From assembly GCF_017094465.1 (NCBI RefSeq), contig NZ_CP064791.1, positions 2,418,001 to 2,482,000 of the forward strand: DNA of 64,000 nucleotides. Reading direction: 5' to 3'. The position numbers and the translations under genes were made by a program. Origin of the DNA: Halapricum desulfuricans (lineage in GTDB: Archaea; Halobacteriota; Halobacteria; Halobacteriales; Haloarculaceae). Positions 1 through 64,000 of this stretch are shown here, one piece after another. The notes under the pieces were generated by a model. The model did no database searches. It was not told the DNA's origin and was given only the letters and a program-made list of their open reading frames with translations. The number at the start of each line of letters is the position of its first letter. Positions within the stretch are counted from its first letter, which is position 1.

Positions 1-1
1 C

Positions 2-175
2 GTGTGGATCAACCCACAGGAGACGGGTGCCGGCGGCGTCAAGCACAAACTCGTCGAGAACGTGAAACGCCGATTCGACGAAGAGGATATCGGGATGCCG
101 TATCCCTACACGGAACTCACCGGCTCCATCGAAGTCCGAGAACAGAACGGCGAAGGAGCCGTCGCCGACGACTGA
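2..175 (+). CDS. MscS-family mechanosensitive channel, C-terminal end (partial)
   Basis: The window opens inside this gene; 57 codons remain before the TGA. The fragment contains VENVKRRFDEEDIGMPYPYT followed by an acidic tail. A basic helix leading to an 'RFDEEGI..PYP' strand is the usual end of the cytoplasmic alpha/beta domain of small-conductance mechanosensitive channels, which release solutes during hypo-osmotic shock, a real stress for a halophile. The membrane segments and pore helix lie outside the window, so the family call rests only on this C-terminal signature. The next gene is convergent. Confidence 0.6.
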   Translation: MWINPQETGAGGVKHKLVENVKRRFDEEDIGMPYPYTELTGSIEVREQNGEGAVADD

Positions 176-226
176 ACGTCGTCCAGGTCGCGCGCCGCCT
201 TTTTGCTTGACGCTGTTTTCGTCTGG

Positions 227-691
227 CTAACCTGCAATCCCCACGACGACGATCCCGCCCCCAAGGACGGTAAAGACCGCACCGAGCAGCGTGCCGACGA
301 CCGCGACGACGTACGGCCAGGAGTTCGTCGACCGCTCCAGGACGGCCTGGCCCGGCATGCTCGTCAACAGCGTCGCCGTTACAGTCTCGCCTTCCTCGTA
401 GTCCGAAAGGAACGACTCGGCGACCTCGCGGCTCCCCGAGGGCGGCTGTGTCCCCTCCCGAACGATCGTCGAGTCGTAGGTCTCGCCGTCGAACTCGTAG
501 CGAAACCGGACAGTCGGCTCGAAGACGCCGTCCTCGATCTCAGTTATCGATACCTCCCGGATGTCGGCTTCGACGGTTCGGGTCTGTCGGTGTCGACGAT
601 AGAGACCAAGCCCCAGCCGACTGCCGTACTGCAGAACCAGCCCGCCGACGAGCAGGAAGGGCAACCCCACGAGGGCGAGCAACTCGACCAT
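227..691 (-). CDS. DUF3592-like membrane protein
   Basis: A 154-residue protein with a hydrophobic helix at about residues 3-24, a beta-rich middle domain (about 38-112) and a second hydrophobic segment at about 124-150. This TM, extracytoplasmic domain, TM layout matches DUF3592 proteins; the middle contains VRFRYEFDGETYDS, as expected. Function is unknown for the family. The gene converges on the MscS gene, and the gene after it on the other strand starts about 80 bp away. Confidence 0.7.
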   Translation of the reverse strand: MVELLALVGLPFLLVGGLVLQYGSRLGLGLYRRHRQTRTVEADIREVSITEIEDGVFEPTVRFRYEFDGETYDSTIVREGTQPPSGSREVAESFLSDYEEGETVTATLLTSMPGQAVLERSTNSWPYVVAVVGTLLGAVFTVLGGGIVVVGIAG

Positions 692-744
692 ACGCTGAAC
701 GAGGTGGCGGGGCGAAAAGACGCTTGCGACCCGTGACGGAACAC

Positions 745-750
745 CTTAAT
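745..750 (+). promoter_or_regulatory. TATA-like box for the gene at 773
   Basis: CTTAAT lies 22 nt before the ATG at 773 in an otherwise GC-rich spacer. The distance fits a leaderless haloarchaeal transcript. This is inferred from position only. Confidence 0.4.
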
Positions 751-772
751 TCGCGCCCGCCGAGCACAGCGT

Positions 773-1090
773 ATGCACGTTATCGTCGCCGGAGCCGACA
801 CCGAGGGGATCGCGTCCGCGATAGAGGAAGCGGGTCACGACGTTGCAGCCATCGACGTCGCGAACCAGTCAGCACTCGACGACGCCGGGATCGAACGCGC
901 CGGCGCGCTGGTACTGACTGACGTGTCCCAGGCGACCGCCGTCCCGATCGCCAAAGAACGGAATCCGGACGTGCGGACAGTCGTCTACGCGCGCGAATCG
1001 CTGCCGGAGTTCGTCCGCGGACAGGTCGATCTCGCAGTCGATCCCGAACTGCTCGACCCCAACACCGTCGCCGAGGAACTGGAGCAGTAG
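773..1090 (+). CDS. DUF7126-type small Rossmann-like protein
   Basis: 105 residues starting MHVIVAGADTEGIASAIEEA, a glycine-rich beta-alpha-beta start like the NAD-binding TrkA-N fold but lacking a full GxGxxG. The remainder (ERNPDVRTVVYARESLPEFV, then a PELLDPNTVAEEL tail) matches a haloarchaeal family often mislabelled 'CTP synthetase' in databases. It has none of the CTP synthase domains. Start chosen at the first ATG, with a TATA-like box at the right distance. Molecular role unknown. Confidence 0.75.
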   Translation: MHVIVAGADTEGIASAIEEAGHDVAAIDVANQSALDDAGIERAGALVLTDVSQATAVPIAKERNPDVRTVVYARESLPEFVRGQVDLAVDPELLDPNTVAEELEQ

Positions 1091-1197
1091 CGATCGGAAC
1101 GGAGCTGCGACCGCACGAACGCACGAGTCGATCCCGTAGTTGCTCGATTTCTGTGGCTACCCGATCGGGAAACGTCGGAACGCACAGCGAGACGGAA

Positions 1198-1368
1198 CTA
1201 CCGCCACTCGGGGAGCGCCGCAGCGTCCTCGAGCGGGGCTGTTACGTACGCGTCGTCGCGAGTGATGTCGGCGAGGATGAACGTCTCGCCAGCGGGGCCG
1301 GTTTCGACCGAGGCCATGACCTCGGCGTCCTCAGCAACGGCCGCGACCGCGTCCGTCTCCTGCGACAT
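1198..1368 (-). CDS. small haloarchaeal protein (DUF7556-like)
   Basis: 56 acidic residues beginning MSQETDAVAAVAEDAEVMAS. An in-frame ATG nine codons upstream exists, but the sequence before MSQET (CTCYRVTS) is uncharacteristic, so the inner start is preferred. It contains an ADITRDDAYVTAPLEDAAALPEW end typical of short conserved haloarchaeal proteins; I believe DUF7556 but cannot confirm the family. No catalytic motif is visible. Confidence 0.55.
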   Translation of the reverse strand: MSQETDAVAAVAEDAEVMASVETGPAGETFILADITRDDAYVTAPLEDAAALPEWR

Positions 1369-1538
1369 GCTTGTTACTCTGTAACACGTACACATAAACG
1401 TGCCGGAAGCAGGACGCGAGTCCGGTTCGAAAAGGCAATATTCTAACAGTATCGGAGAAGTGCGGATATCCGGCGGAGACTCACGCGCGTGACCAATGTG
1501 TAAGGTCTTAGTAGATGGACGCGGGAGTAGTTGGCATA

Positions 1539-2387
1539 ATGAACGTCGCAGACGTCATGACGCCGCGCGAGGACGTGGTGACGGCGGTAATCCCCGGCAC
1601 CAGAGACGACGTCCTCGAATACCTCCAGGAGCGGACGTTCTCCTCGGTACCGGTGATCAAAGAGACCGACGACGGCGAACAGTTCCGCGGGATCGTCTCC
1701 CGGGACACCCTGATCAACAACCCCGACGAGGACCAGCTCGCGCTGCTGGTCGAGGAGGTCCCGACGGTCGCCGCCGACGCCACGATCGAAGACGTCGCCC
1801 GTCTCATCGTCGAGGAGGGCGAACGCCGGATCCCCGTCGTCGACGGTCGCCTCGAAGGGATCGTCACGGTCACGGACGTCATCCGCGCGATCGCCGAGGG
1901 TGCAGTGGACGGCGACGTGCCAGTCGGTGAACTGGCCCGCGAGGACGTCAACTGCGTCTACGCCGGGACGCCTCTGCCCGTCGCCGAGCGGGAACTGTCC
2001 TACGCCGACGTGCCGTACGGCGTCGTGCTCGACGAGGTGGGGGATCTCACGGGGATCCTCACCGAGGTCGACATCATCGCGGTCGCCAAGGTCGTCGAGG
2101 GCGAGGCCGACACGGGCGAGTCCATCGCCAACCAGGACGACGAGTGGATGTGGGAAGGCATCAAGGCCGTCGGCAACAGCTACATGCCGACTCGAAACGT
2201 CGAGATTCCGAACGAGCCGGTCAGCGAGTTCATGACCAGCGATCTGCTGACCGTCGGCAAACGCCGGACTGCCCGCGAGGCCGCACAGACGATGCTCAAC
2301 AACGACATCGAGCAGATCCCGCTGCTGAGCGGCGATACGCTCGTCGGCATCGTCCGGGACGTCGACCTGCTGGAGGCGCTCGTATGA
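1539..2387 (+). CDS. CBS-domain protein (four CBS repeats)
   Basis: 282 residues made of tandem CBS motifs: MNVADVMTPREDVV, then repeats ending GIVSRDTLIN, GIVTVTDVIRAI, GILTEVDIIAV and GIVRDVDLLEALV. CBS pairs bind adenosyl ligands such as AMP, ATP or SAM and act as regulatory modules; no effector domain is attached here. An in-frame ATG at 1515 exists, but TTAGTA at 1508-1513 is a plausible TATA box for a leaderless start at 1539, which also gives the normal family N-terminus. Its last codons overlap the start of glyS by ATGA, so the two are probably translationally coupled. Confidence 0.85.
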   Translation: MNVADVMTPREDVVTAVIPGTRDDVLEYLQERTFSSVPVIKETDDGEQFRGIVSRDTLINNPDEDQLALLVEEVPTVAADATIEDVARLIVEEGERRIPVVDGRLEGIVTVTDVIRAIAEGAVDGDVPVGELAREDVNCVYAGTPLPVAERELSYADVPYGVVLDEVGDLTGILTEVDIIAVAKVVEGEADTGESIANQDDEWMWEGIKAVGNSYMPTRNVEIPNEPVSEFMTSDLLTVGKRRTAREAAQTMLNNDIEQIPLLSGDTLVGIVRDVDLLEALV

Positions 2388-4156
2388 GCGAGGGGAACCC
2401 GGTCGTCGAACTGGCCAAACGGCGCGGGTTCTTCCTCCAGTCGGCCGGTGCCTACGGCGGCGTCGCCGGCTTTTACACGTTCGGTCCGGAAGGCGCAGCC
2501 CTCAAACAGAACATCGAGGACACGTGGCGCGAGCGGTTCGCGATCCAGGAGGGCAACATGGAGGTCGACGCCCCCACGGTGATGCCCGAGCCCGTCTTCG
2601 AGGCCTCGGGACATCTCGACGGATTCGACGATATGCTCGTCGAGTGTCCCGAATGCGGTGACTCCCACCGGGCCGACCACGTCGTCGAGGACAACACCAA
2701 CATCGAAGAGGCCGAGTCGATGGCCATCGAACGCGTCGAGGAGGTCGTCGCCGAGTACGAACTGACCTGTCCGACCTGCGGCGCAGGGCTGGCCGGGCAG
2801 GCAATCCGGCAGTTCAACCTGATGTTCGAGACGAACATCGGCCCGGGGTCGTCCTCGCCCGGCTACCTGCGGCCCGAAACCGCCCAGGGGATCTTCGTGG
2901 AGTTCCCCCAGCTGGCCGAGTACGCCCGCAACCAGCTCCCCTTCGGCGTCACCCAGATCGGACGGGCCTACCGCAACGAGATCAGCCCCCGGAAGTCCCT
3001 GCTACGGGTCCGGGAGTTTACCCAGGCCGAACTCGAACTGTTCATCGATCCCGAGGAGGACGAACCCGATCTCGGAAGCATCGAAGACGTGACGGCGCCG
3101 TTCTACCCGGCCGACGAGCAGGGGGCCGAGGACGGCGAGATAATCGAGGCGACCGTCGGCGAGGTCTTCAAGGAGGGAATCGTCGGCGATCCGTGGATCG
3201 CCTACTACCTGGGGATCGCGAAACGATGGTACGAGTCGATCGGCGCCGATATGGACCGGTTCCGATTCCGCCAGCACCTGCCAGGAGAGTTGGCCCATTA
3301 CGCCGCTGACTGCTGGGACGCCGAGGCGGAAGTCGACGGCGACTGGATCGAACTCGCCGGCTTCGCCTACCGTGGCGACTACGATCTCTCGAAACACGCG
3401 GCCCACTCCGACGAGGAGTTCACGGTGTTCAAGCAGTACGACGAGCCGGTCACCGTCGAGCGGCCGACGGTCGATCCGGACATGAGCTACCTCGGACCGG
3501 AGTTCGGCGGCGACGCCGCGGCCGTCGCCGACGCGCTGGAAACGCTTGCCGAGCGCGATCCCGACGCGTTCCGGGACGCGCAGGCCGACGGCGGAGCCGT
3601 CACCGTCGAAAGTGACGGAACGGAGTACACCGTCCCTGTCGAGCGGACCGGTTTCGAGGTCGAGGAGGTCACCGAGAGCGGCGAGCACATCACGCCCCAC
3701 GTCGTCGAACCCTCGCTGGGGATCGATCGGGCGCTGTACACCGTCCTCGATCACGCCTATCGCGAGGACGAGATCGACGGCGAGACCCGACGAGTCCTCG
3801 AACTCCCCGCGGACGTCGCGCCGACGACGGTCGGGGTGTTCCCGCTGATGGATCGGGACGGCCTGGCCGAGCGCGCCCACGAGATCGTCGATGGGTTGCG
3901 AGACGCCGGGCTGGCGGTCACCTACGACGACTCGGGCGCGATCGGGCGGCGCTACCGCCGCCAGGACGAGGTCGGGACGCCCTTCTGTGTCACCGTCGAC
4001 TACGAGACGCTGGGGGAGGGCGACGATCCGGACCTGGAGGGGACGGTCACGGTGCGGGAGCGAGACACGACCGAACAGCGACGCGTCCCGATTTCGGAGT
4101 TGCCGGAGACGCTGACGGCACTGCGGGACGGGACGCTGCCCTTCGACGACCTCTAA
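2384..4156 (+). CDS. glyS: glycyl-tRNA synthetase (archaeal/eukaryal dimeric type)
   Basis: 590 residues. Class II motif 2 is visible as RAYRNEISPR with REFTQAELELF, motif 3 as GIDRALYTVL, and the C-terminal anticodon-binding domain starts near VAPTTVGVFPL and ends with a GTPFCVTVDYET segment. Two CxxC pairs (CPECGDSHRADH and CPTCGAG) form a zinc-binding insertion. It charges tRNA-Gly in the cytoplasm. The start ATG at 2384 overlaps the stop of the CBS gene; a longer upstream extension in the same frame is the shadow of that gene. The dolichol kinase gene follows after 2 nt. Confidence 0.95.
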   Translation: MSEGNPVVELAKRRGFFLQSAGAYGGVAGFYTFGPEGAALKQNIEDTWRERFAIQEGNMEVDAPTVMPEPVFEASGHLDGFDDMLVECPECGDSHRADHVVEDNTNIEEAESMAIERVEEVVAEYELTCPTCGAGLAGQAIRQFNLMFETNIGPGSSSPGYLRPETAQGIFVEFPQLAEYARNQLPFGVTQIGRAYRNEISPRKSLLRVREFTQAELELFIDPEEDEPDLGSIEDVTAPFYPADEQGAEDGEIIEATVGEVFKEGIVGDPWIAYYLGIAKRWYESIGADMDRFRFRQHLPGELAHYAADCWDAEAEVDGDWIELAGFAYRGDYDLSKHAAHSDEEFTVFKQYDEPVTVERPTVDPDMSYLGPEFGGDAAAVADALETLAERDPDAFRDAQADGGAVTVESDGTEYTVPVERTGFEVEEVTESGEHITPHVVEPSLGIDRALYTVLDHAYREDEIDGETRRVLELPADVAPTTVGVFPLMDRDGLAERAHEIVDGLRDAGLAVTYDDSGAIGRRYRRQDEVGTPFCVTVDYETLGEGDDPDLEGTVTVRERDTTEQRRVPISELPETLTALRDGTLPFDDL

Positions 4157-4158
4157 CC

Positions 4159-4773
4159 GTGCCATCGCGACTCGAAGCCATCGAATCGGAGATCGCGCGC
4201 CGGGGAGTCCACGTCAGCGGCAGCGCCGTGCCACTCGCGTACGTCGCCGACCTGCTTACCTGGCGGCAAGTCCAGGCGATCCTCGTCGCGGGGCTGGTCG
4301 CCGTCACGATCCTGGAGGTGATCAGGCTCGGTATCGGCCTCGACTGGTGGATCTACGAGTATCTCACCAGGGAGTACGAACAGGACAACGTCGCGGGCTA
4401 CGCGCTCGCGCTCGTCAGCACGACGACCGTCGGATTGCTGGCGCCGCCGACGATCGCCGTCCCGGCGCTGCTCATGCTCACACTCGGAGACCCCGTCAGC
4501 GGGTTGCTCGGATCGGGGAAGATCCAGTCGGTCGGCAGCGGGCGGTATCTGGAGTTGATCCTCAAGTCGCCGCGCGCGCTCGCGGTGACCTTCGGCGTCT
4601 GCACGACGATCGGCCTCGCCTTCGTCGCCCCGCTCGCGGCACTGTTCGGCGGGATCGCCGCGACCGTCGCCGACGGCATCAAACCCGTGATCGTGACCTA
4701 CGTGATCGACGACAACCTCACGATCCCGCTGGCGTCGGCGGTCGGCATCGCTGCCGGTCTCGCCGTGATCTAA
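4159..4773 (+). CDS. dolichol kinase / CTP-dependent polyprenol kinase-like membrane protein
   Basis: 204 residues with about five hydrophobic segments and the sequence LGDPVSGLLGSGK, close to the DPxAx(x)G(R/K) nucleotide-binding loop of the diacylglycerol/dolichol kinase (SEC59/CdsA-related) family. Such enzymes make dolichyl phosphate, the lipid carrier for N-glycosylation, which fits a halophile with a heavily glycosylated S-layer. Translation appears to start at GTG 4159, 2 nt after the glyS stop, making it the third gene of a CBS-glyS-kinase operon. The exact lipid substrate is inferred. Confidence 0.7.
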   Translation: MPSRLEAIESEIARRGVHVSGSAVPLAYVADLLTWRQVQAILVAGLVAVTILEVIRLGIGLDWWIYEYLTREYEQDNVAGYALALVSTTTVGLLAPPTIAVPALLMLTLGDPVSGLLGSGKIQSVGSGRYLELILKSPRALAVTFGVCTTIGLAFVAPLAALFGGIAATVADGIKPVIVTYVIDDNLTIPLASAVGIAAGLAVI

Positions 4774-4786
4774 CGCAGAACAGAGA

Positions 4787-5143
4787 CTATTGTGCGGCCG
4801 GCGAGCCGTCGTCGGGATAGGCCTGTTTCATCTGGAGGGCTGCGCTGGCGGCCAGTCCCGTCGCGAGGTCCTCGCGTTCGTCGTCGTTGATCGAGACGTC
4901 GTCGTCACCGTCGGGCGCGTAGCCGGCACTGACGGGCGAGCCGACCGGCGGCTGGACGGCGATCGTCGCTTCCAGTCCCGTCGCGCCAGTCCGAAGTTCC
5001 GAGCCGACGACGAAATCACCGGGCAGGAGTTCGCGGGTTCGGGCAGCCACGCTCGCGAGATCGCGCCGGAGCGCGCGGCGTTGCTCGGGCGACAGCGGCG
5101 GATCGTCGGCAGCGTCGATACCGCCGGAGAGGTTTCCGTACAT
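4787..5143 (-). CDS. DUF5811-like haloarchaeal protein
   Basis: 118 residues with a helical LSPEQRRALRRDLASVAART segment, a beta segment around TIAVQPPVGSPVSAGY and a helical tail LATGLAASAALQMKQAY. The pattern matches a conserved haloarchaeal family I recall as DUF5811; no function is known. A TTTTTTAAGT box 27 nt upstream of the ATG supports the start and a leaderless transcript. It converges on the dolichol kinase gene. Confidence 0.7.
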   Translation of the reverse strand: MYGNLSGGIDAADDPPLSPEQRRALRRDLASVAARTRELLPGDFVVGSELRTGATGLEATIAVQPPVGSPVSAGYAPDGDDDVSINDDEREDLATGLAASAALQMKQAYPDDGSPAAQ

Positions 5144-5170
5144 TGATTGCTACACCAGTATGCGAGGCGG

Positions 5171-5180
5171 ACTTAAAAAA
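5171..5180 (-). promoter_or_regulatory. TATA-like box for the DUF5811-like gene
   Basis: On the minus strand this reads TTTTTTAAGT, 27 nt ahead of the ATG at 5143. It is one of the clearer TATA elements in the window. The T-tract could also help terminate the arginine decarboxylase transcript that ends at 5226. Confidence 0.5.
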
Positions 5181-5225
5181 GCGCTGGTCACCGACCAGAC
5201 TTGCGGACGGTCACCACGGCCCCGC

Positions 5226-5708
5226 TCACAGGAGCGGTTCACTCCGCCCGTACGCCGCGACGACGACCGCCGCGGCGTGCTCGTCGGGGTCGGGATCGGC
5301 CGTCGCGATCTGGATCTGTGGCTCTTCGTCGAACTCCCACTCGCGGAGGTCACGCCCGGCAGAGATCCCCTCACGGATAGCTGCCTCGACACCGTCACGG
5401 TCGGTGCCCGAGACCTCGTAGAAGATGCCGCGACCTGACTCGCTGCGGAGCCACCCCACCCCGGCGACGGCGGGGTCGTCGCTGCCTGGTTCGACGATCT
5501 CGTGACTCTGGACGACGTGCAGGCCCTCGCCGGCGGGTCCGAGGTCCGGTGCGGTGTCGACGCGTTCGATCGTCGCGCCGGCGGGGATGACGGAAGACAG
5601 GGAGAGCAGATTGTAGTTGTGGACGTTCGCCGCCGCCAGCGCGGCGTCGTAGGCGGACAACGCCGTCGGCGCGGTGGCGTGGCCCCAGGCGACCCGAATG
5701 ACGCTCAT
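5226..5708 (-). CDS. pyruvoyl-dependent arginine decarboxylase
   Basis: 160 residues, the normal length of the family. The self-cleavage site is visible as LLSLSSVIPAG: cleavage between Ser38 and Ser39 would make the pyruvoyl group at the start of the larger chain. GRGIFYEVSG carries the conserved acidic residue expected near the active site. The enzyme converts arginine to agmatine, the first step of archaeal polyamine and agmatidine (tRNA-Ile modification) synthesis. It may be co-transcribed with the DUF5811-like gene downstream. Confidence 0.88.
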   Translation of the reverse strand: MSVIRVAWGHATAPTALSAYDAALAAANVHNYNLLSLSSVIPAGATIERVDTAPDLGPAGEGLHVVQSHEIVEPGSDDPAVAGVGWLRSESGRGIFYEVSGTDRDGVEAAIREGISAGRDLREWEFDEEPQIQIATADPDPDEHAAAVVVAAYGRSEPLL

Positions 5709-5829
5709 AGTCGAACATCGATCACTGCGACAAGAAGGCGTTTCGTTTTCCTCGTGTCGAGCGTCGTCTTGGGTAACGCGCCATCCGAGCGGGCGCGTGT
5801 CACCGCTCCAGAGCCCATATCCGCCGACC

Positions 5830-7638
5830 TTACCGGCCGTGTTTGGTCACGCAGGTCGCCAGCCCCTTCAATTCGACCGGCTCGGAGTTGTCCGGCGAGT
5901 AGACGACCATCTGGCCCTTCTCCATGTAGGGCACCTTCGATTCCAGATTCGAGGGGATGTTCACCGCCGAGATGGCGTCCTCGTCACCGAGGTTGAGGAC
6001 GACGGTCGTGTTGATCTGCTTGAAGACGGGATCGGCGATGTCCTGGGGGTCCTGGGTGATCAGGAAGAGCCCGAGCCGTTCCTTGCGGCCCTGTTTTGCG
6101 GCGTCGGTGAACTTGCCGATGACCTTCCGGGCCTGGACAGTGTCGGCGTCGGTCAGGAAGTTATGGGCCTCATCCATACCCAGGATCAGGGGTGTCTCCT
6201 CGATCCGGTCGAAGGTCGGGTCATTCGAGAGTTTCTCGTCGACCAACAGTGAGGCGAGCGCGAGTACGACCGTCTCGGTCGCCCGTGAGTCGTTGATGTG
6301 GTAGGTCGGGACGACCGTCAGCCCGCCGGGGCGGACGAACTCGCCGACGAGATCGGTGATCGGGCGGGCGTCCTGATCGAAGACGCCACCGAACCCGAGT
6401 GCGCGCCGCCGGACGGCGTCGAAGGTCGCCTCGTGGACTGTGCCCGATTCGTCGAGTTCCTCGCGGAGGGCCGGATCGTCGAGGAAGGACGTGAACTGCT
6501 CGTAGGTTCCGCTTCGACCGTACTCCTGTTTGAAACGTTTCAGGAGGACGTTCACCAGCGCGTTGTACTGGTTGTCGTTGAGCCCGCTGGAGGCGATCAG
6601 CCAGGGGTTGTCGTAGACCATCGAAAAGGGAATGGTAAAGGGGACCTGCTCGGCGCGGTGATGGTCGGCGGCGTAGCTCGCGCCCTCGACATCGGGGACG
6701 AACGCGACGGTGTCCTCAACGCCCCCGTAGGCGACGCCCTGTCGCTCACACCGTCGTTTGAACGCCTCGGGCAGTTCGCCGTCGTCGTGCATCTGGGCGT
6801 ACTCGTCCTGGGGGTCGAAGACCACGAGCGCGGGCGAGACTGTCCGGTCGCTCCCGGATTCGACCGGATAGGCGCGTTCCTCGTCGAGGTACTGCCGGAG
6901 GACGTTCTTCGCGCCGTGAGTCTTGCCCGAGCCGGTCCCGCCGGCGATCAGGGTGTGTCGGAACACGAGCGGGTCGCCGTCGGCGTAGTCGTCCTTCAGC
7001 CGGTAGTCGATCGTCGGCGGCTGGGCCGCGGTCTCGACGCGCTCGCCACCGACCGAGAGGTGGCCGAGGAAAACCCCCTCGGCGGGGATCTTCAGGCCGG
7101 TCTTGATCTCGGTCGGGTCGTCGGCCTGCCGGACGACCGTCTCGGGTTTGGGGACGCGGTCGGTCATTCGCCGCTTGAGGTCGCCATCCTCCGAATAGAG
7201 GACGGCGACGGGCTCCAGCGTGGCCATGAACTTGAAGTCCTGCTCGTCGATCTCGCGGGAGGCCATCGCGCGCTGGGCGTGGATCTCGGTGGCGTCGTCC
7301 GCGCGGAACTCCGGAGCGTACTCCAGGGCGGTGATCCGACAGAAGAGTCGTTCCCCATCGGGATAGGGCACCAGCAGGTACTTGCCGATCCGGACGGCCG
7401 AGCGATTCGAGACGGTGATGTACGCCCGCAGACGGGTGTCGTCCTCGTCTTCGCTGATCGTCAGTCCGTCCGCAGCCGAGAGGACGCCGATACCGTGCTC
7501 GGCGCTGACGGGATCGACGTCGACCTCCTGGAAATCGTCGGTCCGGTCGGCGTCCACAGGAGCGTTCGCGGCACTCTCGTCGTCGGCAGAGCCGTCTTCG
7601 TCGCCGTCGAATTCGGTGAAATCCCCGAGATCGGACAT
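5830..7638 (-). CDS. HerA-like DNA translocase ATPase
   Basis: 602 residues. An acidic disordered N-terminus (1-50) precedes an OB/beta-barrel-like HAS region (about 60-200). Walker A is AGGTGSGKTHGAKN, followed by VVFDPQDEYAQ; Walker B is ILGMDEAHNFL and a sensor-like FLITQDPQDI precedes a C-terminal DUF853-like part. HerA hexamers pump DNA and normally work with the NurA nuclease in end resection. No nurA gene is adjacent, so the partner must be elsewhere, or this is a HerA paralog with another role. Confidence 0.85.
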   Translation of the reverse strand: MSDLGDFTEFDGDEDGSADDESAANAPVDADRTDDFQEVDVDPVSAEHGIGVLSAADGLTISEDEDDTRLRAYITVSNRSAVRIGKYLLVPYPDGERLFCRITALEYAPEFRADDATEIHAQRAMASREIDEQDFKFMATLEPVAVLYSEDGDLKRRMTDRVPKPETVVRQADDPTEIKTGLKIPAEGVFLGHLSVGGERVETAAQPPTIDYRLKDDYADGDPLVFRHTLIAGGTGSGKTHGAKNVLRQYLDEERAYPVESGSDRTVSPALVVFDPQDEYAQMHDDGELPEAFKRRCERQGVAYGGVEDTVAFVPDVEGASYAADHHRAEQVPFTIPFSMVYDNPWLIASSGLNDNQYNALVNVLLKRFKQEYGRSGTYEQFTSFLDDPALREELDESGTVHEATFDAVRRRALGFGGVFDQDARPITDLVGEFVRPGGLTVVPTYHINDSRATETVVLALASLLVDEKLSNDPTFDRIEETPLILGMDEAHNFLTDADTVQARKVIGKFTDAAKQGRKERLGLFLITQDPQDIADPVFKQINTTVVLNLGDEDAISAVNIPSNLESKVPYMEKGQMVVYSPDNSEPVELKGLATCVTKHGR

Positions 7639-7718
7639 ACCCTACTCGAGGAGTGGCGGCGACTAAGTAGTTCTGCCACGCGAGAGACCGGTGGAGAGAG
7701 AATCCCGTGATCGTGTGG

Positions 7719-8057
7719 CTACCTTCCGCGTAGGAATTCCTCACAGCGATCGATCATACGGTCAGTGAACACCTCCGTGATTTTTCCCTGTGGATTTGCG
7801 ACTGCCTGGTGTTTGACCGTGCCGATGACCCACGGCGAACAGTACGACGTCTTATCGGGGTGGCTCCCGGTCACCCAGTCGTCCCCAACCTTGTGATTTG
7901 CCGGGAGGTCACTCGTCGTGAGCGCGGCACAGAGGTATTCTTCCCCCGGAAACGGGAGATTGTCTGCGGTAAGGACTACCCAGAGACGCGGATGTGACCC
8001 CTTTCTGAACGGGTCCGGAGCCCAGAAGACATCGCCTTTCCGATAGCGCTCACGCAC
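7719..8057 (-). CDS. MazF/PemK-like toxin of a toxin-antitoxin pair
   Basis: 112 residues from a GTG start that overlaps the upstream gene's stop (GTGCGTGA). KGDVFWAPDPFRKGSHPRLW is the beta-1 start of the MazF/PemK ribonuclease fold, and PWVIGTVKHQAVANPQGKI resembles the strand carrying the conserved Ser/Thr of that family. A longer frame back to 8135 would run through the antitoxin and loses the family's usual start. MazF toxins cut mRNA, tRNA or rRNA at short sequences. Coupling to a winged-helix partner supports a toxin-antitoxin role, though this partner differs from the classic MazE. Confidence 0.7.
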   Translation of the reverse strand: MRERYRKGDVFWAPDPFRKGSHPRLWVVLTADNLPFPGEEYLCAALTTSDLPANHKVGDDWVTGSHPDKTSYCSPWVIGTVKHQAVANPQGKITEVFTDRMIDRCEEFLRGR

Positions 8058-8409
8058 GGTCCTCACGGGGATCAACCGCGTAGTCTTGCCAGTCGTCGTA
8101 TGCCATCGGTTCGTCTTCGTGGCTCGCCGCGACATCGGCTGCGTGGCCTGCAGCAGCGTCGACGCTCCGAACGTGGTCGCTCACACGCCAGTAGTTCCCC
8201 TTGTGGTCGACGCGTCCGGCTTCGCGAAGACGAACGAGCGTCGGCCCGACGGAGCCGTCGGTAACGTCGGTCGCTTGCGCGATCTCTCCCCGAGTGAACG
8301 CCTGATCGGCGTGGGACTGGAGAAACGAGAGTATCTCGTGTGCATTTGTCTCCGGGGATGGACCACTATCGTCATCAATTTCATCAAATCGATCCGTGCT
8401 GATCGGCAT
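8050..8409 (-). CDS. winged-helix antitoxin/regulator (MarR-like)
   Basis: 119 residues. A helix-turn-helix is visible at about 25-75: HEILSFLQSHADQAFTRGEI, then QATDVTDGSVGPTLVRLREA and a short wing. The acidic C-terminal tail (EDEPMAYDDWQDYAVDPRED) looks like a toxin-neutralising segment. It overlaps the downstream MazF-like gene by 8 nt. Two identical 11-bp direct repeats directly before its ATG are the likely autoregulatory operator. Function as antitoxin is inferred from the pairing. Confidence 0.65.
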   Translation of the reverse strand: MPISTDRFDEIDDDSGPSPETNAHEILSFLQSHADQAFTRGEIAQATDVTDGSVGPTLVRLREAGRVDHKGNYWRVSDHVRSVDAAAGHAADVAASHEDEPMAYDDWQDYAVDPREDRA

Positions 8410-8439
8410 ATGTACTAATTTGTATTGGATGTACTAATT
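8410..8439 (-). promoter_or_regulatory. direct-repeat operator of the MazF-like module
   Basis: ATGTACTAATT occurs twice, at 8410-8420 and 8429-8439, starts 19 bp apart (about two helical turns). The repeats abut the start codon at 8409 and would cover the TATA/BRE region of a leaderless promoter. This geometry suits a dimeric winged-helix autorepressor. Confidence 0.5.
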
Positions 8440-8543
8440 CGTTCGGGCCTGGTCAACTGTACGATTCGGGAGTGACCTGATCAATGCGCCCCATCCAGTT
8501 GCATCCCAAAAGGACACCAAGGGGGACACCCAATAGGGGAGTG

Positions 8544-9344
8544 ATGACCGCGTGGTTTCGCGTCATGACCTACAACGTCCGCTACGATAACCCCGAGGAC
8601 GGCGACCATCGCTGGGAGTACCGCCGGGAGGGCGTCGCGGACACCATCCGCTTTCGGGAGCCGGCACTGCTCGGCCTCCAGGAGCCGCTTTCGAACCAGC
8701 TCGCGTACCTACAGCGCCACCTCCCCGGCTACGAGTGGGTCGGCGACCCGCGCGTCGACGGCGACGGCGAAGGGGAGTTCTCGCCGATCGGCTTCGACGA
8801 GAAACGCTTCGCCCTCGAAGCGTCCGACACGTTCTGGCTCTCGGAGACGCCCGACCAGCCCGGGACCGTCGGCTGGGACGCGCGCCATCCGCGGATCGTC
8901 ACCTGGGCGCGCCTGCGCGACCGCCGCTCGGACACCGTGTTCGTCCACGCCAACACGCACTTCTCCCACGACGGCCCGCAGGCACGCCGGGAGAGCGCTC
9001 GACTCCTGCGCGAACGACTCGACGACGTCACCGACGGCGAGCCCCTGATCGTGACGGGCGATTTCAACTGTATCGCCGGCGAGCCCGCCCACGAGACGAT
9101 CGTCGATCCCGAGGCGGGCAGACGGCGACTGGACAACGCGCTCGAACGCGCCGAACACGGCCATTACGGTCCCGAAACCTCCGTTACGGACTTCGAACAT
9201 CTCGTCCCCAACCGGAAGATCGACCACGTCTTCGTCACCGACAATGTCGAGGTCCGCCAGCACGGCGTGTGCACGGATCTGTACGCCGTGGACCGCTACC
9301 CCTCCGATCACTTCCCCGTGCTCGCGCAAGTGCGACTCGAGTGA
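8544..9344 (+). CDS. endonuclease/exonuclease/phosphatase-family hydrolase
   Basis: 266 residues. All landmarks of the EEP fold are present in order: VMTYNVRYDN, LLGLQE (metal-binding Glu), VFVHANTHFSHDG, IVTGDFNC (catalytic Asp/Asn), KIDHVFVT and the final YPSDHFPV (catalytic Asp-His). Family members cleave phosphodiester bonds in nucleic acids, phosphoinositides or related compounds. No secretion signal is seen, so a cytoplasmic role is likely. The start at ATG 8544 puts the first motif at the usual position; an upstream ATG at 8484 adds a non-conserved 20-residue basic stretch. Confidence 0.85.
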   Translation: MTAWFRVMTYNVRYDNPEDGDHRWEYRREGVADTIRFREPALLGLQEPLSNQLAYLQRHLPGYEWVGDPRVDGDGEGEFSPIGFDEKRFALEASDTFWLSETPDQPGTVGWDARHPRIVTWARLRDRRSDTVFVHANTHFSHDGPQARRESARLLRERLDDVTDGEPLIVTGDFNCIAGEPAHETIVDPEAGRRRLDNALERAEHGHYGPETSVTDFEHLVPNRKIDHVFVTDNVEVRQHGVCTDLYAVDRYPSDHFPVLAQVRLE

Positions 9345-9422
9345 AGAAAAACCGGGCGAGGAGCAGCGGCCCGAAAGACTCGTGTCGGCGCCCTTTTTCG
9401 TATCAGCCACATAGATGTTGGT

Positions 9423-9749
9423 ATGTTACTCGTCCGTGGGGAGGCCGGCGGGACGGCCCTGACGGGAACGCTGTACGAACCCGGCGACGACCCGCCGTCG
9501 TTCGAGGGCGCGCCCGACGAAGGAGCGCCGTACGTGTGGGTCTGTGATGCCTTCTACGAGGTCGAAAGCGGCGGGCAGGTCCAGCAGATCGGAGACCGTG
9601 AGATCAACGTCGCCTTCGAATCGCCGAGTCCGCGCGGATTCGAAACCCGTGATCGGGCAATCGAGGCCGCGAAAGAACACGTCCGAACCCAGTTTCAGCG
9701 GATCGGCGTCAGCGCCGGGGACGTGGCGATCGCGATTGAAGAATCGTGA
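9423..9749 (+). CDS. DUF7113-like haloarchaeal protein
   Basis: 108 acidic residues: MLLVRGEAGGTALTGTLYEP, a middle VWVCDAFYEVESGG and a helical C-terminus (RDRAIEAAKEHVRTQFQRIG). It fits a small conserved Halobacteria family I recall as DUF7113; function unknown. The following 160 bp to the convergent reductase gene contain no further frame of interest. Confidence 0.65.
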   Translation: MLLVRGEAGGTALTGTLYEPGDDPPSFEGAPDEGAPYVWVCDAFYEVESGGQVQQIGDREINVAFESPSPRGFETRDRAIEAAKEHVRTQFQRIGVSAGDVAIAIEES

Positions 9750-9909
9750 TCTCGGGTATCGGATCGCTGTGACGGTTTAACCAGGTGGCTATCAACAACA
9801 GAGCAGGCTGCCGTAGCGGTGGACTCGCAACCGCCGTCCACAACTTCTCGGGAGTCGAATCCGGGGAAATGACGTCTTTTGTGGGATCATTCCGACGACC
9901 ACAGAGACG

Positions 9910-10935
9910 CTAGTTCGTCGTTTCGGGTTCGGAGACGGCGACGACCTGCTTGCCGATGTTGTCGCCGGAGAAGAGCCCGAGGAACGCGTCGGGCGCGTTG
10001 TCGAGGCCGTCGACGACACTCTCGCGATGGCTGATCGCGCCGGAGACGACCCACTCGCCGAGCTGTTCGCTGGCTTCTTCGAACCGGGTGGCGTAGTCGC
10101 CGACGAGCAGTCCCTGGACTTTCGCGCGCACCGAGATGAGTTGTGGGAGTTTCCGCGGCCCGGTCGGCACGCCCTCGTCGTTGTAGTGGGCGATCTGTCC
10201 GCAGACGGCGACGCGAGCGTCGAGATTCAGCTTCGTGAACACGGCGTCGGTGATCGGACCGCCGACGTTGTCGAAGTAGACGTCGACACCACCGGGCGCG
10301 GCGTCGTCGAGTGCCGCACGGTAATCCTCGACCTGTTTGTAGTTGATTGCGGCGTCGAAGCCGAGGTCCTCGGTGAGCCACTCGACTTTCTCGTCGGTGC
10401 CCGCGAACCCGACGACCCGGCAGCCGTTGCGTTTCGCGATCTGGCCGACGACAGAGCCCACTGCGCCCGCAGCACCGGAGACGACGACAGTGTCGCCGGG
10501 GTTGGGCTCGCCGACCTCCAGCAGCCCGAAGTACGCGGTTCGGCCGGGCATGCCGAGGACGCCGAGGTACGCCGGCAGGTCCGCGACCGACGGGTCGACG
10601 GGAGCGACGCTATCGGCGTCCAGCACGCTGTAGTCCGCCCACGTTCCGTTGCCGGTCACGAGGTCGCCAGGGTCGTAGGCGTCGCTCTCACTCTCGACGA
10701 CTTCGCCGACGACGGCACCCGCCATCGGGTCGCCGACATCCCACGGCTCGGCGTACGACTCGGCGTCCCGCATCCGTCCTCGCATGTAGGGATCGACCGA
10801 GAGGTAGCGTACGCGCACCAAGAGTTCGCCGTGTTGTGGCTCCGGTACGTCGCCCTCGCGGAGTTCGAAGCTGTCCATGTCCGGTTCGCCGTCAGGGCGC
10901 TGTGCGAACACCCACTCGCGATTCGAGTTACGCAT
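9910..10935 (-). CDS. NADP-dependent oxidoreductase, medium-chain family (leukotriene B4 dehydrogenase-like)
   Basis: 341 residues. The N-terminal GroES-like part includes VRVRYLSVDPYMRGRM; the nucleotide-binding motif is VVVSGAAGAVGSVVGQIAKR; then GVDVYFDNVGG and a C-terminal lid. This is the zinc-free PTGR/YncB branch that reduces alpha,beta-unsaturated carbonyls using NADPH. The zinc ligands of alcohol dehydrogenases are absent, as expected. ATG 10935 chosen because homologs begin with a short NREW-type segment; upstream frame lies in a noncoding spacer. Substrate unknown. Confidence 0.85.
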   Translation of the reverse strand: MRNSNREWVFAQRPDGEPDMDSFELREGDVPEPQHGELLVRVRYLSVDPYMRGRMRDAESYAEPWDVGDPMAGAVVGEVVESESDAYDPGDLVTGNGTWADYSVLDADSVAPVDPSVADLPAYLGVLGMPGRTAYFGLLEVGEPNPGDTVVVSGAAGAVGSVVGQIAKRNGCRVVGFAGTDEKVEWLTEDLGFDAAINYKQVEDYRAALDDAAPGGVDVYFDNVGGPITDAVFTKLNLDARVAVCGQIAHYNDEGVPTGPRKLPQLISVRAKVQGLLVGDYATRFEEASEQLGEWVVSGAISHRESVVDGLDNAPDAFLGLFSGDNIGKQVVAVSEPETTN

Positions 10936-11005
10936 GCGTTGTCTTGCGTTCTCGCACCGAAAGCAGTTCCTCTTCCAGCAGCGGCGTCCGGTAGCGGAAG
11001 CGTTT

Positions 11006-12301
11006 CTAGTCGTCGGCCCGGGCGGCCGTCGGCGTCTCGGGCGGAGCGATCGGTTCGCCCATCGCGTAGACCGTGTTGTGGCCGGTGATCTCGACGTCGA
11101 CGAAGTCGCCGATCTGCAGGCCCTGAAGCTGTGCCTTCGGGAGTGCGACCTGGCGGTGGGCCTCGTCGTATCCGACCAGCGAGTCGTCGGTGCCATCCTC
11201 GGTGAGCAGGACCGATCGCTCGGTGCCGACCATCGCCTCGTAGGCCTCGCCGACGACATCCATCTTCACCTCGCTCATCGCCTTCGAGCGTTCCTTCTTG
11301 AGCGTGCCGCCGAGCCCGTTCATCTCGGCGGCGTCGGTGCCCGGCCGCTTCGAGAAGCGCGTGACGTTGAGTTTCTCCGGGCGGATCTCCCGGATGAGAT
11401 CCATACTCGCCGCGTGATCGTCGGGCTCCTCGGTCGGGAACCCGACGATGAAATCCGTCGCGAGCGTCCAGTAGTCCAGATGCTCGTCGAAGGTGGCGAC
11501 GATCTCGCGGAACTGCTGGACCTGGTGCTGACGACGCATGTCCGCGAGTACGTCGTCGGAGCCGCTCTGGACGGGCGCGTGCAGGAAGTTGTAGATTTCG
11601 TCGTGTTCGGCGAAGACTGCTGCGAGTTCCTCGGCGATGCCATAGACGCCGCCGGGGTTGGCCATCCCCAGGCGAACCCGGAAGTCGCCCTCGATCTCGG
11701 TACAGATCCGGCTCAGGAGTTCGGGAAGCAGGCTCTCGCCCTGATTGATGTCCCAGCCGTAGACGCCGGTGTCCTGGCCGGTGATCCGGATCTCGCGTGC
11801 GCCGCCGTGCACCAGCGCGCGGGCCTTCCGGACGTTCTCCTCGACCGACGGGGAGTCGATCCGGCCGGTCGCCTGCTTGGTGATGCAGTACGAGCAATCG
11901 CTCATGCAGCCGCGGGCGATCGGCAGGATCCCGGTCGCGTCCGTCAGGACCGGCTCCGTGTCGGCCGTGATCGTCGGACACTCGCCGTTGAGGACGTACC
12001 CGGGGACGTCGTCCCAGTGGAGGATCTCGGCGTCGAGGTCGTCGAACTGCTCGCCCTGAGCCAGCGCCATACAGCCCGTGACGATCAGGTCAGCAGGCGT
12101 CTGTTCGTCGAGTTCTTTGGCCCGCCGGAGCATATTGCGCTCGGTCTTCTCGACGACCGTGCACGTGTTCAGGATCGCGACATCTGCCGCCTGTGGCGAG
12201 GACGCCGGCCGGTGACCGCCCTCCCGCAAGGCGCGCTCGATCTGCTGGGTCTCACCCCTGTTCGAGGTGCACCCGTAGGTCTCGACGTAGTAGCGGGCCA
12301 T
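11006..12301 (-). CDS. tRNA t6A37 methylthiotransferase (e-MtaB/CDKAL1 type)
   Basis: 431 residues. The UPF0004 domain carries Cys11, Cys47 and Cys77 (ETYGCTSN, NTCTV, VTGCMA) for one 4Fe-4S cluster; the radical-SAM motif CMSDCSYC (Cys132, 136, 139) holds the second. A C-terminal TRAM domain (about 365-420) binds tRNA. It adds the methylthio group to t6A at position 37. The substrate base is made by KEOPS, whose Kae1-Bud32 subunit is encoded at 39695-41413 in this window. Confidence 0.92.
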   Translation of the reverse strand: MARYYVETYGCTSNRGETQQIERALREGGHRPASSPQAADVAILNTCTVVEKTERNMLRRAKELDEQTPADLIVTGCMALAQGEQFDDLDAEILHWDDVPGYVLNGECPTITADTEPVLTDATGILPIARGCMSDCSYCITKQATGRIDSPSVEENVRKARALVHGGAREIRITGQDTGVYGWDINQGESLLPELLSRICTEIEGDFRVRLGMANPGGVYGIAEELAAVFAEHDEIYNFLHAPVQSGSDDVLADMRRQHQVQQFREIVATFDEHLDYWTLATDFIVGFPTEEPDDHAASMDLIREIRPEKLNVTRFSKRPGTDAAEMNGLGGTLKKERSKAMSEVKMDVVGEAYEAMVGTERSVLLTEDGTDDSLVGYDEAHRQVALPKAQLQGLQIGDFVDVEITGHNTVYAMGEPIAPPETPTAARADD

Positions 12302-12358
12302 CGCTACCGTTCACTAGACGTGTGGGGGCAAAAGGACGGCGGATCCGGAATGGCGCTC

Positions 12359-12802
12359 TCAGACGGACCCATCGCGGATCGAATGGAGCGACACGTCCAC
12401 CGGCAGGTCGCCGAACTCCGGATCCCCACCGATCACAAGTGTCGCGTCCGATGCAAGCGCGAGCGCGGCCGCGTAGGAATCACCGAGTGAAATACCACCG
12501 GCGCCTTTGATACGGGCGACGGCGTGCCAGGGCGGGGTCTCGATCGTGATTCCGTAGCCGCGAAGAATGCGCAGGTCATGCTCCCCGACATCGAATTCGT
12601 CGTCACCGGGCGAGACGTGGTTTGGATCACCCGTTTCGAGACGCGCGATCTTGTATACGAGTTCGGTCGCAGTGGCATGGGAGAGTGCGCCGGTCGCCTC
12701 GTCGTTGTCGATTGCCGTCAGCCGTTCAGTCACGTCCGAAGCGCCGGGCTCGTCGTAGAAGTACGCAATGAGCGGCTCCGTATCGAAGACGTAGTCGGTC
12801 AC
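12359..12802 (-). CDS. VapC-type PIN-domain toxin
   Basis: 147 residues. PIN acidic residues are visible: Asp7 in VFDTEPLIAYF, Glu near ATATELVYKI, and Asp in SLGDSYAAALA, followed by an ATLVIGGDPEF strand. These would coordinate the metal ion of a ribonuclease, typically acting on tRNA or rRNA. Its ATG overlaps the stop of the antitoxin gene by 4 nt, the standard vapBC arrangement. Confidence 0.85.
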   Translation of the reverse strand: MTDYVFDTEPLIAYFYDEPGASDVTERLTAIDNDEATGALSHATATELVYKIARLETGDPNHVSPGDDEFDVGEHDLRILRGYGITIETPPWHAVARIKGAGGISLGDSYAAALALASDATLVIGGDPEFGDLPVDVSLHSIRDGSV

Positions 12803-13077
12803 TGGTCCCGGGCCTCATCGCGTTCGAGTCGCTTGTCCGCTTCTTTCATTTCCTCCAGGTGTTCGAGGACGTCGCCCCGTTCGTATCGGCCAGCATGAAC
12901 GCCCTGCATCTCCTCGACCGAGGGGAGGGGCTCGACGACGATTTTCCCGTCGTCTTCGTGAATGAGTACCTTGCCCGGCGCCTCGATGCCGAACCGTTCG
13001 CGGTATTCCTTGGGGATCGTCGCCTGCCCCTTCCTGGACACGCGGACGACCGTTCCGTCGTCAGTATTGCTCGGCAT
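12799..13077 (-). CDS. AbrB-type antitoxin (VapB)
   Basis: 92 residues starting MPSNTDDGTVVRVSRKGQAT, with the swapped-hairpin AbrB motif VSRKGQATIPKEYRERFGI and a helical, charged C-terminus that should wrap the toxin. ATG 13077 is preferred to a frame extension to 13149 because it is the point where family similarity begins. An inverted repeat (13099-13126) upstream is a likely self-operator. Confidence 0.85.
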   Translation of the reverse strand: MPSNTDDGTVVRVSRKGQATIPKEYRERFGIEAPGKVLIHEDDGKIVVEPLPSVEEMQGVHAGRYERGDVLEHLEEMKEADKRLERDEARDQ

Positions 13078-13098
13078 ATATGTATTACATTTCGAAGT

Positions 13099-13126
13099 CG
13101 TACTACTAACCACTTTTCGTAGTACG
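13099..13126 (-). promoter_or_regulatory. inverted-repeat operator of vapBC
   Basis: CGTACTAC (13099-13106) and GTAGTACG (13119-13126) are perfect inverted copies separated by 12 bp, just upstream of the antitoxin start. AbrB-type antitoxins commonly bind such sites to repress their own operon. The site also lies upstream of the divergent DUF63 gene. Confidence 0.5.
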
Positions 13127-13199
13127 TATGCTCCTGAGAAACAGGACACGAGTCCCCATGTATCGGATCGATACCCTTTCTGTCGTCGCGGACGGCCCT

Positions 13200-14072
13200 A
13201 TGCACATGCCACTCCTGCCCAGCGGGTTAGTCGTGCCGCCGCTCGCGTATCTCCTGGGGTTGCTCGTCGGAACTGTCACGGTGACCGCGTTCCTGCTCGC
13301 GTTGGGGCCGCGCGTCCAACAGCGCCACGTGCTCGCGCTGGTGCCGTGGATGGTCGTCGGGGCGAGCGCGCACGCGCTCTATCAGATCGATCCAGCGGCC
13401 GGCGTCTACCCGGACGTGGTCGAGCCGCTGTTCGGTGCGCCCGCTGTCTACGTCACGACGTTTGTCGCGACCGGGGGCGTCTGGGCCGTCCTCTCCTTTC
13501 TCTCGAACGTCAACCCGAGCGAGAACACGGTCGCGCGCGATCTCGGGGCGATCGGCACGATCGCACTCCTCGGACTCGGCGTGTTCGCGAGCCAGCAGGA
13601 CGCGTTCGTCGCTGCCAGGCCACTCTGGTCGGCCATCGGGATCGTGATCACGGTCCCCGTGACGGTCGGCGTGTATTTCGGGATGGCGTATCTCACGACG
13701 GAGGTCGTCGCCAGAGCACGACTTGTCGGCGGGCTCGTCATCTTCGCGCACGCGCTCGACGGGATCACGACCGCCATCGGAATCGACGTGATCGGGACGA
13801 CCGAGCGGTCACCGCTCCCGCGAGCGATCATGGACCTCGCCGGCTCGCTGCCGATCGCCGAGACGGTCGGCGTCGGCTGGCTGTTCGTCGTCGTCAAGCT
13901 CGCGATCGCGATCGCGATCGTCTATGCCTTCGCCGAGTACCTCGAGGACGAGCCCGTTCGGGGCAACCTGGTGTTCGCCCTCATCATCGCGCTCGGTCTC
14001 GGGCCGGCCGTCAACAATCTCGTGCTGTTCGCGCTGCGGGAGAGTGCGGTCGCTGCGGTCGTCGCCGGATAA
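13200..14072 (+). CDS. DUF63 family membrane protein
   Basis: About 290 residues with eight or so hydrophobic segments. LPSGLVVPPLAYLLGLLVG at the start and LVGGLVIFAHALDGITTAIG in the middle match DUF63, a polytopic family confined to Archaea and common in Halobacteria. Function is unknown. Alternative starts at 13128, 13158 or 13206 are possible; 13200 or 13206 places the first helix correctly. Confidence 0.8.
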   Translation: MHMPLLPSGLVVPPLAYLLGLLVGTVTVTAFLLALGPRVQQRHVLALVPWMVVGASAHALYQIDPAAGVYPDVVEPLFGAPAVYVTTFVATGGVWAVLSFLSNVNPSENTVARDLGAIGTIALLGLGVFASQQDAFVAARPLWSAIGIVITVPVTVGVYFGMAYLTTEVVARARLVGGLVIFAHALDGITTAIGIDVIGTTERSPLPRAIMDLAGSLPIAETVGVGWLFVVVKLAIAIAIVYAFAEYLEDEPVRGNLVFALIIALGLGPAVNNLVLFALRESAVAAVVAG

Positions 14073-14562
14073 GGGTACTGATCCGTCCTGTCCTCGTGGC
14101 CGGTTCCACGTCGATACGTGATCATCGCTCTAGAGATCGCGCGCTGACGACCCGCTTCGATACGGGATATCGTGGATATCCGGTTCAGCAGTCGCGGCCG
14201 GACCGGGACCGCCCCTGGCGCTCCAGGGAATGCGGCATCGACCGCTCGCAGATCAACCCCCCTGAGACGTATCTCCCCCATTGATCGCCGGAGCGCAATG
14301 CTTCCTGCATCACGTGTGTGACCGTCTGGATCGACACGATCCGGACGGACACCGACACCGCCGGCATCGCCCGCGTCCGTCTGTGCTCGTTCAGCGGGAG
14401 ACTCAGCCTGTGATTTCTCGGATAGTGAGTTCGCGTCTGCTTCAGCCGGGCCGCCGTTGCTGTACCCGGCCGTGGTGGCAGAGATTTCGACGACGGGGTT
14501 CGTGTCGAGGAAGCGCGTCAGGACAACGCTGCCGGAGCACGAGTGCTGCCGCTATCGGGCGC
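14073..14562. other. 490-bp spacer without a convincing gene
   Basis: Open frames run through both strands because the DNA is GC-rich, but none has a recognisable start, domain or consistent haloarchaeal protein composition over its length. A minus-strand stretch near 14380-14520 reads FLDTNPVVEISATTAGYSNG and an acidic continuation, so a decayed gene is possible but not demonstrable. Confidence 0.4.
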
Positions 14563-14601
14563 GAAAAAATGAAGAAACGTCAGGAGTCGGCGAAGCCGAC
14601 T
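14563..14601 (-). terminator. hairpin plus T-tract after the S-layer gene
   Basis: On the minus strand AGTCGGC-TTC-GCCGACT forms a 7-bp stem (14585-14601) touching the stop codon. It is followed by a T-rich run, TTTCTTCATTTTTT, down to 14563. The combination looks like a strong terminator for a very highly expressed gene. Confidence 0.65.
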
Positions 14602-17600
14602 TAGTTGTTGCGGCGGACAGCGAGCAGCGCAGCGCCGAGGAGCGCGACGAGCGCAACGGCGATGCCGAAGCCGGGTCCGTCACCGTCACCTTCGTCGGTG
14701 GTGGTGTCAGCCGGCTCGTCAGTCGTCGTGGTCGTCGTGGTCGTCGGCGTGTCCGTCGGCGTGCTCACGGCGGAGTCGGGCACTCGGACAGTCGCGCTGT
14801 CGGTGACCGCGTCGCCGTCAGCGTTGGTGTACGGCGCGTCGGCACCGGGGAAGTCGAACGTCTGGTTGTCGTTGTCGTCCTGGTGGGCCATCGCCGTCAC
14901 CTGGTTGTCACCAGCGGACAGCGTGGTGTCCAGCAGAACGTCAACGTCTTCGACCGTGCCCGGAGCGATGTAATCGGAGCTGCCGATGACGTCACCGTCC
15001 GCGTTGTGGATCACGACGAAGCCACCCTCGGGCAGGTAGGCCTCGGCGACCGTGACGACGTCACCGGTGGAGCTCTGCTGCTGGCGGAAGTCGACCGTGG
15101 CGATCTGCGGTTCCTGGACCGTGTAGGTCTGGCTGTCGTCGTCGATCGTGGCGGTGACTTCGTCGCCGGCGCTCAGGTCGCTGAGATCGAACTCGCCGGC
15201 GAAGGTGCCGTCATCCTGGACCGTCGCGTCGACAGTCTGGACGAGGCCCGGACCGCTGAGCTCGATCGTGACGGTCGTGCCGGCATCAGAAGTGCTGGTA
15301 CCGGAGATGACCTGTCCGTCGGCAGCGTAGAGCTCGAGGTCCTCGTCGAGCTGCGCGTCAGACTCGACCTGGAAGCTCTGGGTCATCGGCTCGAAGCCGG
15401 CGGGTCGGGTCTCGAGCGTGTAGGTCCCGAGTTCGGCATCCGAGGCGATCTCGATGGTCGCGACGCCGTTCTCGTTGGTGGTGAACGAGCCGATCACGTT
15501 GCCGTTCGTGTCGGACAGCGCGATGCTGGCGAGGTTGAGCGGCTCACCGTTGGACTCGCGCGTGACCGTCACGTTGAGCGTGCTGCCCGGCGTGACGGCC
15601 TCGCTACCGAGTGCAAGGTTGACCTGCTTGTTCGAGCGCAGGACGTCGAACGTGATGTCCTCGTTGTCGATCGTCTTGGTGATCGGACCGCTGGCGTTGC
15701 CGCTGCGCAGCGCGATGATTCCGTCACCGGTACCGGTCGGCGTCACCGTGAGGTAGCCGACCTGTCCAACTTCGTACGGGACGTTCGGATACGGCGCCGG
15801 GTTGTCACTGACGAGCGTGTCAGTGTCGTTGATCAGGCTCGTGTCCGTGTTGATCGTGGTCTCGGCGACCGGGTCCGAGGCCGTGTCGATCGCGAAGCTG
15901 AGCGACGGGACCGGGAGGTCGCCGTCGTCAGCCGGGAAGGCCTCGACGCGCAGCGTCTGGGTCACGTCGTTGGCCAGGATCATGTTGCCAGTGTCCTCAG
16001 CGGTCGGCAGCATGGCGCCTGACTGGTCGTAGACCTCGACGCGCGGGAGCTGGCCTTCGGGCGTGTCGTCCCATTCACCGACCGGACCGTTGCTTCCAGG
16101 GGTGAATGCACTGGCGTCCGTGTACGCCTCTAGCGAGTACCTTGAGAGGTACTCGCCGTTGGCGTCGGACTCGTTCGGCTTGATGTCGAACATGACGAGA
16201 CCGGTCTCGTTGTTCAGCGTGACAGTCGAGCCGGCCGCGGAGTTGTTACCCGTAGAGAGGAACTCAACGGTAGCGTCACCGACGCCGCTGTCGATGAGGG
16301 TCAGGTTCGTATCGTCAAGCACGGTACCGTTGATCGGCGTGCCGAGGGCGTCAGTGACCTGTCCCTCGACGCGGTACCAGCGGTCGATACCGATGGTCAT
16401 CGTCTCCACGCCTTCGACAGACGTGAAGTTGTCCGCAAGGTCGTGGTTGACGTCGGACTCGTTGACACCAATGATTTCGGTGTCGATGTTGGGGTTCGCA
16501 GCGTCGAAGTAGCCCGTTTCCTCATCGGTCATGTAGGAGGCGTCGGGCGTCGTGATCCCCAGCTGGAACGTGTCGACGTCGTTGGCGCTGTTGTTGAATC
16601 CGAAGACATCGCCAGGACTCGCTACATCGTTGTTAGCGCTGTCGACGTAGGTGCTGTTCTGGATGTCGTCGATCACGTAGGTGCCGTTGGCCGGGTCGCT
16701 GGCGCTCTCATTGAAGTAGACGCCGTGCGAGTTCCCGTCCGGGCCAACAATTTCGACGAACGGTTCGCCGTCGAGCGATGCGTTGGCAAGGGTGTTCAGC
16801 GAGACGGACGTATTGCCGATTCCTTCGGTCAGGTTGACCGGCTCACCGTCTGCGGTGGTGAGCTCGAAGGCGATCTGTTCGTATTCGACGCCCTTCGTGA
16901 GCGTGAACTGCTCACCGTCTCCAGTGTCCTGGAATCCGCTGTACGTGCTGGTCTGCTCCGGCAGGTATTCGACCTGGAGCGTGTCGTCAGCAGCGAGGTC
17001 GACCGTGCGGACCGCGGCATGGTCGACTTCCTGCTGTTCCAGCGCGTTGTCATGCGGGTTCTGGTCGGCATACTGGTACGCCGTGAAGGTCAGCTGCGAG
17101 ATGTTTTCGGCGAGACCGTCAGAGTTGTCGTCGATCCCGCGCGGACCGAGCGAGATGTTCTCGAAGACGTACTCGCCGTCGTTAATGTTCGAGGTCCGGC
17201 CGTCTGTCTCAGTGTCGAGCGCGTGACCCGACTGAGTCAGACGGACCAGACCGTTGTTGACCGGCGCGAAGTTGTCGTACGGCGCGTTGACGACGGACGT
17301 CAGATCGACGTTCTGGTCACCGAGGATCTCATCGGTTTCGTTACCGTCGATGAGGAACTCCTCGATTTCGAGACCGGACGCGTCCAGCGGGAGGGTAACC
17401 GGATCCTCGCCCTGGACGTAGATCTCGTGAGTGATCTGCTCGTCAGCCTCGTCCGTCGCTGTCGGACGGATCAGGAACGCGTACTCGAGATTGCCGTCAG
17501 TGTCGACATCGGTGTAGTTCGCGTCGAGCACGTTTCCGTTCTGGGCGTCAACCTTGAGGGCGCCAGTATCGTTGGCGTAGACGGTCGCATTAATCTCAGC

Positions 17601-19427
17601 GCCGTTGATCTCGATCCGGTCGAACGACCCGTTAGGCGTGATAGCCTGGTTGGTCTCGTTGCGGAGCTCGAAGGACGGACGGTAAACCGTCATCCCGTCG
17701 AGATCCTGGAAGCTGTCGTTACCGAAGCGCTCGTTGTTGCTGATCCGGTCGCCGGTGGAGTCAGCGAGCGGGAGCACTTCGACAACAGCCGGACCGTCGT
17801 CGGTCAGGATGTCGGTGTAGGTGCCACCGAATCCAGTCTCGTTAGTGAAGCTGGGGTTGGCGGTCTGGGGCTCTTCGACACGCTCGTCGATGATGTTTAC
17901 CGGGTCGGCACCGCCGAGAGGGATGGACTCACTCGCCGTGTAGTCCGGCTCGGACGGTGAGGCAGCCGCGTCGTCCATCTGCTCGAGACCTTCGTAGGTC
18001 TCGCTGCCGTTCTGCAGTTCGAGCGTCGCGGTGACATCAGCACCCTCTGCGGGCGTCGCGTTGAACGACGCTGCACCGGTGCTGTCCGTCTTGACGCGGA
18101 TCCAGTCGATTTCGCCGTCTGTAACAGAGTCGTTGGCGAGGATGCCATCCTGAGCGTCATCGAAGGAATCCGCAAGGAACGGTCCAGTGACGTTGATGTA
18201 TCCGCGGACGTGGCTCTCGTTGGACGTGTTCGAAGCCTCAACGTACTGGTCAGTCACCAGCGGGAAGCCGTTCTCCGAGTCGTTCAGCTGGATGTTGTAC
18301 GTTTCTTCGAAGGTCGCCAGGTTTTCGCCCTCAGCCGAGAACTGCAGGTCGGCCTGCTGGGCGTCAACGACGATGTCCTGGTAGCCGATGAACGCGCCCT
18401 CGTTCGTGCCGAGGTTCCACGTTCCGGCGTCGTTCAGTTCGAGCGTGAACCCGAAGGAACCGTCACTCGCTGACGTCGTGGTCTTCTGGGTCGAACCCGT
18501 CGGGTCCTCGACGCGCAGCGCGTAGCTGCCGAGGCCGCCGTCGGCGTTCGCGACTGAGCCATTAACGACGTCGACGGTCTGACCGTAGACCGGGTCAGTT
18601 TCCGTGCCGTCCTGATCGACGACGTCACCGCTGACTTCCAGTCGGGTGTCGATCTGAGCACTACCGTTGTGCAGGTAGTCAGTGTCAGTGGTCGTGTTGG
18701 TTCCCGCGTAACTCTCCGCCACATAGGCGACGTAGCTCGGCTGTGCGTCGACGCCGACCTCCGCGTCGTCAGTGGGGTAGTCGTTCTGGAAGTCGGTCGC
18801 AACCTCGTCGAAGGTGCGGACGACCTGGAACAGACCGCTTCCCGTGTCCGAGGACGCGACGACAGACACAGTGCTGTTAGCGTCCTGGTCCGAGATGTTC
18901 GAGTCGTAGGCGAGTCGGTAGTCGACGGTGTGATCGTCGACGAGGTCACCGGGGTACTCGTAAATCATACCCTCGATGGTCGAGGTCTCGCCCTGGAGGA
19001 CGGTATCGTCCTCAAGCTGGACATCATAGTTCGAGGTGTTGTAAGTCTCTTCCATCTGGCTGTCATTCGCGCCAGAGACAACGACCTTGCTGGAACCATT
19101 ATAGGTCTTCCCAGCGGTCAGCTCGACCTGAATCTCGCCAACAGCGTTGTTCAGATCGTTTGTGCCGTTATCAGTTACCTCGATTGTCTGTTTCACTTCA
19201 CCATCGACATAGTTCTCGACGGTGACCGTTTCGCCGTTGCCCACAGTGATATTCACTGTGAACGAGTCGCCAACAGTATCCTGGTCTGCGATGGGATCAA
19301 CAGCAGTAACGTCGGCTGCTGCTCCACCCGTGAACGCAATACCCATCGCGAATGCCGATCCGACCATCAGCACTGCGAGGAATATCGCGCGCAGTTTCTC
19401 ACCAGGAGTTGTATTGTGTCCTGTCAT
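14601..19427 (-). CDS. S-layer-type surface glycoprotein with PGF-CTERM-like anchor
   Basis: 1608 residues. A Sec signal peptide (about 1-38, ending FTGGAAAD) is followed by a long beta-rich, strongly acidic ectodomain with many N-x-S/T sequons. Near the end comes a DUF7282-like domain (from VDFRQQQSSTGDVVTV to about residue 1535). The tail is a Thr-rich O-glycosylation stalk, the sorting motif DGPGFG, a hydrophobic helix and RRNN, as in archaeosortase A substrates that are clipped and lipid-anchored. Known haloarchaeal S-layer proteins are about 800-1000 residues, so this one is unusually long. It could be the main S-layer subunit or a giant surface paralog; the long promoter region and terminator favour high expression. 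Confidence 0.85.
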   Translation of the reverse strand: MTGHNTTPGEKLRAIFLAVLMVGSAFAMGIAFTGGAAADVTAVDPIADQDTVGDSFTVNITVGNGETVTVENYVDGEVKQTIEVTDNGTNDLNNAVGEIQVELTAGKTYNGSSKVVVSGANDSQMEETYNTSNYDVQLEDDTVLQGETSTIEGMIYEYPGDLVDDHTVDYRLAYDSNISDQDANSTVSVVASSDTGSGLFQVVRTFDEVATDFQNDYPTDDAEVGVDAQPSYVAYVAESYAGTNTTTDTDYLHNGSAQIDTRLEVSGDVVDQDGTETDPVYGQTVDVVNGSVANADGGLGSYALRVEDPTGSTQKTTTSASDGSFGFTLELNDAGTWNLGTNEGAFIGYQDIVVDAQQADLQFSAEGENLATFEETYNIQLNDSENGFPLVTDQYVEASNTSNESHVRGYINVTGPFLADSFDDAQDGILANDSVTDGEIDWIRVKTDSTGAASFNATPAEGADVTATLELQNGSETYEGLEQMDDAAASPSEPDYTASESIPLGGADPVNIIDERVEEPQTANPSFTNETGFGGTYTDILTDDGPAVVEVLPLADSTGDRISNNERFGNDSFQDLDGMTVYRPSFELRNETNQAITPNGSFDRIEINGAEINATVYANDTGALKVDAQNGNVLDANYTDVDTDGNLEYAFLIRPTATDEADEQITHEIYVQGEDPVTLPLDASGLEIEEFLIDGNETDEILGDQNVDLTSVVNAPYDNFAPVNNGLVRLTQSGHALDTETDGRTSNINDGEYVFENISLGPRGIDDNSDGLAENISQLTFTAYQYADQNPHDNALEQQEVDHAAVRTVDLAADDTLQVEYLPEQTSTYSGFQDTGDGEQFTLTKGVEYEQIAFELTTADGEPVNLTEGIGNTSVSLNTLANASLDGEPFVEIVGPDGNSHGVYFNESASDPANGTYVIDDIQNSTYVDSANNDVASPGDVFGFNNSANDVDTFQLGITTPDASYMTDEETGYFDAANPNIDTEIIGVNESDVNHDLADNFTSVEGVETMTIGIDRWYRVEGQVTDALGTPINGTVLDDTNLTLIDSGVGDATVEFLSTGNNSAAGSTVTLNNETGLVMFDIKPNESDANGEYLSRYSLEAYTDASAFTPGSNGPVGEWDDTPEGQLPRVEVYDQSGAMLPTAEDTGNMILANDVTQTLRVEAFPADDGDLPVPSLSFAIDTASDPVAETTINTDTSLINDTDTLVSDNPAPYPNVPYEVGQVGYLTVTPTGTGDGIIALRSGNASGPITKTIDNEDITFDVLRSNKQVNLALGSEAVTPGSTLNVTVTRESNGEPLNLASIALSDTNGNVIGSFTTNENGVATIEIASDAELGTYTLETRPAGFEPMTQSFQVESDAQLDEDLELYAADGQVISGTSTSDAGTTVTIELSGPGLVQTVDATVQDDGTFAGEFDLSDLSAGDEVTATIDDDSQTYTVQEPQIATVDFRQQQSSTGDVVTVAEAYLPEGGFVVIHNADGDVIGSSDYIAPGTVEDVDVLLDTTLSAGDNQVTAMAHQDDNDNQTFDFPGADAPYTNADGDAVTDSATVRVPDSAVSTPTDTPTTTTTTTTDEPADTTTDEGDGDGPGFGIAVALVALLGAALLAVRRNN

Positions 19428-19680
19428 GATTGGGTATAGGGTGTGTTACTGCCGCGCACATACGTGCGGGAATCCGATCCGCCTGTAAGAGTTCGTATCA
19501 TTGCGTTTACCAGCCTCAGTTATGGCTACGTCAGAAACAATCCGATGGCGTCGTTAAATACTTTGTGTCCTCGATTGAACGCCAATTACGGATTTCGTAT
19601 ATATCTTTGCACATCCAGATGCCGGCAAAAACACAGTTTCAGGCACATATAACACACAGATCGGCTAATAGGCTGCCGGC
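19428..19680 (-). promoter_or_regulatory. promoter and leader region of the S-layer gene
   Basis: Minus-strand candidates are TATTTAACGA at 19551-19560 and GATATATACG at 19597-19606, giving leaders of roughly 100-150 nt. A small hairpin (CGCAC-ATAC-GTGCG, 19455-19468) lies within the leader. No Shine-Dalgarno sequence is seen next to the ATG at 19427. The region is AT-richer than its surroundings. The remaining 19681-19855 contains nothing I can support. Confidence 0.5.
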
Positions 19681-19855
19681 ACATGATAGAAATATGACTG
19701 AGAAAATCGGGCCGCGTCAGACGCTCGTGTGACGTGGTACCACTCGACAGGAGACGGCCGTACAGCGCGTGAGAGGGTGGATTCGCGACTCACGCACGCG
19801 AGCAGACGCGACCGCGCAGAGATTGTATCTATTTGAGGAGAGTTCGTAGAGAGTC

Positions 19856-19935
19856 ATACTGGTGGCTATACCATTTCGAAATGATCTGGCACGCCGTCGT
19901 GCCAGATATCTGTACGAACGTATTGCCACCAGTAT
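19856..19935. repeat. nested 80-bp palindrome upstream of the DUF433/DUF5615-like pair
   Basis: The outer arms ATACTGGTGGC (19856-19866) and GCCACCAGTAT (19925-19935) are perfect inverted copies. Centred inside is ATCTGGCACG-CCGT-CGTGCCAGAT (19884-19907), also perfect. It ends 43 bp before the antitoxin ATG. It could be a double operator or the remnant of a MITE-like miniature element. Confidence 0.6.
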
Positions 19936-19978
19936 CAGCCCGCACATTGAAATAGCACACAAACCAACTAGACAGCAG

Positions 19979-20266
19979 ATGTCCACACAGACTGCTCGCA
20001 TCGCCAAGGACCTGCTCGATGAACCCCACATCGAGGGTCGCCGAATCCCTGTCCTCACGATCGCCGAGCGGGTCGAGGGGCGAGGATTAGAGCCGAAAAC
20101 CGTCGCCGATCGGTATGATCTCGACGTCACCGAAGTGTATGCCGCGCTCTTGTACTACCACGAGCATCCCCGAGCGTTCGAGGAACTGCGACGCGAGCGT
20201 GACGAACTGATGGACGAAATCGAGGCCGATATCAACCGGCCTGAAGGTGTATCGCCGCCAAACTGA
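19979..20266 (+). CDS. DUF433-family antitoxin-like protein
   Basis: 95 residues. IEGRRIPVLTIAERVEGRG and ADRYDLDVTEVYAALLYYHE are the signature of DUF433 (VapB-like, helix-turn-helix) proteins, which are commonly paired with DUF5615 toxins. The C-terminal helix is charged (RRERDELMDEIEADI), suitable for toxin binding. Start at ATG 19979, where similarity to the family starts. The partner gene follows after 2 nt. Confidence 0.8.
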   Translation: MSTQTARIAKDLLDEPHIEGRRIPVLTIAERVEGRGLEPKTVADRYDLDVTEVYAALLYYHEHPRAFEELRRERDELMDEIEADINRPEGVSPPN

Positions 20267-20268
20267 CG

Positions 20269-20616
20269 ATGCGCTGGGCCTTTTTCGTCGACTCCAACCT
20301 GGAGGCACGAGTCGCTGAATTGCTCCAAAAAGAGGGGTATCGGGCCGAACATTCCGACCGGACGCTTGACCCGGATGCAGACGACGTCGACGACATTCTC
20401 CCGTACGTTCGCGAGGAAGAACTCATCGTCATCACGTCCGATGTGAAGAACTTCGCCCGGTTCGATGAATCCCGGCACGAAGGAGTCTTCTTTCTCAACA
20501 ACCAGCGCGAATCTGCCTACACGATTGCGAACGCTATACTCGACATCGTCGACGCCTACGGCAGCCCGGACGAGATGAACGGCAAAAGGGAGAACCTCGA
20601 TAAGTGGATTCGATAG
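20269..20616 (+). CDS. DUF5615-like PIN-fold toxin
   Basis: 115 residues. FFVDSNLEARVAELLQKEGY gives the first acidic residue of a PIN-like core, DDILPYVREEELIVITSDVK gives the later Asp, and FFLNNQRESAY follows. This is the layout of DUF5615/Mut7-C-type nucleases linked to DUF433 antitoxins. Cytoplasmic ribonuclease activity is inferred from family. Close spacing (2 nt) indicates co-translation with the antitoxin. Confidence 0.75.
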   Translation: MRWAFFVDSNLEARVAELLQKEGYRAEHSDRTLDPDADDVDDILPYVREEELIVITSDVKNFARFDESRHEGVFFLNNQRESAYTIANAILDIVDAYGSPDEMNGKRENLDKWIR

Positions 20617-20651
20617 CGCCCACTGCTGTGAGGAGAGTCGGGAGTCCGCCG

Positions 20652-21083
20652 CTATGCTTCGAAGGGGTCGTCAGCCGTCGTAAGACGGGTGATCTCGGGT
20701 ACACTGTCGAATCCGTCATCGAAGCTATAGAGGTATTCGACATCCTCGCGTCGCATCGCTGCGACGATGACTGCATCGGTCAACGAGAGTGCCTCGTACC
20801 GACGAAACAGCGATCGACCGGTGCTGAAATCGGACTTTGACGTCCAGAGGACGGTGAACCCACTACTTTCGACGAGCGCGTCGAGCGTTTCGGTGGCGGC
20901 GTCGTGGCCGGCTCGCGCCTGGAGGTAATTGAGGACCTCCGTGAGCACGTCAGTGAGGACGTACGCCGTCGGTAGCTGGCCCTGATCGATGGCCGTCGAG
21001 ATAGATCGCCCTCGCTCGTGGTGCTGATCGCGAGCGAGACGGGCTGCGATGAGGACGTTCGCGTCCACGACAGTTCGGGCCAT
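20652..21083 (-). CDS. VapC-type PIN-domain toxin (second vapBC)
   Basis: 143 residues starting MARTVVDANVLIAARLARDQ. The acidic set Asp7, Glu in LTDVLTEVLNYL, Asp in LSLTDAVIVAAM and Asp in YLYSFDDGFDSV fits an intact PIN ribonuclease active site. Its start codon and the antitoxin's stop share a base (TGATG). It converges on the DUF5615-like gene with 35 bp between stops. Confidence 0.87.
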   Translation of the reverse strand: MARTVVDANVLIAARLARDQHHERGRSISTAIDQGQLPTAYVLTDVLTEVLNYLQARAGHDAATETLDALVESSGFTVLWTSKSDFSTGRSLFRRYEALSLTDAVIVAAMRREDVEYLYSFDDGFDSVPEITRLTTADDPFEA

Positions 21084-21331
21084 CAGAAATCCCCGAGAAC
21101 GAGATCGTGATCGTCCGCTGCATCGGTCGGTTCACCGATATCGATGGCATCGAGCTTGAAAAACGCGCCGTACTGTTGTTTGACGAGCTCGACCGAAAGT
21201 GCGCCGTCCTCGTCGACGCGCCAACGGAGCTTGTCACCCGCCTCGACGCCCGCTTCCCGCCGGACCGCGGCCGGGACCGTAACCGAATAGCTTTCGTTGA
21301 CGGCCGTTTCGTCCTCGATCTCGTGGGACAT
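21083..21331 (-). CDS. AbrB/SpoVT-type antitoxin (second VapB)
   Basis: 82 residues: ESYSVTVPAAVRREAGVEAG then DKLRWRVDEDGALSVELVKQ is the AbrB swapped-hairpin fold. ATG 21331 is chosen over 21373 since the extra residues (MEANYLCTCGVHSA) lie outside the domain. Two AATTTGCC repeats upstream may be its operator. Sequence is distinct from the first VapB (12799-13077). Confidence 0.82.
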   Translation of the reverse strand: MSHEIEDETAVNESYSVTVPAAVRREAGVEAGDKLRWRVDEDGALSVELVKQQYGAFFKLDAIDIGEPTDAADDHDLVLGDF

Positions 21332-21360
21332 AGCCGAATGTACGCCGCACGTGCACAAGT

Positions 21361-21380
21361 AATTTGCCTCCAAATTTGCC
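21361..21380 (-). promoter_or_regulatory. direct repeats upstream of the second vapBC
   Basis: AATTTGCC occurs at 21361-21368 and 21373-21380, starts 12 bp apart, about 30 bp upstream of the antitoxin ATG, where a TATA element would sit. A role in autoregulation is inferred. Confidence 0.35.
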
Positions 21381-21466
21381 GGGATCTGGGGGCAACCTGC
21401 GGGTACCGGCCTGAGACAATCTCACGACAGCGTAGCTACCAGCCGAACATAGCGATTACCGGACCA

Positions 21467-22684
21467 CTACGACTCGTCCTCGTCGGGATCGTCCGCCGTC
21501 TCGGCGTGATCGCCCGTCTCGCCCGCCTCGATTGCGTCGTCGGTCTGCGTTTCGACATCCCCACGCCCGCCGGCTCCGCCCGAGGCCGCAAGCGGATCGT
21601 CACCCCGTGGCAGCGAGGGCGGATCGTAGCTGTAGACGGTCCCGTCCGCGACGACCAGATACCGGTCGGCAGGCGTTTCCAGTACCCGTCGGTCGGTGTC
21701 GATCGCCAGGTCGACGAGCCCGCCGAGCGTCGCTGTCTCGATCCGGTCGTCGGCGTCGGCGAGTCGGGCCGGGGGCGTGTCGACCGCGGTGATCCACTCG
21801 TCGAACTCGCGGCGGTCCGAGCGGTAGTCGAGATACGCCCGCTCGCGGTCGCCCACGTCGAGCCAGCCCCGGCGGTGGGACACGGCGACCCCGAGCAGAC
21901 CGCCGAGACCGACGATTGCGAGCAGCGGCCCGCCGTAGGACCGAAGCGGCCCCGTCGTCACCGGTACGGTCCGTTCCGTGAGGACCGTCCGCTCGCCGCT
22001 TTGCACGTCCGGGCCGCTGTCGTTGACGCGATAGACGCCGTCTTCGATGGTGAAGGGGAGCCGATAGGACCGGGTGGTCTCGACGGGCTCGCCGTTACGG
22101 CGGCCGTCGAGTGCCACCGTCGTCTCGAAGAACGTCTCCGTGGTACCGACGGTCGCGCCCAGCTCCGACCGGATCTCCTCGACCGTCGTCTCGACGGCCG
22201 TCACGTTCTGCTCGAAGCCCATCCGAAGCGTCTCGCCGGGTGCGAGCGTCCGCTCGGTGCGGTCGAGGGGCTCCGTGACACGCCACTGTTCGGTCCCGTC
22301 GTCGGTGACCGAGCGTACGACCAGCGCCGTCGACGCGTTCGCCGTGAGCGAGCCGTTCGAGGCCGCGTAGTCGTAGGTGAACGTCCCCTCGAGCGTCGGC
22401 GCGATCCGCTGGAAGTACTGCGTTCGGTTGGTGAGCGTCTCGCCCGCATCGAAGACCCGCGTGTCCTCGACGACCGTCGCCTCGTGGGCGAACTGTCCGG
22501 TCGCATTCCAGGTGACGACCTGTTCGGTCGTCGTCTCAGTTCGTTCGTCCGGTCCGGTGTGTGCGTCGTACGCGACGCCCCCGCCGACGACGACCAACAC
22601 CGCGAGCGCCAGCACGACGACGCCGAGATATCGGTCGACGGCAGCGCGGACGCGGAGTCCCCGAGATCCCATCACGTTGACCAT
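21467..22684 (-). CDS. DUF5305 membrane protein
   Basis: 405 residues. A short basic N-terminus and TM helix (about 20-43) lead to an extracellular beta domain (about 45-250; FAHEATVVEDTRVFDAGETL, TRSYRLPFTIEDGVYRV). A second TM helix (about 250-270) precedes a cytoplasmic part that ends in an acidic, Asp/Glu-rich tail. DUF5305 proteins are regularly found beside SipW-type signal peptidases in Halobacteria, as here. No enzyme motif is visible; a role in assembling or anchoring secreted proteins is inferred. It is the last gene of the minus-strand series. Confidence 0.8.
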   Translation of the reverse strand: MVNVMGSRGLRVRAAVDRYLGVVVLALAVLVVVGGGVAYDAHTGPDERTETTTEQVVTWNATGQFAHEATVVEDTRVFDAGETLTNRTQYFQRIAPTLEGTFTYDYAASNGSLTANASTALVVRSVTDDGTEQWRVTEPLDRTERTLAPGETLRMGFEQNVTAVETTVEEIRSELGATVGTTETFFETTVALDGRRNGEPVETTRSYRLPFTIEDGVYRVNDSGPDVQSGERTVLTERTVPVTTGPLRSYGGPLLAIVGLGGLLGVAVSHRRGWLDVGDRERAYLDYRSDRREFDEWITAVDTPPARLADADDRIETATLGGLVDLAIDTDRRVLETPADRYLVVADGTVYSYDPPSLPRGDDPLAASGGAGGRGDVETQTDDAIEAGETGDHAETADDPDEDES

Positions 22685-22729
22685 TCAACGGCCCGATATT
22701 AATACTGTCGCCGGGTGGCCCCGCTGGCG

Positions 22730-23875
22730 CTATCGCAATCGGGCGAGCAACCGGTCGACCGCGGTCGGTCCGTCCCTGTCACGCCGGCGGACCCGCCCGG
22801 ACCCGACGAGCGCGATCCCGACCACGTAGAAGGGCACCCCGATCAGGGCGTCGATGACGACGATCGGGAGCCAGGGATGGAGCTCGTACAGCGTCCGGAC
22901 GTGCGGTTCGGGGAGCACGCCGAGATACCGATATTCCGTGAGGAAGAGTCTATACGTCCCGGTCTCCGGCGGTGCGGTGAGCGTCAGCGTCCCGTTCCGA
23001 ACGTCGTTGCCCGCAAGCGTGAACGACGCCGGCCGCATGTCGACGTTCTCACCCCCCTCCTCGAAGTAGACGTACACCGGCACCTGACCGCCGTTGCCGA
23101 CGGTGTACTGCAGCGTCTCGTTGGTTCCCTGCTGGATCACGTCGGACCGCTCGGACTCGAACTCGGCGCTGACGATCTCGAACGACTGCGGTCCGGCGGG
23201 AGCGACCATCGCCGCCGTCGCGGCCAGCACGAGCGACGCGGCCATCACCCCGACGAGCAATCGCGCGCTGAGGCCACGGTCTCGGCCGCGGCTGCGATCC
23301 CGGCGACGGTCGTTGCTGAACCACACGTCAGCCGCGTACAGCACGACCGTCAACCCGAAGATGAGATACGCGAGCCCCTGGGTCCCCAGCAGCGACCGAG
23401 TGCCCAGAAGGCCAGCCAGCCGGAGCTGTGCGGCCTGGACGACCGATTGCACGCCCTCGGCGAACGTCCCGAGATAGGGAATCGTCACCGGTTCGCCGCC
23501 GACCTGCCAGGCCACGGCGACGATCTGTTCGCGTTTGACCGGCGGCTCCCCGCTGTCCTGGTCGGTGAACGGGTTGGCGTCCCCTCGCGTGACGTAGCCG
23601 CGGTCGGTCTCCTCGACGATCCGGTGAGTCGTGAGGCCACCGCCCTGGATCTCCTCGGCCTCGAACACGACGATATCGCCCTCCTCGATCGGACCCGCGG
23701 CCTCCGCCGGGATCGCGACGAAGCCGTCGCCGGCGGCGATCGTCGGCTCCATGCTGCCCGTGGTGACGTAACTCAGCAGGACCGGCTGGCCGAGCAACTG
23801 ACCGGCGACGAGCGCGAGGAGCACGAGGGCGATCACCGCCCCCGCGGCCTTCGTGACTGTCCCCCGCCAGTCCAT
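22730..23875 (-). CDS. SipW-type signal peptidase I with C-terminal ectodomain extension
   Basis: 381 residues. The S26B (archaeal/ER) Ser-His catalytic pair is seen: Ser in LLSYVTTGSMEPTI and His in GGLTTHRIVEE (the bacterial Lys position), with RGDANPFTDQDS as the conserved Asp box. Usual signal peptidases of this type are near 200 residues. Here a second TM (about 160-180) and third TM (about 198-218) are followed by a beta-rich domain (YTVGNGGQVPVYVYFEEGG) and a fourth TM near the C-terminus. SipW enzymes process TasA/camelysin-type secreted proteins, and the likely substrates are encoded just upstream at 24900-28867. Confidence 0.87.
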   Translation of the reverse strand: MDWRGTVTKAAGAVIALVLLALVAGQLLGQPVLLSYVTTGSMEPTIAAGDGFVAIPAEAAGPIEEGDIVVFEAEEIQGGGLTTHRIVEETDRGYVTRGDANPFTDQDSGEPPVKREQIVAVAWQVGGEPVTIPYLGTFAEGVQSVVQAAQLRLAGLLGTRSLLGTQGLAYLIFGLTVVLYAADVWFSNDRRRDRSRGRDRGLSARLLVGVMAASLVLAATAAMVAPAGPQSFEIVSAEFESERSDVIQQGTNETLQYTVGNGGQVPVYVYFEEGGENVDMRPASFTLAGNDVRNGTLTLTAPPETGTYRLFLTEYRYLGVLPEPHVRTLYELHPWLPIVVIDALIGVPFYVVGIALVGSGRVRRRDRDGPTAVDRLLARLR

Positions 23876-23915
23876 TGTCCGGTCTTTGTGGCCGTCGTGA
23901 TAAATAATCGATGGC

Positions 23916-24836
23916 TCACGCAACCGGATACGGCGCGCGCTGGAGGTGATGATAGAGATACGACGCGATGAACCCCAGCGCGTAGCCAACGACGTGAACG
24001 TAGAGGTTGAACACGCGGGTGCCGGAGACCGGGTCGGACGGAAACGTCGCGAACGGCACGGCAAGGAACAGCAGCAGCGCGCCAGCCGCCAGTTCGGCGT
24101 AGCCGGGTCTGTCGATCGCCGCCCGGAGCCGCGTGCGCGCGCTCGGATTCCCGTCGGCGATCCCGAGCGCGTACAGCGCCACGACCAACACGAGGAGGAC
24201 CAGCAACTCGGCGAGCGTCGCCGCGAGTACCCACGTGACCGGCGCCGGGACGCCGTCGACGGCGACCGTGACGGGGTTGGCCAGCACTGCCCGGAGCGTC
24301 TGAACGGTCACGAAAAAGAGCCCGGAGAAGAACAGCAAGGGCGCGCCGCTCGTCACGTCGCCCAGGTCCAGACGCGACTGTGCGTAGGCGGCAAGCGCGA
24401 GCGGCAGGGTCCCGTAGTAGACCATCACCACGCCGGAGAACCCGAACGCCACGCCGCGACGGACGACCGCGAGGTTGAGATACGACAGCAGCGGCGGACT
24501 CGCGACCAGCAGCGACGCGAAGACGATCAGAAACTCCCGGCGACGGTCGCTGGCGACGCTCAGCACGTACGTCGTCCCCGCGATGAGAGCGTACCCGACG
24601 ACGTTGAACAGGAGATGTGTCCGCTCGAAGTGGACAAACGGAGAGGCGGCCGCGGTCCGGGCTGTCGGTGACGCGTACCGGAACACGAACGCCTCGCGTG
24701 TCGCGGTCGGCAGGGCGTAGACCCCCAGCAAGGCGACCGGAACGACCGCCAGCAACAGCACGTCGACGGCGGACGCACGCCGTCGGACGGTCTGCCACAG
24801 TGGCCGCGGTGGGGGTTCGGAAGCGTTCGCGTCCAT
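23916..24836 (-). CDS. rhomboid-like intramembrane protease
   Basis: 306 residues, about seven hydrophobic segments. GFSG at 132-135 matches the GxSG motif (Ser134 nucleophile), and NLYVHVVGYALGF supplies His281 in the last core helix. An HF-E-x2-H-x3-N region (69-78) resembles the conserved HxxxN element of helix 2. Rhomboids cleave transmembrane segments or act, when inactive, as chaperones. Placement between the signal peptidase and its candidate substrates suggests a linked processing role, which is inference. Confidence 0.65.
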   Translation of the reverse strand: MDANASEPPPRPLWQTVRRRASAVDVLLLAVVPVALLGVYALPTATREAFVFRYASPTARTAAASPFVHFERTHLLFNVVGYALIAGTTYVLSVASDRRREFLIVFASLLVASPPLLSYLNLAVVRRGVAFGFSGVVMVYYGTLPLALAAYAQSRLDLGDVTSGAPLLFFSGLFFVTVQTLRAVLANPVTVAVDGVPAPVTWVLAATLAELLVLLVLVVALYALGIADGNPSARTRLRAAIDRPGYAELAAGALLLFLAVPFATFPSDPVSGTRVFNLYVHVVGYALGFIASYLYHHLQRAPYPVA

Positions 24837-24899
24837 CTCGTACGTGGCGTGCGGGGGAACGGTCCTATTCTTGACGGTCCGGGAAAGACGCCGACGGCG

Positions 24900-25808
24900 T
24901 CACCGTCGATACCACGCCAGAGCGGCCAACAGCAGCGCCAGCACCAAGAGGACAGGAAGCAATACAGGAGACCCGAAGCCACCGACTTCGGAGGGGAGGC
25001 CGCCGGCGGGCGGCTGCTGGGCGTCGTCCGCATCGGTCGTCGTCCCGTTAGTCGGCGGCTCGGCGGGCGGTGCCAGTTCGATTGTCGTCGTCACTGTCGA
25101 CGCGGTCTCAGTCGCACTCCGCGTGGGTGTCGTCGGCGTGTCGGTCGTCGTGTCGATCGGCGTCGATGTGTCAGTCGGCGGCGTGTCAGTGGAGGTCTGC
25201 GTCGTCTCCGTCGGCGGTTCCGGCTCCGCGGTCGGCGTGTCAGTCGGGTCGTCCGTGACCGGCGTCTCCGTCGGCGATTCGGGTTCCGTGGTCGGCGTCT
25301 CCGTCGAGGTTTCAGTAGGGGTGGCCTGTCGGGCGCGAACGTCGAACGACGAGACACTCTCGACGTCGTGGTCGCCGCGGGTGTCGACGAGTAGTCCGAC
25401 ACGCACCGTTTCGTTCGGACCGAGCGTGACGGCGTTACCCGCGCCTTCGAGGGGATCGTCCGGGTCGTCTCCCCGATAGAACCGGACATCCTCGGCGTCG
25501 TCGGTGATCCAGACCCGCGCGAACAGATCGCCGGTGTAGGTGATCGTGAACACGCGGTCGAGCGGCGTGACCGCGTCGTCGGCGACCCCGCCAGCTTCGA
25601 GATCCGGGTTCTCGTCGGCGAGCAGTAGCGCGATCTCGCCGTCCCCGTCGATCACTGCGTACTTCCCGTTGGGGCCGTCGGCGGGCTGCATCACGATGTC
25701 GCTGCCCTCGATCTCGTCAGTGCCGTCAGAGAAGGGGACCGCTCCCGTCGAGACAAGCAGGGCTGTCGAAGCGACGAGCACGGCCACGAGCAGAGCGGTT
25801 CGGGTCAC
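24900..25808 (-). CDS. DUF1102-type secreted protein with Thr/Pro stalk and TM anchor
   Basis: 302 residues. Signal peptide (1-22), then a globular beta domain (about 25-165) with the DUF1102 features SDIVMQPADGPNGKYAVIDG, LDRVFTITYTGDLFARVWIT and a PNETVRVGLLVDTRGDHDV segment. Residues 165-250 are a low-complexity T/P/E stalk, probably O-glycosylated. The C-terminus has a GSPVLLPVLLVLALLLAAL helix and YRR. It is a cell-wall-spanning anchored relative of the three secreted paralogs upstream and could tether a fibre to the membrane (inference). Confidence 0.75.
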   Translation of the reverse strand: MTRTALLVAVLVASTALLVSTGAVPFSDGTDEIEGSDIVMQPADGPNGKYAVIDGDGEIALLLADENPDLEAGGVADDAVTPLDRVFTITYTGDLFARVWITDDAEDVRFYRGDDPDDPLEGAGNAVTLGPNETVRVGLLVDTRGDHDVESVSSFDVRARQATPTETSTETPTTEPESPTETPVTDDPTDTPTAEPEPPTETTQTSTDTPPTDTSTPIDTTTDTPTTPTRSATETASTVTTTIELAPPAEPPTNGTTTDADDAQQPPAGGLPSEVGGFGSPVLLPVLLVLALLLAALAWYRR

Positions 25809-26045
25809 GGGCAGACTGCCGACAGTGGCGTCGGTACGAGAGACTTACCGGTCGAACGTCCCTTGTATTGATCCGCGAGACAGGCTTCAAGCAGTGTCTG
25901 AACTGGGTCGTCCGGCCGCTGACTGCGGATCTGCGATGTCAGTTTCGTGATGCTTGTTATTATGTCTGATGCTGCGAGTAGAGACTGCTTGAGGGAGCAC
26001 ACGCACGATATTACAAAGGGGATCGGAGTCTAGACTCCTACTGGG

Positions 26046-26195
26046 ATGCCCATCGAAAAACGGACCGACGACGCGGATCTCTCGTCGCTCCAGAGCCATC
26101 TGACGGAGGCACTGGAACACGCGGAGGACGAAACCACGAGATACCATATCAGGGAGGCGTATCAGAAGGTCGTGTTCATGGAAGTCGAGGAGTGA
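26046..26195 (+). CDS. 49-residue conserved-looking small protein
   Basis: An ATG-to-TGA frame of 49 codons with strongly haloarchaeal composition: MPIEKRTDDADLSSLQSHLT followed by an amphipathic helix (EHAEDETTRYHIREAYQKVV) and an acidic end. Codon use shows the usual third-position G/C preference. It stands alone in a 500-bp gap between two minus-strand genes. A short all-helical protein of this kind resembles small conserved haloarchaeal proteins; no function can be assigned. Confidence 0.6.
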   Translation: MPIEKRTDDADLSSLQSHLTEALEHAEDETTRYHIREAYQKVVFMEVEE

Positions 26196-26229
26196 GGGTG
26201 GGCGCTACTCTGTCTGTGGGGGATGGCGT

Positions 26230-26245
26230 AAAAAGCCGGGTGGTG
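26230..26245 (-). terminator. T5 terminator after the tandem paralog operon
   Basis: On the minus strand CCCGGC is followed by TTTTT (26234-26230), about 75 nt beyond the stop of the last tandem paralog. Haloarchaeal termination commonly needs only a short T-run. Confidence 0.4.
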
Positions 26246-26318
26246 CTGCTCGTTGCAACGCCGAAATCTGCCGTGTAACGACTACGTGGATGGTGGGTAC
26301 GTCGGTGTGAACACCTCA

Positions 26319-27005
26319 TCAAATCGGTGGGTTCGTTCTGTCGTATCCGCCACCGTTGGTCTCCTGTCGGGCAACAAACTCTGCGATTCCCGAGAGGTCG
26401 TCGTCCGGCGACGCATTCGGGCCAGTTGTATCGACTGTGATCACCATGTAGTACTCTTCGCCAACGTTGAACCGGTAGCCCTCGGTATTCGATCCGAATC
26501 CGCTTCCGGTCGGTTGTGCAAGTGGGTAGTCCTTATTGTAGCCGTTCTGAATCGGGAAGCTCTGCGAGGAAGAGCCAGTGGGAGCGTCTCCAGTATCGTA
26601 CAGCGTGAAATTGATGAACGACTGGCCGGCCCCACCATCCAGCCAATCCGTATTGGTAAAGTAGTAGCTCATCTTGAGCATCAGGCTCTGGGTTCCCTGA
26701 TTGACGATTTTGAACGCGTGCTCGTCCGCAGGGTTTTCGTGACTCCCAATTCGCGTAACTGCGTCGAAGTTAACACCCGAGGCATTGGTGCTAGCCCCGT
26801 CAAGATTGATCTGAAGCATTCCGTTGCTCTCCTCGACAAGTCCGGTATCACCTGGCACAAGACCGAGGAACGCGTTCGAGTCATCGGCTACCCGAACGCT
26901 CATAGTCCGATCTGCACTGACGCTCGTGAACGCACCACTGCCCACTACAGCCGTCCCACCGGCGGTGATCGCCCCTAACGTTGTAAGGTATGTGCGTCGT
27001 TTCAT
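26319..27005 (-). CDS. secreted SipW-linked protein, tandem paralog 1
   Basis: 228 residues. MKRRTYLTTLGAITAGGTAV leads to a GSGAFTSVSADR signature at the probable processing site. After it come beta strands (MSVRVADDSNAFLGLVPGD, HAFKIVNQGTQSLMLKMSYY, GEEYYMVITVDTTGPNASPD). The N-terminal signature followed by V-x-V-A-D-D-x-x-A-F-L is shared with the proteins at 27085 and 28238 and, in part, at 29934. The family (DUF1102-like, camelysin/TasA-like topology) consists of secreted beta-sandwich proteins. The gene is third in the minus-strand series; its leader carries the T-arm-like element. Confidence 0.72.
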   Translation of the reverse strand: MKRRTYLTTLGAITAGGTAVVGSGAFTSVSADRTMSVRVADDSNAFLGLVPGDTGLVEESNGMLQINLDGASTNASGVNFDAVTRIGSHENPADEHAFKIVNQGTQSLMLKMSYYFTNTDWLDGGAGQSFINFTLYDTGDAPTGSSSQSFPIQNGYNKDYPLAQPTGSGFGSNTEGYRFNVGEEYYMVITVDTTGPNASPDDDLSGIAEFVARQETNGGGYDRTNPPI

Positions 27006-27013
27006 TGTTCTGT

Positions 27014-27070
27014 CCCCACCTACGGGGAAGACCCACCGGCGGAATCGAACCGCCGAGATGCCAGCGTGGG
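27014..27070 (-). promoter_or_regulatory. T-arm-like structured leader element, copy A
   Basis: The minus-strand RNA would read CCCACG, a 9-nt linker, CGGCGG-TTCGATT-CCGCCG, GTGGG, then CCCC-GTAGGT-GGGG. The central 17 nt (GGCGGTTCGATTCCGCC) are a perfect tRNA T-arm with a consensus 7-nt loop. CCCAC and GTGGG can close an acceptor-like stem around it. The last hairpin displays the Shine-Dalgarno AGGT in its loop. It fills most of the 79-bp gap between two operon genes. Confidence 0.7.
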
Positions 27071-27084
27071 AGACAGCTGTCGCA

Positions 27085-28146
27085 CTATTCGAGTCTCGCA
27101 GCGACCAGCAGTCCGGTCGGGTTCCCGTTCGAACCGGTCAGGTTAGTGACCTCGGCTCGCAGGGTGTGGGTCCCGGCGTTGACCGACTGCGTGGGGATAT
27201 CGGACCGGAGTGGGTCGAACGCCTCCTCGCCAGAGTAGCCCCCGATTGAACTCTCGTCAAGGAAGAACTCGACGGGGTTGTCCGCGCCGTACTCTTCGAT
27301 CACGAGGTCGCGGCTCCCCGCGTCGACCTCGAAGTCGAGTTCGTAGACGTAGGGGACCTCATCGTCCGCCGGGTCGCTCTCCAGGCCCCCTGTTCCGAAG
27401 GGGTCGACCCAGTTGGCCTGATTTGAGGTATCCCACGCGCTCGGCGGGTCGGTGATGACTTGCGCGTCGCGCGTGTCTGAGAGGGTCGGACCGCTCGTCA
27501 CTTTCCAATTTGCTGTCCCTGTGTCGAGTCGCCGCGCACTCGGCTCGGGCGGGAACGCCGGTTCGCCGCAACTGGCCTCGGCGTCGGCGTGGACAAGCAT
27601 CTGGTGTTCACCATCCTCGTCGACAGGCTGGAAGAGATTTTGGAATTCGTCGGGGTCGATGCCCTGCGTTCGTGCGACGAGGCCGACGCAAATACACTGG
27701 CCTGTATCGAGGCAGATCGCGTTGTCTGCCCCCGTGACTGGCGCGTTCTGCGTGCTGTCTCGGTACAACGACACGGCGTCATCACCATTATCGTTCTCAA
27801 CAGGATTGGTTTCGAGCCAGACACCAACCGACTGAGTGCCCTGGTTGCAGATCTCGAAGATATTGTGGATCACGGTCGTAGCGTCGGGATTGAGTCCCGA
27901 TCCAGCGACGTTGTTGTTCGAGTCCGAGAGATTCAGCGTCATTGTACCAGAGTCCGCCCCAGTCACGTAGTCACCGTTCTGGCTCTCCGAACACGGGGCC
28001 AAACGGAGGAAGGCGTTAGCGTCACTGGCGACTGAAATCGAGACGTTTCGCTCGGCGCTGACGCTGGTAAACGCACCCGATCCCATCGTTAGGGCCCCAC
28101 CAGCACTGAGCGTCCCGAGTGCGGCCAGTACGTTGCGTCGTTTCAT
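27085..28146 (-). CDS. secreted SipW-linked protein, tandem paralog 2 (long)
   Basis: 353 residues. Signal MKRRNVLAALGTLSAGGALT plus GSGAFTSVSAER, then a first beta domain (about 35-195; NISISV-type repeat VASDANAFLRLAPCSE, ICNQGTQSVGVWLETNPVEN, CIGLVARTQGIDPDEF). A second C-terminal beta domain (about 205-353) ends with YSGEEAFDPLRSDIPTQSVN and a HTLRAEVTNLTGSNG segment. The extra domain is absent from the other two paralogs and could be a tip or binding module. Four Cys in domain 1 could form disulfides. Flanked on both sides by copies of the T-arm-like leader. Confidence 0.72.
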   Translation of the reverse strand: MKRRNVLAALGTLSAGGALTMGSGAFTSVSAERNVSISVASDANAFLRLAPCSESQNGDYVTGADSGTMTLNLSDSNNNVAGSGLNPDATTVIHNIFEICNQGTQSVGVWLETNPVENDNGDDAVSLYRDSTQNAPVTGADNAICLDTGQCICVGLVARTQGIDPDEFQNLFQPVDEDGEHQMLVHADAEASCGEPAFPPEPSARRLDTGTANWKVTSGPTLSDTRDAQVITDPPSAWDTSNQANWVDPFGTGGLESDPADDEVPYVYELDFEVDAGSRDLVIEEYGADNPVEFFLDESSIGGYSGEEAFDPLRSDIPTQSVNAGTHTLRAEVTNLTGSNGNPTGLLVAARLE

Positions 28147-28152
28147 ATGTTA

Positions 28153-28213
28153 CCCCACCTACGGGGGAGGCCCACCGGCGGAATCGAACCGCCGTGACGC
28201 GCACCAACGTGGG
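28153..28213 (-). promoter_or_regulatory. T-arm-like structured leader element, copy B
   Basis: Same plan as copy A: CCCACG, a 13-nt linker, CGGCGG-TTCGATT-CCGCCG, GTGGG and CCCCC-GTAGGT-GGGG, then ATG 9 nt further on. The stem-loop bases are identical to copy A while the linker differs in length and sequence, which is what selection for structure would leave. Upstream of paralog 3 only the GTAGGTGGGG part is present (near 28896-28910), and the unrelated gene at 29273 has just the AGGTGGG ribosome-binding site. Confidence 0.7.
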
Positions 28214-28237
28214 TTGACTGATTTATTGACTGCTCTC

Positions 28238-28867
28238 TTATGACGAAGGGTCGTAATCCAGACCAGTTTCGTCTAGCGCGATCGCATTGAATGTGAGAGT
28301 CGCTTCAGAGAGATCCAAGTCGTCCGGAGGATCTCTGAAACTGAAACCAACATCGTTCATCGTTTCGCCAGGCTCAACAACAGGAAGGTTTCCGCCGTCC
28401 ACACCGCCATATACGTTTGCGTTCAACGATGAACTCGAATGGTCTTTAGATTCGATGTAGTTCAACTCGGAATCATCTGTGTATACACTCATATTGGGCT
28501 CACTAGGAACAGACACACTGACGACAACAGGTTGGGTTCCCAGGTTAGTGACTTTCAGAACATCCCGAATAATTGTGGTAGCGTCTTTGTTCAGACCTTG
28601 ACCTGCTTCAGAGTAATCTCCCTCTTGAGTTTCGTTCGTATTCGTGAAATCAAGACTCACAGTCCCGTCAGACCCAACATCCGCATACTCGTTTCCGTTT
28701 GGTGTGTCTTGGGGTTCAATAGCAAGGAAAGCCTCGGCGTCGTCCGCAACTTGAACTGCCATACCCCTATCTGCACTCACACTCGTGAACGCGCCACTTC
28801 CAATTGCAGCTGCCCCACCGGCAGCGAGCGATCCCATTCCGAGCAGGAACTTGCGTCGTTTTGTCAT
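28238..28867 (-). CDS. secreted SipW-linked protein, tandem paralog 3
   Basis: 209 residues from ATG 28867, which has an AGAGGT ribosome-binding site 8 nt upstream; a frame extension to 28906 lacks one. MTKRRKFLLGMGSLAAGGAA and GSGAFTSVSADR repeat the family signature, followed by MAVQVADDAEAFLAIEPQDT, a VLKVTNLGTQPVVVSVSVPS strand pair and a VEPGETMNDVGFSFRDPPDD segment. First gene of the tandem series. Its DNA is visibly AT-richer than neighbours, which may mean a recent arrival or relaxed codon use. Confidence 0.72.
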   Translation of the reverse strand: MTKRRKFLLGMGSLAAGGAAAIGSGAFTSVSADRGMAVQVADDAEAFLAIEPQDTPNGNEYADVGSDGTVSLDFTNTNETQEGDYSEAGQGLNKDATTIIRDVLKVTNLGTQPVVVSVSVPSEPNMSVYTDDSELNYIESKDHSSSSLNANVYGGVDGGNLPVVEPGETMNDVGFSFRDPPDDLDLSEATLTFNAIALDETGLDYDPSS

Positions 28868-29272
28868 GGTTGGTCTACCTCTTGTCCGCACGCCCCCGAA
28901 CCCCACCTACTTCGACACCGACCGTTCGGCGTCACCGGCCTGATCGTGGTCCCGGGGCGCGCTTGTGCAAGACAAGTGGCCCTTCCCACCTTGTATTGAC
29001 CCGCTTGACCGACCCGATATCGGTGTCTGAAACCTCGGATTACTCCCTTTGAAACCGGATCGCGCCGTCCAAAGGATCCCTGAAATCACTCTTTGAATGG
29101 GCGAATTAACCAGCTCCGTATCATTCCGTGAGTAAGAGGATAACATCAAGGGAATAGTTAGAAAAATCACCAGAACCAGAGGTAGGCGACCGTTTATCGA
29201 TCGGGAATATCACACCGTCCCATACCTTTTTGTTCGATTAGGTAGATGTGTCTGACGCGTAGGTGGGCCTTA
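28868..29272. other. 405-bp divergent intergenic region
   Basis: AT-richer spacer between the divergent paralog 3 gene and DUF7344 gene; it should hold both promoters. I see a GTAGGTGGGG copy (minus strand, near 28896-28910), ribosome-binding sites for both genes, and no coding frame with support. No clear palindrome was found. Confidence 0.45.
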
Positions 29273-29932
29273 ATGGCAAGCAAACCGGAGGCAGTTACAG
29301 CCTCACGAGACGAGCAACCCGTCGCACGTGTGGGGACGGACGACGGGGCAGAGGGAAAGGACGAACGCGACGCGCCCGCAGGGCCGGATGGGGCGACGCT
29401 CTCCAGGGACGACGCGTTCGAGATACTCAGCAACCGTCGGCGTCGGTTCGCGCTACATCACCTCCAGCACAACGGCGAGCGTGCGGAGCTGGGCGAACTC
29501 TCCGAGCACGTCGCCGCCTGGGAGAACGACAGTAACGTCCAGGAGATCTCCGCGAGCGAGCGCAAGCGCGTCTACACCTCTCTCCAGCAGTTTCACCTGC
29601 CGAAGATGGACGACAAGGGCGTCATCGAGTTCGACGATCGCGAGGGCGTGGTCGAACTCACGCCCGCCGCCGAACAGATGGACGTCTATCTCGAGGTCGT
29701 CGAAGGCAACGACGTCCCCTGGAGCCAGTACTATCTCGGGCTCTCAGCGGTAAATATCGGCCTGCTCGTCGCCGCCATGGCCGGGACCTACCCGCTCCGA
29801 CTGGTTCCGGACGGCGGCTGGGGACTATTCGTCGCGACGACCTTTTTCGTCTCTGCGCTCGTCCATACGTACTACAGTCGTACCGAAATGCGACTCGGTG
29901 ACTCCGAGAGCCCGCCCGAAGTGGAGGACTGA
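29273..29932 (+). CDS. membrane-anchored DUF7344 winged-helix regulator
   Basis: 219 residues. After an acidic N-terminus, LSRDDAFEILSNRRRRFALH starts a DUF7344 winged helix (about 45-140; KRVYTSLQQFHLPKMDDKGV, VELTPAAEQMDVYLEVV). Two TM helices follow (about 157-178 and 186-207). DUF7344 proteins are haloarchaeal DNA-binding regulators. The TM pair would place the DNA-binding head at the membrane, fit for sensing secretion or envelope state. ATG 29273 has AGGTGGG 6 nt upstream. It is divergent from the secreted paralogs and 1 nt ahead of the gene at 29934, so it may regulate this cluster (inference). Confidence 0.75.
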   Translation: MASKPEAVTASRDEQPVARVGTDDGAEGKDERDAPAGPDGATLSRDDAFEILSNRRRRFALHHLQHNGERAELGELSEHVAAWENDSNVQEISASERKRVYTSLQQFHLPKMDDKGVIEFDDREGVVELTPAAEQMDVYLEVVEGNDVPWSQYYLGLSAVNIGLLVAAMAGTYPLRLVPDGGWGLFVATTFFVSALVHTYYSRTEMRLGDSESPPEVED

Positions 29933-29933
29933 T

Positions 29934-30332
29934 ATGAACCGCCGCTGGGTGTACGGCGCGCTACTCGCACTCGCCGTGGTCTTACTGCTCGGTACAGGCG
30001 GCTTCAGTGCCATCTCTGCCGACCGCGGCGTTTCCGTCGCCGTAACGGGCAACGACGATGCCTATCTCGGCTACGAGACTGCGTGTCACAACGGGACACT
30101 CAATATAACGATCACCAACCGGTTCGACGAGACGCTCACGGACGGTTCGGTCACGGTCGACGGGAACGAAACGGAGCTACCCGAGATCAAACCGAGCGAG
30201 AGCGCGACTGTCACGTTCGACGTGTCCGCGTCGGACGGCCAGACCATCGAACCGGGCGATCCAGTGACTGTCGAGGCCAGTGGATCGGGAATTTCGGTCG
30301 AACTTGACCGCACCGTTCCCGAGCAGTGTTGA
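29934..30332 (+). CDS. short secreted protein of the SipW-linked family
   Basis: 132 residues, starting 1 nt after the DUF7344 gene stop. MNRRWVYGALLALAVVLLLG and GGFSAISADRGVSVAVTGND is a variant of the tandem paralogs' signature. The rest is a single beta-sandwich-like domain (CHNGTLNITITNRFDETLTD, ESATVTFDVSASDGQTIEPG) ending in Cys. Two Cys (in ETACHNG and the C-terminal VPEQC) could pair. Compact size compared with paralogs suggests a minor or cap subunit; this is inference. Confidence 0.7.
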   Translation: MNRRWVYGALLALAVVLLLGTGGFSAISADRGVSVAVTGNDDAYLGYETACHNGTLNITITNRFDETLTDGSVTVDGNETELPEIKPSESATVTFDVSASDGQTIEPGDPVTVEASGSGISVELDRTVPEQC

Positions 30333-30381
30333 GAAGACAAATCAGTCCGATCGAGAACCCCCCGTCGGACGGAAAAAGCAG

Positions 30382-31434
30382 TTACGACGACTCTTCGGCG
30401 AGGTCAAGCACGTCGTCGAAAAAGCCGAGCGAGTCGTGTGGTCCGGGGTTCGCTTCGGGATGGTACTGGCGGGTGATGATCCCCAGCTCCTCGTTTTCGA
30501 GGCCTTCGGGCGTGTCGTCGTTGACGTTGATCTGCGTGACGTCGAGATTATCGCCGGGATCGGCCACGGTGTAGCCGTGGTTCTGGGTCGTCATCACGAC
30601 CTGGTCGGTCCGCAGGTCACGGACGGGCTGGTTGACCCCGCGGTGGCCGAACTCCATCTTCTCGGTCTCGCCGCCGAGCGCGCTGGCGACGACCTGCTGA
30701 CCCAGGCAGATCCCCGCGATCGGTACGTCCCCGACGTAGGTGTCGACGACCTCGCCCGCCTGCTCGAAGTTCTCGGGATCGCCGGGTCCGTTCGAGATGA
30801 AGAGCAGATCCGGATCGACCGCCTCGATATCGTCCTCGGTCGCGTCGTAGGGCAGGACGTGCACCTCGGCGTCGCGCTCGACCAGCGACTCGATGATCGA
30901 CCCCTTGGCCCCGCAGTCGACGAGCGCGACCCGCTGGCCGTCGCCGTCCTCGTTGTAGACGACCGGCTCCTCGACGCTGACCTGCGCGCCGATGTCCCGG
31001 TGCTCGGACATGTGCTTGCACTGCTTGAGCTGTTCGAGGGCGTCTTCTTCGGTCGCGTCCGGGCCGGCTGCGATCCCGCATTTCATCGCTCCCTCATCGC
31101 GAATCTCGGTTACGATGTCCCGTGTGTCGAGATGATCGACCGCGGGCACGCCCTCACCGTCAAGCCACTCGGCGACGTCGTCGGTCAACTCGCGGGCGAC
31201 GACGGCGTTGGGCTGGACCCGGTCGGACTCGAAGCGCTCCTCGCGGACCCCGTAGTTGCCGATCAGCGGGTACGAGAACGTCAGGATCTGCTCCTCGTAG
31301 GAGGGATCGGTCAGACTCTCCTCATATCCGGTGTAGGCGGTCGTGAACACCAGCTCCCCGTTGGCTGTTCCGGGAGCGCGTGCGCGCGCCTCGACGATAC
31401 GTTCTCCTTCGAGCGCCACGTAGGCGTCAGTCAT
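30382..31434 (-). CDS. carA: carbamoyl-phosphate synthase small subunit
   Basis: 350 residues. The small-subunit N-terminal domain (GELVFTTAYTGYEESLTDPS) precedes a class I glutamine amidotransferase domain: LLFISNGPGDPE, nucleophile Cys in IAGICLGQQVVASALGG, and His/Glu in RQYHPEANPGPHDS. It supplies ammonia from glutamine to CarB for arginine and pyrimidine synthesis. carB is not in the neighbourhood. A T5 run at 30373-30377 follows on the minus strand. A divergent Lrp-type regulator gene starts 103 bp upstream. Confidence 0.95.
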   Translation of the reverse strand: MTDAYVALEGERIVEARARAPGTANGELVFTTAYTGYEESLTDPSYEEQILTFSYPLIGNYGVREERFESDRVQPNAVVARELTDDVAEWLDGEGVPAVDHLDTRDIVTEIRDEGAMKCGIAAGPDATEEDALEQLKQCKHMSEHRDIGAQVSVEEPVVYNEDGDGQRVALVDCGAKGSIIESLVERDAEVHVLPYDATEDDIEAVDPDLLFISNGPGDPENFEQAGEVVDTYVGDVPIAGICLGQQVVASALGGETEKMEFGHRGVNQPVRDLRTDQVVMTTQNHGYTVADPGDNLDVTQINVNDDTPEGLENEELGIITRQYHPEANPGPHDSLGFFDDVLDLAEESS

Positions 31435-31485
31435 TACGAGATGCGTATGTGAGACCGGCAGATAAGCGTTGCTTTCGAAGCTCCG

Positions 31486-31500
31486 TTACGAAATTCGTAA
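31486..31500. promoter_or_regulatory. 15-bp palindrome between carA and the Lrp gene
   Basis: TTACGAA-A-TTCGTAA is a perfect palindrome in the divergent 102-bp spacer, 36 bp before the lrp start and 51 bp before carA. Lrp/AsnC dimers bind 13-15 bp palindromes of this sort and often repress themselves and a divergent neighbour. Assignment is by position. Confidence 0.55.
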
Positions 31501-31536
31501 TACTCAAGTGACGACCACGGGAAGGTACACACCTCG

Positions 31537-31950
31537 ATGGACGAACTGGACCGGGAAATCCTCGGAATCCTCCGTGAGGACGCCCGGACACCGTACACGG
31601 AGATCGCCGACGACGTGGGAACCTCGGAGGGAACCGTCCGGAATCGGGTCGAGCAACTGATCGAGGACGGCGTGATCGAGCGCTTCACCGTCGCGACCCG
31701 GACGGGTAACATCAAGGCGATGATCGAGCTACGCGTGGACGTCAACGTCGACACCACGGGCGTCAGCGAACGCCTGGCGGAGTGGCACGAGGTGGACTTC
31801 GTCTGGCAGGTCGGCGGCGAAGAGGACATCGTGCTCATCGTCGACTGTGCCGATACCGCCAGCGTGAACGACCTCATCACACGGGCCAGAGAGTTAGAAG
31901 AGGTCGTAAACACGAAGACGAGGCTAATCCTCGACGAGCGCGTCGGGTGA
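31537..31950 (+). CDS. Lrp/AsnC-family transcription regulator
   Basis: 137 residues. Helix-turn-helix at about 1-55 (MDELDREILGILREDARTPY, then EGTVRNRVEQLIEDGVI), followed by a RAM/ligand-binding domain (VNVDTTGVSERLAEWHEVDF, VGGEEDIVLIVDCADTA). Such proteins sense amino acids and control their metabolism; divergence from carA points to arginine/glutamine or pyrimidine supply (inference). The final codons, ILDERVG, lie inside a 72-bp tandem duplication that continues past the stop. Confidence 0.9.
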   Translation: MDELDREILGILREDARTPYTEIADDVGTSEGTVRNRVEQLIEDGVIERFTVATRTGNIKAMIELRVDVNVDTTGVSERLAEWHEVDFVWQVGGEEDIVLIVDCADTASVNDLITRARELEEVVNTKTRLILDERVG

Positions 31951-32095
31951 GCGATAGCGAATCAACGCGAAGGTTCGAGGATTCGCCGAGTATGGCTACT
32001 CCTCGACGAGCGCGTCGGGTGAGCGATAGCGAATCAACGCGAAGGTTCGAGGATTCGCCGAGTATGGCTACTCCTCGACGAGCGCGTCGGGTGAG
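31928..32095 (+). repeat. 72-bp tandem duplication covering the end of the lrp gene
   Basis: Units begin at 31928, 32000 and 32072 with TCCTCGACGAGCGCGTCGGG. The first two are full 72-bp copies with no mismatch that I can find; the third breaks off after about 24 bp. The first copy contains the last codons and TGA of the lrp gene. The length is a multiple of three. A recent slipped-strand duplication is the simplest account. Confidence 0.9.
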
Positions 32096-32145
32096 TAGCG
32101 GGACGCCGAACGAGATGAGCGATCCCGAAACAGCGAGTGGCGAGA

Positions 32146-32505
32146 TTACGACCGGACCCACGACGTTACAGCGACAGCGACGGCCACGACGAGCGTGATG
32201 CCGACGAACGTCACAAGGTCGATCCGCGATCCCAGCCCGGCGATATCGACGTAGAGGACGGCCAGCAGTAACACGACCGTGAGGCCAAAGCCAGCAATCC
32301 CATCGAGGAGGCACCGGGCTGTTGGTCCGAAACGACTGTATCGCCAGCCGACCAGCACCGCAGCCCCGGCTCCTGTCAGGAGGCCGACCGGGAGACCGAC
32401 GATAGCCGAGAACTCGTAGGGCAGTGTCTCGATCAGGAAGACTGCGACCAGGAGCGCGACCGTGATGCCGGTCCCGAGCGCGGCCAACGTCGTTCGGGTA
32501 CCCAT
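32146..32505 (-). CDS. small four-helix membrane protein
   Basis: 119 residues from ATG 32505 (MGTRTTLAALGTGITVALLV), with hydrophobic segments at about 5-25, 33-53, 65-85 and 95-115. An upstream extension to 32574 contains SFPRRYTPVAAERSG, which looks noncoding. No motif for transport or catalysis is visible. It is an orphan of a type common in Halobacteria. Confidence 0.6.
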   Translation of the reverse strand: MGTRTTLAALGTGITVALLVAVFLIETLPYEFSAIVGLPVGLLTGAGAAVLVGWRYSRFGPTARCLLDGIAGFGLTVVLLLAVLYVDIAGLGSRIDLVTFVGITLVVAVAVAVTSWVRS

Positions 32506-32586
32506 GCCAGATCGTTCGGCGGCCACGGGGGTATATCTACGGGGAAAGGAGTTCATTTTATATTCGGTCCGCACGGGCGTTCACCT

Positions 32587-32964
32587 ATGCGAGAAACCGT
32601 CAACACCGACGACGCACCGGCCGCGGTCGGGGCCTACAGCCAGGCGACGGAAACGGACGACCTGGTGTTCACCGCGGGTCAGATCCCGCTCACGCCCGAG
32701 GGAGATCTGCTCGATCACGCCGATATCGACGTGCAGACCGAGCAAGCGCTGGAGAACGTCGAAGCCATCCTCGAAGCGGCGGGGTCGAGCATGGACGACG
32801 CCCTGAAGATCACAGTCTACCTGACCGACATCGAGCAGTTCGAGACGATGAACGACGTCTACGAGACGTTCTTCGAGGCGGATCCGCCGGCACGTAGCGC
32901 CGTCGAGGTCGCTTCCCTGCCGAAAGGCGTCGACGTAGAGATTGAGGCTGTCGCAGCGAAGTGA
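32587..32964 (+). CDS. ridA: RidA (YjgF/UK114) enamine/imine deaminase
   Basis: 125 residues, the standard length. GAYSQA, VFTAGQIPLTPEG, QALENVEAILEAAGSS, KITVYLTDIEQF and the active-site Arg in PPARSAVEVASLPKGVDVEI are all present. RidA hydrolyses reactive enamines and imines released by PLP enzymes such as threonine dehydratase. Trimeric cytoplasmic enzyme. A 64-residue membrane-protein gene follows after 1 nt. Confidence 0.93.
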   Translation: MRETVNTDDAPAAVGAYSQATETDDLVFTAGQIPLTPEGDLLDHADIDVQTEQALENVEAILEAAGSSMDDALKITVYLTDIEQFETMNDVYETFFEADPPARSAVEVASLPKGVDVEIEAVAAK

Positions 32965-32965
32965 C

Positions 32966-33160
32966 ATGAATCCACAGCGTCGAGGTGCCGTCCTGTGGGG
33001 ACTGGTCGCCGCGCTCGCCTTTCTGGTGTTGCTGCAGGGATACGAGCTGTTGGCCGACCGGCGCACTACCCTTCTCGTGAAGTTCGGTGTCGCGGCCGCC
33101 GTCGGACTCGTGGCTGCAGCGACGACGTGGTCGCTCGCGCCCCGCTTGTCACGGATCTGA
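32966..33160 (+). CDS. small two-helix membrane protein
   Basis: 64 residues from ATG 32966 (MNPQRRGAVLWGLVAALAFL), 1 nt after the ridA stop. Two hydrophobic helices (about 9-26 and 40-57) joined by a basic loop (ELLADRRTTLLVKFG). Probably translated with RidA. It resembles short haloarchaeal inner-membrane proteins; function unknown. Confidence 0.65.
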   Translation: MNPQRRGAVLWGLVAALAFLVLLQGYELLADRRTTLLVKFGVAAAVGLVAAATTWSLAPRLSRI

Positions 33161-33221
33161 CGGTACTCTCCGACGGTACCAGTGCCGAACACTTATCCAG
33201 TCCCATCGCATAACGTCGGCT

Positions 33222-33770
33222 ATGCAACACGTGAAGATTCCGCAGGACCGGATCGGTGTGCTCATCGGTGAGGGGGGTGAGACGATGCGCGAGATCGAGT
33301 CCAGGGCGGAGGTCCGCCTGGACATCGACAGCGAGAGCGGCGCGGTCAAAGTCGAGTCCGTTGGCGACCCGGTGACGGCCCTGAAAGGGCCGGATATCGT
33401 GAAGGCGATCGGTCGCGGGTTCGCTCCCGACGACGCGATGGCGCTGCTCGAGGACGATCTCATGCTGTTCGATATGATCGATATCGACGAGGTCGCTCGC
33501 AACAAGAAAGACCTCAAGCGGATCAAGGGCCGGCTGATCGGCGAGAACGGCCGGACCCGGGAACTGATGGAGGAACTCTCCGGCGCGTCGGTGTCGATCT
33601 ACGGATCGACCTTCGGCATGATCGGTGATCCCGAACAGGTCGAGGCCGCCCGTGAGGCCGCCGAGATGATCATCGAGGGGGCACCCCACGGATCGGTCTA
33701 CTCGTTCCTCGAACGCAAGCACAACGAGATGAAACACAAGGGCATGGACTACCACCAGTTCACCGGGTGA
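33222..33770 (+). CDS. KH-domain RNA-binding protein (archaeal Pno1/Dim2-like)
   Basis: 182 residues from ATG 33222. KH domain 1 carries IPQDRIGVLIGEGGETMREI; the second has KKDLKRIKGRLIGENGRTRE with VSIYGSTFGMIGDPEQVEAA. Both have the GxxG-type loop. This two-KH protein is the archaeal counterpart of Pno1/Dim2, which takes part in small-subunit rRNA maturation and binds near the 16S 3' end; in several archaea it neighbours a Rio kinase gene. Upstream in-frame sequence is not conserved in character. Confidence 0.88.
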   Translation: MQHVKIPQDRIGVLIGEGGETMREIESRAEVRLDIDSESGAVKVESVGDPVTALKGPDIVKAIGRGFAPDDAMALLEDDLMLFDMIDIDEVARNKKDLKRIKGRLIGENGRTRELMEELSGASVSIYGSTFGMIGDPEQVEAAREAAEMIIEGAPHGSVYSFLERKHNEMKHKGMDYHQFTG

Positions 33771-33938
33771 TCGCGGATCAGTCCCGCTCTCCTCAGACGC
33801 AGCGACCGGTTACACGCGCCAGCCCGCGTCTGACGCCCGTGTGACGCTTCTTTCGACGTATTTCGCTCGTTTGGATGGGGAAACGATATGTCCTCGCACC
33901 GCAAACCACACCATGATAACCGCCACAGGGGGTAGATA

Positions 33939-35000
33939 GTGACCGAAAACTCCGATTCCGCCGTCGACGTCACTCGCTCGGACGGTCAGCGCGTCGGCGA
34001 CGTCGTCGAGCGGTTGCGCGAGATGCGCGAGGAGGACCAGGACCGCGCGGAATCGCCGTCGGAGGGGGTGTTGCTGGACCAGCTCGCGGAGGTCAGAGAG
34101 CGGCTGCTTTCCTTTGGCCGAGCGATCGGCGGCGAGCCCGAAGAAGTGACGGACCTGCCGTTTACCGAGGAGGCTAGTCTCTCGCGGATGCCCGAACCGC
34201 TGTACGTCCGCCACGACACCGAGATGCTCAATCAGGTCACTGCCTGGCTGTTGCAGGACCAGCATATCGGGCTGGTTAGCCCCTACGGGACGGGCAAGAC
34301 AGCCTTCAGAGAAATCGTCCGCCGAGATCTGGGCAAGCACGACGGCTACGTGCTGGCGTATCTGGACAACCCACGGGAGACGACACCACGGAAACTGTAC
34401 GCGACGCTGCTGAACGCGGCCGCCGAGGCCGGCTACGTGATCGATCCCGAGGAGTACGAACAGGTCCGGGACGGCGTCCCCTGGGTCACCGAGGAGGCCA
34501 AGGCCGCTGTGCGGGACGTCGTCACCGAGATCCGCGAGTCGGGCAAGACACTCCTCTTGTTGGTCGACGAAATCGAGGTCCTGCCCGAGGGGCTGCTCTC
34601 GACGTTGCAGGTCGCCGGCGACATGGGCGTGCGCCTGTTTTTGATGGGGACGCCGGAAGGCAAGCGTCGGATCGCGGAGCTACGTGGGACGCTGGGGTCG
34701 CGGCTGCGCTATTACGAGGGGATCGACCCCTTCGAGCCCTCGGACATCGCGGAGTACGTGGGCCGGTCGCTGGCGTATTTCCGCGGCGAGGAGTACGACG
34801 GGTCGTTCCCCGATCTCTTTACGCGGGAGGCGATCCGGGACATCCACGAGCGGACCGAGGGCAACCCGCGCGAGGTTCGCATCGAGTGTCGCGAGCTGTT
34901 CATACGTGCGGCCTTTGTCTGGTATCGGACCGGCCAGGACGTAGAGCGTATCCAGATCACGCCGGAACTCCGAACGCGTCGGTTCGGGATGGAATACTGA
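33939..35000 (+). CDS. AAA+ ATPase related to Orc1/Cdc6
   Basis: 353 residues from a GTG. An acidic coiled-coil-like N-terminus (about 20-70; VERLREMREEDQ) is followed by the ATPase: P-loop LVSPYGTGKTAF (first Gly of GxxxxGKT is Ser), Walker B LLLLVDEIEVL, sensor RLFLMGTPEGKR, and a sensor-2-like TEGNPREVRIECRELF. The C-terminus lacks the winged helix of true Orc1. It could act in DNA transactions or as a switch ATPase. It stands alone between the KH gene and an MFS gene. Confidence 0.65.
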   Translation: MTENSDSAVDVTRSDGQRVGDVVERLREMREEDQDRAESPSEGVLLDQLAEVRERLLSFGRAIGGEPEEVTDLPFTEEASLSRMPEPLYVRHDTEMLNQVTAWLLQDQHIGLVSPYGTGKTAFREIVRRDLGKHDGYVLAYLDNPRETTPRKLYATLLNAAAEAGYVIDPEEYEQVRDGVPWVTEEAKAAVRDVVTEIRESGKTLLLLVDEIEVLPEGLLSTLQVAGDMGVRLFLMGTPEGKRRIAELRGTLGSRLRYYEGIDPFEPSDIAEYVGRSLAYFRGEEYDGSFPDLFTREAIRDIHERTEGNPREVRIECRELFIRAAFVWYRTGQDVERIQITPELRTRRFGMEY

Positions 35001-35054
35001 TCGGCCTGCACCCGAATCGAAACGCCGTTCTTTCGCTGGTCCCGAGCCGTCCGT

Positions 35055-36281
35055 ATGAGCTCCGGGCAGCGCCGTGGCACGCTCGCGGTGATCCTGGCCT
35101 CGGCGACGCTGACGGTGATGGCGGGCGCGATCATCGGCCCGGTCGTCCGACAGATCCAGCTCGGCGTGGGCGTCTCCGAGTCGCTCGCGGGACTCATCAT
35201 CACGACCCACGGCGTGTTGATCGTCATCGTCAGTCCGATCGCGGGGCTGCTCGTCGACCGCGTGGGACCGCGCCGCCCCTACGTGTTCGGACTGTTGCTG
35301 TATGGCATCGGCGGCGGCGCGGGCGTGTTCGTCGATTCCTTTGTCCCCCTGCTTGCCTCACGAGTCGTTCTCGGTGTCGGCGTCGCGTTCGTCTACACGG
35401 GCGTGACGGTCCTGCTCTACACGCTGTATGCGGGCCAGCGGATGGAACGCGCGCTCGGCCTCCGGAGCAGTGCCAACAGCGCCGGCGCGGCGGTCTGGCC
35501 GCTGGTCGGCGGCGCGCTGGGAACGCTTACCCTACAGGTGCCGCTTTTGGGCACGCTCACCTGGCAGACTCCCTTCGCCGTCTATTTCGTCGCGATCCCG
35601 CTGGGGCTGGCCGCGATCGTGGCGATCCCTGAAACTGAGCACGGCGGTCGGTCGGGCTCGACCGGTCGTACTCGATTCGAACGGCTCCGGGAGTTTCTCG
35701 CCGTCTTTCGGGACGTGCCGGCCATTCCGGCGGTGTATCTGTTGTATTTCGGCGCGAACCTCCTGCTGTACGCGATCGTCGTCTTCTACCCGCAGCTGCT
35801 CGCGGAATTCGGGATCACCTCGTCGGGCATCGTCGGGATCTATCTGGCGGTCAACGGTGCGGCCGGCGGCGTCTCGGCCGTGCTGTACGACCGCCTCTTG
35901 GGGCTGACTGACCGACACACGCTCGTGCTCGCGGCGTTTGCACTGTGGGTCGGCGGTCTCGGGGCCGCGACCGTCGCCGCCTCGCCGCTGGCCGCGCTCG
36001 TCCCGGTCGTCTGCTTCGGACTCGGGCTCGGGCTGGTCTTTCCCTCGTCGTTCGCCTGGATCGAAGCGCTCGCGCCGTCGGATCGCCAGGGCTCTCTCAG
36101 CTCGTATCTCGCGTCGGCGGGGTATCTCGGCCAGTTCGCCGCGCCGATCGTCTTCGGTGTCGTTCTCAGCCTGAGTGGTATCCGCGGTGTGTTCGCGGGT
36201 GCGGCACTTGCGGCGCTTGCGGCGTTCGCTATCTTCGGTTTCCTGCTGGTCCGGCGCGAACAGTCCGGCCGCCCGTCCTGA
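35055..36281 (+). CDS. MFS transporter
   Basis: 408 residues with twelve predicted helices. The loop between helices 2 and 3 has GLLVDRVGPRRPYVFGL, close to the DRxGRR signature of the major facilitator superfamily; a matching loop in the second half (YDRLLGLTDRHTLV) is weaker. A basic cytoplasmic loop (GRSGSTGRTRFERLREFL) separates the halves. Probably a drug or metabolite exporter; the substrate cannot be read. The tnpB element begins shortly after the stop. Confidence 0.87.
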   Translation: MSSGQRRGTLAVILASATLTVMAGAIIGPVVRQIQLGVGVSESLAGLIITTHGVLIVIVSPIAGLLVDRVGPRRPYVFGLLLYGIGGGAGVFVDSFVPLLASRVVLGVGVAFVYTGVTVLLYTLYAGQRMERALGLRSSANSAGAAVWPLVGGALGTLTLQVPLLGTLTWQTPFAVYFVAIPLGLAAIVAIPETEHGGRSGSTGRTRFERLREFLAVFRDVPAIPAVYLLYFGANLLLYAIVVFYPQLLAEFGITSSGIVGIYLAVNGAAGGVSAVLYDRLLGLTDRHTLVLAAFALWVGGLGAATVAASPLAALVPVVCFGLGLGLVFPSSFAWIEALAPSDRQGSLSSYLASAGYLGQFAAPIVFGVVLSLSGIRGVFAGAALAALAAFAIFGFLLVRREQSGRPS

Positions 36282-36544
36282 CACGCGAGCGAGGCGGGAC
36301 GGCCCGCGCGGTCCTGAACTGTTATCAGTTCTCTGTCACGGCCTCCCCGACAGCGCGGCCGGCCCGTTCACAGGCGGTACAAGGCGGATGCCTCGACCCT
36401 TGAGGTCGGGGAGGACAGCGCGGAACCGAGTTCCGCGGGCCGTGCGAGCGGGCCTGCGGCCCGCGAGCAGAAGCCGACAACCGATGAAACAAACCACGCC
36501 ACAATGGCAGGCCGACTCCCAAACATATAATTAATACCAACTGT

Positions 36545-37834
36545 ATGTGTGAAAATTCAGTGGAATGCCGTCGTACCGCCGTCATCAAACTCGACACTCC
36601 CGAAGGAGCAGACGCCTCCCTCCGAGAGACGGTCGAGCAGTTCAAACACTGCGCCAACACCGCGAGTGAGTGGTGCTGGCACGGCGACGACGGCTACCAC
36701 GTCACCTCGAAAGCGAAAGCCGAACGCGCCCTCTACGACCGACTCCGCGACGAAACCGACCTTACCGCGAATCTCGTCCAGAAGGGGATTCGCAGGGCAG
36801 TCGAAGCCGTCAAAAGTGGAGTTGAACACCTCAAACGTGGCGAAAACACGTCGCAACCGCACTTCTCGGCGGACAGCGCGGTGTACGACAAGCGGAGCGC
36901 GACGTTCCACCGCGACCATGTTTCCCTCTCGACCGTAGACGGGCGCGTCGAGTGCGACTACATTCTCCCCGACGACTCGGAGACACCGCCGACGAAGTAT
37001 GTCTCCGACGAGGACTTTGAGTTTCGGATGGCGCACTTGCAGTACCGCGACGGTGACTGGTATCTCCATGCGTCGATGCGGAACGTCGAAGCAGACGAGG
37101 ACCCGACTGAATACGAATACAAGCACAGAACAGTCCTTGGTGTGGATTTGGGCGTCAACAACCTCGCCGTTGCTTCGACGGGGCGATTCTGGTCGGCAGA
37201 CGAGTTCAACCATTGGCGACGAGAATACGAGAAACGCCGTGGCTCGCTTCAACAGTGTGGTTCTCGCTACGCCCACGAAAACATCGAGAGTGTTGGGCAG
37301 AAAGAGTATGGGCGGTTCGAGATACACCTGCACACGGTAGCGAACGAACTTATCGAGGAAGCCGTCGAGAACGACTGTTCGCACATCGTGTTTGAGGACT
37401 TGACCCACATTCGGGAGAACATCCCCGAGGCGACGTGGCACCACATCTGGGGGTTCCGACGCCTCTACGAGTACGTCGAATACAAAGCCAAAGAACACGG
37501 CGTCGAAGCCGTACAGGTTGACCCGCGCAACACCTCGAAGCGATGCTCGACGTGTGGGTTTACTCACTACGATAACCGTAACGGGGAGTCGTTCGAGTGT
37601 CAGCAGAGTGGGTATGAGAACCACGCTGATTACAACGCTTCCAAGAACATTGGTTTGCAGTATCTCCGTCGTCCCCAGAAATCTTCGATTTCTGGTGTGC
37701 GAACGAGACGCTCCGCGTCTGGTCAACGTCGGCAAAACGCAGGCGACGGAGGCGCACCAGTAGATGTGCGCCTGAATCGCGGGACGCTGAACGTGAGCGG
37801 GGAGTACGTACCCCCTGCCTCTATTGAGGCATAG
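36545..37834 (+). CDS. tnpB: TnpB RNA-guided nuclease (IS1341-type), zinc site altered
   Basis: 429 residues, full length. RuvC-like catalytic residues are intact: Asp201 in VLGVDLGVNNLAVA, Glu284 in IVFEDLTHIR and Asp362 in NHADYNASKNI. The zinc ribbon has Cys334, Cys337 (SKRCSTCGFTH) and Cys352, but the fourth ligand is Ser355 (FECQQSGYENH) where Cys is usual. TnpB uses an omega RNA from the element's 3' end to cut DNA beside a short motif, favouring element retention. The last 55 residues are low-complexity, as in other haloarchaeal TnpBs. Confidence 0.9.
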   Translation: MCENSVECRRTAVIKLDTPEGADASLRETVEQFKHCANTASEWCWHGDDGYHVTSKAKAERALYDRLRDETDLTANLVQKGIRRAVEAVKSGVEHLKRGENTSQPHFSADSAVYDKRSATFHRDHVSLSTVDGRVECDYILPDDSETPPTKYVSDEDFEFRMAHLQYRDGDWYLHASMRNVEADEDPTEYEYKHRTVLGVDLGVNNLAVASTGRFWSADEFNHWRREYEKRRGSLQQCGSRYAHENIESVGQKEYGRFEIHLHTVANELIEEAVENDCSHIVFEDLTHIRENIPEATWHHIWGFRRLYEYVEYKAKEHGVEAVQVDPRNTSKRCSTCGFTHYDNRNGESFECQQSGYENHADYNASKNIGLQYLRRPQKSSISGVRTRRSASGQRRQNAGDGGAPVDVRLNRGTLNVSGEYVPPASIEA

Positions 37835-37909
37835 AACGGGAGTCCACGCGAAAGCCTCGGGGTCGTACGGAAATCGAAGATTTCCGTGATGAGCGTGGGA
37901 CGAAGTCTC
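37835..37909 (+). ncRNA. candidate omega RNA scaffold 3' part
   Basis: Downstream of tnpB, CCACGC (near 37843) can pair with GCGTGG (near 37892), enclosing the hairpin CGGAAATC-GAA-GATTTCCG. The structure ends with GGGACGAAGTC, after which flanking DNA would serve as guide. A structured RNA overlapping the tnpB 3' end and right end is the rule for this family. The 5' limit, probably inside tnpB, cannot be set by eye. Confidence 0.5.
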
Positions 37910-37934
37910 TCGAACCACTTGGCTCCGAGGCGAT

Positions 37935-39104
37935 TTACGCTGCCAGCGGTAGCACGACGAATGCCGCATACGATAGTGCAGTCGCAACCGATGGCCCGAT
38001 AATCCAGAAGGCCACGAACCGGACGACGGCCCTGCGGTCGAATAACTCAGTCGCGTCCTGTACGTATTCGGGGTCTTCGTCGCCGGCGCTCGATACGTCC
38101 GCTGGGGTCTCGGCTGTCACCGCGTCCACGGCAATGTCTGCCTCCAGGTTGCCCCGGATCATATCAGCCGCCGAGGTCGGTCTGGTCGCTCGCCCCCATC
38201 CGAGTCCGACGATACACATCACCGTCGAGAGAGCCAGGCTCATCGGGATCCCCAGTGACGACGCGATCGTCGTGATACTGGCGGCCACGACCATCACGAT
38301 CATCGCCGCCAGGAGGGGGAGATCAGTGAGGTCGTTGCCGACTGATTCCATCGTCCGACGGGCGATCGTGAACGCACCGAGACCGATCGCGACTGTACCC
38401 AGTCCAACACCGCCTTCGACGCCGATCAGTCCGCCACCGACGAGCGGTGCGACCGCGTTTGCGACGTTGCTCGCCCCTGCACTGAACGCCATATAACAGG
38501 CGATTACCAGCACGATGGCCGTACTGGCTACCTCACGCGGTGTCGTTCCTGGTCCCAGGGCCGGGCGGGGGATCACCCCGGACCGATCGAGCGTGAGCAG
38601 CGGCCCGTCTGACTGGTCGAGTGCGATCCGCTGGTCTAGATACGCGTAGAGATACCGACCGATGACGGCACCGAACCAGAAGCCCACGACCGGTGCGATG
38701 AGCCACCAGACCATAATCGAGCCGACGACTGCATAATCAAGTTGGCCTGTCGCCAGACCCAGTCCAGCGATTGCCCCGACAGCCGTCATTGAGGTCGAAA
38801 CTGGGACGCCGTAGAGGTTTGCTAACAACATTCCCAGGCCGATAAAGAACAGTACGACAACGCTTGCCTCGGCCGAGAACGCCGTTTTGGGCACGAGATC
38901 TCCGCCGAGCGTATCGATCACGTTCCGACCGACAGTCCAGCCCCCAAGGAACACGAAAAACGTCATCAGTGCCGCGGCGGCGGTCTTGTTGATGATGTCA
39001 GCGCCGACCGGTGGCCCCCAGGCAACACCTGTCGATGAGCCTCCGATGTTGAACCCGACAAAAATCGCGGCCGCAATAGCGATCAGGAGGATAGCAGAAA
39101 CCAT
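37935..39104 (-). CDS. PiT-family inorganic phosphate transporter
   Basis: 389 residues, about ten TM helices. The two PiT half-repeats are visible: FVGFNIGGSSTGVAWGPPVG near the N-terminus and CYMAFSAGASNVANAVAPLV in the second half. A central cytoplasmic loop (about 160-200) holds acidic and Pro-rich segments. Imports phosphate with H+ or Na+. ATG 39104 begins the first helix; the frame runs on upstream only as GC-rich noncoding sequence. Its divergent neighbour is a universal stress protein gene. Confidence 0.88.
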   Translation of the reverse strand: MVSAILLIAIAAAIFVGFNIGGSSTGVAWGPPVGADIINKTAAAALMTFFVFLGGWTVGRNVIDTLGGDLVPKTAFSAEASVVVLFFIGLGMLLANLYGVPVSTSMTAVGAIAGLGLATGQLDYAVVGSIMVWWLIAPVVGFWFGAVIGRYLYAYLDQRIALDQSDGPLLTLDRSGVIPRPALGPGTTPREVASTAIVLVIACYMAFSAGASNVANAVAPLVGGGLIGVEGGVGLGTVAIGLGAFTIARRTMESVGNDLTDLPLLAAMIVMVVAASITTIASSLGIPMSLALSTVMCIVGLGWGRATRPTSAADMIRGNLEADIAVDAVTAETPADVSSAGDEDPEYVQDATELFDRRAVVRFVAFWIIGPSVATALSYAAFVVLPLAA

Positions 39105-39164
39105 AGGGTAAGTTATGCTACTTTCGCAGATAGAAGTTCTGTTTCGCCTGTCTCTCGACCGCTG

Positions 39165-39170
39165 TTTTAT
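39165..39170 (+). promoter_or_regulatory. TATA-like box for the uspA-type gene
   Basis: TTTTAT lies 24 nt before the ATG at 39195 within the 90-bp divergent spacer. It suits a leaderless haloarchaeal promoter. Confidence 0.5.
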
Positions 39171-39194
39171 CCCTGATTCCCACGTAGATATGAT

Positions 39195-39614
39195 ATGGTA
39201 TCCCAGATACTCGTCCCGATGGATGACTCGGAGATGGCGACACGAGCGCTCGATCACGCCCTTACGATTCACCCCGACGCGGAGGTCACTGTGCTTCACG
39301 TCGTCGGGAATCCGTCGCCGATGATGGGCAAGGCGATGGGGCTGGCGATGGAGGACAACCTCGAACAGGCCGCAGAAGAGCACGCGTCGGAGATCTTCGA
39401 GCACGCCCGTGAGATCGCTCAGTCTCACGACACCGAGATCGAAACAGATGTCGCGTGGGGCAGTCCAGCGAAAGTCATCGTCAAGCGGGCCGAATCGTTC
39501 GACGCCGTCGTACTCGGGAGTCACGGGGGCTCGATTGCCGACCGGCTCTTCGTCGGAAACGTCGCCCAGACTGTCTTTCGTCGATCGCCCGTTCCCGTGA
39601 CCGTCGTCCGGTAG
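39195..39614 (+). CDS. UspA-type universal stress protein
   Basis: 139 residues. MVSQILVPMDDSEMATRALD begins the Rossmann-like fold, and VVLGSHGGSIADRLFVGNVA gives the GxxG-x9-G(S/N) ATP-binding loop, with Asn in place of Ser at the last position. A Met-rich stretch (PSPMMGKAMGLAMEDN) in the middle is unusual. Divergent from the phosphate transporter, so both may respond to the same signal (inference). Confidence 0.9.
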   Translation: MVSQILVPMDDSEMATRALDHALTIHPDAEVTVLHVVGNPSPMMGKAMGLAMEDNLEQAAEEHASEIFEHAREIAQSHDTEIETDVAWGSPAKVIVKRAESFDAVVLGSHGGSIADRLFVGNVAQTVFRRSPVPVTVVR

Positions 39615-39694
39615 GCGATCCGGAGAGGAAACGTCGATCGTCTCGCTGACCGAGACCGAAGTCGTCTTTTCGGTCCCTGTCCGACAAGTATTCG

Positions 39695-41413
39695 ATGGAC
39701 GGTTCCCGACCGCTTCGCGTCCTCGCGATCGAAGGCACGGCCTGGGCGGCCTCAGCCGCGGTCTTCGAGACGAGCGACCCGACCCGCCCTGACGACGAGC
39801 GCGTCGAGATCTACACCGACGCCTACGAACCCGACAGCGGCGGCATCCACCCCCGTGAGGCCGCTGAACACATGCACGAAACGATCCCCGAAGTGGTCGC
39901 GAACGCCCGCGAGACGGCTCGCGAGTGGGCCGACGAGTCCGGTGGGGTAGACGCGGACTCACACGACGGAGACGCCCGACAACCCAGCGACGACGACCGA
40001 CGATCGCGGGAGGCGTCGCCGATCGACGCCGTCGCGTTCTCGCGGGGCCCCGGACTCGGCCCCTGCCTGCGGATCGTCGGCACGGCCGCTCGCGCCACGG
40101 CCCAGCGCTTCGGCGTGCCACTGGTCGGCGTCAATCATATGGTCGCTCACTTGGAGATTGGTCGTCACCGCTCGGGGTTCGACTCGCCGGTCTGTCTGAA
40201 CGCTTCCGGCGCGAACGCGCACATCCTGGGCTACCGCAACGGACGCTATCGCGTGCTCGGGGAGACGATGGACACCGGCGTCGGCAACGCGATCGACAAG
40301 TTCACCCGCCATCTCGGCTGGTCCCATCCCGGCGGTCCCAAAGTCGAGCAACGCGCGAGAGACGGCGAGTTCGTCGATCTCCCCTACGTCGTCAAGGGGA
40401 TGGACTTCTCGTTTTCCGGGATCATGAGCGCCGCAAAGCAGGCCGTCGATGACGGCGAGGCCGTCGAGGACGTGTGCTTTGGCCTGCAGGAACATATCTT
40501 CGCGATGCTGACTGAAGTGAGCGAGCGGGCGCTGTCGCTGACCGGGAGCGGCCAGCTCGTCCTCGGCGGCGGCGTGGCCCAGAACGACCGGCTCCGGGAG
40601 ATGCTGCGGGAGATGTGCGACCAGCGTGGCGCGGACTTCTATGCTCCTGAGCCGCGATTCTTGCGTGACAACGCCGGGATGATCGCGGTGCTCGGCGCGA
40701 AGATGTACGAGGCCGGCGACACGATCTCGATCGAGGACTCGGCTATCGACTCGAACTTCCGGCCCGATCAGGTGCCGGTCACCTGGCGCGAGGCGGACGA
40801 CTGGACTGCCGACGGCGACAGCGTCCGCCTCGACGACACGGCCGTCCAGGGGGCGGAGGCGACCGTCACGATCGAGGACGGGACCGTCTCCAAGCGCCGG
40901 AATCCACGCGCCTATCGTCACGACCGGCTCGATTCGCGCCTGCGCCGCGAGCGAACCCGTCTGGAGGCCAGGCTCACCAGTCAGGCCCGCCGCGTCGGCG
41001 TCCCGACGCCGGTCGTCGAGGACGTCGATCCCGACCGTGGACGCCTCGTCTTCGAACACGTCGGTGACCGCGATCTCCGGGCGAATCCGACCGAGAGTCG
41101 CGTCAGAGCGGTCGGTCGCCATCTCGCGACGATCCACGACGCCGGGTTCGTCCACGGCGATCCAACCACCCGGAACGTCCGTCTCTCGGCCGATCGGACG
41201 TATCTCATCGACTTCGGGCTGGGCTATTTCACCGACGATCCCGAGGACTACGCGATGGATCTCCACGTCTTCGATCAGTCGCTGACCGGGACGGCCGACG
41301 ACAGCGACTCGCTGATCGCGGCCGCTCGCGAGGCCTATCGTGCTAGCAGTTCGGATCCTGGCCCCGTGCTCGACAGCCTCGAGGCGATCGAGGGGCGCGG
41401 CCGGTATCAGTAG
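39695..41413 (+). CDS. Kae1-Bud32 fusion, KEOPS complex (tRNA t6A synthesis)
   Basis: 572 residues. Kae1 part (about 1-365): IEGTAWAASAAVF start, metal-binding His148 and His152 in NHMVAHLE, GGVAQNDRL, and FLRDNAGMIAVLG. Bud32 kinase/ATPase part (from about 385): AYRHDRLDSRLRRERTRLEA, HGDPTTRNV and IDFGLGYF. KEOPS transfers threonylcarbamoyl to A37 of ANN-decoding tRNAs. The fusion is normal for many Euryarchaeota. Unusual is a 30-residue acidic insert at about 79-108 (ESGGVDADSHDGDARQ...) in Kae1 ahead of FSRGPGLGPCL. Product is the substrate of the methylthiotransferase at 11006-12301. Confidence 0.95.
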   Translation: MDGSRPLRVLAIEGTAWAASAAVFETSDPTRPDDERVEIYTDAYEPDSGGIHPREAAEHMHETIPEVVANARETAREWADESGGVDADSHDGDARQPSDDDRRSREASPIDAVAFSRGPGLGPCLRIVGTAARATAQRFGVPLVGVNHMVAHLEIGRHRSGFDSPVCLNASGANAHILGYRNGRYRVLGETMDTGVGNAIDKFTRHLGWSHPGGPKVEQRARDGEFVDLPYVVKGMDFSFSGIMSAAKQAVDDGEAVEDVCFGLQEHIFAMLTEVSERALSLTGSGQLVLGGGVAQNDRLREMLREMCDQRGADFYAPEPRFLRDNAGMIAVLGAKMYEAGDTISIEDSAIDSNFRPDQVPVTWREADDWTADGDSVRLDDTAVQGAEATVTIEDGTVSKRRNPRAYRHDRLDSRLRRERTRLEARLTSQARRVGVPTPVVEDVDPDRGRLVFEHVGDRDLRANPTESRVRAVGRHLATIHDAGFVHGDPTTRNVRLSADRTYLIDFGLGYFTDDPEDYAMDLHVFDQSLTGTADDSDSLIAAAREAYRASSSDPGPVLDSLEAIEGRGRYQ

Positions 41414-41541
41414 CGCTTGCCGCTCTCAGGTCAGTAATTCTTCGAACAGCGCCAGTAGATCCGTCGGCGTCCCCGCGAGCCCGTCGCCGTCGACAGCTCG
41501 GATGGACAAACGACTTAGTGTGTGCCCACCTACACCAGGGT

Positions 41542-41814
41542 ATGACGGACAAGCCACAGTCCGGCGAGATATTCGGTGTGCCGTACAACTTCGACCGACC
41601 GAGTCTGAAACGGCTGCTGTCCGCCTACTGGCAGCCTGGCGAGAGTATGCTCGTCGAGAAACCGTTCGGCGTCGGCTACACGCTGAACCTCGCAAACTGG
41701 CGGTCCTGGATCGTGCTGGCGACCGCTGGCGTCCTGCTCTATCAGGAAACCGGCGGCGATGACGACCACGAGGCGGCGTCCGACGAGGAACCCGTCGAGG
41801 TCATCGTCGACTGA
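41542..41814 (+). CDS. DUF5808 protein
   Basis: 90 residues from ATG 41542: MTDKPQSGEIFGVPYNFDRP, then GYTLNLANWRSWIVLATAGV, the characteristic core of DUF5808. One hydrophobic stretch near 58-72 and an acidic tail (DDDHEAASDEEPVEV). Function unknown. Its stop abuts the stop of the convergent gene at 41815. Confidence 0.8.
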   Translation: MTDKPQSGEIFGVPYNFDRPSLKRLLSAYWQPGESMLVEKPFGVGYTLNLANWRSWIVLATAGVLLYQETGGDDDHEAASDEEPVEVIVD

Positions 41815-42315
41815 CTACAGCAGGTCCCGCAGTACCGTCCCGAACCCGGCGGCGCCCACGAAAAACGACACGAGCCCGCCGATTCCCGTGATAGCGAGCC
41901 CACCGTTGATCCCCGCGGCGACGACGAGTGCCACGAGCCACCCGTCCTCGTGACCGACCAGACTATCGGCGATCGCCAGAAACGCGATGGCCGCGCCGAT
42001 CGCCCAGAGGACGATCGCGAGCACGAGCAGCGCGACCGCAACCGGGACGCCGATGATCGTGATGAACAGCAGCAGCGACAGAAGCAACAGCGCGACTAGC
42101 GATATCACTCCGTAGACGAACGCGCCGACGACGTTCTCGCGTATCTCGTCGATCCGTCTCTCGGTGTAGCTGGGGACGAGCGCTACCAGAATCGCCCCCA
42201 TCAGAAACGTCGTCAGGAACGCGCTTGCGGCCCCACTCCCGAGGCTGAACACGATATCGACGCTGCCGGGATCGGGCGGGTCGAACGACTGGAGGGGCGC
42301 CGTGTGTAGATCCAT
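41815..42315 (-). CDS. polytopic membrane protein
   Basis: 166 residues from ATG 42315. Four to five hydrophobic segments: LGSGAASAFLTTFLMGAILV, a tandem pair (VVGAFVYGVISLVALLLLSL, TIIGVPVAVALLVLAIVLWA) and a C-terminal glycine-rich helix. Between helices 1 and 2 is YTERRIDEIRENV, which resembles the membrane part of haloarchaeal proteins fused to bactofilin-like domains, absent here. No function assigned. Confidence 0.6.
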   Translation of the reverse strand: MDLHTAPLQSFDPPDPGSVDIVFSLGSGAASAFLTTFLMGAILVALVPSYTERRIDEIRENVVGAFVYGVISLVALLLLSLLLFITIIGVPVAVALLVLAIVLWAIGAAIAFLAIADSLVGHEDGWLVALVVAAGINGGLAITGIGGLVSFFVGAAGFGTVLRDLL

Positions 42316-42420
42316 GGTAATACATCTCAATCGATCGAGAAAAGTCCTGCGACGCGGACATACGGTTTCGGTCGCTCCATCGCCGAGATATAAATATTCG
42401 AAGGACGACGACACAGTCAC

Positions 42421-43827
42421 ATGCGCCGTCGAAGGTTTCTCACTGTAACAGGGGGTTCACTCGCCGCCATCGCGGGTTGTGTCGGCGACGAGACACCGGA
42501 CGAAACACAGACGGTGCCGGATACACAGACCGCCACCGAGACCACCGAACCCACGCCGACACCGGACGGTACCGAGCAGCCGGCGGATGTCGTTGCCGCC
42601 GGCGAGTTGCTCGTTTCGGATATGCAAGCCGGCCGGTTCGAGGCGGCAGTCGAGCGGTTTCGCTCGGACGCCCAGTCTGCCATCTCAGCGGGCCGACTCG
42701 AGGAGATCTGGCTCGGCTACACGGCTGTGGGGGGCTCGTTCCAGAGAATTACCGACACGGAGGAAACCGTCCAGTCCGGGTACGACGCTGTCGGCCTGTC
42801 TCTGGAATTCGACCGGGGGACCCACGTCCTGCGAGTGCTCGCCGACGATCAGGACGCGCCCGCAATCGTCGGTATCTTCGTCAACGACGAGTACAGCAGG
42901 CCCGAATACGTCGACCCGAACGCGTTCCGGGCCGAGGAAGCGACGGTCGAAACTGACGACTGTCTCATGGACGGCGAACTGACGATTCCCGCGGAGGGCG
43001 ACGGCGTCCCCGGGATCGTTCTCGTCCACGGCAGCGATCCGAACGGCGCGGCGGATATGGATCTCACCACTGGCGGATCGAAACCGTTCAAAGACCTCGC
43101 GGAGGGGCTCGCGAGTCGCGGGGTCGCCGTGTTGCGGTACGACCGCCGGTCACACGCCTGTCCGAACTCGCTTGCCCCCGAGGAGTGGACGCTCGACAAC
43201 ATCACCGTCGACGACCCGCTGGTCGCGATCGAGGAACTCCGGGCAGTGCCGGCCGTCGATAGCGACAGGGTCGCCGTCGTCGGCCACAGTCTCGGCGGGA
43301 TGGCCGCTCCGCGCATCGCCGAGCGCGACGGCGGCCTCGCGGGGATCGCGATGCTTGCCGCCCCTGCGCGGAACTTCTATGAGATCTTCATCGAGCAGTT
43401 CGAGCACCTCGCGACGGTCGGCGAGTACGAGTGGGACGCGATGGCCGAGCAATACGAGCGCTGGGACGAGCGCATCGACCGGATCAGGGCGGGCGATTAC
43501 GAGGCCAGCGACACCGTCCTCGGGTATCCGGGCGCGCTCTGGAGCAGCGTCGACGCCTACGACCAGGTGGCGACGGCCAGAGCGATCGACACGCCGACGT
43601 TCGTCCTGCAGGGCGATCGGGACTATCAGGTGTCCGTCACGGCCGATTTCGAACGCTGGCAGACGCAACTCGCCGATCGTCCCGACGCCACGTTCGAGCT
43701 GTACGAGGGACTCAATCACGTGTTCCAGTACGGTGAGGGGCCGTCGACCCAGACCGAATACACGCTGGCGAACCCCGTCGATCGGTCCGTCGTCGAAGAC
43801 ATCGCGTCGTGGGCGACCCAACTGTAG
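42421..43827 (+). CDS. Tat lipoprotein with DUF3887-like and alpha/beta-hydrolase domains
   Basis: 468 residues. MRRRRFLTVTGGSLAAIAGC is a twin-arginine signal ending in a lipobox; Cys20 would be lipidated. A Thr/Pro-rich linker (about 25-55) leads to a DUF3887-type cone-like domain (about 58-165). The hydrolase (about 170-468) has VLVHGSDPNG (oxyanion region), GHSLGG with Ser289, Asp in LQGDRDYQVSV and His in GLNHVFQYG. It is probably an exported esterase or peptidase working at high salt; the same architecture occurs in bacterial secreted hydrolases. Confidence 0.85.
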   Translation: MRRRRFLTVTGGSLAAIAGCVGDETPDETQTVPDTQTATETTEPTPTPDGTEQPADVVAAGELLVSDMQAGRFEAAVERFRSDAQSAISAGRLEEIWLGYTAVGGSFQRITDTEETVQSGYDAVGLSLEFDRGTHVLRVLADDQDAPAIVGIFVNDEYSRPEYVDPNAFRAEEATVETDDCLMDGELTIPAEGDGVPGIVLVHGSDPNGAADMDLTTGGSKPFKDLAEGLASRGVAVLRYDRRSHACPNSLAPEEWTLDNITVDDPLVAIEELRAVPAVDSDRVAVVGHSLGGMAAPRIAERDGGLAGIAMLAAPARNFYEIFIEQFEHLATVGEYEWDAMAEQYERWDERIDRIRAGDYEASDTVLGYPGALWSSVDAYDQVATARAIDTPTFVLQGDRDYQVSVTADFERWQTQLADRPDATFELYEGLNHVFQYGEGPSTQTEYTLANPVDRSVVEDIASWATQL

Positions 43828-43856
43828 TCCGATGCAGGTGCGGGGCAAGCGGGGCT

Positions 43857-45104
43857 CTAGAAGTCGCTCAGTTTCGCCTGCAGTCCGGCGACCAGCTCTG
43901 ACTTGCGCCGGAGCGCACCCAGCGAGACCGGCAACTGCTCGGTCACACCCGTGATGGCCTCCCGAAACGTCTCGCTTTCCCCGTGCTGGCCCTCGAAGGC
44001 GTTGCGGACCCCCTCTCTGACCTGCCAGACGCCGACAGGTGCCCAGTACTCGTCGGTCACCTCCCGGAGGACGAGACACTTCGCCTGGCGGCCCCGATCG
44101 TGGAGGTGCTCGAGCACGCCCAGTCGGGAGGCGTAGTACGCGCCGGCGGTCTCCTCGACGTAGCCGGTGCGGCCCTCGTAGCCCTCGTGGGCGCTGGCGA
44201 GGTAGTAGGCCTCGCCGGCGGGGTTCCAGACGCTGTCGGGGGCTTTCATCTCGACGAGTTCGAACTCCCACTGGCCGGGCGTCAGGACGACCCAGTAGCG
44301 GTTGCCCATGTACTCGTTGTAGTGCACCTCGGTCTCGCTGATGGTCGAGGCGTTCCGAATGCCGCCCCGCAGGTACTGCCCGACGGTGTCGTCGACGGCG
44401 GTGATCGACCACCGCGTGGGGACGAGTCGTCGGTCCCGGCCGCGACCCAGCGCGCCCGCCGAGAGGATCGTGTTGATGTCGTAGACGTCGAACCCCCGCC
44501 GGTAGAGATAGGCCATCGCGCCCTCGGCCTGCCAGTCGTCGTCCTCCAGCGTCTTCTCGACCGGCCGGGGGACGTGGGGATTCTCGGCCAGGTCCGCCGA
44601 CTCGGCGCTGGCTCGCGGCCCGGTCGGTGCGCCCACGTCGTCAAGCGAGAGGTCGATGTCCGGTTCGCTGTCCAGTCCGACCTCGACGTCGACGGGGTGA
44701 TCGGCGATGGCGACTTCCCGCTGGACGCCGACGAACCCGTCCCAGACGTCCCGCACGTCGACGTTTGCCGACCGGGTCGAGTTCAGCAGGCCGGTCCGAC
44801 GCTGGAGCACGTCGGAGACGCCCAGGCCCTGCCGGTACCACTCCCCGGAGGTGGCAAAGTCGGCGGCGTCGCCGTCCGTGACGGGTGAGAGCACGCCCGT
44901 CGAGACGTTGGGGTACGACGAGCGACCGACGAAGATCTCCGGGGCCGTCGCACCGAACAACGAATCCCCGGAGACGGCCTGTTCGAACTCCCGTTCGACC
45001 TCATCGAGGTAGTCGGTGATCTCGTAGGACTTCTCCTCGGCGAGGCGTCGCTTCTCGGCGGCCTCGTCGCGCTGGAAGTCCTCGATGAAGTCGTCTAGTT
45101 GCAT
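43857..45104 (-). CDS. nreA: NreA DNA-repair protein with C-terminal PIP box
   Basis: 415 residues. N-terminal Nre domain (FVGRSSYPNVSTGVLSPVTD, with GLLNSTRSANVDVRDVWDGF), a middle basic region, and C-terminal Nre domain (VHYNEYMGNRYWVVLTPGQW, YYASRLGVLEHLHDRGRQAK). The last seven residues QAKLSDF match the PCNA-interacting peptide Q-x2-L-x2-F. Nre proteins are archaeal repair factors acting with PCNA after crosslinking damage. The linker region between domains (about 150-200) is acidic and low-complexity. Monocistronic; no repair gene adjoins it. Confidence 0.88.
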   Translation of the reverse strand: MQLDDFIEDFQRDEAAEKRRLAEEKSYEITDYLDEVEREFEQAVSGDSLFGATAPEIFVGRSSYPNVSTGVLSPVTDGDAADFATSGEWYRQGLGVSDVLQRRTGLLNSTRSANVDVRDVWDGFVGVQREVAIADHPVDVEVGLDSEPDIDLSLDDVGAPTGPRASAESADLAENPHVPRPVEKTLEDDDWQAEGAMAYLYRRGFDVYDINTILSAGALGRGRDRRLVPTRWSITAVDDTVGQYLRGGIRNASTISETEVHYNEYMGNRYWVVLTPGQWEFELVEMKAPDSVWNPAGEAYYLASAHEGYEGRTGYVEETAGAYYASRLGVLEHLHDRGRQAKCLVLREVTDEYWAPVGVWQVREGVRNAFEGQHGESETFREAITGVTEQLPVSLGALRRKSELVAGLQAKLSDF

Positions 45105-45216
45105 CTATCGACTGTTCGGCGTTCAGCGTCATGAATGTTGCACTCGTCGTGTCTGCCCAGGACGGGCGATGGGAGGTCGACGAACAGCGACCAGATCGCC
45201 CCTGCTGTATGTTATG

Positions 45217-45221
45217 TTTAA
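45217..45221 (+). promoter_or_regulatory. TATA-like box for the gene at 45251
   Basis: TTTAA lies 29 nt before the ATG at 45251, in a short AT-rich stretch (GTTATGTTTAACC). It supports choosing the inner ATG as start. Confidence 0.5.
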
Positions 45222-45250
45222 CCAAGGTATTCCCGCCCGAATCTCGGAGT

Positions 45251-45613
45251 ATGCACCTGCGGTTGATCTCACCTTCGATCGAACTGTCGCCGGATCGTTC
45301 GATATGGGTGACTGCGATCCTGTTTTATGGTGTCGGTGACGTGGTGACGACGAGTATCGGGGTCGGCATGGAGGGACTCACCGAAACGGGGCCGCTCCTG
45401 GCGTTTCTCATCGAGCAGTACGACCTGGATTTGGTGGCGACGTTCGTCGCCGCTGTCGGGGTGAAGGCTGCCTTTTTGGGTGGTTGCTATGCGGTATGGA
45501 TGCGCTTGCCCCGGCCACAGTGTGTTTCCGTTCCACTCGGACTAGCACTCGTTGGCATACCGGTGACTGCGTGGAACCTCTATCACGTGATATCCCTGGC
45601 CCGGCCGTTCTAG
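45251..45613 (+). CDS. DUF5658-like small membrane protein
   Basis: 120 residues from ATG 45251, supported by a TATA-like box 29 nt upstream. Three or four TM helices: WVTAILFYGVGDVVTTSIGV, VATFVAAVGVKAAFLGGCYA and VPLGLALVGIPVTAWNLYHV. The D-x2-T-T start of helix 1 is seen in DUF5658 proteins. No known function. Convergent with the next gene. Confidence 0.65.
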   Translation: MHLRLISPSIELSPDRSIWVTAILFYGVGDVVTTSIGVGMEGLTETGPLLAFLIEQYDLDLVATFVAAVGVKAAFLGGCYAVWMRLPRPQCVSVPLGLALVGIPVTAWNLYHVISLARPF

Positions 45614-45730
45614 TGTCGATCGGACTGGCGGCTGTACTGTGCGAAACCGTCTTTCGAAACAGGCGGAGTGCGCTAGGTGGAAAGAACACGGCTGTGCTTC
45701 GAGAATCGGCCACGCGACGCCGAGAGATCG

Positions 45731-46222
45731 CTACAGGTTTTGCTCCACCCTCGATCTGTCCGAATGTCCTGCCGAGGTGCGAATGTCAGCGAGGTGTTCG
45801 TCGACACTGAACAGTTCCCCGTCGGTGACTGCCGGTGAGCAAAACCGGAGTTGCCCGCCCGTGTATTCGAGAACCATCTTGTGGGGGACCATCGTCACGG
45901 TGTACTCCATGTCGTTGAAACGAGTTTCCGAGACGGTCGTCGTTCTGATTCCGGGGATACTGGCGTCGTTTTCCTCGGCCCACGCTTCGATTTCAGCGAG
46001 GCGCTGGGTGAGGTGTTGGGCGATCGGGACTCCGTCGTAGTCGCCCTCGTGAATGATCCCGTCCCCGACGACGTGGATCGTGTACTCGGAAACGAAACCG
46101 TCCGCAGCCAGCGTCTCGAGGGTCTGTATTCGTTCGATATGTGGCCTGATCGCAGTCCGCGGAGCCAGCGACCGAACGTAGAGTTCGAGCGAATTTTGTC
46201 GGTTTTCTGTCATTGTATTCAC
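45731..46222 (-). CDS. haloarchaeal conserved protein (LYVRSLAP family)
   Basis: 163 residues. LELYVRSLAPRTAIRPHIER and a later TQRLAEIEAWAEENDASIPG helix are typical of a Halobacteria-only family I have seen annotated as HTH- or transposon-associated hypothetical proteins, without known function. ATG 46213 (MTENRQNS) is an equally likely start. The AT-rich 46223-46389 spacer behind it holds nothing clear. Confidence 0.6.
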   Translation of the reverse strand: MNTMTENRQNSLELYVRSLAPRTAIRPHIERIQTLETLAADGFVSEYTIHVVGDGIIHEGDYDGVPIAQHLTQRLAEIEAWAEENDASIPGIRTTTVSETRFNDMEYTVTMVPHKMVLEYTGGQLRFCSPAVTDGELFSVDEHLADIRTSAGHSDRSRVEQNL

Positions 46223-46389
46223 GATTATCCTAACTGTGTCGTTCGAGATTTACCGCCCAAAACGCCCCGGTTGGATCGCCACGGTGTTTTTCTGTTGTGC
46301 GGCGATCTGATTGCGACACACGGTCTGGCCGAACGTCTTCACGGGCGTGCAGCCGGCAGTACGAGGCGTCCACACCGGGACAGTCGCGC

Positions 46390-46668
46390 TCAATCGATCA
46401 GATTCTGCGATTCGATCTGTTGCCAGATGTCGTTTCCGTCGGTGGTGATCCCGTAGACGCGTCCTTTCTTGCGCTCTTCCGGCACCAGGAGTTCGACGAG
46501 CCCCCGATCGCGCAGTCCCTTGAGTGCCCGGGAGACGTGGGCGATACCGATATCGGCTTCGTCGGCAATCTGTGATGGCGTGGCCGGTCCCTCAGCGAGG
46601 CGTTTCAGCGCAGTGACCCGGTAATCGGAGCTGATCACGAATCCGATTTCATCCCATTCATCCGACAT
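46390..46668 (-). CDS. winged-helix regulator overlapping the DUF354 gene
   Basis: 92 residues: SDYRVTALKRLAEGPATPSQ, then IADEADIGIAHVSRALKGLR and a GLVELLVPEERKKGRVYGIT wing form a complete ArsR/MarR-type winged helix without a sensor domain. It overlaps the upstream glycosyltransferase-like gene by 11 nt, so the two are co-expressed. It probably regulates the surface-polysaccharide cluster or its own operon (inference). Confidence 0.78.
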   Translation of the reverse strand: MSDEWDEIGFVISSDYRVTALKRLAEGPATPSQIADEADIGIAHVSRALKGLRDRGLVELLVPEERKKGRVYGITTDGNDIWQQIESQNLID

Positions 46669-47770
46669 TTTTGCCCCCGCGTGTCTGCTCTGCCCGTAGA
46701 CGTGCTGGTCGAAGGTGTGACACGGATTCGATAGCCTCGGAGGATTCGGCGACCTCCACGAGGATATCCGAGAGGTTGACCATGTCTTTGACGTACGCGT
46801 CCCGTCGCTGTCGCCACGTCGATTCGGTCTCGTCGTCGGTGAGCAGTGAGATCGCCTTGTCGACGATTTCGGTCGCGTCCCGGAGGTTGACGATCAGCCC
46901 GGCCCGCTCCAGTTCCAGGAAGTTGCCCATGTCGTCCTCCCCGACGAAGGAGTTCGATCTGATGGCGGGCGTCCCCAGCAGTGCGGCTTCCGTGACCATC
47001 GTCTGTGTGTCCGCGACGAGCACGCTTGCTTCGGCCAGTGCGTCGTGCAGCTTCGCCGGGTGGAGATCGAACGGGCGGGCCGAGACCGTCGAGAAGTCGA
47101 GCGAGTCGTCCTCGTCGGAGACGAAGACCGTTGCGTGCTCTGCCAGGCGCTCGATCAGTGGCCCTCGTACCTCCGGCGTGAGGCCAGCCTTACCGACGTC
47201 GTGGTGGGAGCCGAAGGCGTTCAGCCGGAGGATGACGTACTGCTCGTCGGGCCCGACACCGAGATCGTCCCGGATCGTCGGATCGGGCTCGAACACCGAC
47301 GGGTGGAGATACGCCGATTCCTTGAACCCCTCGAAGGTGTAGTGGGACTCCCCCAGGTCTTTCCGGAAGGCCGACGGCGTCAGGATCACGCGTGCAAACG
47401 GCGTCGATATCGCGTGATCGAGCGACGTGGGTTCGGAGTCGAGAACGAGTACCGAAGGCGTTCGCGAGAGCAGCCCCGCGTGGGCCCCGTACGCCCCCAT
47501 CCCGAAGATGAGGTCCGGGTCGAGTCGGCGGACCGTTCGAGTGATGTGGTAGTAGTGACCGGGCAACTGCTTGAACAGCGACCGCCGGTCGGTACCACAA
47601 CTCCCGTAGACCGTGTAGTCCAGTCCCTCCCAGTCGAGCAATGCGAGCGTACACCCGTAATCTCGTGCCAGAATGGACGTCCGATGACCGCGCTGTTGTA
47701 ACTTCCTGATCACATGTTTGTACATGTGGACGTGGGCAGGCGTGTTCGTGAAGAACAGATAATGCATCAC
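46658..47770 (-). CDS. DUF354 glycosyltransferase-like protein (GT-B fold)
   Basis: 370 residues. LFFTNTPAHVHMYKHVIRKL and GMGAYGAHAGLLSRTPSVLV form the N-terminal Rossmann half; the C-terminal half has FVSDEDDSLDFS and VLVADTQTMVTEAALLGTPA, with the expected serine-containing acceptor loop. DUF354 proteins resemble UDP-N-acetylglucosamine 2-epimerases and GT-B transferases and are typical of archaeal glycan clusters. Cytoplasmic. It is the first gene of a two-gene operon with the winged-helix regulator. Confidence 0.8.
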   Translation of the reverse strand: MMHYLFFTNTPAHVHMYKHVIRKLQQRGHRTSILARDYGCTLALLDWEGLDYTVYGSCGTDRRSLFKQLPGHYYHITRTVRRLDPDLIFGMGAYGAHAGLLSRTPSVLVLDSEPTSLDHAISTPFARVILTPSAFRKDLGESHYTFEGFKESAYLHPSVFEPDPTIRDDLGVGPDEQYVILRLNAFGSHHDVGKAGLTPEVRGPLIERLAEHATVFVSDEDDSLDFSTVSARPFDLHPAKLHDALAEASVLVADTQTMVTEAALLGTPAIRSNSFVGEDDMGNFLELERAGLIVNLRDATEIVDKAISLLTDDETESTWRQRRDAYVKDMVNLSDILVEVAESSEAIESVSHLRPARLRAEQTRGGKNVG

Positions 47771-48184
47771 TCTCTACACAGTTCAAACTGTGACGGTATT
47801 GTTAGTCAGCCCTTGCGAGCGGTGAACGCGACCAATCCCGACCTTTCTCAGATGGGCCGATCCACCTCTTAGCCCGACGGACATCTCGACTGTCGGGGTG
47901 GCAGCGTCCGAGAAGTGATACGGATTGCTGTACCGATTTACCGCTCCAACCGCTATCGGGCGGTCGATACGGAAGGGACGTACAGCGATCCGTACGAGGG
48001 GTTTCGTCTATCCCGTCTCGCGGTAACCACCGCCTACGCCTTCGGGAACAGGACAGGAATGTGTACGTCCCTCATAACAAGGATGGCAGACGGAGACAGG
48101 CACTTGCAGGATGAACTACTTTGTCTGTCAGCACCGTCGCCCGAAGCGGCGTTCGGTCCCGCTGTCCCCGGACAGGTGCACCTG
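47771..48184. other. 414-bp divergent intergenic region
   Basis: Lies between the start of the DUF354 gene (minus) and the YdjM-like gene (plus). A frame continues upstream of 48185 but its translation looks random (runs such as RSNRYRAVDTEGTYSDPYEG). I see no hairpin or repeat of note. Confidence 0.4.
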
Positions 48185-48760
48185 ATGTGGCCCTGGGAAC
48201 ATCTCGCGCTGGCGTACCTGTTCGGGTCGGCCGTCCACAGAGTCGCGGCCGGTCGTGGTCCGACCACTGCAGCGGTCGGTGCGATCGCGGTCGCCTCCCA
48301 GCTGCCCGATCTGATCGACAAGCCGCTGGCCTGGACGTTCGGGGTGCTTCCCAGCGGGCTCTCGCTGGGCCACTCCCTGCTGTTTGCGGTCCCGCTGTCA
48401 GCACTCGTGATCCTGCTCGCCCGCACCGACGGGAGAACGACCCTGGGTATCGTGTTCGCACTCGCCTACGGCTCACACCTGCTAGGGGACGCCACGTACT
48501 CGCTTTTGACCAGCGGTGAACTCGCGACCGGGTTCCTCCTGTGGCCGCTGATCCCGGCCTCGTCCGAGGCTGGCATCGGACTCCTGTCCCAGGCAGGGGT
48601 GTTCTTCGATGCGTTCGTCGAGTTCCTGGGAACGCCACGGGGGCGCCTGTATCTCCTCTTCGAGGCGACGCTACTGGGTGGTGTCACCCTGCTCTGGCAT
48701 CTCGACAGGCGGCCTGGGCTGTCGTGGTTCAGACGACGGCTTCGTGTGTCGACGGAGTGA
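48185..48760 (+). CDS. YdjM/DUF457-like membrane-bound metal-dependent hydrolase
   Basis: 191 residues from ATG 48185 (MWPWEHLALAYLFGSAVHRV). His in WEHLA, Asp in SQLPDLIDKPLAW, His in LGHSLLFAVPLS and HLLGDATYS are spread on four to five TM helices, the conserved H...PDxD...GH...H..D pattern of this family. Related bacterial YdjM is a membrane protein of unclear enzymatic role. Located at the start of the surface-polysaccharide region. Confidence 0.78.
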   Translation: MWPWEHLALAYLFGSAVHRVAAGRGPTTAAVGAIAVASQLPDLIDKPLAWTFGVLPSGLSLGHSLLFAVPLSALVILLARTDGRTTLGIVFALAYGSHLLGDATYSLLTSGELATGFLLWPLIPASSEAGIGLLSQAGVFFDAFVEFLGTPRGRLYLLFEATLLGGVTLLWHLDRRPGLSWFRRRLRVSTE

Positions 48761-48861
48761 TCCCCATGCGATCGAACGGACAGCTGTCCCACAGGCTGCT
48801 ATCCGTCAATTCCGGATCGACCCTGGGCGATTTCAACGCCACATCCGCACAGGAGTCCGTA

Positions 48862-49188
48862 TCAGGAGATGCGATACTCCGAGTCGGCTCTGGCTCCGAT
48901 GGTCCCGTCGTCACTGATCCGGATCTCGTGCTGCTGGCAGGTAAAGTGGAGCTCGTTCGCCCCGCGATCGGATGAAGGCCCTCCGAAGAGTGCGTTGATC
49001 GCCTCGGGTTCGATATAGTCGAAAATAACGACATCGTCCTCGACACCGTCGAGTTCGTCGAACGCACGGTCTAGCGCGAGTACGATGTCTTCCTGCCGGT
49101 CCCAGTGAGTGAGAACCGTCCACGACTCGCCACGAGTGTTAGATTGCACGACCGCCAGTAATTGCGAACACCATATAAATCTCATCAT
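48862..49188 (-). CDS. HalOD1-domain protein
   Basis: 108 residues. VLALDRAFDELDGVEDDVVI, then DYIEPEAINALFGGPSSDRG and ELHFTCQQHEIRISDDGTIG are the core of HalOD1 (halobacterial output domain 1). This domain is found alone or attached to sensory domains in Halobacteria and is thought to be a signalling output. Here it stands alone. A second HalOD1 protein at 61424-61927 borders the other end of the polysaccharide region. Confidence 0.75.
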   Translation of the reverse strand: MMRFIWCSQLLAVVQSNTRGESWTVLTHWDRQEDIVLALDRAFDELDGVEDDVVIFDYIEPEAINALFGGPSSDRGANELHFTCQQHEIRISDDGTIGARADSEYRIS

Positions 49189-49344
49189 ATCATATTTGAA
49201 TTAAAAAGAGCCAATAGCAGAGATGTGGCAAGTATCTGGAAACCAGGCGTCATCAGCGAAGCGCACCGAGACAGGCAACAGGGACGCGGACAGAGCGGCA
49301 ACTACTCCGGATGTATTCGTGGACAAGTGGCAAGAACACCTAAT

Positions 49345-49357
49345 ACGGTAATACCGT
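49345..49357 (+). promoter_or_regulatory. 13-bp palindrome before the small-protein operon
   Basis: ACGGTA-A-TACCGT is a perfect palindrome ending 11 bp before the ATG at 49369. Its half-sites recur in the palindrome at 63290-63309 upstream of a TrmB gene. Operator function is inferred. Confidence 0.45.
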
Positions 49358-49368
49358 CATACCAATGT

Positions 49369-49542
49369 ATGGCTCATAGCGACGGAGAGAAACAATCTCC
49401 TACCGACGCCTCGTCGACGAGGAAGGAACTACTTACCGAGAGTAACGTGAACCAAACACGGGGATCGAGTGCCGGTTTCGGCCCAGCGGGGATACTCGGA
49501 CCGGCCGCAGATTCGTTCGGACGGGCAGGGGCTGACCGATGA
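49369..49542 (+). CDS. 57-residue hydrophilic protein
   Basis: MAHSDGEKQSPTDASSTRKE followed by LLTESNVNQTRG and a Gly/Ala-rich end (GFGPAGILGPAADSFGRAGA). No fold can be recognised. The frame overlaps the next gene by ATGA, and a palindrome sits directly upstream, both of which support it as a real gene. Confidence 0.5.
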   Translation: MAHSDGEKQSPTDASSTRKELLTESNVNQTRGSSAGFGPAGILGPAADSFGRAGADR

Positions 49543-49778
49543 CGAGTGATATCGATGGCGACGAGCAACGCTCTGAACCGGTCGACTGGGAATCCGTGCC
49601 TCCCGATCCCGATCTGGAGGACGATCTCGGGTACGAACTCGGGGACATGGACGTTATCGAAACCAACAACGGATCGGGACAGATCCTCCTTCTCCCCCCG
49701 GACGAGGAATCTATTCGGGACCAGAGTTTTATCGTTTCCCAGGAGAGTTTGCTCGTCAATCTGATCGACAACTGTTAG
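49539..49778 (+). CDS. 79-residue acidic protein
   Basis: MTSDIDGDEQRSEPVDWESV, a very acidic middle (PDPDLEDDLGYELGDMD), then ILLLPPDEESIRDQSFIVSQ and a short hydrophobic C-terminus. Starts inside the previous gene's stop, so the two are translationally coupled. The composition resembles a partner or inhibitor protein rather than an enzyme. Function unknown; the pair may be a small regulatory or toxin-antitoxin-like unit. Confidence 0.6.
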   Translation: MTSDIDGDEQRSEPVDWESVPPDPDLEDDLGYELGDMDVIETNNGSGQILLLPPDEESIRDQSFIVSQESLLVNLIDNC

Positions 49779-49869
49779 CTGGTTGCAGGCGCTAGAGGAG
49801 AACGCTCGTCCCATCGATGCAGTAGGGTGCCTTTGACTAAGGGGACAGCATCCAAGACCCCACACACGA

Positions 49870-50964
49870 ATGTCGTCACAGGAAATCCTGATCGTGGGAC
49901 CGGAACAGAGCCGGACCGGTGGTGTGTCCCGTTACATAGCCGAGCAACAGCGACATCTCGATACCGTCACGACGACCGTATACGAGACTGGACCTGCCAG
50001 CGCCGCCACGACACGGGCCCTGCTCGTCGGAGCCCTCCTGTCGATCTGGCGGATGGTGCAGTTCCCGCTGGAGCGACGGCCCGACGTCATACACGTCCAC
50101 TCGTCGTTTCATCACTCCTTCTATAGGAACTCGTTCTACGTCCTCTTCGGGCGGTACGTCTGGGGCTGTCCCGTCGTCCTCCACGTCCACGGGTCCTCGT
50201 TCGATACGTTCCTGCAACCGGACTCGCGGGTCGTGTCGTGGTTCCAGTCGGCCGTTCTCAACGCGACCACGCGGGTCGTGGTCCTCTCGTCGTACTGGCA
50301 GTCGGTGCTCGCAGCGGTCGTCCCCGAGGACCGGATCGTCGTCGTCCCGAACGCCGTTCCGGCCGGGGGATACGACCCCGAATACCCGGAGATACCCCAC
50401 GTCGTCTTCCTTTCGAACCTCATCGAGCGCAAGGGCATCACCGAGTTCGTGGCCGCCGTCGAAGCCGCGAGCGACGACCCCGACGTGGCGCCCTTCCGAG
50501 TCTCGATCGCGGGGAGCGGACCACTCGCCGACCGCGTGGAGCGGCTTGCCGCCGAGCACGACCACGTGACCTATCTCGGCTACGTCGACGAGGCCGAGAA
50601 ACGGGCGTTGCTCTCCTCGGGGACGATCTACGCGTTGCCGACGCGGGCCGAAGGCCTCCCGATCGCGATTCTGGAGGCGATGGCGGCGGGCATGGCGATC
50701 GTCTCCACGCCGGTCGGTTCGATCCCGGAGGTCGTCGGTGAGGACAATGGTCTCCTGGTCCAGCCCGGCGACGCCGACGCGCTCACCGAGGCCCTCGTGG
50801 AGTTGCTGGCCGATCCGGACCGTGTCGATCAGATGGGCCGGACCAACCGAGCGGTCGCCATCGCTGACTACTCCTGGGAGGCCGCTGCCGACCGGCTCAC
50901 AGAGCTGTACGCGACGGTGGACGACGCCACGACGGCACGCGCCACCCCGGTCACTGCGTCGTGA
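49870..50964 (+). CDS. glycosyltransferase family 4
   Basis: 364 residues. Acceptor-domain start VGPEQSRTGGVSRYIAEQQR, VIHVHSSFHHSFYRNSFYVL, linker VVPNAVPAGGY, then donor domain FLSNLIERKGITEFVAAVEA and the EGLPIAILE nucleotide-sugar motif with TPVGSIPEVV. A retaining GT-B enzyme that adds a sugar to a lipid-linked glycan at the cytoplasmic membrane face. It faces the flippase gene convergently. Confidence 0.92.
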   Translation: MSSQEILIVGPEQSRTGGVSRYIAEQQRHLDTVTTTVYETGPASAATTRALLVGALLSIWRMVQFPLERRPDVIHVHSSFHHSFYRNSFYVLFGRYVWGCPVVLHVHGSSFDTFLQPDSRVVSWFQSAVLNATTRVVVLSSYWQSVLAAVVPEDRIVVVPNAVPAGGYDPEYPEIPHVVFLSNLIERKGITEFVAAVEAASDDPDVAPFRVSIAGSGPLADRVERLAAEHDHVTYLGYVDEAEKRALLSSGTIYALPTRAEGLPIAILEAMAAGMAIVSTPVGSIPEVVGEDNGLLVQPGDADALTEALVELLADPDRVDQMGRTNRAVAIADYSWEAAADRLTELYATVDDATTARATPVTAS

Positions 50965-51016
50965 TCGCACAGCGGGTGCGACCACAGGTTGTTTCGAAGC
51001 GACACAGCGATCCGCG

Positions 51017-52534
51017 TCACTGTTCGGGGATGTATTTGCGGATGAAGCCCAGTCGCATGTTCGTGTGGTTCTCGACGAGTTCGACGAGCAGTATGTCGTC
51101 CGGTTCGAGGCTCCTGACGGCCAGGGCGATCACGACGGCCAGCAGCGCAAACGAGACGGTGAAGAGCATGATCATCGGGAGCGTGACCGGGACCAACTGT
51201 CGGACGCCGAAGCCCAGTGGAACGAGCACGACCGGTATCGCGATAAATGCTCGCCGGGATCGGCGAGTGAACGGCGTGATACCGAACCGATACCGAAGGA
51301 AGACGTAGACGGTGGCGTTCAGTAGGATGTAAGAACCCGCTGAAGCCACGGCGGCACCCATAAATCCGTACCGCGGGATCAAAAAGAGGTTCAGCAGGAC
51401 ATTGACGACGAACGCGACGGCGTTGGAGACGAGGATGACGCTTGTCTCCCCGAGCGCCGACAACGTCTCTTTGTTGCGTCCCACTGCCGCGTTCGTAAAG
51501 AACCCGATCGCCACGATAGCCAGTGCACTGCCACCCGCGGCGTACTGGCTCCCGAAGACGATCGAAATAATCCGGTCAGGAAACACTAACAGGGTCACAA
51601 ATAGCGGCACGAGGAGAACGAATACCCACTTTGTCGTGATCTCGTACACGTGTTCGACGGAGTTGTGGCTGTCACTATCGAGCCGAGATGCAACCGGGAG
51701 ATACATGTAGCCGACCGCCCCGCCAGCGATCGTCAGCACGCCGGCGAGCGGATACGCGGCGTTGTAGATGCCGACTTCGGCGGACGAGCGGAAGTACCCC
51801 AGCATCAGTGTGTCCGTCCGTGTCAGGAGTGTCCCCACGATCGTCGAGACGATCAAGGGGGCCGAAAACGTCGTCATCTCGCGTGTGTGCAGTCGAAACG
51901 CTCCGCGAATGGGAAACAGTCGATTGAGGAGAGCGTACGTGAGAACCACGGTGATCGAGAGGGTGAAGAGGTAACTGAACCCGGTCGCGACGATCCCCAC
52001 ACCGGATGCCAGGAGGACACTGACCAGCGCCAGGCGGAACCCGGGATAGAACACGTTCGACGTCAGGACCTTGTACATCGTGTTCTCTTGTCCTCGTATC
52101 GCAGCGACCCCGATAGTGTAGACCACATAAACCGGGATGGCGATCACGAAGATGACAAACAGAGTGGTCGCTTCGTTCGACTCGAACAGCTGTGGGACGA
52201 TAATCGGTGCAGCAAGTATGAGTACGATAGCGATCAAGACGGACAGCCCGGTGGTGAACAACAGGCCCGTGAGCCACGCGCCCCGGACGTCTTCGAGGTC
52301 GTCGAACCGGGCCATGAAACGCGGGATCCCCTGGGTGTACCCGGCAGCTCCGAGCGTCGCTCCGAGCGTGAACACGGCGAGCGCAACGCTGAATTCACCG
52401 TAGCCGCCAGGGGTCAACAGTCGGCCGATGACGACCCGTTCCAGTAGCTTCGCCGCCGAGCTCACCATGGTGGCGATAAACACGAAGACGGCACTGGACA
52501 GTATCTTCCCGAGGTCGCCCTGTTCTGAATTCAT
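51017..52534 (-). CDS. Wzx-type oligosaccharide flippase
   Basis: 505 residues with fourteen predicted TM helices. LGKILSSAVFVFIATMVSSA and LLERVVIGRLLTPGGYGEFS are the usual start of polysaccharide biosynthesis (MOP-superfamily) flippases; VRGAWLTGLLFTTGLSVLIA and other helices follow. It would turn lipid-linked glycans to the outer face for polymerisation or transfer to proteins. The sulfatase-related 177-residue gene lies 3 nt upstream, in the same operon. Confidence 0.9.
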   Translation of the reverse strand: MNSEQGDLGKILSSAVFVFIATMVSSAAKLLERVVIGRLLTPGGYGEFSVALAVFTLGATLGAAGYTQGIPRFMARFDDLEDVRGAWLTGLLFTTGLSVLIAIVLILAAPIIVPQLFESNEATTLFVIFVIAIPVYVVYTIGVAAIRGQENTMYKVLTSNVFYPGFRLALVSVLLASGVGIVATGFSYLFTLSITVVLTYALLNRLFPIRGAFRLHTREMTTFSAPLIVSTIVGTLLTRTDTLMLGYFRSSAEVGIYNAAYPLAGVLTIAGGAVGYMYLPVASRLDSDSHNSVEHVYEITTKWVFVLLVPLFVTLLVFPDRIISIVFGSQYAAGGSALAIVAIGFFTNAAVGRNKETLSALGETSVILVSNAVAFVVNVLLNLFLIPRYGFMGAAVASAGSYILLNATVYVFLRYRFGITPFTRRSRRAFIAIPVVLVPLGFGVRQLVPVTLPMIMLFTVSFALLAVVIALAVRSLEPDDILLVELVENHTNMRLGFIRKYIPEQ

Positions 52535-52537
52535 GAC

Positions 52538-53071
52538 TCAGACGGCACAATCTTCTTCGACGCGTCCGAGTGCCCCGACCCTGGACGTACGCGTCTGGTC
52601 CTCCAGCTGCTGTCCGGGCTGTGCGGCGTCCGGAACGTCCAGATCACCTTTGCTCGGGTTGCAGACGCCGAACCAGTCCTGTTCGTGCATCTCTACCGTG
52701 AGATCGACGACAGCACTCGGGGGAACCGTCCTGAGTGACTCGTCCCTGCAATCGAGCACGTCAGTGTAGCAGACACGGAAGAACACGTCGCCGTCGATGC
52801 CCTCAATGAACTCCCGGCTATGTGTCCCTTGTGAGACGATCCAGTGTAGTTCTCCGTCTATCGTGTTGTATTCGGCGAAGTGATCGAACTGACAGCCATC
52901 TAGAACGACGAGGTTATCCAAGTCCATCACGTTCATGCCCGGCCCGTATCGACGTCGAAACTGAACCTTCGAGAGGGCTCGTTCGGTCTCTCTGACGAAC
53001 GCACGCAGCGATCGGATCGCGTACAGCAGATTCGACAGCGCGTACCGCTCGCGGAGACGAGTTGACGACAT
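52538..53071 (-). CDS. short alkaline-phosphatase/sulfatase-superfamily-like protein (truncated)
   Basis: 177 residues. After a helical basic N-terminus, LDNLVVLDGCQFDHFAEYNT and ELHWIVSQGTHSREFIEGID match the start of haloarchaeal sulfatase-like proteins that read LDACRYDxF...VSRGSxTxEW. The family usually runs to nearly 300 residues with metal-binding Asp/His in the second half. Here the sequence departs after about residue 120 and ends in a low-complexity tail, so catalysis is doubtful. Same operon as the flippase. Confidence 0.55.
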   Translation of the reverse strand: MSSTRLRERYALSNLLYAIRSLRAFVRETERALSKVQFRRRYGPGMNVMDLDNLVVLDGCQFDHFAEYNTIDGELHWIVSQGTHSREFIEGIDGDVFFRVCYTDVLDCRDESLRTVPPSAVVDLTVEMHEQDWFGVCNPSKGDLDVPDAAQPGQQLEDQTRTSRVGALGRVEEDCAV

Positions 53072-53171
53072 CGAGTGTACACAGACGTCTCCCTCGTATT
53101 GTTATGGCTTGTTTACTGTACGGCGGACGGCTGTCCCGGCACGGCGAGATTCCCGGCCGCGACCGGCAGTG

Positions 53172-54194
53172 TCACTCGCTCGAGCCGACAGTGACCCAGA
53201 GTGAGAGCGTGCGGTACGCGGTCTCCTCGTTGACGTCCTGCGGTGGCTCGCCCCGATAGATGAGATACTGCAGACGGAGGTCCTCGCCGATCATCGTCGG
53301 CGCGATCGTGTGGGGTTCAGTCCAGGTCTGCCCGGGCTGGACGGTTTCCTGCTCTTCCAGGATCCGCTCCGTCTCGCCGACGGCCCCCGACGCGTCCACG
53401 CGCTGGAGCGATACGATAGCGGTGTACGTCGTTTCGACGCCTTCGTGGTTTTCGACACGGAGCGTCAACTGCTCGCTCGCTCCGGCATCGAGTGTCGAGG
53501 GATATCCGGATGCGACGAGCTCCCCCTCGCCGTTTTCGGTGAGGAGCGTCGTACTGGTGTACGCTTCACCACTCGCAGGGAACGTAACGGCGAACCCGAT
53601 CGAAGCGAGCGCCACGACGACGGCCAGGACGAATACGACTGAAAGCAAACCGCTTTGGTCCCGGCCGAACATCGTTCCCAGCGAGTCGCGCACCGAGCGG
53701 GACGGGAGCTGCAGTCGCTCGTTGGCGGGGAGGACGCTCCGCCGAGCGACCGCGGCAACGGTCCCGACGAAAACAAACGCGTTCAGCCCGTGAAACACCG
53801 ACTGCGGTGAGAGCGAGCCGGTGAACGGCGTGACGAGAAGACCCAGTATCGGAACGATCGCGACGCTGAGACCGAACGACAACACGAAGCGCTCGCTCCA
53901 GGACGGACGGCCGCCGTGTGCGAGCCTTTGGACCGCTGGCGTGGCCGACTCGACCGGACCGGTCCCATCGACGGTCGACTGTCGGCGCGGAAAGAGGACG
54001 GCCAGAAACAGATAACCGGGGACGAACAACACGACTGCCAGACCGACCACCGCACGCAACGGCGGAACGGCAGCCGGGTAACCGAACACGAGACCGTCGA
54101 AGACGATGAGCAGGATGGCGATACCGACGAGATCGGTGGGAATCGCAGCAGTGATCCCGCCGATCCCCCTCGTCGTGTTTTCCGTAGTCACCAT
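53172..54194 (-). CDS. DUF1616 membrane protein
   Basis: 340 residues from ATG 54194. Four TM helices in the first half (PTDLVGIAILLIVFDGLVFG, AVVGLAVVLFVPGYLFLAVL, FVLSFGLSVAIVPILGLLVT and FHGLNAFVFVGTVAAVARRS) and one near 190-210, then an extracellular beta domain with EQLTLRVENHEGVETTYTAI. DUF1616 proteins accompany archaeal and actinobacterial polysaccharide clusters. Function unknown. In the same orientation as the downstream sulfatase-like and flippase genes. Confidence 0.8.
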   Translation of the reverse strand: MVTTENTTRGIGGITAAIPTDLVGIAILLIVFDGLVFGYPAAVPPLRAVVGLAVVLFVPGYLFLAVLFPRRQSTVDGTGPVESATPAVQRLAHGGRPSWSERFVLSFGLSVAIVPILGLLVTPFTGSLSPQSVFHGLNAFVFVGTVAAVARRSVLPANERLQLPSRSVRDSLGTMFGRDQSGLLSVVFVLAVVVALASIGFAVTFPASGEAYTSTTLLTENGEGELVASGYPSTLDAGASEQLTLRVENHEGVETTYTAIVSLQRVDASGAVGETERILEEQETVQPGQTWTEPHTIAPTMIGEDLRLQYLIYRGEPPQDVNEETAYRTLSLWVTVGSSE

Positions 54195-54395
54195 TGTTCT
54201 CCTGAGCAACCGCAAGCGATCGATATGGGGGTTTCTCCATCCGGGTTGTCTCTCTCTACTCTCATCCGTATCGACTACGTACCCACGATAGACCCATTGT
54301 AATGGTGATCCTTCCGGTCAGTGTCGTCGGGTCCTTTTGGACCAGTCTCGTCATGTCGGTTGTGCATCGGCATACCCGGGCCGGCACGCGCGTCA

Positions 54396-55781
54396 CTACA
54401 GGTATCCAAGGTCGTCGAGTTGTTTCCGCGTTTCCGCATTGAACTGGGCGGTACGCGTCTCACCGATCGGCTGGCCGAATCGCTCGAGCCACTCCTCGGC
54501 ACGGTTCCGGAATCTGTCGACTGTGTCCTGGTTCCCGTCACGCTGGTCGACGTCCTCGCTCGGACGCTCGAACAGCCGTGAGTACGACCCTGCCGTGTCG
54601 TATCGATATCCCTGCGTTCGGAGTGTGGTGAGGTCGCCAGCGGGAAAGTCCCCGACTGGGAACCGTTCATTATAGGCGCTGATCGCTTCGAGTTTTCCTC
54701 TCGCGCGAACCCCGCCACGCTGTGTAACAGCGACGTCTCGCCGTCGATCGCGCACGTCCTGACCGACCGGGACGGGATGGTCGACATCCAGCTCCGAACA
54801 GAGTATCTGCATCACGTCCGCGTGCTGAACGAGCCCCCCGTTCGGTAGCCCGTCGAGACCACTGACTACCAGCGGTACCCGTGACACAGCGCTGTGAGTG
54901 GTCAACATGTGTGCGAGCAGCCCGTGTTCGTCAAACAGCTCGCCGTGATCCGCCGTGACCACGACGATCGGATCCGATAGGTTCGCTTGCGCGTAGTCTA
55001 TCAGTTCGCCGGCGAGTGAATCGACGTACGCGATCGCCGAGTCGTACATGACACGCAGTGCCTGCCATTCCTCGTCGGTGAAGGGGTCGTCCTGCGCGAT
55101 ATATCGATGAAGGTTACTGGACATGTCGAGTGCGATGTCGACGGCTTCGTCGACGGTCACTGGGAGGTCGTCGACGAACCGGTCGCGCCACGTCACCGGA
55201 GGGACGTACGCGTGGTGTGAGTCGCCGTGGTGAATGTACAGAAACAGCGGTTCGTCGTCGGCTCCGGCGTTTCTGATGTGTTTCTTTGCGATCTCGTTGC
55301 CGAGATATCCGACACAGTGCTGGTTGCCATCGGTCGTCAAGCCGCCGGAGTGACGTCGGAAGTTCAGTAGCCACTTCGCGACGGATGTCGGTCCGGCTTC
55401 GGAGAGCAGACTCGATTTGACGAGGTAGTGGAAGTCGTCGAACCCGCGATCGAGACCGGTGCTCGCACTCAGCTGTCCGTTCGGTGAGATGCAGGCGGTT
55501 CGATATCCCGCGCTCCCGAATGCCTCAGGGATCGTCGTGATCTCATCGGGGAGTTTCGCGTCAGTTGACCACGTCCGGTGGGCCGACGGAGCCTGCCCAG
55601 TCAGGATACTCGCACTCGAGGAACGCGTCCAGATGTCGTGTGAGAAACACTGGTCGAACGACTGGCCTTCGGAAGCGAGGGCCGAGAGGTTCGGAGTCGT
55701 CTCTCGGTCGTGACTCGCAAGCGACGTGTGATCGAAGCGGATACTCTCTAGGGTTATCCACAGGATATCTCTTTGGGACAT
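54396..55781 (-). CDS. sulfatase-family hydrolase
   Basis: 461 residues. ILWITLESIRFDHTSLASHD is the N-terminal metal-binding strand; IWTRSSSASILTGQAPSAHR occupies the nucleophile segment, with no Cys for formylglycine, so Ser or Thr would act as in LtaS/phosphatidyltransferase-type members. VVVTADHGELFDEHGLLAHM gives the Asp-His metal ligands. No signal peptide is seen, so the protein may be cytoplasmic. It could remove or transfer sulfate or phosphate groups on glycans. Starts 10 bp after the stop of the next upstream gene. Confidence 0.87.
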   Translation of the reverse strand: MSQRDILWITLESIRFDHTSLASHDRETTPNLSALASEGQSFDQCFSHDIWTRSSSASILTGQAPSAHRTWSTDAKLPDEITTIPEAFGSAGYRTACISPNGQLSASTGLDRGFDDFHYLVKSSLLSEAGPTSVAKWLLNFRRHSGGLTTDGNQHCVGYLGNEIAKKHIRNAGADDEPLFLYIHHGDSHHAYVPPVTWRDRFVDDLPVTVDEAVDIALDMSSNLHRYIAQDDPFTDEEWQALRVMYDSAIAYVDSLAGELIDYAQANLSDPIVVVTADHGELFDEHGLLAHMLTTHSAVSRVPLVVSGLDGLPNGGLVQHADVMQILCSELDVDHPVPVGQDVRDRRRDVAVTQRGGVRARGKLEAISAYNERFPVGDFPAGDLTTLRTQGYRYDTAGSYSRLFERPSEDVDQRDGNQDTVDRFRNRAEEWLERFGQPIGETRTAQFNAETRKQLDDLGYL

Positions 55782-55790
55782 GCTCGGTTT

Positions 55791-57584
55791 TCAGGGAACG
55801 AAGTACAGTTCCGTATCGCCGTTCGAGAAGACCCGGTCCACGCCTCGCTGGCGTTCGAGGGACTCGAAGGACCCGCGCGAGAAGCGATACTCTCGATACG
55901 CGGTAACTTCGCGCTCGTAGGTGTTCCGGGAAAGTACGAGGTACCACTCGGAGCCTGGTCGATCCTGCAGGTTCCGTAGTTCACTGTCGTTGAGGGTATC
56001 AGACAGACGGGGGTCGCTATCGACGGAGCGCAGCGCGTCGTGGTACCGGTCCGGTTCCTGGACGACGCCGCTGATCACGGCCGAGTCGCTCGTCACGTCG
56101 AACGTCGTCTGGTAGCCGTCGATACGTGATTCAGTCACGTGCTGGTTGGCGAGATTGAGATACGGGGAGTTGAAAAAGACCACTGCGGAGAGCACGAACA
56201 GCACCACGAACACGGTCACAGCGGACGGCTTCACGGCTGTCTGAAGCCCCGTTTTGGAGAGTTTCAACAGCCCGTACGTCATCGCGATCGCACCGAGGAT
56301 CGTCACGATGACCATCATGAAACTAGCCTGTCTGAAGTAATACCGTCCGACGTTGCCAAACAGGTACGCGCCGAAGACGGGTGCCGTCAGAACGAGTCCG
56401 CCGACGAGAGACAGGAGTAGCCGTCGGGTATCGGCCGAATCTTCCAGCCACGTCGGGCGGTTAGTGAGAGCGGCCACAGCCAGCGCGACCGCCGCAGCGA
56501 TGTACAGCGTACTCACGGTGAACAGTTTGAGGTAGATCACCGCGGGACTCGAGCCGATCGACTGGAGGGAGTTCGACTGTGTGCCGATCGCAGCACCGGC
56601 ACCGGGGGACACTCCGGAAACGTATTCGCCCAGCGAGGCGACGATGATACCACCCGTATCTAGCACGCCAGGGGACTGGATGATCCAGGCGACGTAGGCG
56701 ATCACGGAGAGGAAGACGACTGGAACCAGCGACCGATGGTCCCACCACGACTGCGTGTTCGACCACCGGGAAGCCACGAAGCCGACGAGAGCGAACGCAA
56801 CAAGTAGCAGGATGACGTTCAGTGCCTGCATCGGGTGCAACAGGATCGACGCACCGATCGTGACCAGCACGACGGCACTGAACGCCGTGGCAGACCCGTA
56901 TCCTAAATCGGGTGATCGAAGATAACCGACGATGAGATACAGGATAATCGGCACGAACAGCACCGCCTGGCTGCTCGGGTGCGGAAAGAGGCTGGTCGCG
57001 AACTGGTGTATCGGGACGAGCAGAAACGCCGTGAACGCACCGACGACCAGTGCCATCTCGCCGCCGACGACCGCGCGAACCACCAGCGGGACGAAGACGA
57101 AAAAGGTGATTGCCACGACCGGCGGGACCAACAGGGCGGATTGCCACACCGAAAATCCGGTCACGCCGGACAGGAACGCGGCGAGCGTGTGGACCGCCGG
57201 GTAGGCCGTTCCGTAGGGCGTCAGTGTCCCGGCCGTGAGTTCTCTGGTTATGCCGGCGTGGGTCATCGCGTCGTTGACACCGTAGTAGAAGTATCCTCGA
57301 ATGAGGGGGAGTGCAACGACCGCGAAACTCCCGGCCCCGCCGAGGACGAGCCCGAGGCGCCGGTGCAAGGCGTTGGTCGTCGAAAACGAGACGACTGCCG
57401 CGGACAGATAGGCGATGCCGATGCCGACCCAGAAGAGCGTCGGCGTCGACGCGTAAATCGACAGTTCGTAGGCAGTCGCAGGGTTCACGTGTGCGATCAA
57501 CACGGCACTCGTGAGACTTACAAACCCGACGAGCCCCACGATCGCCGTGAACCGATCATCGCTGTGAGCGGGCCGCTTCATCAT
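55791..57584 (-). CDS. polytopic membrane protein, GT-C-like
   Basis: 597 residues with about thirteen TM helices and a C-terminal soluble domain (about 485-597). The first extracytoplasmic loop contains GYFYYGVNDAMTHAGITREL, whose Asp resembles the catalytic position of GT-C glycosyltransferases, and TAYPAVHTLAAFLSG. The end of the protein (DNLQDRPGSEW-like loop, then AYREYRFSRGSFESLERQRG) is hydrophilic. Likely a dolichol-linked sugar transferase or glycan polymerase acting outside the membrane; assignment from topology only. Confidence 0.7.
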   Translation of the reverse strand: MMKRPAHSDDRFTAIVGLVGFVSLTSAVLIAHVNPATAYELSIYASTPTLFWVGIGIAYLSAAVVSFSTTNALHRRLGLVLGGAGSFAVVALPLIRGYFYYGVNDAMTHAGITRELTAGTLTPYGTAYPAVHTLAAFLSGVTGFSVWQSALLVPPVVAITFFVFVPLVVRAVVGGEMALVVGAFTAFLLVPIHQFATSLFPHPSSQAVLFVPIILYLIVGYLRSPDLGYGSATAFSAVVLVTIGASILLHPMQALNVILLLVAFALVGFVASRWSNTQSWWDHRSLVPVVFLSVIAYVAWIIQSPGVLDTGGIIVASLGEYVSGVSPGAGAAIGTQSNSLQSIGSSPAVIYLKLFTVSTLYIAAAVALAVAALTNRPTWLEDSADTRRLLLSLVGGLVLTAPVFGAYLFGNVGRYYFRQASFMMVIVTILGAIAMTYGLLKLSKTGLQTAVKPSAVTVFVVLFVLSAVVFFNSPYLNLANQHVTESRIDGYQTTFDVTSDSAVISGVVQEPDRYHDALRSVDSDPRLSDTLNDSELRNLQDRPGSEWYLVLSRNTYEREVTAYREYRFSRGSFESLERQRGVDRVFSNGDTELYFVP

Positions 57585-57759
57585 ACCCTCACTCGATCCA
57601 TGAGACGCGTAGTTATCATCATCCTACTGCCTTCGATCGGACCGCTGTTTTCGGAAGGTGCCATCGAACATCGCGTTAGGAGCTCGTTACTATTCTAGAG
57701 GAGTCTTACTCAGCAGTATGCTCATAAACACTTTCCAGACGCACGAACAGTGTACAGGT

Positions 57760-59775
57760 ATGACTCTCTCCCGCCGGCAGTATCTACTGGCTGCCGGAAG
57801 CACCCTTGCCTTCGCAGGATGCTCAAGCAGTGGCACGACCCCGACGGATACACGGACAAACTGCACGGTACACCTTGACATTCCCACCCTCGAAGACGCG
57901 ATGTACGATCTCGATTACACAGTCGGAAAGAACGGGGTTGGCGAGTATGAGACGATCGCCGACGCGTACCGAAACGCAAGTGCAGGGGACGTGATCGGCC
58001 TCGGAAACGGGAACTTCTCACTGAAGCCAGTAATGACGACGATCAGTGATTCCCCTATCGGATCGTTCGGATTCCTCGAAATACCGGAAATCACCGTGGT
58101 CGGCAGAGGAATCGATCAGTCGGTGGTGGATTTCGGGTCCGAACACGAGGTGCTCGCGCTCCCGTCGTGGCAGTTGCGACACCTGACGGTCAGGGCCGGA
58201 GACAGTATCGTCGGGCCCAGGAGCAACACCTTCCGAACGTGTCGCATCACGTCCCCGATCATGGACCCGCCAGGGTACGGAGGCGAGTCCCATCGAATCG
58301 AGACTGACGACGTAATCACTGCGTCCGGTTTGCCACGGACACAGTCGGCAGCCCGGACCTATTACGGAATCGCCTTCGACACGGTTCTGGACGCCGTCGA
58401 AGATCTCGGGTTCGACAACACGGGGACTGAGCCGATCGACGATGCGTTCGAGGCGGCATACGAGTCGGGGACGCTCATCGAGTTTCCGCCGGGTGAGTAC
58501 CTGACCGGGCGCGAGCACGAGGGTAATGACGTCTCCCGGTTCGGCATCAGGGGTCTCGGCGCCAGTCGCCGGGACGTCCAGATCAAGCCGGTCGAAGGGA
58601 CGGCACTGAAGTGGCTGAACGCCACCAACAGCGGCCCACACCTGGTCGAGAACCTCTCGCTACACGAACGTAGCGACGACACGAGTCAGTTGTCGCTACG
58701 ACTCACGACGAGTGACGGATCGGTCCTCAAGAACGTCGAGTGGCTCGGCCGGACGCCGAACGACTCCGGTGTGGGATACTCACTGGCCGCGGAGGTGACT
58801 GACCAGGACGGCGTCTTCGTCATCGACGGGATCTACGCTGGCCTCGACGAACCGGCAATAGAGGTGTCATACCCGAACGGCGTCGCATTCCTCCGATCCG
58901 GGCCGCTACACGAAGGAGAGGTCGTCCTCAGAGATCCGGTGATCCACGAGCGCAACTCCGCTGCAACCCGTTCGACGGCACCGACCGGCGTACTGACCAT
59001 CGAGGGTGGGGAGTTCGTCAACAACCAGAACGCGAACATCCGCTTCGGTGCCGGCGATCACCCCTCGAAAGTCTCCAGCGCGACCGGCTGTTACGTCAAA
59101 GTCGATGGATCCCGAAATTCGGGGGACGCGGTCCGCGTCGAGGCTGGCGACAATGGGTATTCCGGGGCGATGTTCCGTGACCTCGAGATCGAGTGGTCCA
59201 AGGAGGCTAGCCGGGGTGTCATCACGATCCCGGACTATGCGACCCACGGCCGGGCGGAGTTCTACGACTGCGTCGTGCGCAACGACGGCGCGGACACCCT
59301 GACGGTCAACGCAGCCGCGACATCGACACCGAACAAAAAAGACGCGGTCGTGTTCGAGAACTGCTCGTTTATCGGTTCCGGGCGTGGTTTCGATGCGGCG
59401 AACCGCGACGGGAGCGTCATCCGAGACTCCTGTATCGACATGCCGAACGCGTCGATCGAAACCTTCGCGACGGAGAACGTGAAGCGGGCGAATTGCAGGG
59501 AGCCTCGACGGCCGGCGAGCGTCGTCCCGACCATCACCGCGAACAAGCAGGACGGAACAGAGGTCACTCTCTCGGCAGCAGACGCTGCCTATCGGGACCG
59601 ACGCATCACGAGCTACAGTTGGTCCATCGAGGGCGGGACCGCCAGGGGAAAAACCGTCTCGCAGACGTTCCCGGAACCGGGAACCTACATCGTCGAGCTC
59701 ACCGTCGAAGCCGACGATGAGACGACAAAGTCGACGACGGCCGAACTGATCGTGAACTATCCGGACCTCGTGTGA
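57760..59775 (+). CDS. Tat lipoprotein with parallel beta-helix and PKD domain
   Basis: 671 residues from ATG 57760. MTLSRRQYLLAAGSTLAFAG is a twin-arginine signal with lipobox Cys21. Residues about 55-580 form a pectate-lyase-like right-handed beta-helix (GEYETIADAYRNASAGDVIG, ENLSLHERSD, VLTIEGGEFVNNQN, AVVFENCSFIGSGRG). The last 85 residues are a PKD domain (TLSAADAAYRDRRITSYSWS, FPEPGTYIVELTVEA). Such proteins bind or cleave acidic polysaccharides on the cell surface. It is divergent from the GT-C-like gene. Confidence 0.85.
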   Translation: MTLSRRQYLLAAGSTLAFAGCSSSGTTPTDTRTNCTVHLDIPTLEDAMYDLDYTVGKNGVGEYETIADAYRNASAGDVIGLGNGNFSLKPVMTTISDSPIGSFGFLEIPEITVVGRGIDQSVVDFGSEHEVLALPSWQLRHLTVRAGDSIVGPRSNTFRTCRITSPIMDPPGYGGESHRIETDDVITASGLPRTQSAARTYYGIAFDTVLDAVEDLGFDNTGTEPIDDAFEAAYESGTLIEFPPGEYLTGREHEGNDVSRFGIRGLGASRRDVQIKPVEGTALKWLNATNSGPHLVENLSLHERSDDTSQLSLRLTTSDGSVLKNVEWLGRTPNDSGVGYSLAAEVTDQDGVFVIDGIYAGLDEPAIEVSYPNGVAFLRSGPLHEGEVVLRDPVIHERNSAATRSTAPTGVLTIEGGEFVNNQNANIRFGAGDHPSKVSSATGCYVKVDGSRNSGDAVRVEAGDNGYSGAMFRDLEIEWSKEASRGVITIPDYATHGRAEFYDCVVRNDGADTLTVNAAATSTPNKKDAVVFENCSFIGSGRGFDAANRDGSVIRDSCIDMPNASIETFATENVKRANCREPRRPASVVPTITANKQDGTEVTLSAADAAYRDRRITSYSWSIEGGTARGKTVSQTFPEPGTYIVELTVEADDETTKSTTAELIVNYPDLV

Positions 59776-59849
59776 AGCGCGGACGTACTCGATCTTCCTC
59801 CCGAATACACGGTATATTACTATTACATCACAGCGATGACTTGCTCGAC

Positions 59850-61160
59850 ATGTCTCGGGATCAAGACGAGGGGTGGCGCTGTCAGTCCGATGGTTCCCTG
59901 TATCCGATCCGTCGTCGCGACGTCATCAGTGCCGTAACGGGGGGGTTCCTCGTGGCTGCTGCGGGGTGCCAAGAGCGCTCCCCTCTCGATGATGGTCGTG
60001 ACCGGACCGACGCACGCTCACGGACGCAGGCGTCGACGGACAGACACGTTCGGAACGGACTCGGTCCAGACACGTTCGAGCGACTGTCGGACCTCGAAGT
60101 GTCCGGCGGGACACTCCTCGCGAACACGGACCGTCACGTCACCGGAACCCAGTGTGCGGAGTTGCGAACAGACGGTGACGGGACGTGGCTCCACATCCCG
60201 CTGGACGAGCCACTGGATTTCAGCAATGCCCGTCTGTCGTGTGCCATGTCGGTCGGTGGGACGGTCCCGGGACGCTATCCGTACGTTGACTTCCGCGACA
60301 CGGCGGAACGTAGATTCAGGACACGAGCGGCTGTCCGGAGTCGCAGCGAGTTGGTCAGAGTGGATTTCGGCGTGCTGGACCCGCAGGTCGACGAGGCCGA
60401 CGTCGATCTGGAAGCCATCACTCGGGTCTCGTTCCGGATGGCGCCCAGGGACGAAGCCGGGACCGAGACCCTGTATCTCGATGCCCCGGCCCGCGTGCCC
60501 GTTCCGGAGACGCCGCTGGTCGTGTTCATGTTCGACGACGGGAACGAAACCGACTACACGGAAGCACTGCCCGCGCTCTCGCGGTACGGCTACCCCGCGA
60601 TCACGTACGTCAACACCGACACGATCGGCGACGACGGAAACTTGGACGAGGCTCAACTCGACCAACTCGCCGCGGCGGGGTGGCTCGTCGGCTCACACAC
60701 GGCGGACCACACCGACTTGCGAGACGCCGAGCCGGCGGCGATAGAATCGACCGTCCGGCGGGCACAGCAATGGCTCCTCGAACGGGGGTTCACAGAAGGT
60801 GCCCGACACTTCGCGTATCCCTACGGGGGCGTCGACGCGCAAGCGATCAGTGTCGTCTCCCAGTTTCACGATACCGGACGCGCCGGCGGCTGGCAACCCA
60901 TTGCCTACCCGTCGAATCTCCAGTTGATCCCCGGTAAGGGCGAACTGACTGTCTCGGAGGTGCGCAGATCGCTCGGGCAGCTGGTCCGATACGGTGGCAC
61001 TCTCTCGCTATTCTACCACGGACTGAACACTGACGAGGACATCGAACAGTTCCGGGGCGTCGTCGAGGAGGTCCACAGACGTGATCGGGCCGGCGAACTG
61101 AATGTCGTCCGACTCGACGAACTGGCGGCCAGAGCACAGTCCGTGATTGGTGCCCAGTAG
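59850..61160 (+). CDS. Tat-exported polysaccharide deacetylase
   Basis: 436 residues from ATG 59850. RRRDVISAVTGGFLVAAAGC is a twin-arginine lipoprotein signal. A beta domain (about 85-215) precedes the NodB deacetylase: FMFDDGNETD (catalytic Asp pair), GSHTADHTDL (His-x3-His metal site), HFAYPYGGVDAQ and LFYHGLNTDE. It removes N-acetyl groups from surface glycans. The preceding beta-helix gene ends only 74 bp upstream, suggesting one operon. Confidence 0.9.
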   Translation: MSRDQDEGWRCQSDGSLYPIRRRDVISAVTGGFLVAAAGCQERSPLDDGRDRTDARSRTQASTDRHVRNGLGPDTFERLSDLEVSGGTLLANTDRHVTGTQCAELRTDGDGTWLHIPLDEPLDFSNARLSCAMSVGGTVPGRYPYVDFRDTAERRFRTRAAVRSRSELVRVDFGVLDPQVDEADVDLEAITRVSFRMAPRDEAGTETLYLDAPARVPVPETPLVVFMFDDGNETDYTEALPALSRYGYPAITYVNTDTIGDDGNLDEAQLDQLAAAGWLVGSHTADHTDLRDAEPAAIESTVRRAQQWLLERGFTEGARHFAYPYGGVDAQAISVVSQFHDTGRAGGWQPIAYPSNLQLIPGKGELTVSEVRRSLGQLVRYGGTLSLFYHGLNTDEDIEQFRGVVEEVHRRDRAGELNVVRLDELAARAQSVIGAQ

Positions 61161-61422
61161 GGATACTCGTTCGTTCGGCACGGCCCCTGGCAAGAGCGGG
61201 GAGACGGCGGTTGACTTCTCGGCGGCGGACTCCACGTACCGTGATGGCGCTGTCACAAGCTACACGTGGGAGTTCGACGATACGACCGAGACAGGCGAGA
61301 CCGTCTCACGGACGTTCCCGGAGGCAGGCACGTACAGCGTCACGCTCACTGTCGAAAGTGAGAGCGGAGAGACGAGCTCAACGACGGCCGAACTGATCGT
61401 GGATTATCCCCGGCTGGTGTGA
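61147..61422 (+). pseudogene. orphan PKD-domain remnant
   Basis: The 91-codon frame overlaps the end of the deacetylase gene and has only a GTG start with no ribosome-binding site. Its protein (FSAADSTYRDGAVTSYTWEF, then FPEAGTYSVTLTVESESGET) is nearly the same as the C-terminal PKD domain of the beta-helix protein at 59545-59775, ending TTAELIVDYPRLV versus TTAELIVNYPDLV. The DNA is also very alike near the stop. It most likely is the tail of a deleted second beta-helix/PKD gene. Confidence 0.65.
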
Positions 61423-61423
61423 T

Positions 61424-61927
61424 CTATCCTTCGACCGTGATCTGTCCGTCCCCGTAGACGGTGACCCTGTACCCGGAATAATAAAACGTCACTTCGCCGG
61501 GCGGTCCATCGGCCAAGTCCTCGAACATTTTCTCCAGCGACTCGACGTCGATCGAATCCTGCAACGGCGGGAGCTCAGTCTTCTCGACACCCTCGTGAGA
61601 CGCCACGGCCGTCAGAATCGAATCGACCGGGAACTCGTCCGTCGTCGGCGACTGGTGTGTGGTCTCCCGGGCGAGCTGCGTGATTTCGATGTCCCACGCC
61701 AGCGTTGTCTCGCTCTCGGGAACGATCTGCCACCCACCGGTAACATCGAGACCGTTTTCGTGTGCCGAAATCAATAGTTCTCGCAGGGCCTCGCGGAAAT
61801 TCCTCTCGGACCTGGAACCGCCCCCTGAAGCGTGTTTTTCTACGTCTTCAGACACAATGGCGGCGTTTAGTGTCAGTAGGGTAAATAAGTTCCCCCCAAG
61901 GGAATTGGTATTCGTCACCCGTCGCAC
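61424..61927 (-). CDS. HalOD1-domain protein (second)
   Basis: 167 residues. The C-terminal 70 residues are HalOD1 (VASHEGVEKTELPPLQDSID, VESLEKMFEDLADGPPGEVT, YSGYRVTVYGDGQITVEG). The N-terminal part has a helical RSERNFREALRELLISAHEN segment and a WDIEITQLA strand. The start is uncertain: GTG near 61852 (VSEDVEKHASG) is as likely as 61927. Probably a signalling output protein. Confidence 0.7.
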   Translation of the reverse strand: MRRVTNTNSLGGNLFTLLTLNAAIVSEDVEKHASGGGSRSERNFREALRELLISAHENGLDVTGGWQIVPESETTLAWDIEITQLARETTHQSPTTDEFPVDSILTAVASHEGVEKTELPPLQDSIDVESLEKMFEDLADGPPGEVTFYYSGYRVTVYGDGQITVEG

Positions 61928-62020
61928 GCGATCCGGACCGCGGGCGTTCGTGTACGCACGTGTCGGCTACTGTTACTCATATAATCAAAATCTCCCCAAT
62001 TGTGAAAATATCGCACAGTG

Positions 62021-62374
62021 ATGTGTGTGGAGGTCGAACGTTCGCCCATGAGAGAACCGATCATGGACGAGTGTCTCCAGTTGCTCGCTGACGGTCGACG
62101 GCGTCGGGTGATCCGGAGTCTACAGGTAGAGGGTGAGACGACAGTCGAAGACCTCACGATGCGGCTACTCGCCGATGGTCCCGAGAATTCCCGTGAGAAG
62201 ATCCACACCGAACTCCATCACACGCACTTGCCGAAGCTCCAGTCCTACGGGATCGCCGAGTACGACCGCGACAGTGGGACCGTGCAGTATCAGTCCCACG
62301 ACGGGCTCGAGCAGGTCCTGGATTCGCTCCCGGAGCAGACGATCGTTCCGCCCGCTACGGCTGGAAACAAGTAG
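62021..62374 (+). CDS. DUF7344 winged-helix protein
   Basis: About 117 residues: PIMDECLQLLADGRRRRVIR, then TVEDLTMRLLADGPENSREK and LHHTHLPKLQSYGIAEYDRD with a short tail. This is a DUF7344 winged helix without membrane anchor, a relative of the DNA-binding head at 29273-29932. GTG 62018 or ATG 62048 are other possible starts. The TrmB gene is convergent, 3 nt after its stop. Confidence 0.78.
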   Translation: MCVEVERSPMREPIMDECLQLLADGRRRRVIRSLQVEGETTVEDLTMRLLADGPENSREKIHTELHHTHLPKLQSYGIAEYDRDSGTVQYQSHDGLEQVLDSLPEQTIVPPATAGNK

Positions 62375-62377
62375 GGC

Positions 62378-63193
62378 TCACGCCGACGAGTCGGTTCCGT
62401 CGTCGTCAGTTCGATCGAGTTGCCAGGTGAATATCGCTTTCAGGACGACGACCAGGCTGTTCGTCTCACCCTTGCCCCAGATCGCGGTTTCCGACCGTGG
62501 GTCGGACGGGGCCGCGTCGTCGCCGTTGACCAGGACACTCACGAGCGTCCGCTCTCTGTCGATCATCAGCAGTCGGCCGGCGGGCGTATCCGACCAGTCC
62601 CACAGAGACTCGAAGGTCTCGACGTCCGGGACTTCCGCCTGGATGCGATCCCGGACTGGAGTCGAGACGCCCGCGAGGTTGACCGTGACGCCGCGCGCGC
62701 TCGCGTCCTGCAATCCTTCGAGCAGGTCATCAGTCAGGAGGTCCGCGACGGTCATGTAAACGATCTCGTCTTCGGCACTGGCGAGAAACTCCACGATCCG
62801 CTGGGTGACCGCTCGCTGGCCCTCGACCGTCCAGACGCCTCGCTGTTCGTCCTGTCGGGTTTCCGGTTCGAGTTCACTCAGTGCCGTCCGGAGCAGATCC
62901 GTACGATGCTGGAGTTCGCGCTCGAAGGTTCGAGTCGCGGTTTCCGCCGAGATGGCCCAGAATTCCCTGGGCGAGGACTGCCGGACGTCGACGAGGCCCC
63001 GGCTGTGTAGTTCATCGATCGCGTCGTAGACCCGCGTGCGCGGGACATCCGACACTCGGCTCACGTCCCTTGCCGTTCCCGTACCGAGACTCGAGAGCGC
63101 GACGAACGTCTGCGCTGCGTACGCGCTCAACCCGAACTGTTCGAGTTGCTCGATGGCGGCCGTCTGTGGGTCCGCTGTTGGATCGGGTGTCAT
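62378..63193 (-). CDS. TrmB-family transcription regulator
   Basis: 271 residues from ATG 63193. Winged helix at about 10-95: EQLEQFGLSAYAAQTFVALS, SDVPRTRVYDAIDELHSRGL and VRQSSPREFWAISAETATRT. A coiled-coil linker and a phospholipase-D-like C-terminal half (SAEDEIVYMTVADLLTDDLL) follow; this half is sometimes a sugar-binding or sensor domain. The leader contains a 10-bp-stem hairpin and a 20-bp palindrome. It is divergent from a close paralog at 63563. Confidence 0.88.
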   Translation of the reverse strand: MTPDPTADPQTAAIEQLEQFGLSAYAAQTFVALSSLGTGTARDVSRVSDVPRTRVYDAIDELHSRGLVDVRQSSPREFWAISAETATRTFERELQHRTDLLRTALSELEPETRQDEQRGVWTVEGQRAVTQRIVEFLASAEDEIVYMTVADLLTDDLLEGLQDASARGVTVNLAGVSTPVRDRIQAEVPDVETFESLWDWSDTPAGRLLMIDRERTLVSVLVNGDDAAPSDPRSETAIWGKGETNSLVVVLKAIFTWQLDRTDDDGTDSSA

Positions 63194-63211
63194 CACTCGG
63201 GAGTAGTATGT

Positions 63212-63236
63212 ACCCAGCCGGGTGGACCGGCTGGGT
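63212..63236 (-). promoter_or_regulatory. 10-bp-stem hairpin in the first TrmB leader
   Basis: ACCCAGCCGG-GTGGA-CCGGCTGGGT, a perfect 10-bp stem beginning 19 bp upstream of ATG 63193. It may attenuate translation or form a regulator-binding site. Confidence 0.5.
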
Positions 63237-63289
63237 GACACGCAGCAGCAAGGTGGTTGGGACACAGCACTGGACTGCGTGCCAGTTGC

Positions 63290-63309
63290 ACGGTACGGAA
63301 CCGTACCGT
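63290..63309. promoter_or_regulatory. 20-bp palindrome between the TrmB genes
   Basis: ACGGTACGGAACCGTACCGT has two 9-bp arms around AA. Minus-strand GATATACGG abuts it and may be the TATA region of the gene starting at 63193. A good candidate operator for one or both TrmB proteins. Confidence 0.5.
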
Positions 63310-63530
63310 ATATCTCTTTTGTGATTAACTGAGTTACGTGATTCCACATCTACAGTTCGGGGCGCAGCCGGACCTATTCCGGACCCGAAAAGTGTGACTC
63401 GAATACTCACAAATAGTTCGGCACCGTCGAATTGCGGGGCATAACAGCCGACAAACCCCAGCAGCCTGTCCGTCCAGTCACAAATAGAGTGACAATACAT
63501 ATCCGTTGTGGACGCGTACCAGTATACAAG

Positions 63531-63550
63531 GCCCGGGACAACTCCCGGGC
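63531..63550 (+). promoter_or_regulatory. GC hairpin in the second TrmB leader
   Basis: GCCCGGG-ACAACT-CCCGGGC forms a 7-bp stem ending 12 bp before ATG 63563. It mirrors the hairpin in front of the divergent TrmB gene. Confidence 0.5.
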
Positions 63551-63562
63551 GGTTGGGACACA

Positions 63563-64000
63563 ATGAGCACGAAGGAAAACCTGGAGGAAGCGATCGAACT
63601 CCTCCAACAACTCGGCTTGAAAGAGTACGAAGCGAGGTGTTTCGTCGGACTGTCGCGCCTGGAGACGGGCACGGCCAAACAACTCAGCGAGATGACCGAG
63701 GTGCCGCGCACGCGGGTCTACGACGCGATCCGGGTGCTAGAGGCACAGGGACTGGTCGAGATCCACCATTCGAGCCCACAGCGGTTTCGGGCAGTCTCGA
63801 TCTCGGAGGCCACCGAGACGCTCCGTGATCAGTACGAGGCCCGCGTCGAGCGGTTGCAGAACTCCCTCGATACGATCGAAGTGGTCGAGCAGGACGACGA
63901 ATCGCCCGTCCAGCAGGTGTGGTCGATGGTCGGTCAGGAGGCCATCGAGAACCGGACGAACGGACTCATAACCGATGCGAACGACGAGGTCGTGCTGGTA
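63563..64000 (+). CDS. TrmB-family transcription regulator (partial)
   Basis: 146 codons are visible before the window ends. The winged helix (LLQQLGLKEYEARCFVGLSR, EVPRTRVYDAIRVLEAQGLV, HHSSPQRFRAVSISEATETL) closely parallels the divergent TrmB protein; a coiled-coil linker (about 90-115) and the start of the same C-terminal half (QVWSMVGQEAIENRTNGLIT) follow. Adjacent divergent paralogs suggest a local duplication and cross-regulation. Confidence 0.87.
   Translation, partial: MSTKENLEEAIELLQQLGLKEYEARCFVGLSRLETGTAKQLSEMTEVPRTRVYDAIRVLEAQGLVEIHHSSPQRFRAVSISEATETLRDQYEARVERLQNSLDTIEVVEQDDESPVQQVWSMVGQEAIENRTNGLITDANDEVVLV

Follow-up and report, generated by a model that had tools for sequence, protein, structure and literature searches.

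A gene-specific array of hairpin repeats at the 3′ end of lrp in Halapricum desulfuricans and related haloarchaea

The window analyzed here, i.e., the whole 64-kb stretch of the Halapricum desulfuricans genome introduced above, carries on its plus strand a gene for a 137-aa lrp/asnC-type regulator (lrp, 31537..31950, ATG to TGA; an open reading frame matching Pfam PF13404 and PF01037, HTH_AsnC-type and AsnC_trans_reg), with a carA-like gene (30382-31434; PF00988/PF00117) as its divergent neighbor. We found that the end of lrp is overlapped by a tandem array on the same strand (31922..32095; period 72, 2.4 copies, 99% match), which starts inside the gene, ends beyond its stop codon and, with a Tandem Repeats Finder score of 341 against 53 for the runner-up, is the strongest in the 64-kb window. 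The preliminary description had reported a 72-bp tandem repeat that begins within the last lrp codons, continues past the stop and shows no mismatch between 31928 and 32095, all of which is borne out; the first copy differs from the second by a single base at 31927, which is A in the gene and C in both later copies. A whole-genome search returned three matches to the 72-bp unit, all at the lrp locus, and a chance origin of the array is excluded. Past the first TGA, the frame stays open for 24 codons until the next in-frame TGA, and this happens twice, each unit having its own in-frame TGA. The copy number may be affected by an assembly error; yet arrays of the same design are present in 31 of 140 family genomes (see below).

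The array is composed of two elements, termed D and I, all on the plus strand. D0 (31921..31950) comprises the final nine lrp codons and the stop (RLILDERVG*) and, by sequence and hairpin analysis, constitutes the 5′ arm of the first hairpin, the 3′ arm of which, I1 (31965..31987), is the inverted complement of D0 and lies beyond the stop codon (p 0.004 against shuffled spacers; RNA fold z −3.86). D1 (31993..32022), which repeats the lrp end for the first time downstream, is identical to D0 at 28/30 positions with an in-register TGA and is followed by its own inverted complement, I2 (32037..32059), recognized by the inverted-arm test, and then by D2 (32065..32094), which copy comparison identifies as the last downstream copy and after which no inverted arm was found. 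The same order recurs across the family, namely D, a loop, I, a short conserved spacer that is usually GAGTG, and the next D, with a unit spacing of 54-85 bases in 45 of the 51 downstream copies. In the inverted-arm test, which covered the 45/51 units with a spacing of 45-90, the spacers were found to hold the inverse of the upstream D in 43/45 units (p<0.05 against shuffled spacers). In the 28 units whose flanking D copies differ at three or more bases, I fits the upstream D better in 22 and the downstream D in none, with six ties; hence, the natural unit is the D-I hairpin, the first of which straddles the lrp stop. These comparisons show, at the level of sequence, that I follows the synonymous changes of its upstream D. 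The preliminary description had further pointed out that, with a unit length divisible by three, loss of the TGA would extend the protein in frame by repeats. The arithmetic is correct in the window, but the frame is not conserved across the family: only 16 of the 51 unit spacings are multiples of three, close to the proportion of one third that chance would give. In-frame extension is therefore not the conserved feature, and a conserved reading frame of the unit is ruled out.

Orthologs of lrp were found in 140 of 146 family genomes (E<=1e-25), and at least one downstream copy of the gene's own end is present in 31 of these 140, spanning 10 of 21 genera and amounting to 51 copies. When tested against shuffled sequences, 27 of 138 lrp ends reached p<=0.005 versus about 0.7 expected; two genomes with fewer than 60 bases downstream of lrp (G095 and G134) were omitted from this test and retained among the 140, although an array could not be shown in them, and a third (G005, Halapricum sp. 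CBA1109) has merely 86 bases there. The D start displays an arginine codon (AGR) in 28 of the 31 array genomes (raw Fisher p 2e-10), which we considered as a scar marking the array and dropped, because the median p rises to 0.25 once phylogeny is allowed for. Two contigs of G095 (C10 and C14; loci L183 and L223) both end within an apparent lrp array, and its lrp sits at a contig end; the assembly of this genome seems to break inside the array, as short-read assemblies do at repeats. No array was found in the remaining 109 of 140 relatives, indicating that it is not essential to lrp, and at least 24 changes of array state are required on a quick lrp tree. Arrays are thus shown, as judged from these genomes, to appear and disappear between close relatives. 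For instance, G044, whose gene body is for the most part near-identical to that of its close relative G039, seems to have had a G039-type array deleted.

This distribution bears on the age of the repeat. In the preliminary description, the identity of the units was taken to mean a recent event, i.e., a plain slippage duplication without history or function, which would agree with the two identical 72-bp units from 31928 on and with the single-copy relative G003 (Halapricum hydrolyticum), where the window's post-array sequence (the flank at 32096..32120, whose start provides the match) directly abuts the lrp stop. What holds of that view is that the units have recently been made or homogenized in this lineage, as their identity implies; a single recent event is not supported, in view of the homologous units at the same site in 10 of the 21 family genera and of the inner inverted arm, whose changes match those of the gene end. 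As a full account, plain slippage is therefore contradicted and, in our estimate, very unlikely, although the latest copy-number step may still be so described. The array is evidently old and changing, and not simply a recent duplication. We found no publication on this lrp array among the open-licence PMC papers listed in literature searches.

A profile built from 12 downstream copies and run over the 146 family genomes recovers units beside lrp in many genera, and the matches listed at 28 bits or above all lie at or just after lrp, except for two at a contig end in G095, whose lrp sits at the end of a different contig; the first listed match elsewhere scores 27.0 bits (G015, 57 kb from lrp). 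On these listed matches, a dispersed mobile element is rejected. They likewise bear on a mobile hairpin acting through single-stranded DNA, such as a terminal-only, IS605-derived PATE or an integron attC-like unit, which we regard as extremely unlikely: the lrp hairpins are comparable in size, conserve a mismatch and fold on one strand, but the listed matches cluster at lrp and a single gene supplies the sequence of the arm. REP/BIME repeats of bacteria are extragenic palindromes that follow genes, occur in tandem, can fold in mRNA 3′ ends and are dispersed over the genome. The lrp units are also palindromic, post-genic and tandem, and could likewise fold at an mRNA 3′ end; unlike REPs, they belong to one gene, whose coding end supplies the 5′ arm. 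In integrons, attC sites are imperfect hairpins folding on one strand, with the boxes R′′/R′ (RYYYAAC/GTTRRRY) at the recombination point. The lrp units resemble them as imperfect tandem hairpins at a gene end that fold on one strand, but differ in that the array lacks gene cassettes and shows the unit-boundary consensus GAGTG/AGGCTGAT without attC boxes; the consensus of the 12 copies, GAATTCGCCGAGTGAGGCTGAT, likewise contains no R′′/R′ boxes. Among the matches listed, none to PF00589, which covers integrases broadly and not IntI specifically, lies near lrp. A paper on archaeal integrons (PMC9668308) makes no mention of Halobacter or haloarchaea. A paper on Haloquadratum (PMC3119063) reports PATEs, short palindromic elements of down to 52 bp, and the D-I units are hairpins and palindromes of this general kind. 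However, PATEs are dispersed and IS605-related, whereas the lrp arm is gene-specific and has no dispersed copies among the listed matches.

The evidence for a conserved fold comes from the first hairpins, 27 of 31 of which were folded, with a mean RNA fold z of −4.45 versus −0.19 in 107 array-free lrp ends. For the covariation alignment, 26 of these 27 were used (G065 folds differently), and a 21-pair structure has 88.3% of its cells paired in an alignment where six or seven short hairpins are gapped in the inner stem. Two-sided changes were observed at 12 of the 21 stem pairs, in 72 cells, a count that overstates independence because the sequences are related; control structures slid by one to three columns yield 3-13 such cells, and 0/500 shuffles reach the observed score. 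The outer stem was recovered unaided by RNAalifold. Furthermore, G.U cells outnumber A.C cells by 37 to 8 overall and by 36 to 3 without the two helix-end pairs, and a T.C mismatch near the stem base is conserved in 19 of the 26 hairpins. This is the covariation of a conserved sense-strand structure, and the excess of G.U over A.C indicates that it is the sense strand that folds, in single-stranded form, most simply as the lrp mRNA. G.T pairs are tolerated in single-stranded DNA too, so that RNA is the simplest reading rather than a proven one. The units continue into GAGTG/AGG with no T run; lacking a U-tract, they are not ordinary intrinsic terminators. In Rfam, the lone match in the 31500-32600 part of the window is sR42, at 15.6 bits against a gathering cut-off of 38 bits, so that no known family is reached. 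Across haloarchaeal genes in general, hairpins spanning the stop codon show no enrichment (2/384 versus 4/313 mid-gene sites; 9/853 versus 13/681).

These structural data bear on a purely mutational origin, in which fold-back template switching made D-I-D once, with slippage and gene conversion subsequently copying and perfecting a functionless palindrome. Such an origin accounts for the D-I-D order, for units that are identical or nearly so within the window, G006 and G018, and for the patchy presence with its many changes on the lrp tree. Nevertheless, the conserved T.C mismatch and an internal loop persist while the flanking pairs change together, a mismatch that palindrome-perfecting would not predict, and the preponderance of G.U over A.C suggests that the folded strand is under selection. 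We accordingly consider a functionless mutational origin rather unlikely.

The downstream D copies carry a record of their own. The in-register stop is kept in 42 of the 51 copies, ten of which use a different stop codon. Among copies that depart from the gene end at three or more positions (23/31 nearest and 26/31 last copies), the nearest ones show 21 residue changes versus 95.5 expected if neutral, or about half of that expectation if the copy alone is free to change, and the last ones 41 versus 115.1; conserved copies are favored in these counts, since copies were detected by similarity. Where an array has more than one copy, the nearest resembles D0 more than the last does in 11 arrays, less in two and equally in three. 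The last D of G049 and that of G039 are identical to the gene ends of the array-free genomes G051/G057 and G068, respectively. Between the close pairs G054/G059 and G042/G055, divergence jumps at the D start, to 7/30 after 3/60 and to 5/30 after 0/60, respectively. The downstream copies are thus shown to diverge mostly synonymously, as would ends of the gene that had been displaced or swapped. The observed pattern would follow whether incoming units pushed older ends downstream or the gene end traded sequence with the array.

Integrated islands displace gene 3′ ends, and this suggests a reading of the array as remnants of site-specific integration: an incoming element or tiny cassette would carry in an lrp 3′ end of its own (D plus I), pushing the native end downstream. 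The second gene end downstream of lrp, differing mostly synonymously, is a feature shared with integrated islands, and the resemblance of the copies to former coding ends, the abrupt divergence at the D start, the terminal copies shared with array-free genomes and the greater closeness of the nearer copies are all consistent with such an origin. However, the first downstream copy starts only 54-146 bp past the D0 start, too close for an island, no island was seen, and no PF00589 integrase lies beside lrp among the matches listed for 39 genomes. Beyond 600 bp, the flanks of the named loci, followed for up to 10 kb, hold no D copy of at least 23/30 except in one MAG. Searches of mobile genomes gave no relevant match: a pattern search of viral contigs returned none, the phage search gave three weak matches attributable to chance, in phages of Arthrobacter and Mycobacterium, and plasmids gave two matches reaching only base 51 of the query, which is the lrp coding end. 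Integration also leaves the D-I covariation unexplained, and we consider it unlikely. Archaeal att sites within coding regions are mentioned in PMC8371274.

A comparable design is displayed by a second gene. In several Haloarcula genomes, the gene encoding a DUF5815 protein (PF19132) has a gene end, an inverted arm that tracks its synonymous variants and further end copies downstream; we found this in 4 of 20 genomes examined (G054, G046, G050 and G048), with D-I loci at L040:3269-3950 (G054, Haloarcula rara), L246, L251 and L255. In a rough survey, a gene's own last 30 bases recur within 250 bases in 11 of 1359 called genes, five of which are lrp, versus 5/1359 for gene starts and 2/773 for mid-gene sites; with an earlier gene caller, which missed the lrp of the window, the corresponding figures are 3 versus 2 versus 3.

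Several further loci were observed in the course of this analysis. A different kind of displaced end is seen where a short hairpin element that carries TTTTTCGCCCACGTTTTT and AAAAAGGTGG is followed by a 39-63-bp copy of the 3′ part of the upstream gene (L241:15408, the same place as L267; L229, 3067, minus strand; L265; and L093:6612, with variants in L229 and L093). The TTTTTCGCCCACGTTTTT/AAAAAGGTGG pattern matches exactly at four places in G054, of which L264 and L266 lack a gene-end copy, and nowhere in G000. The gene with the copied 3′ part in L093 is presumably purH-like. On the minus strand of L076 (Halolamina pelagica; stop at 14748 of the reverse complement), a gene that we take to be methionine sulfoxide reductase-like has a second copy of its end 154 bp downstream, and a hairpin separates the two. 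A 71-bp tandem repeat lies across the end of an open frame, possibly not a gene, in Halolamina rubra (L081:6244-6400). In a halobacterial MAG (L075:4570-6790), approximately 100 bp of the lrp 3′ end, including a 30/30 D copy, recur 2.2 kb downstream, past other open frames. Finally, just past lrp in Halobellus salinus (L046), there is a GGCGAGCGGCTCGG-like stretch that recurs after a differently ended lrp in another genus.

We propose that the array is a gene-specific set of 3′-end hairpins, located 3′ of one lrp ortholog in haloarchaea of the Haloarcula/Halapricum family, that evolves in concert with the coding end and stabilizes or defines the end of the lrp mRNA, an account that we judge to have about an even chance of being right. 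In the lrp mRNA, the first hairpin would span the stop codon and act as a 3′-end stem-loop that stabilizes or defines the end of the message; protecting or defining the mRNA end is the most ordinary role one can posit for a structure so placed in lrp. Units would be gained and lost by recombination or slippage between D copies, and the gene might at times take its final codons from an array copy; by such gain and loss, the coding end and the array would evolve in concert. The anatomy and the covariation are much firmer than this role, and hairpin function does not explain why the last D, although no I follows it, shows coding-like conservation. A bolder proposal, which we think improbable, is that some haloarchaeal genes (lrp and the DUF5815 gene) use a system of gene-end cassettes, in which each hairpin unit carries working final codons and a stop and is added by a single-strand-templated or site-specific process, a fresh unit providing the new coding end and the older ends being pushed into a decaying array.

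For the gene-specific hairpin array that we favor, the final lrp codons are apparently under three constraints, i.e., coding, pairing with an arm that lies beyond the stop and exchange with a noncoding array; if this is true, a coding terminus is evolving in concert with repeats outside the gene. The natural series of one to four hairpin repeats among these haloarchaea offers a handle on how mRNA 3′ ends are defined or protected in archaea. More generally, what is taken for a recent duplication can turn out to be just the most visible part of an old structure.
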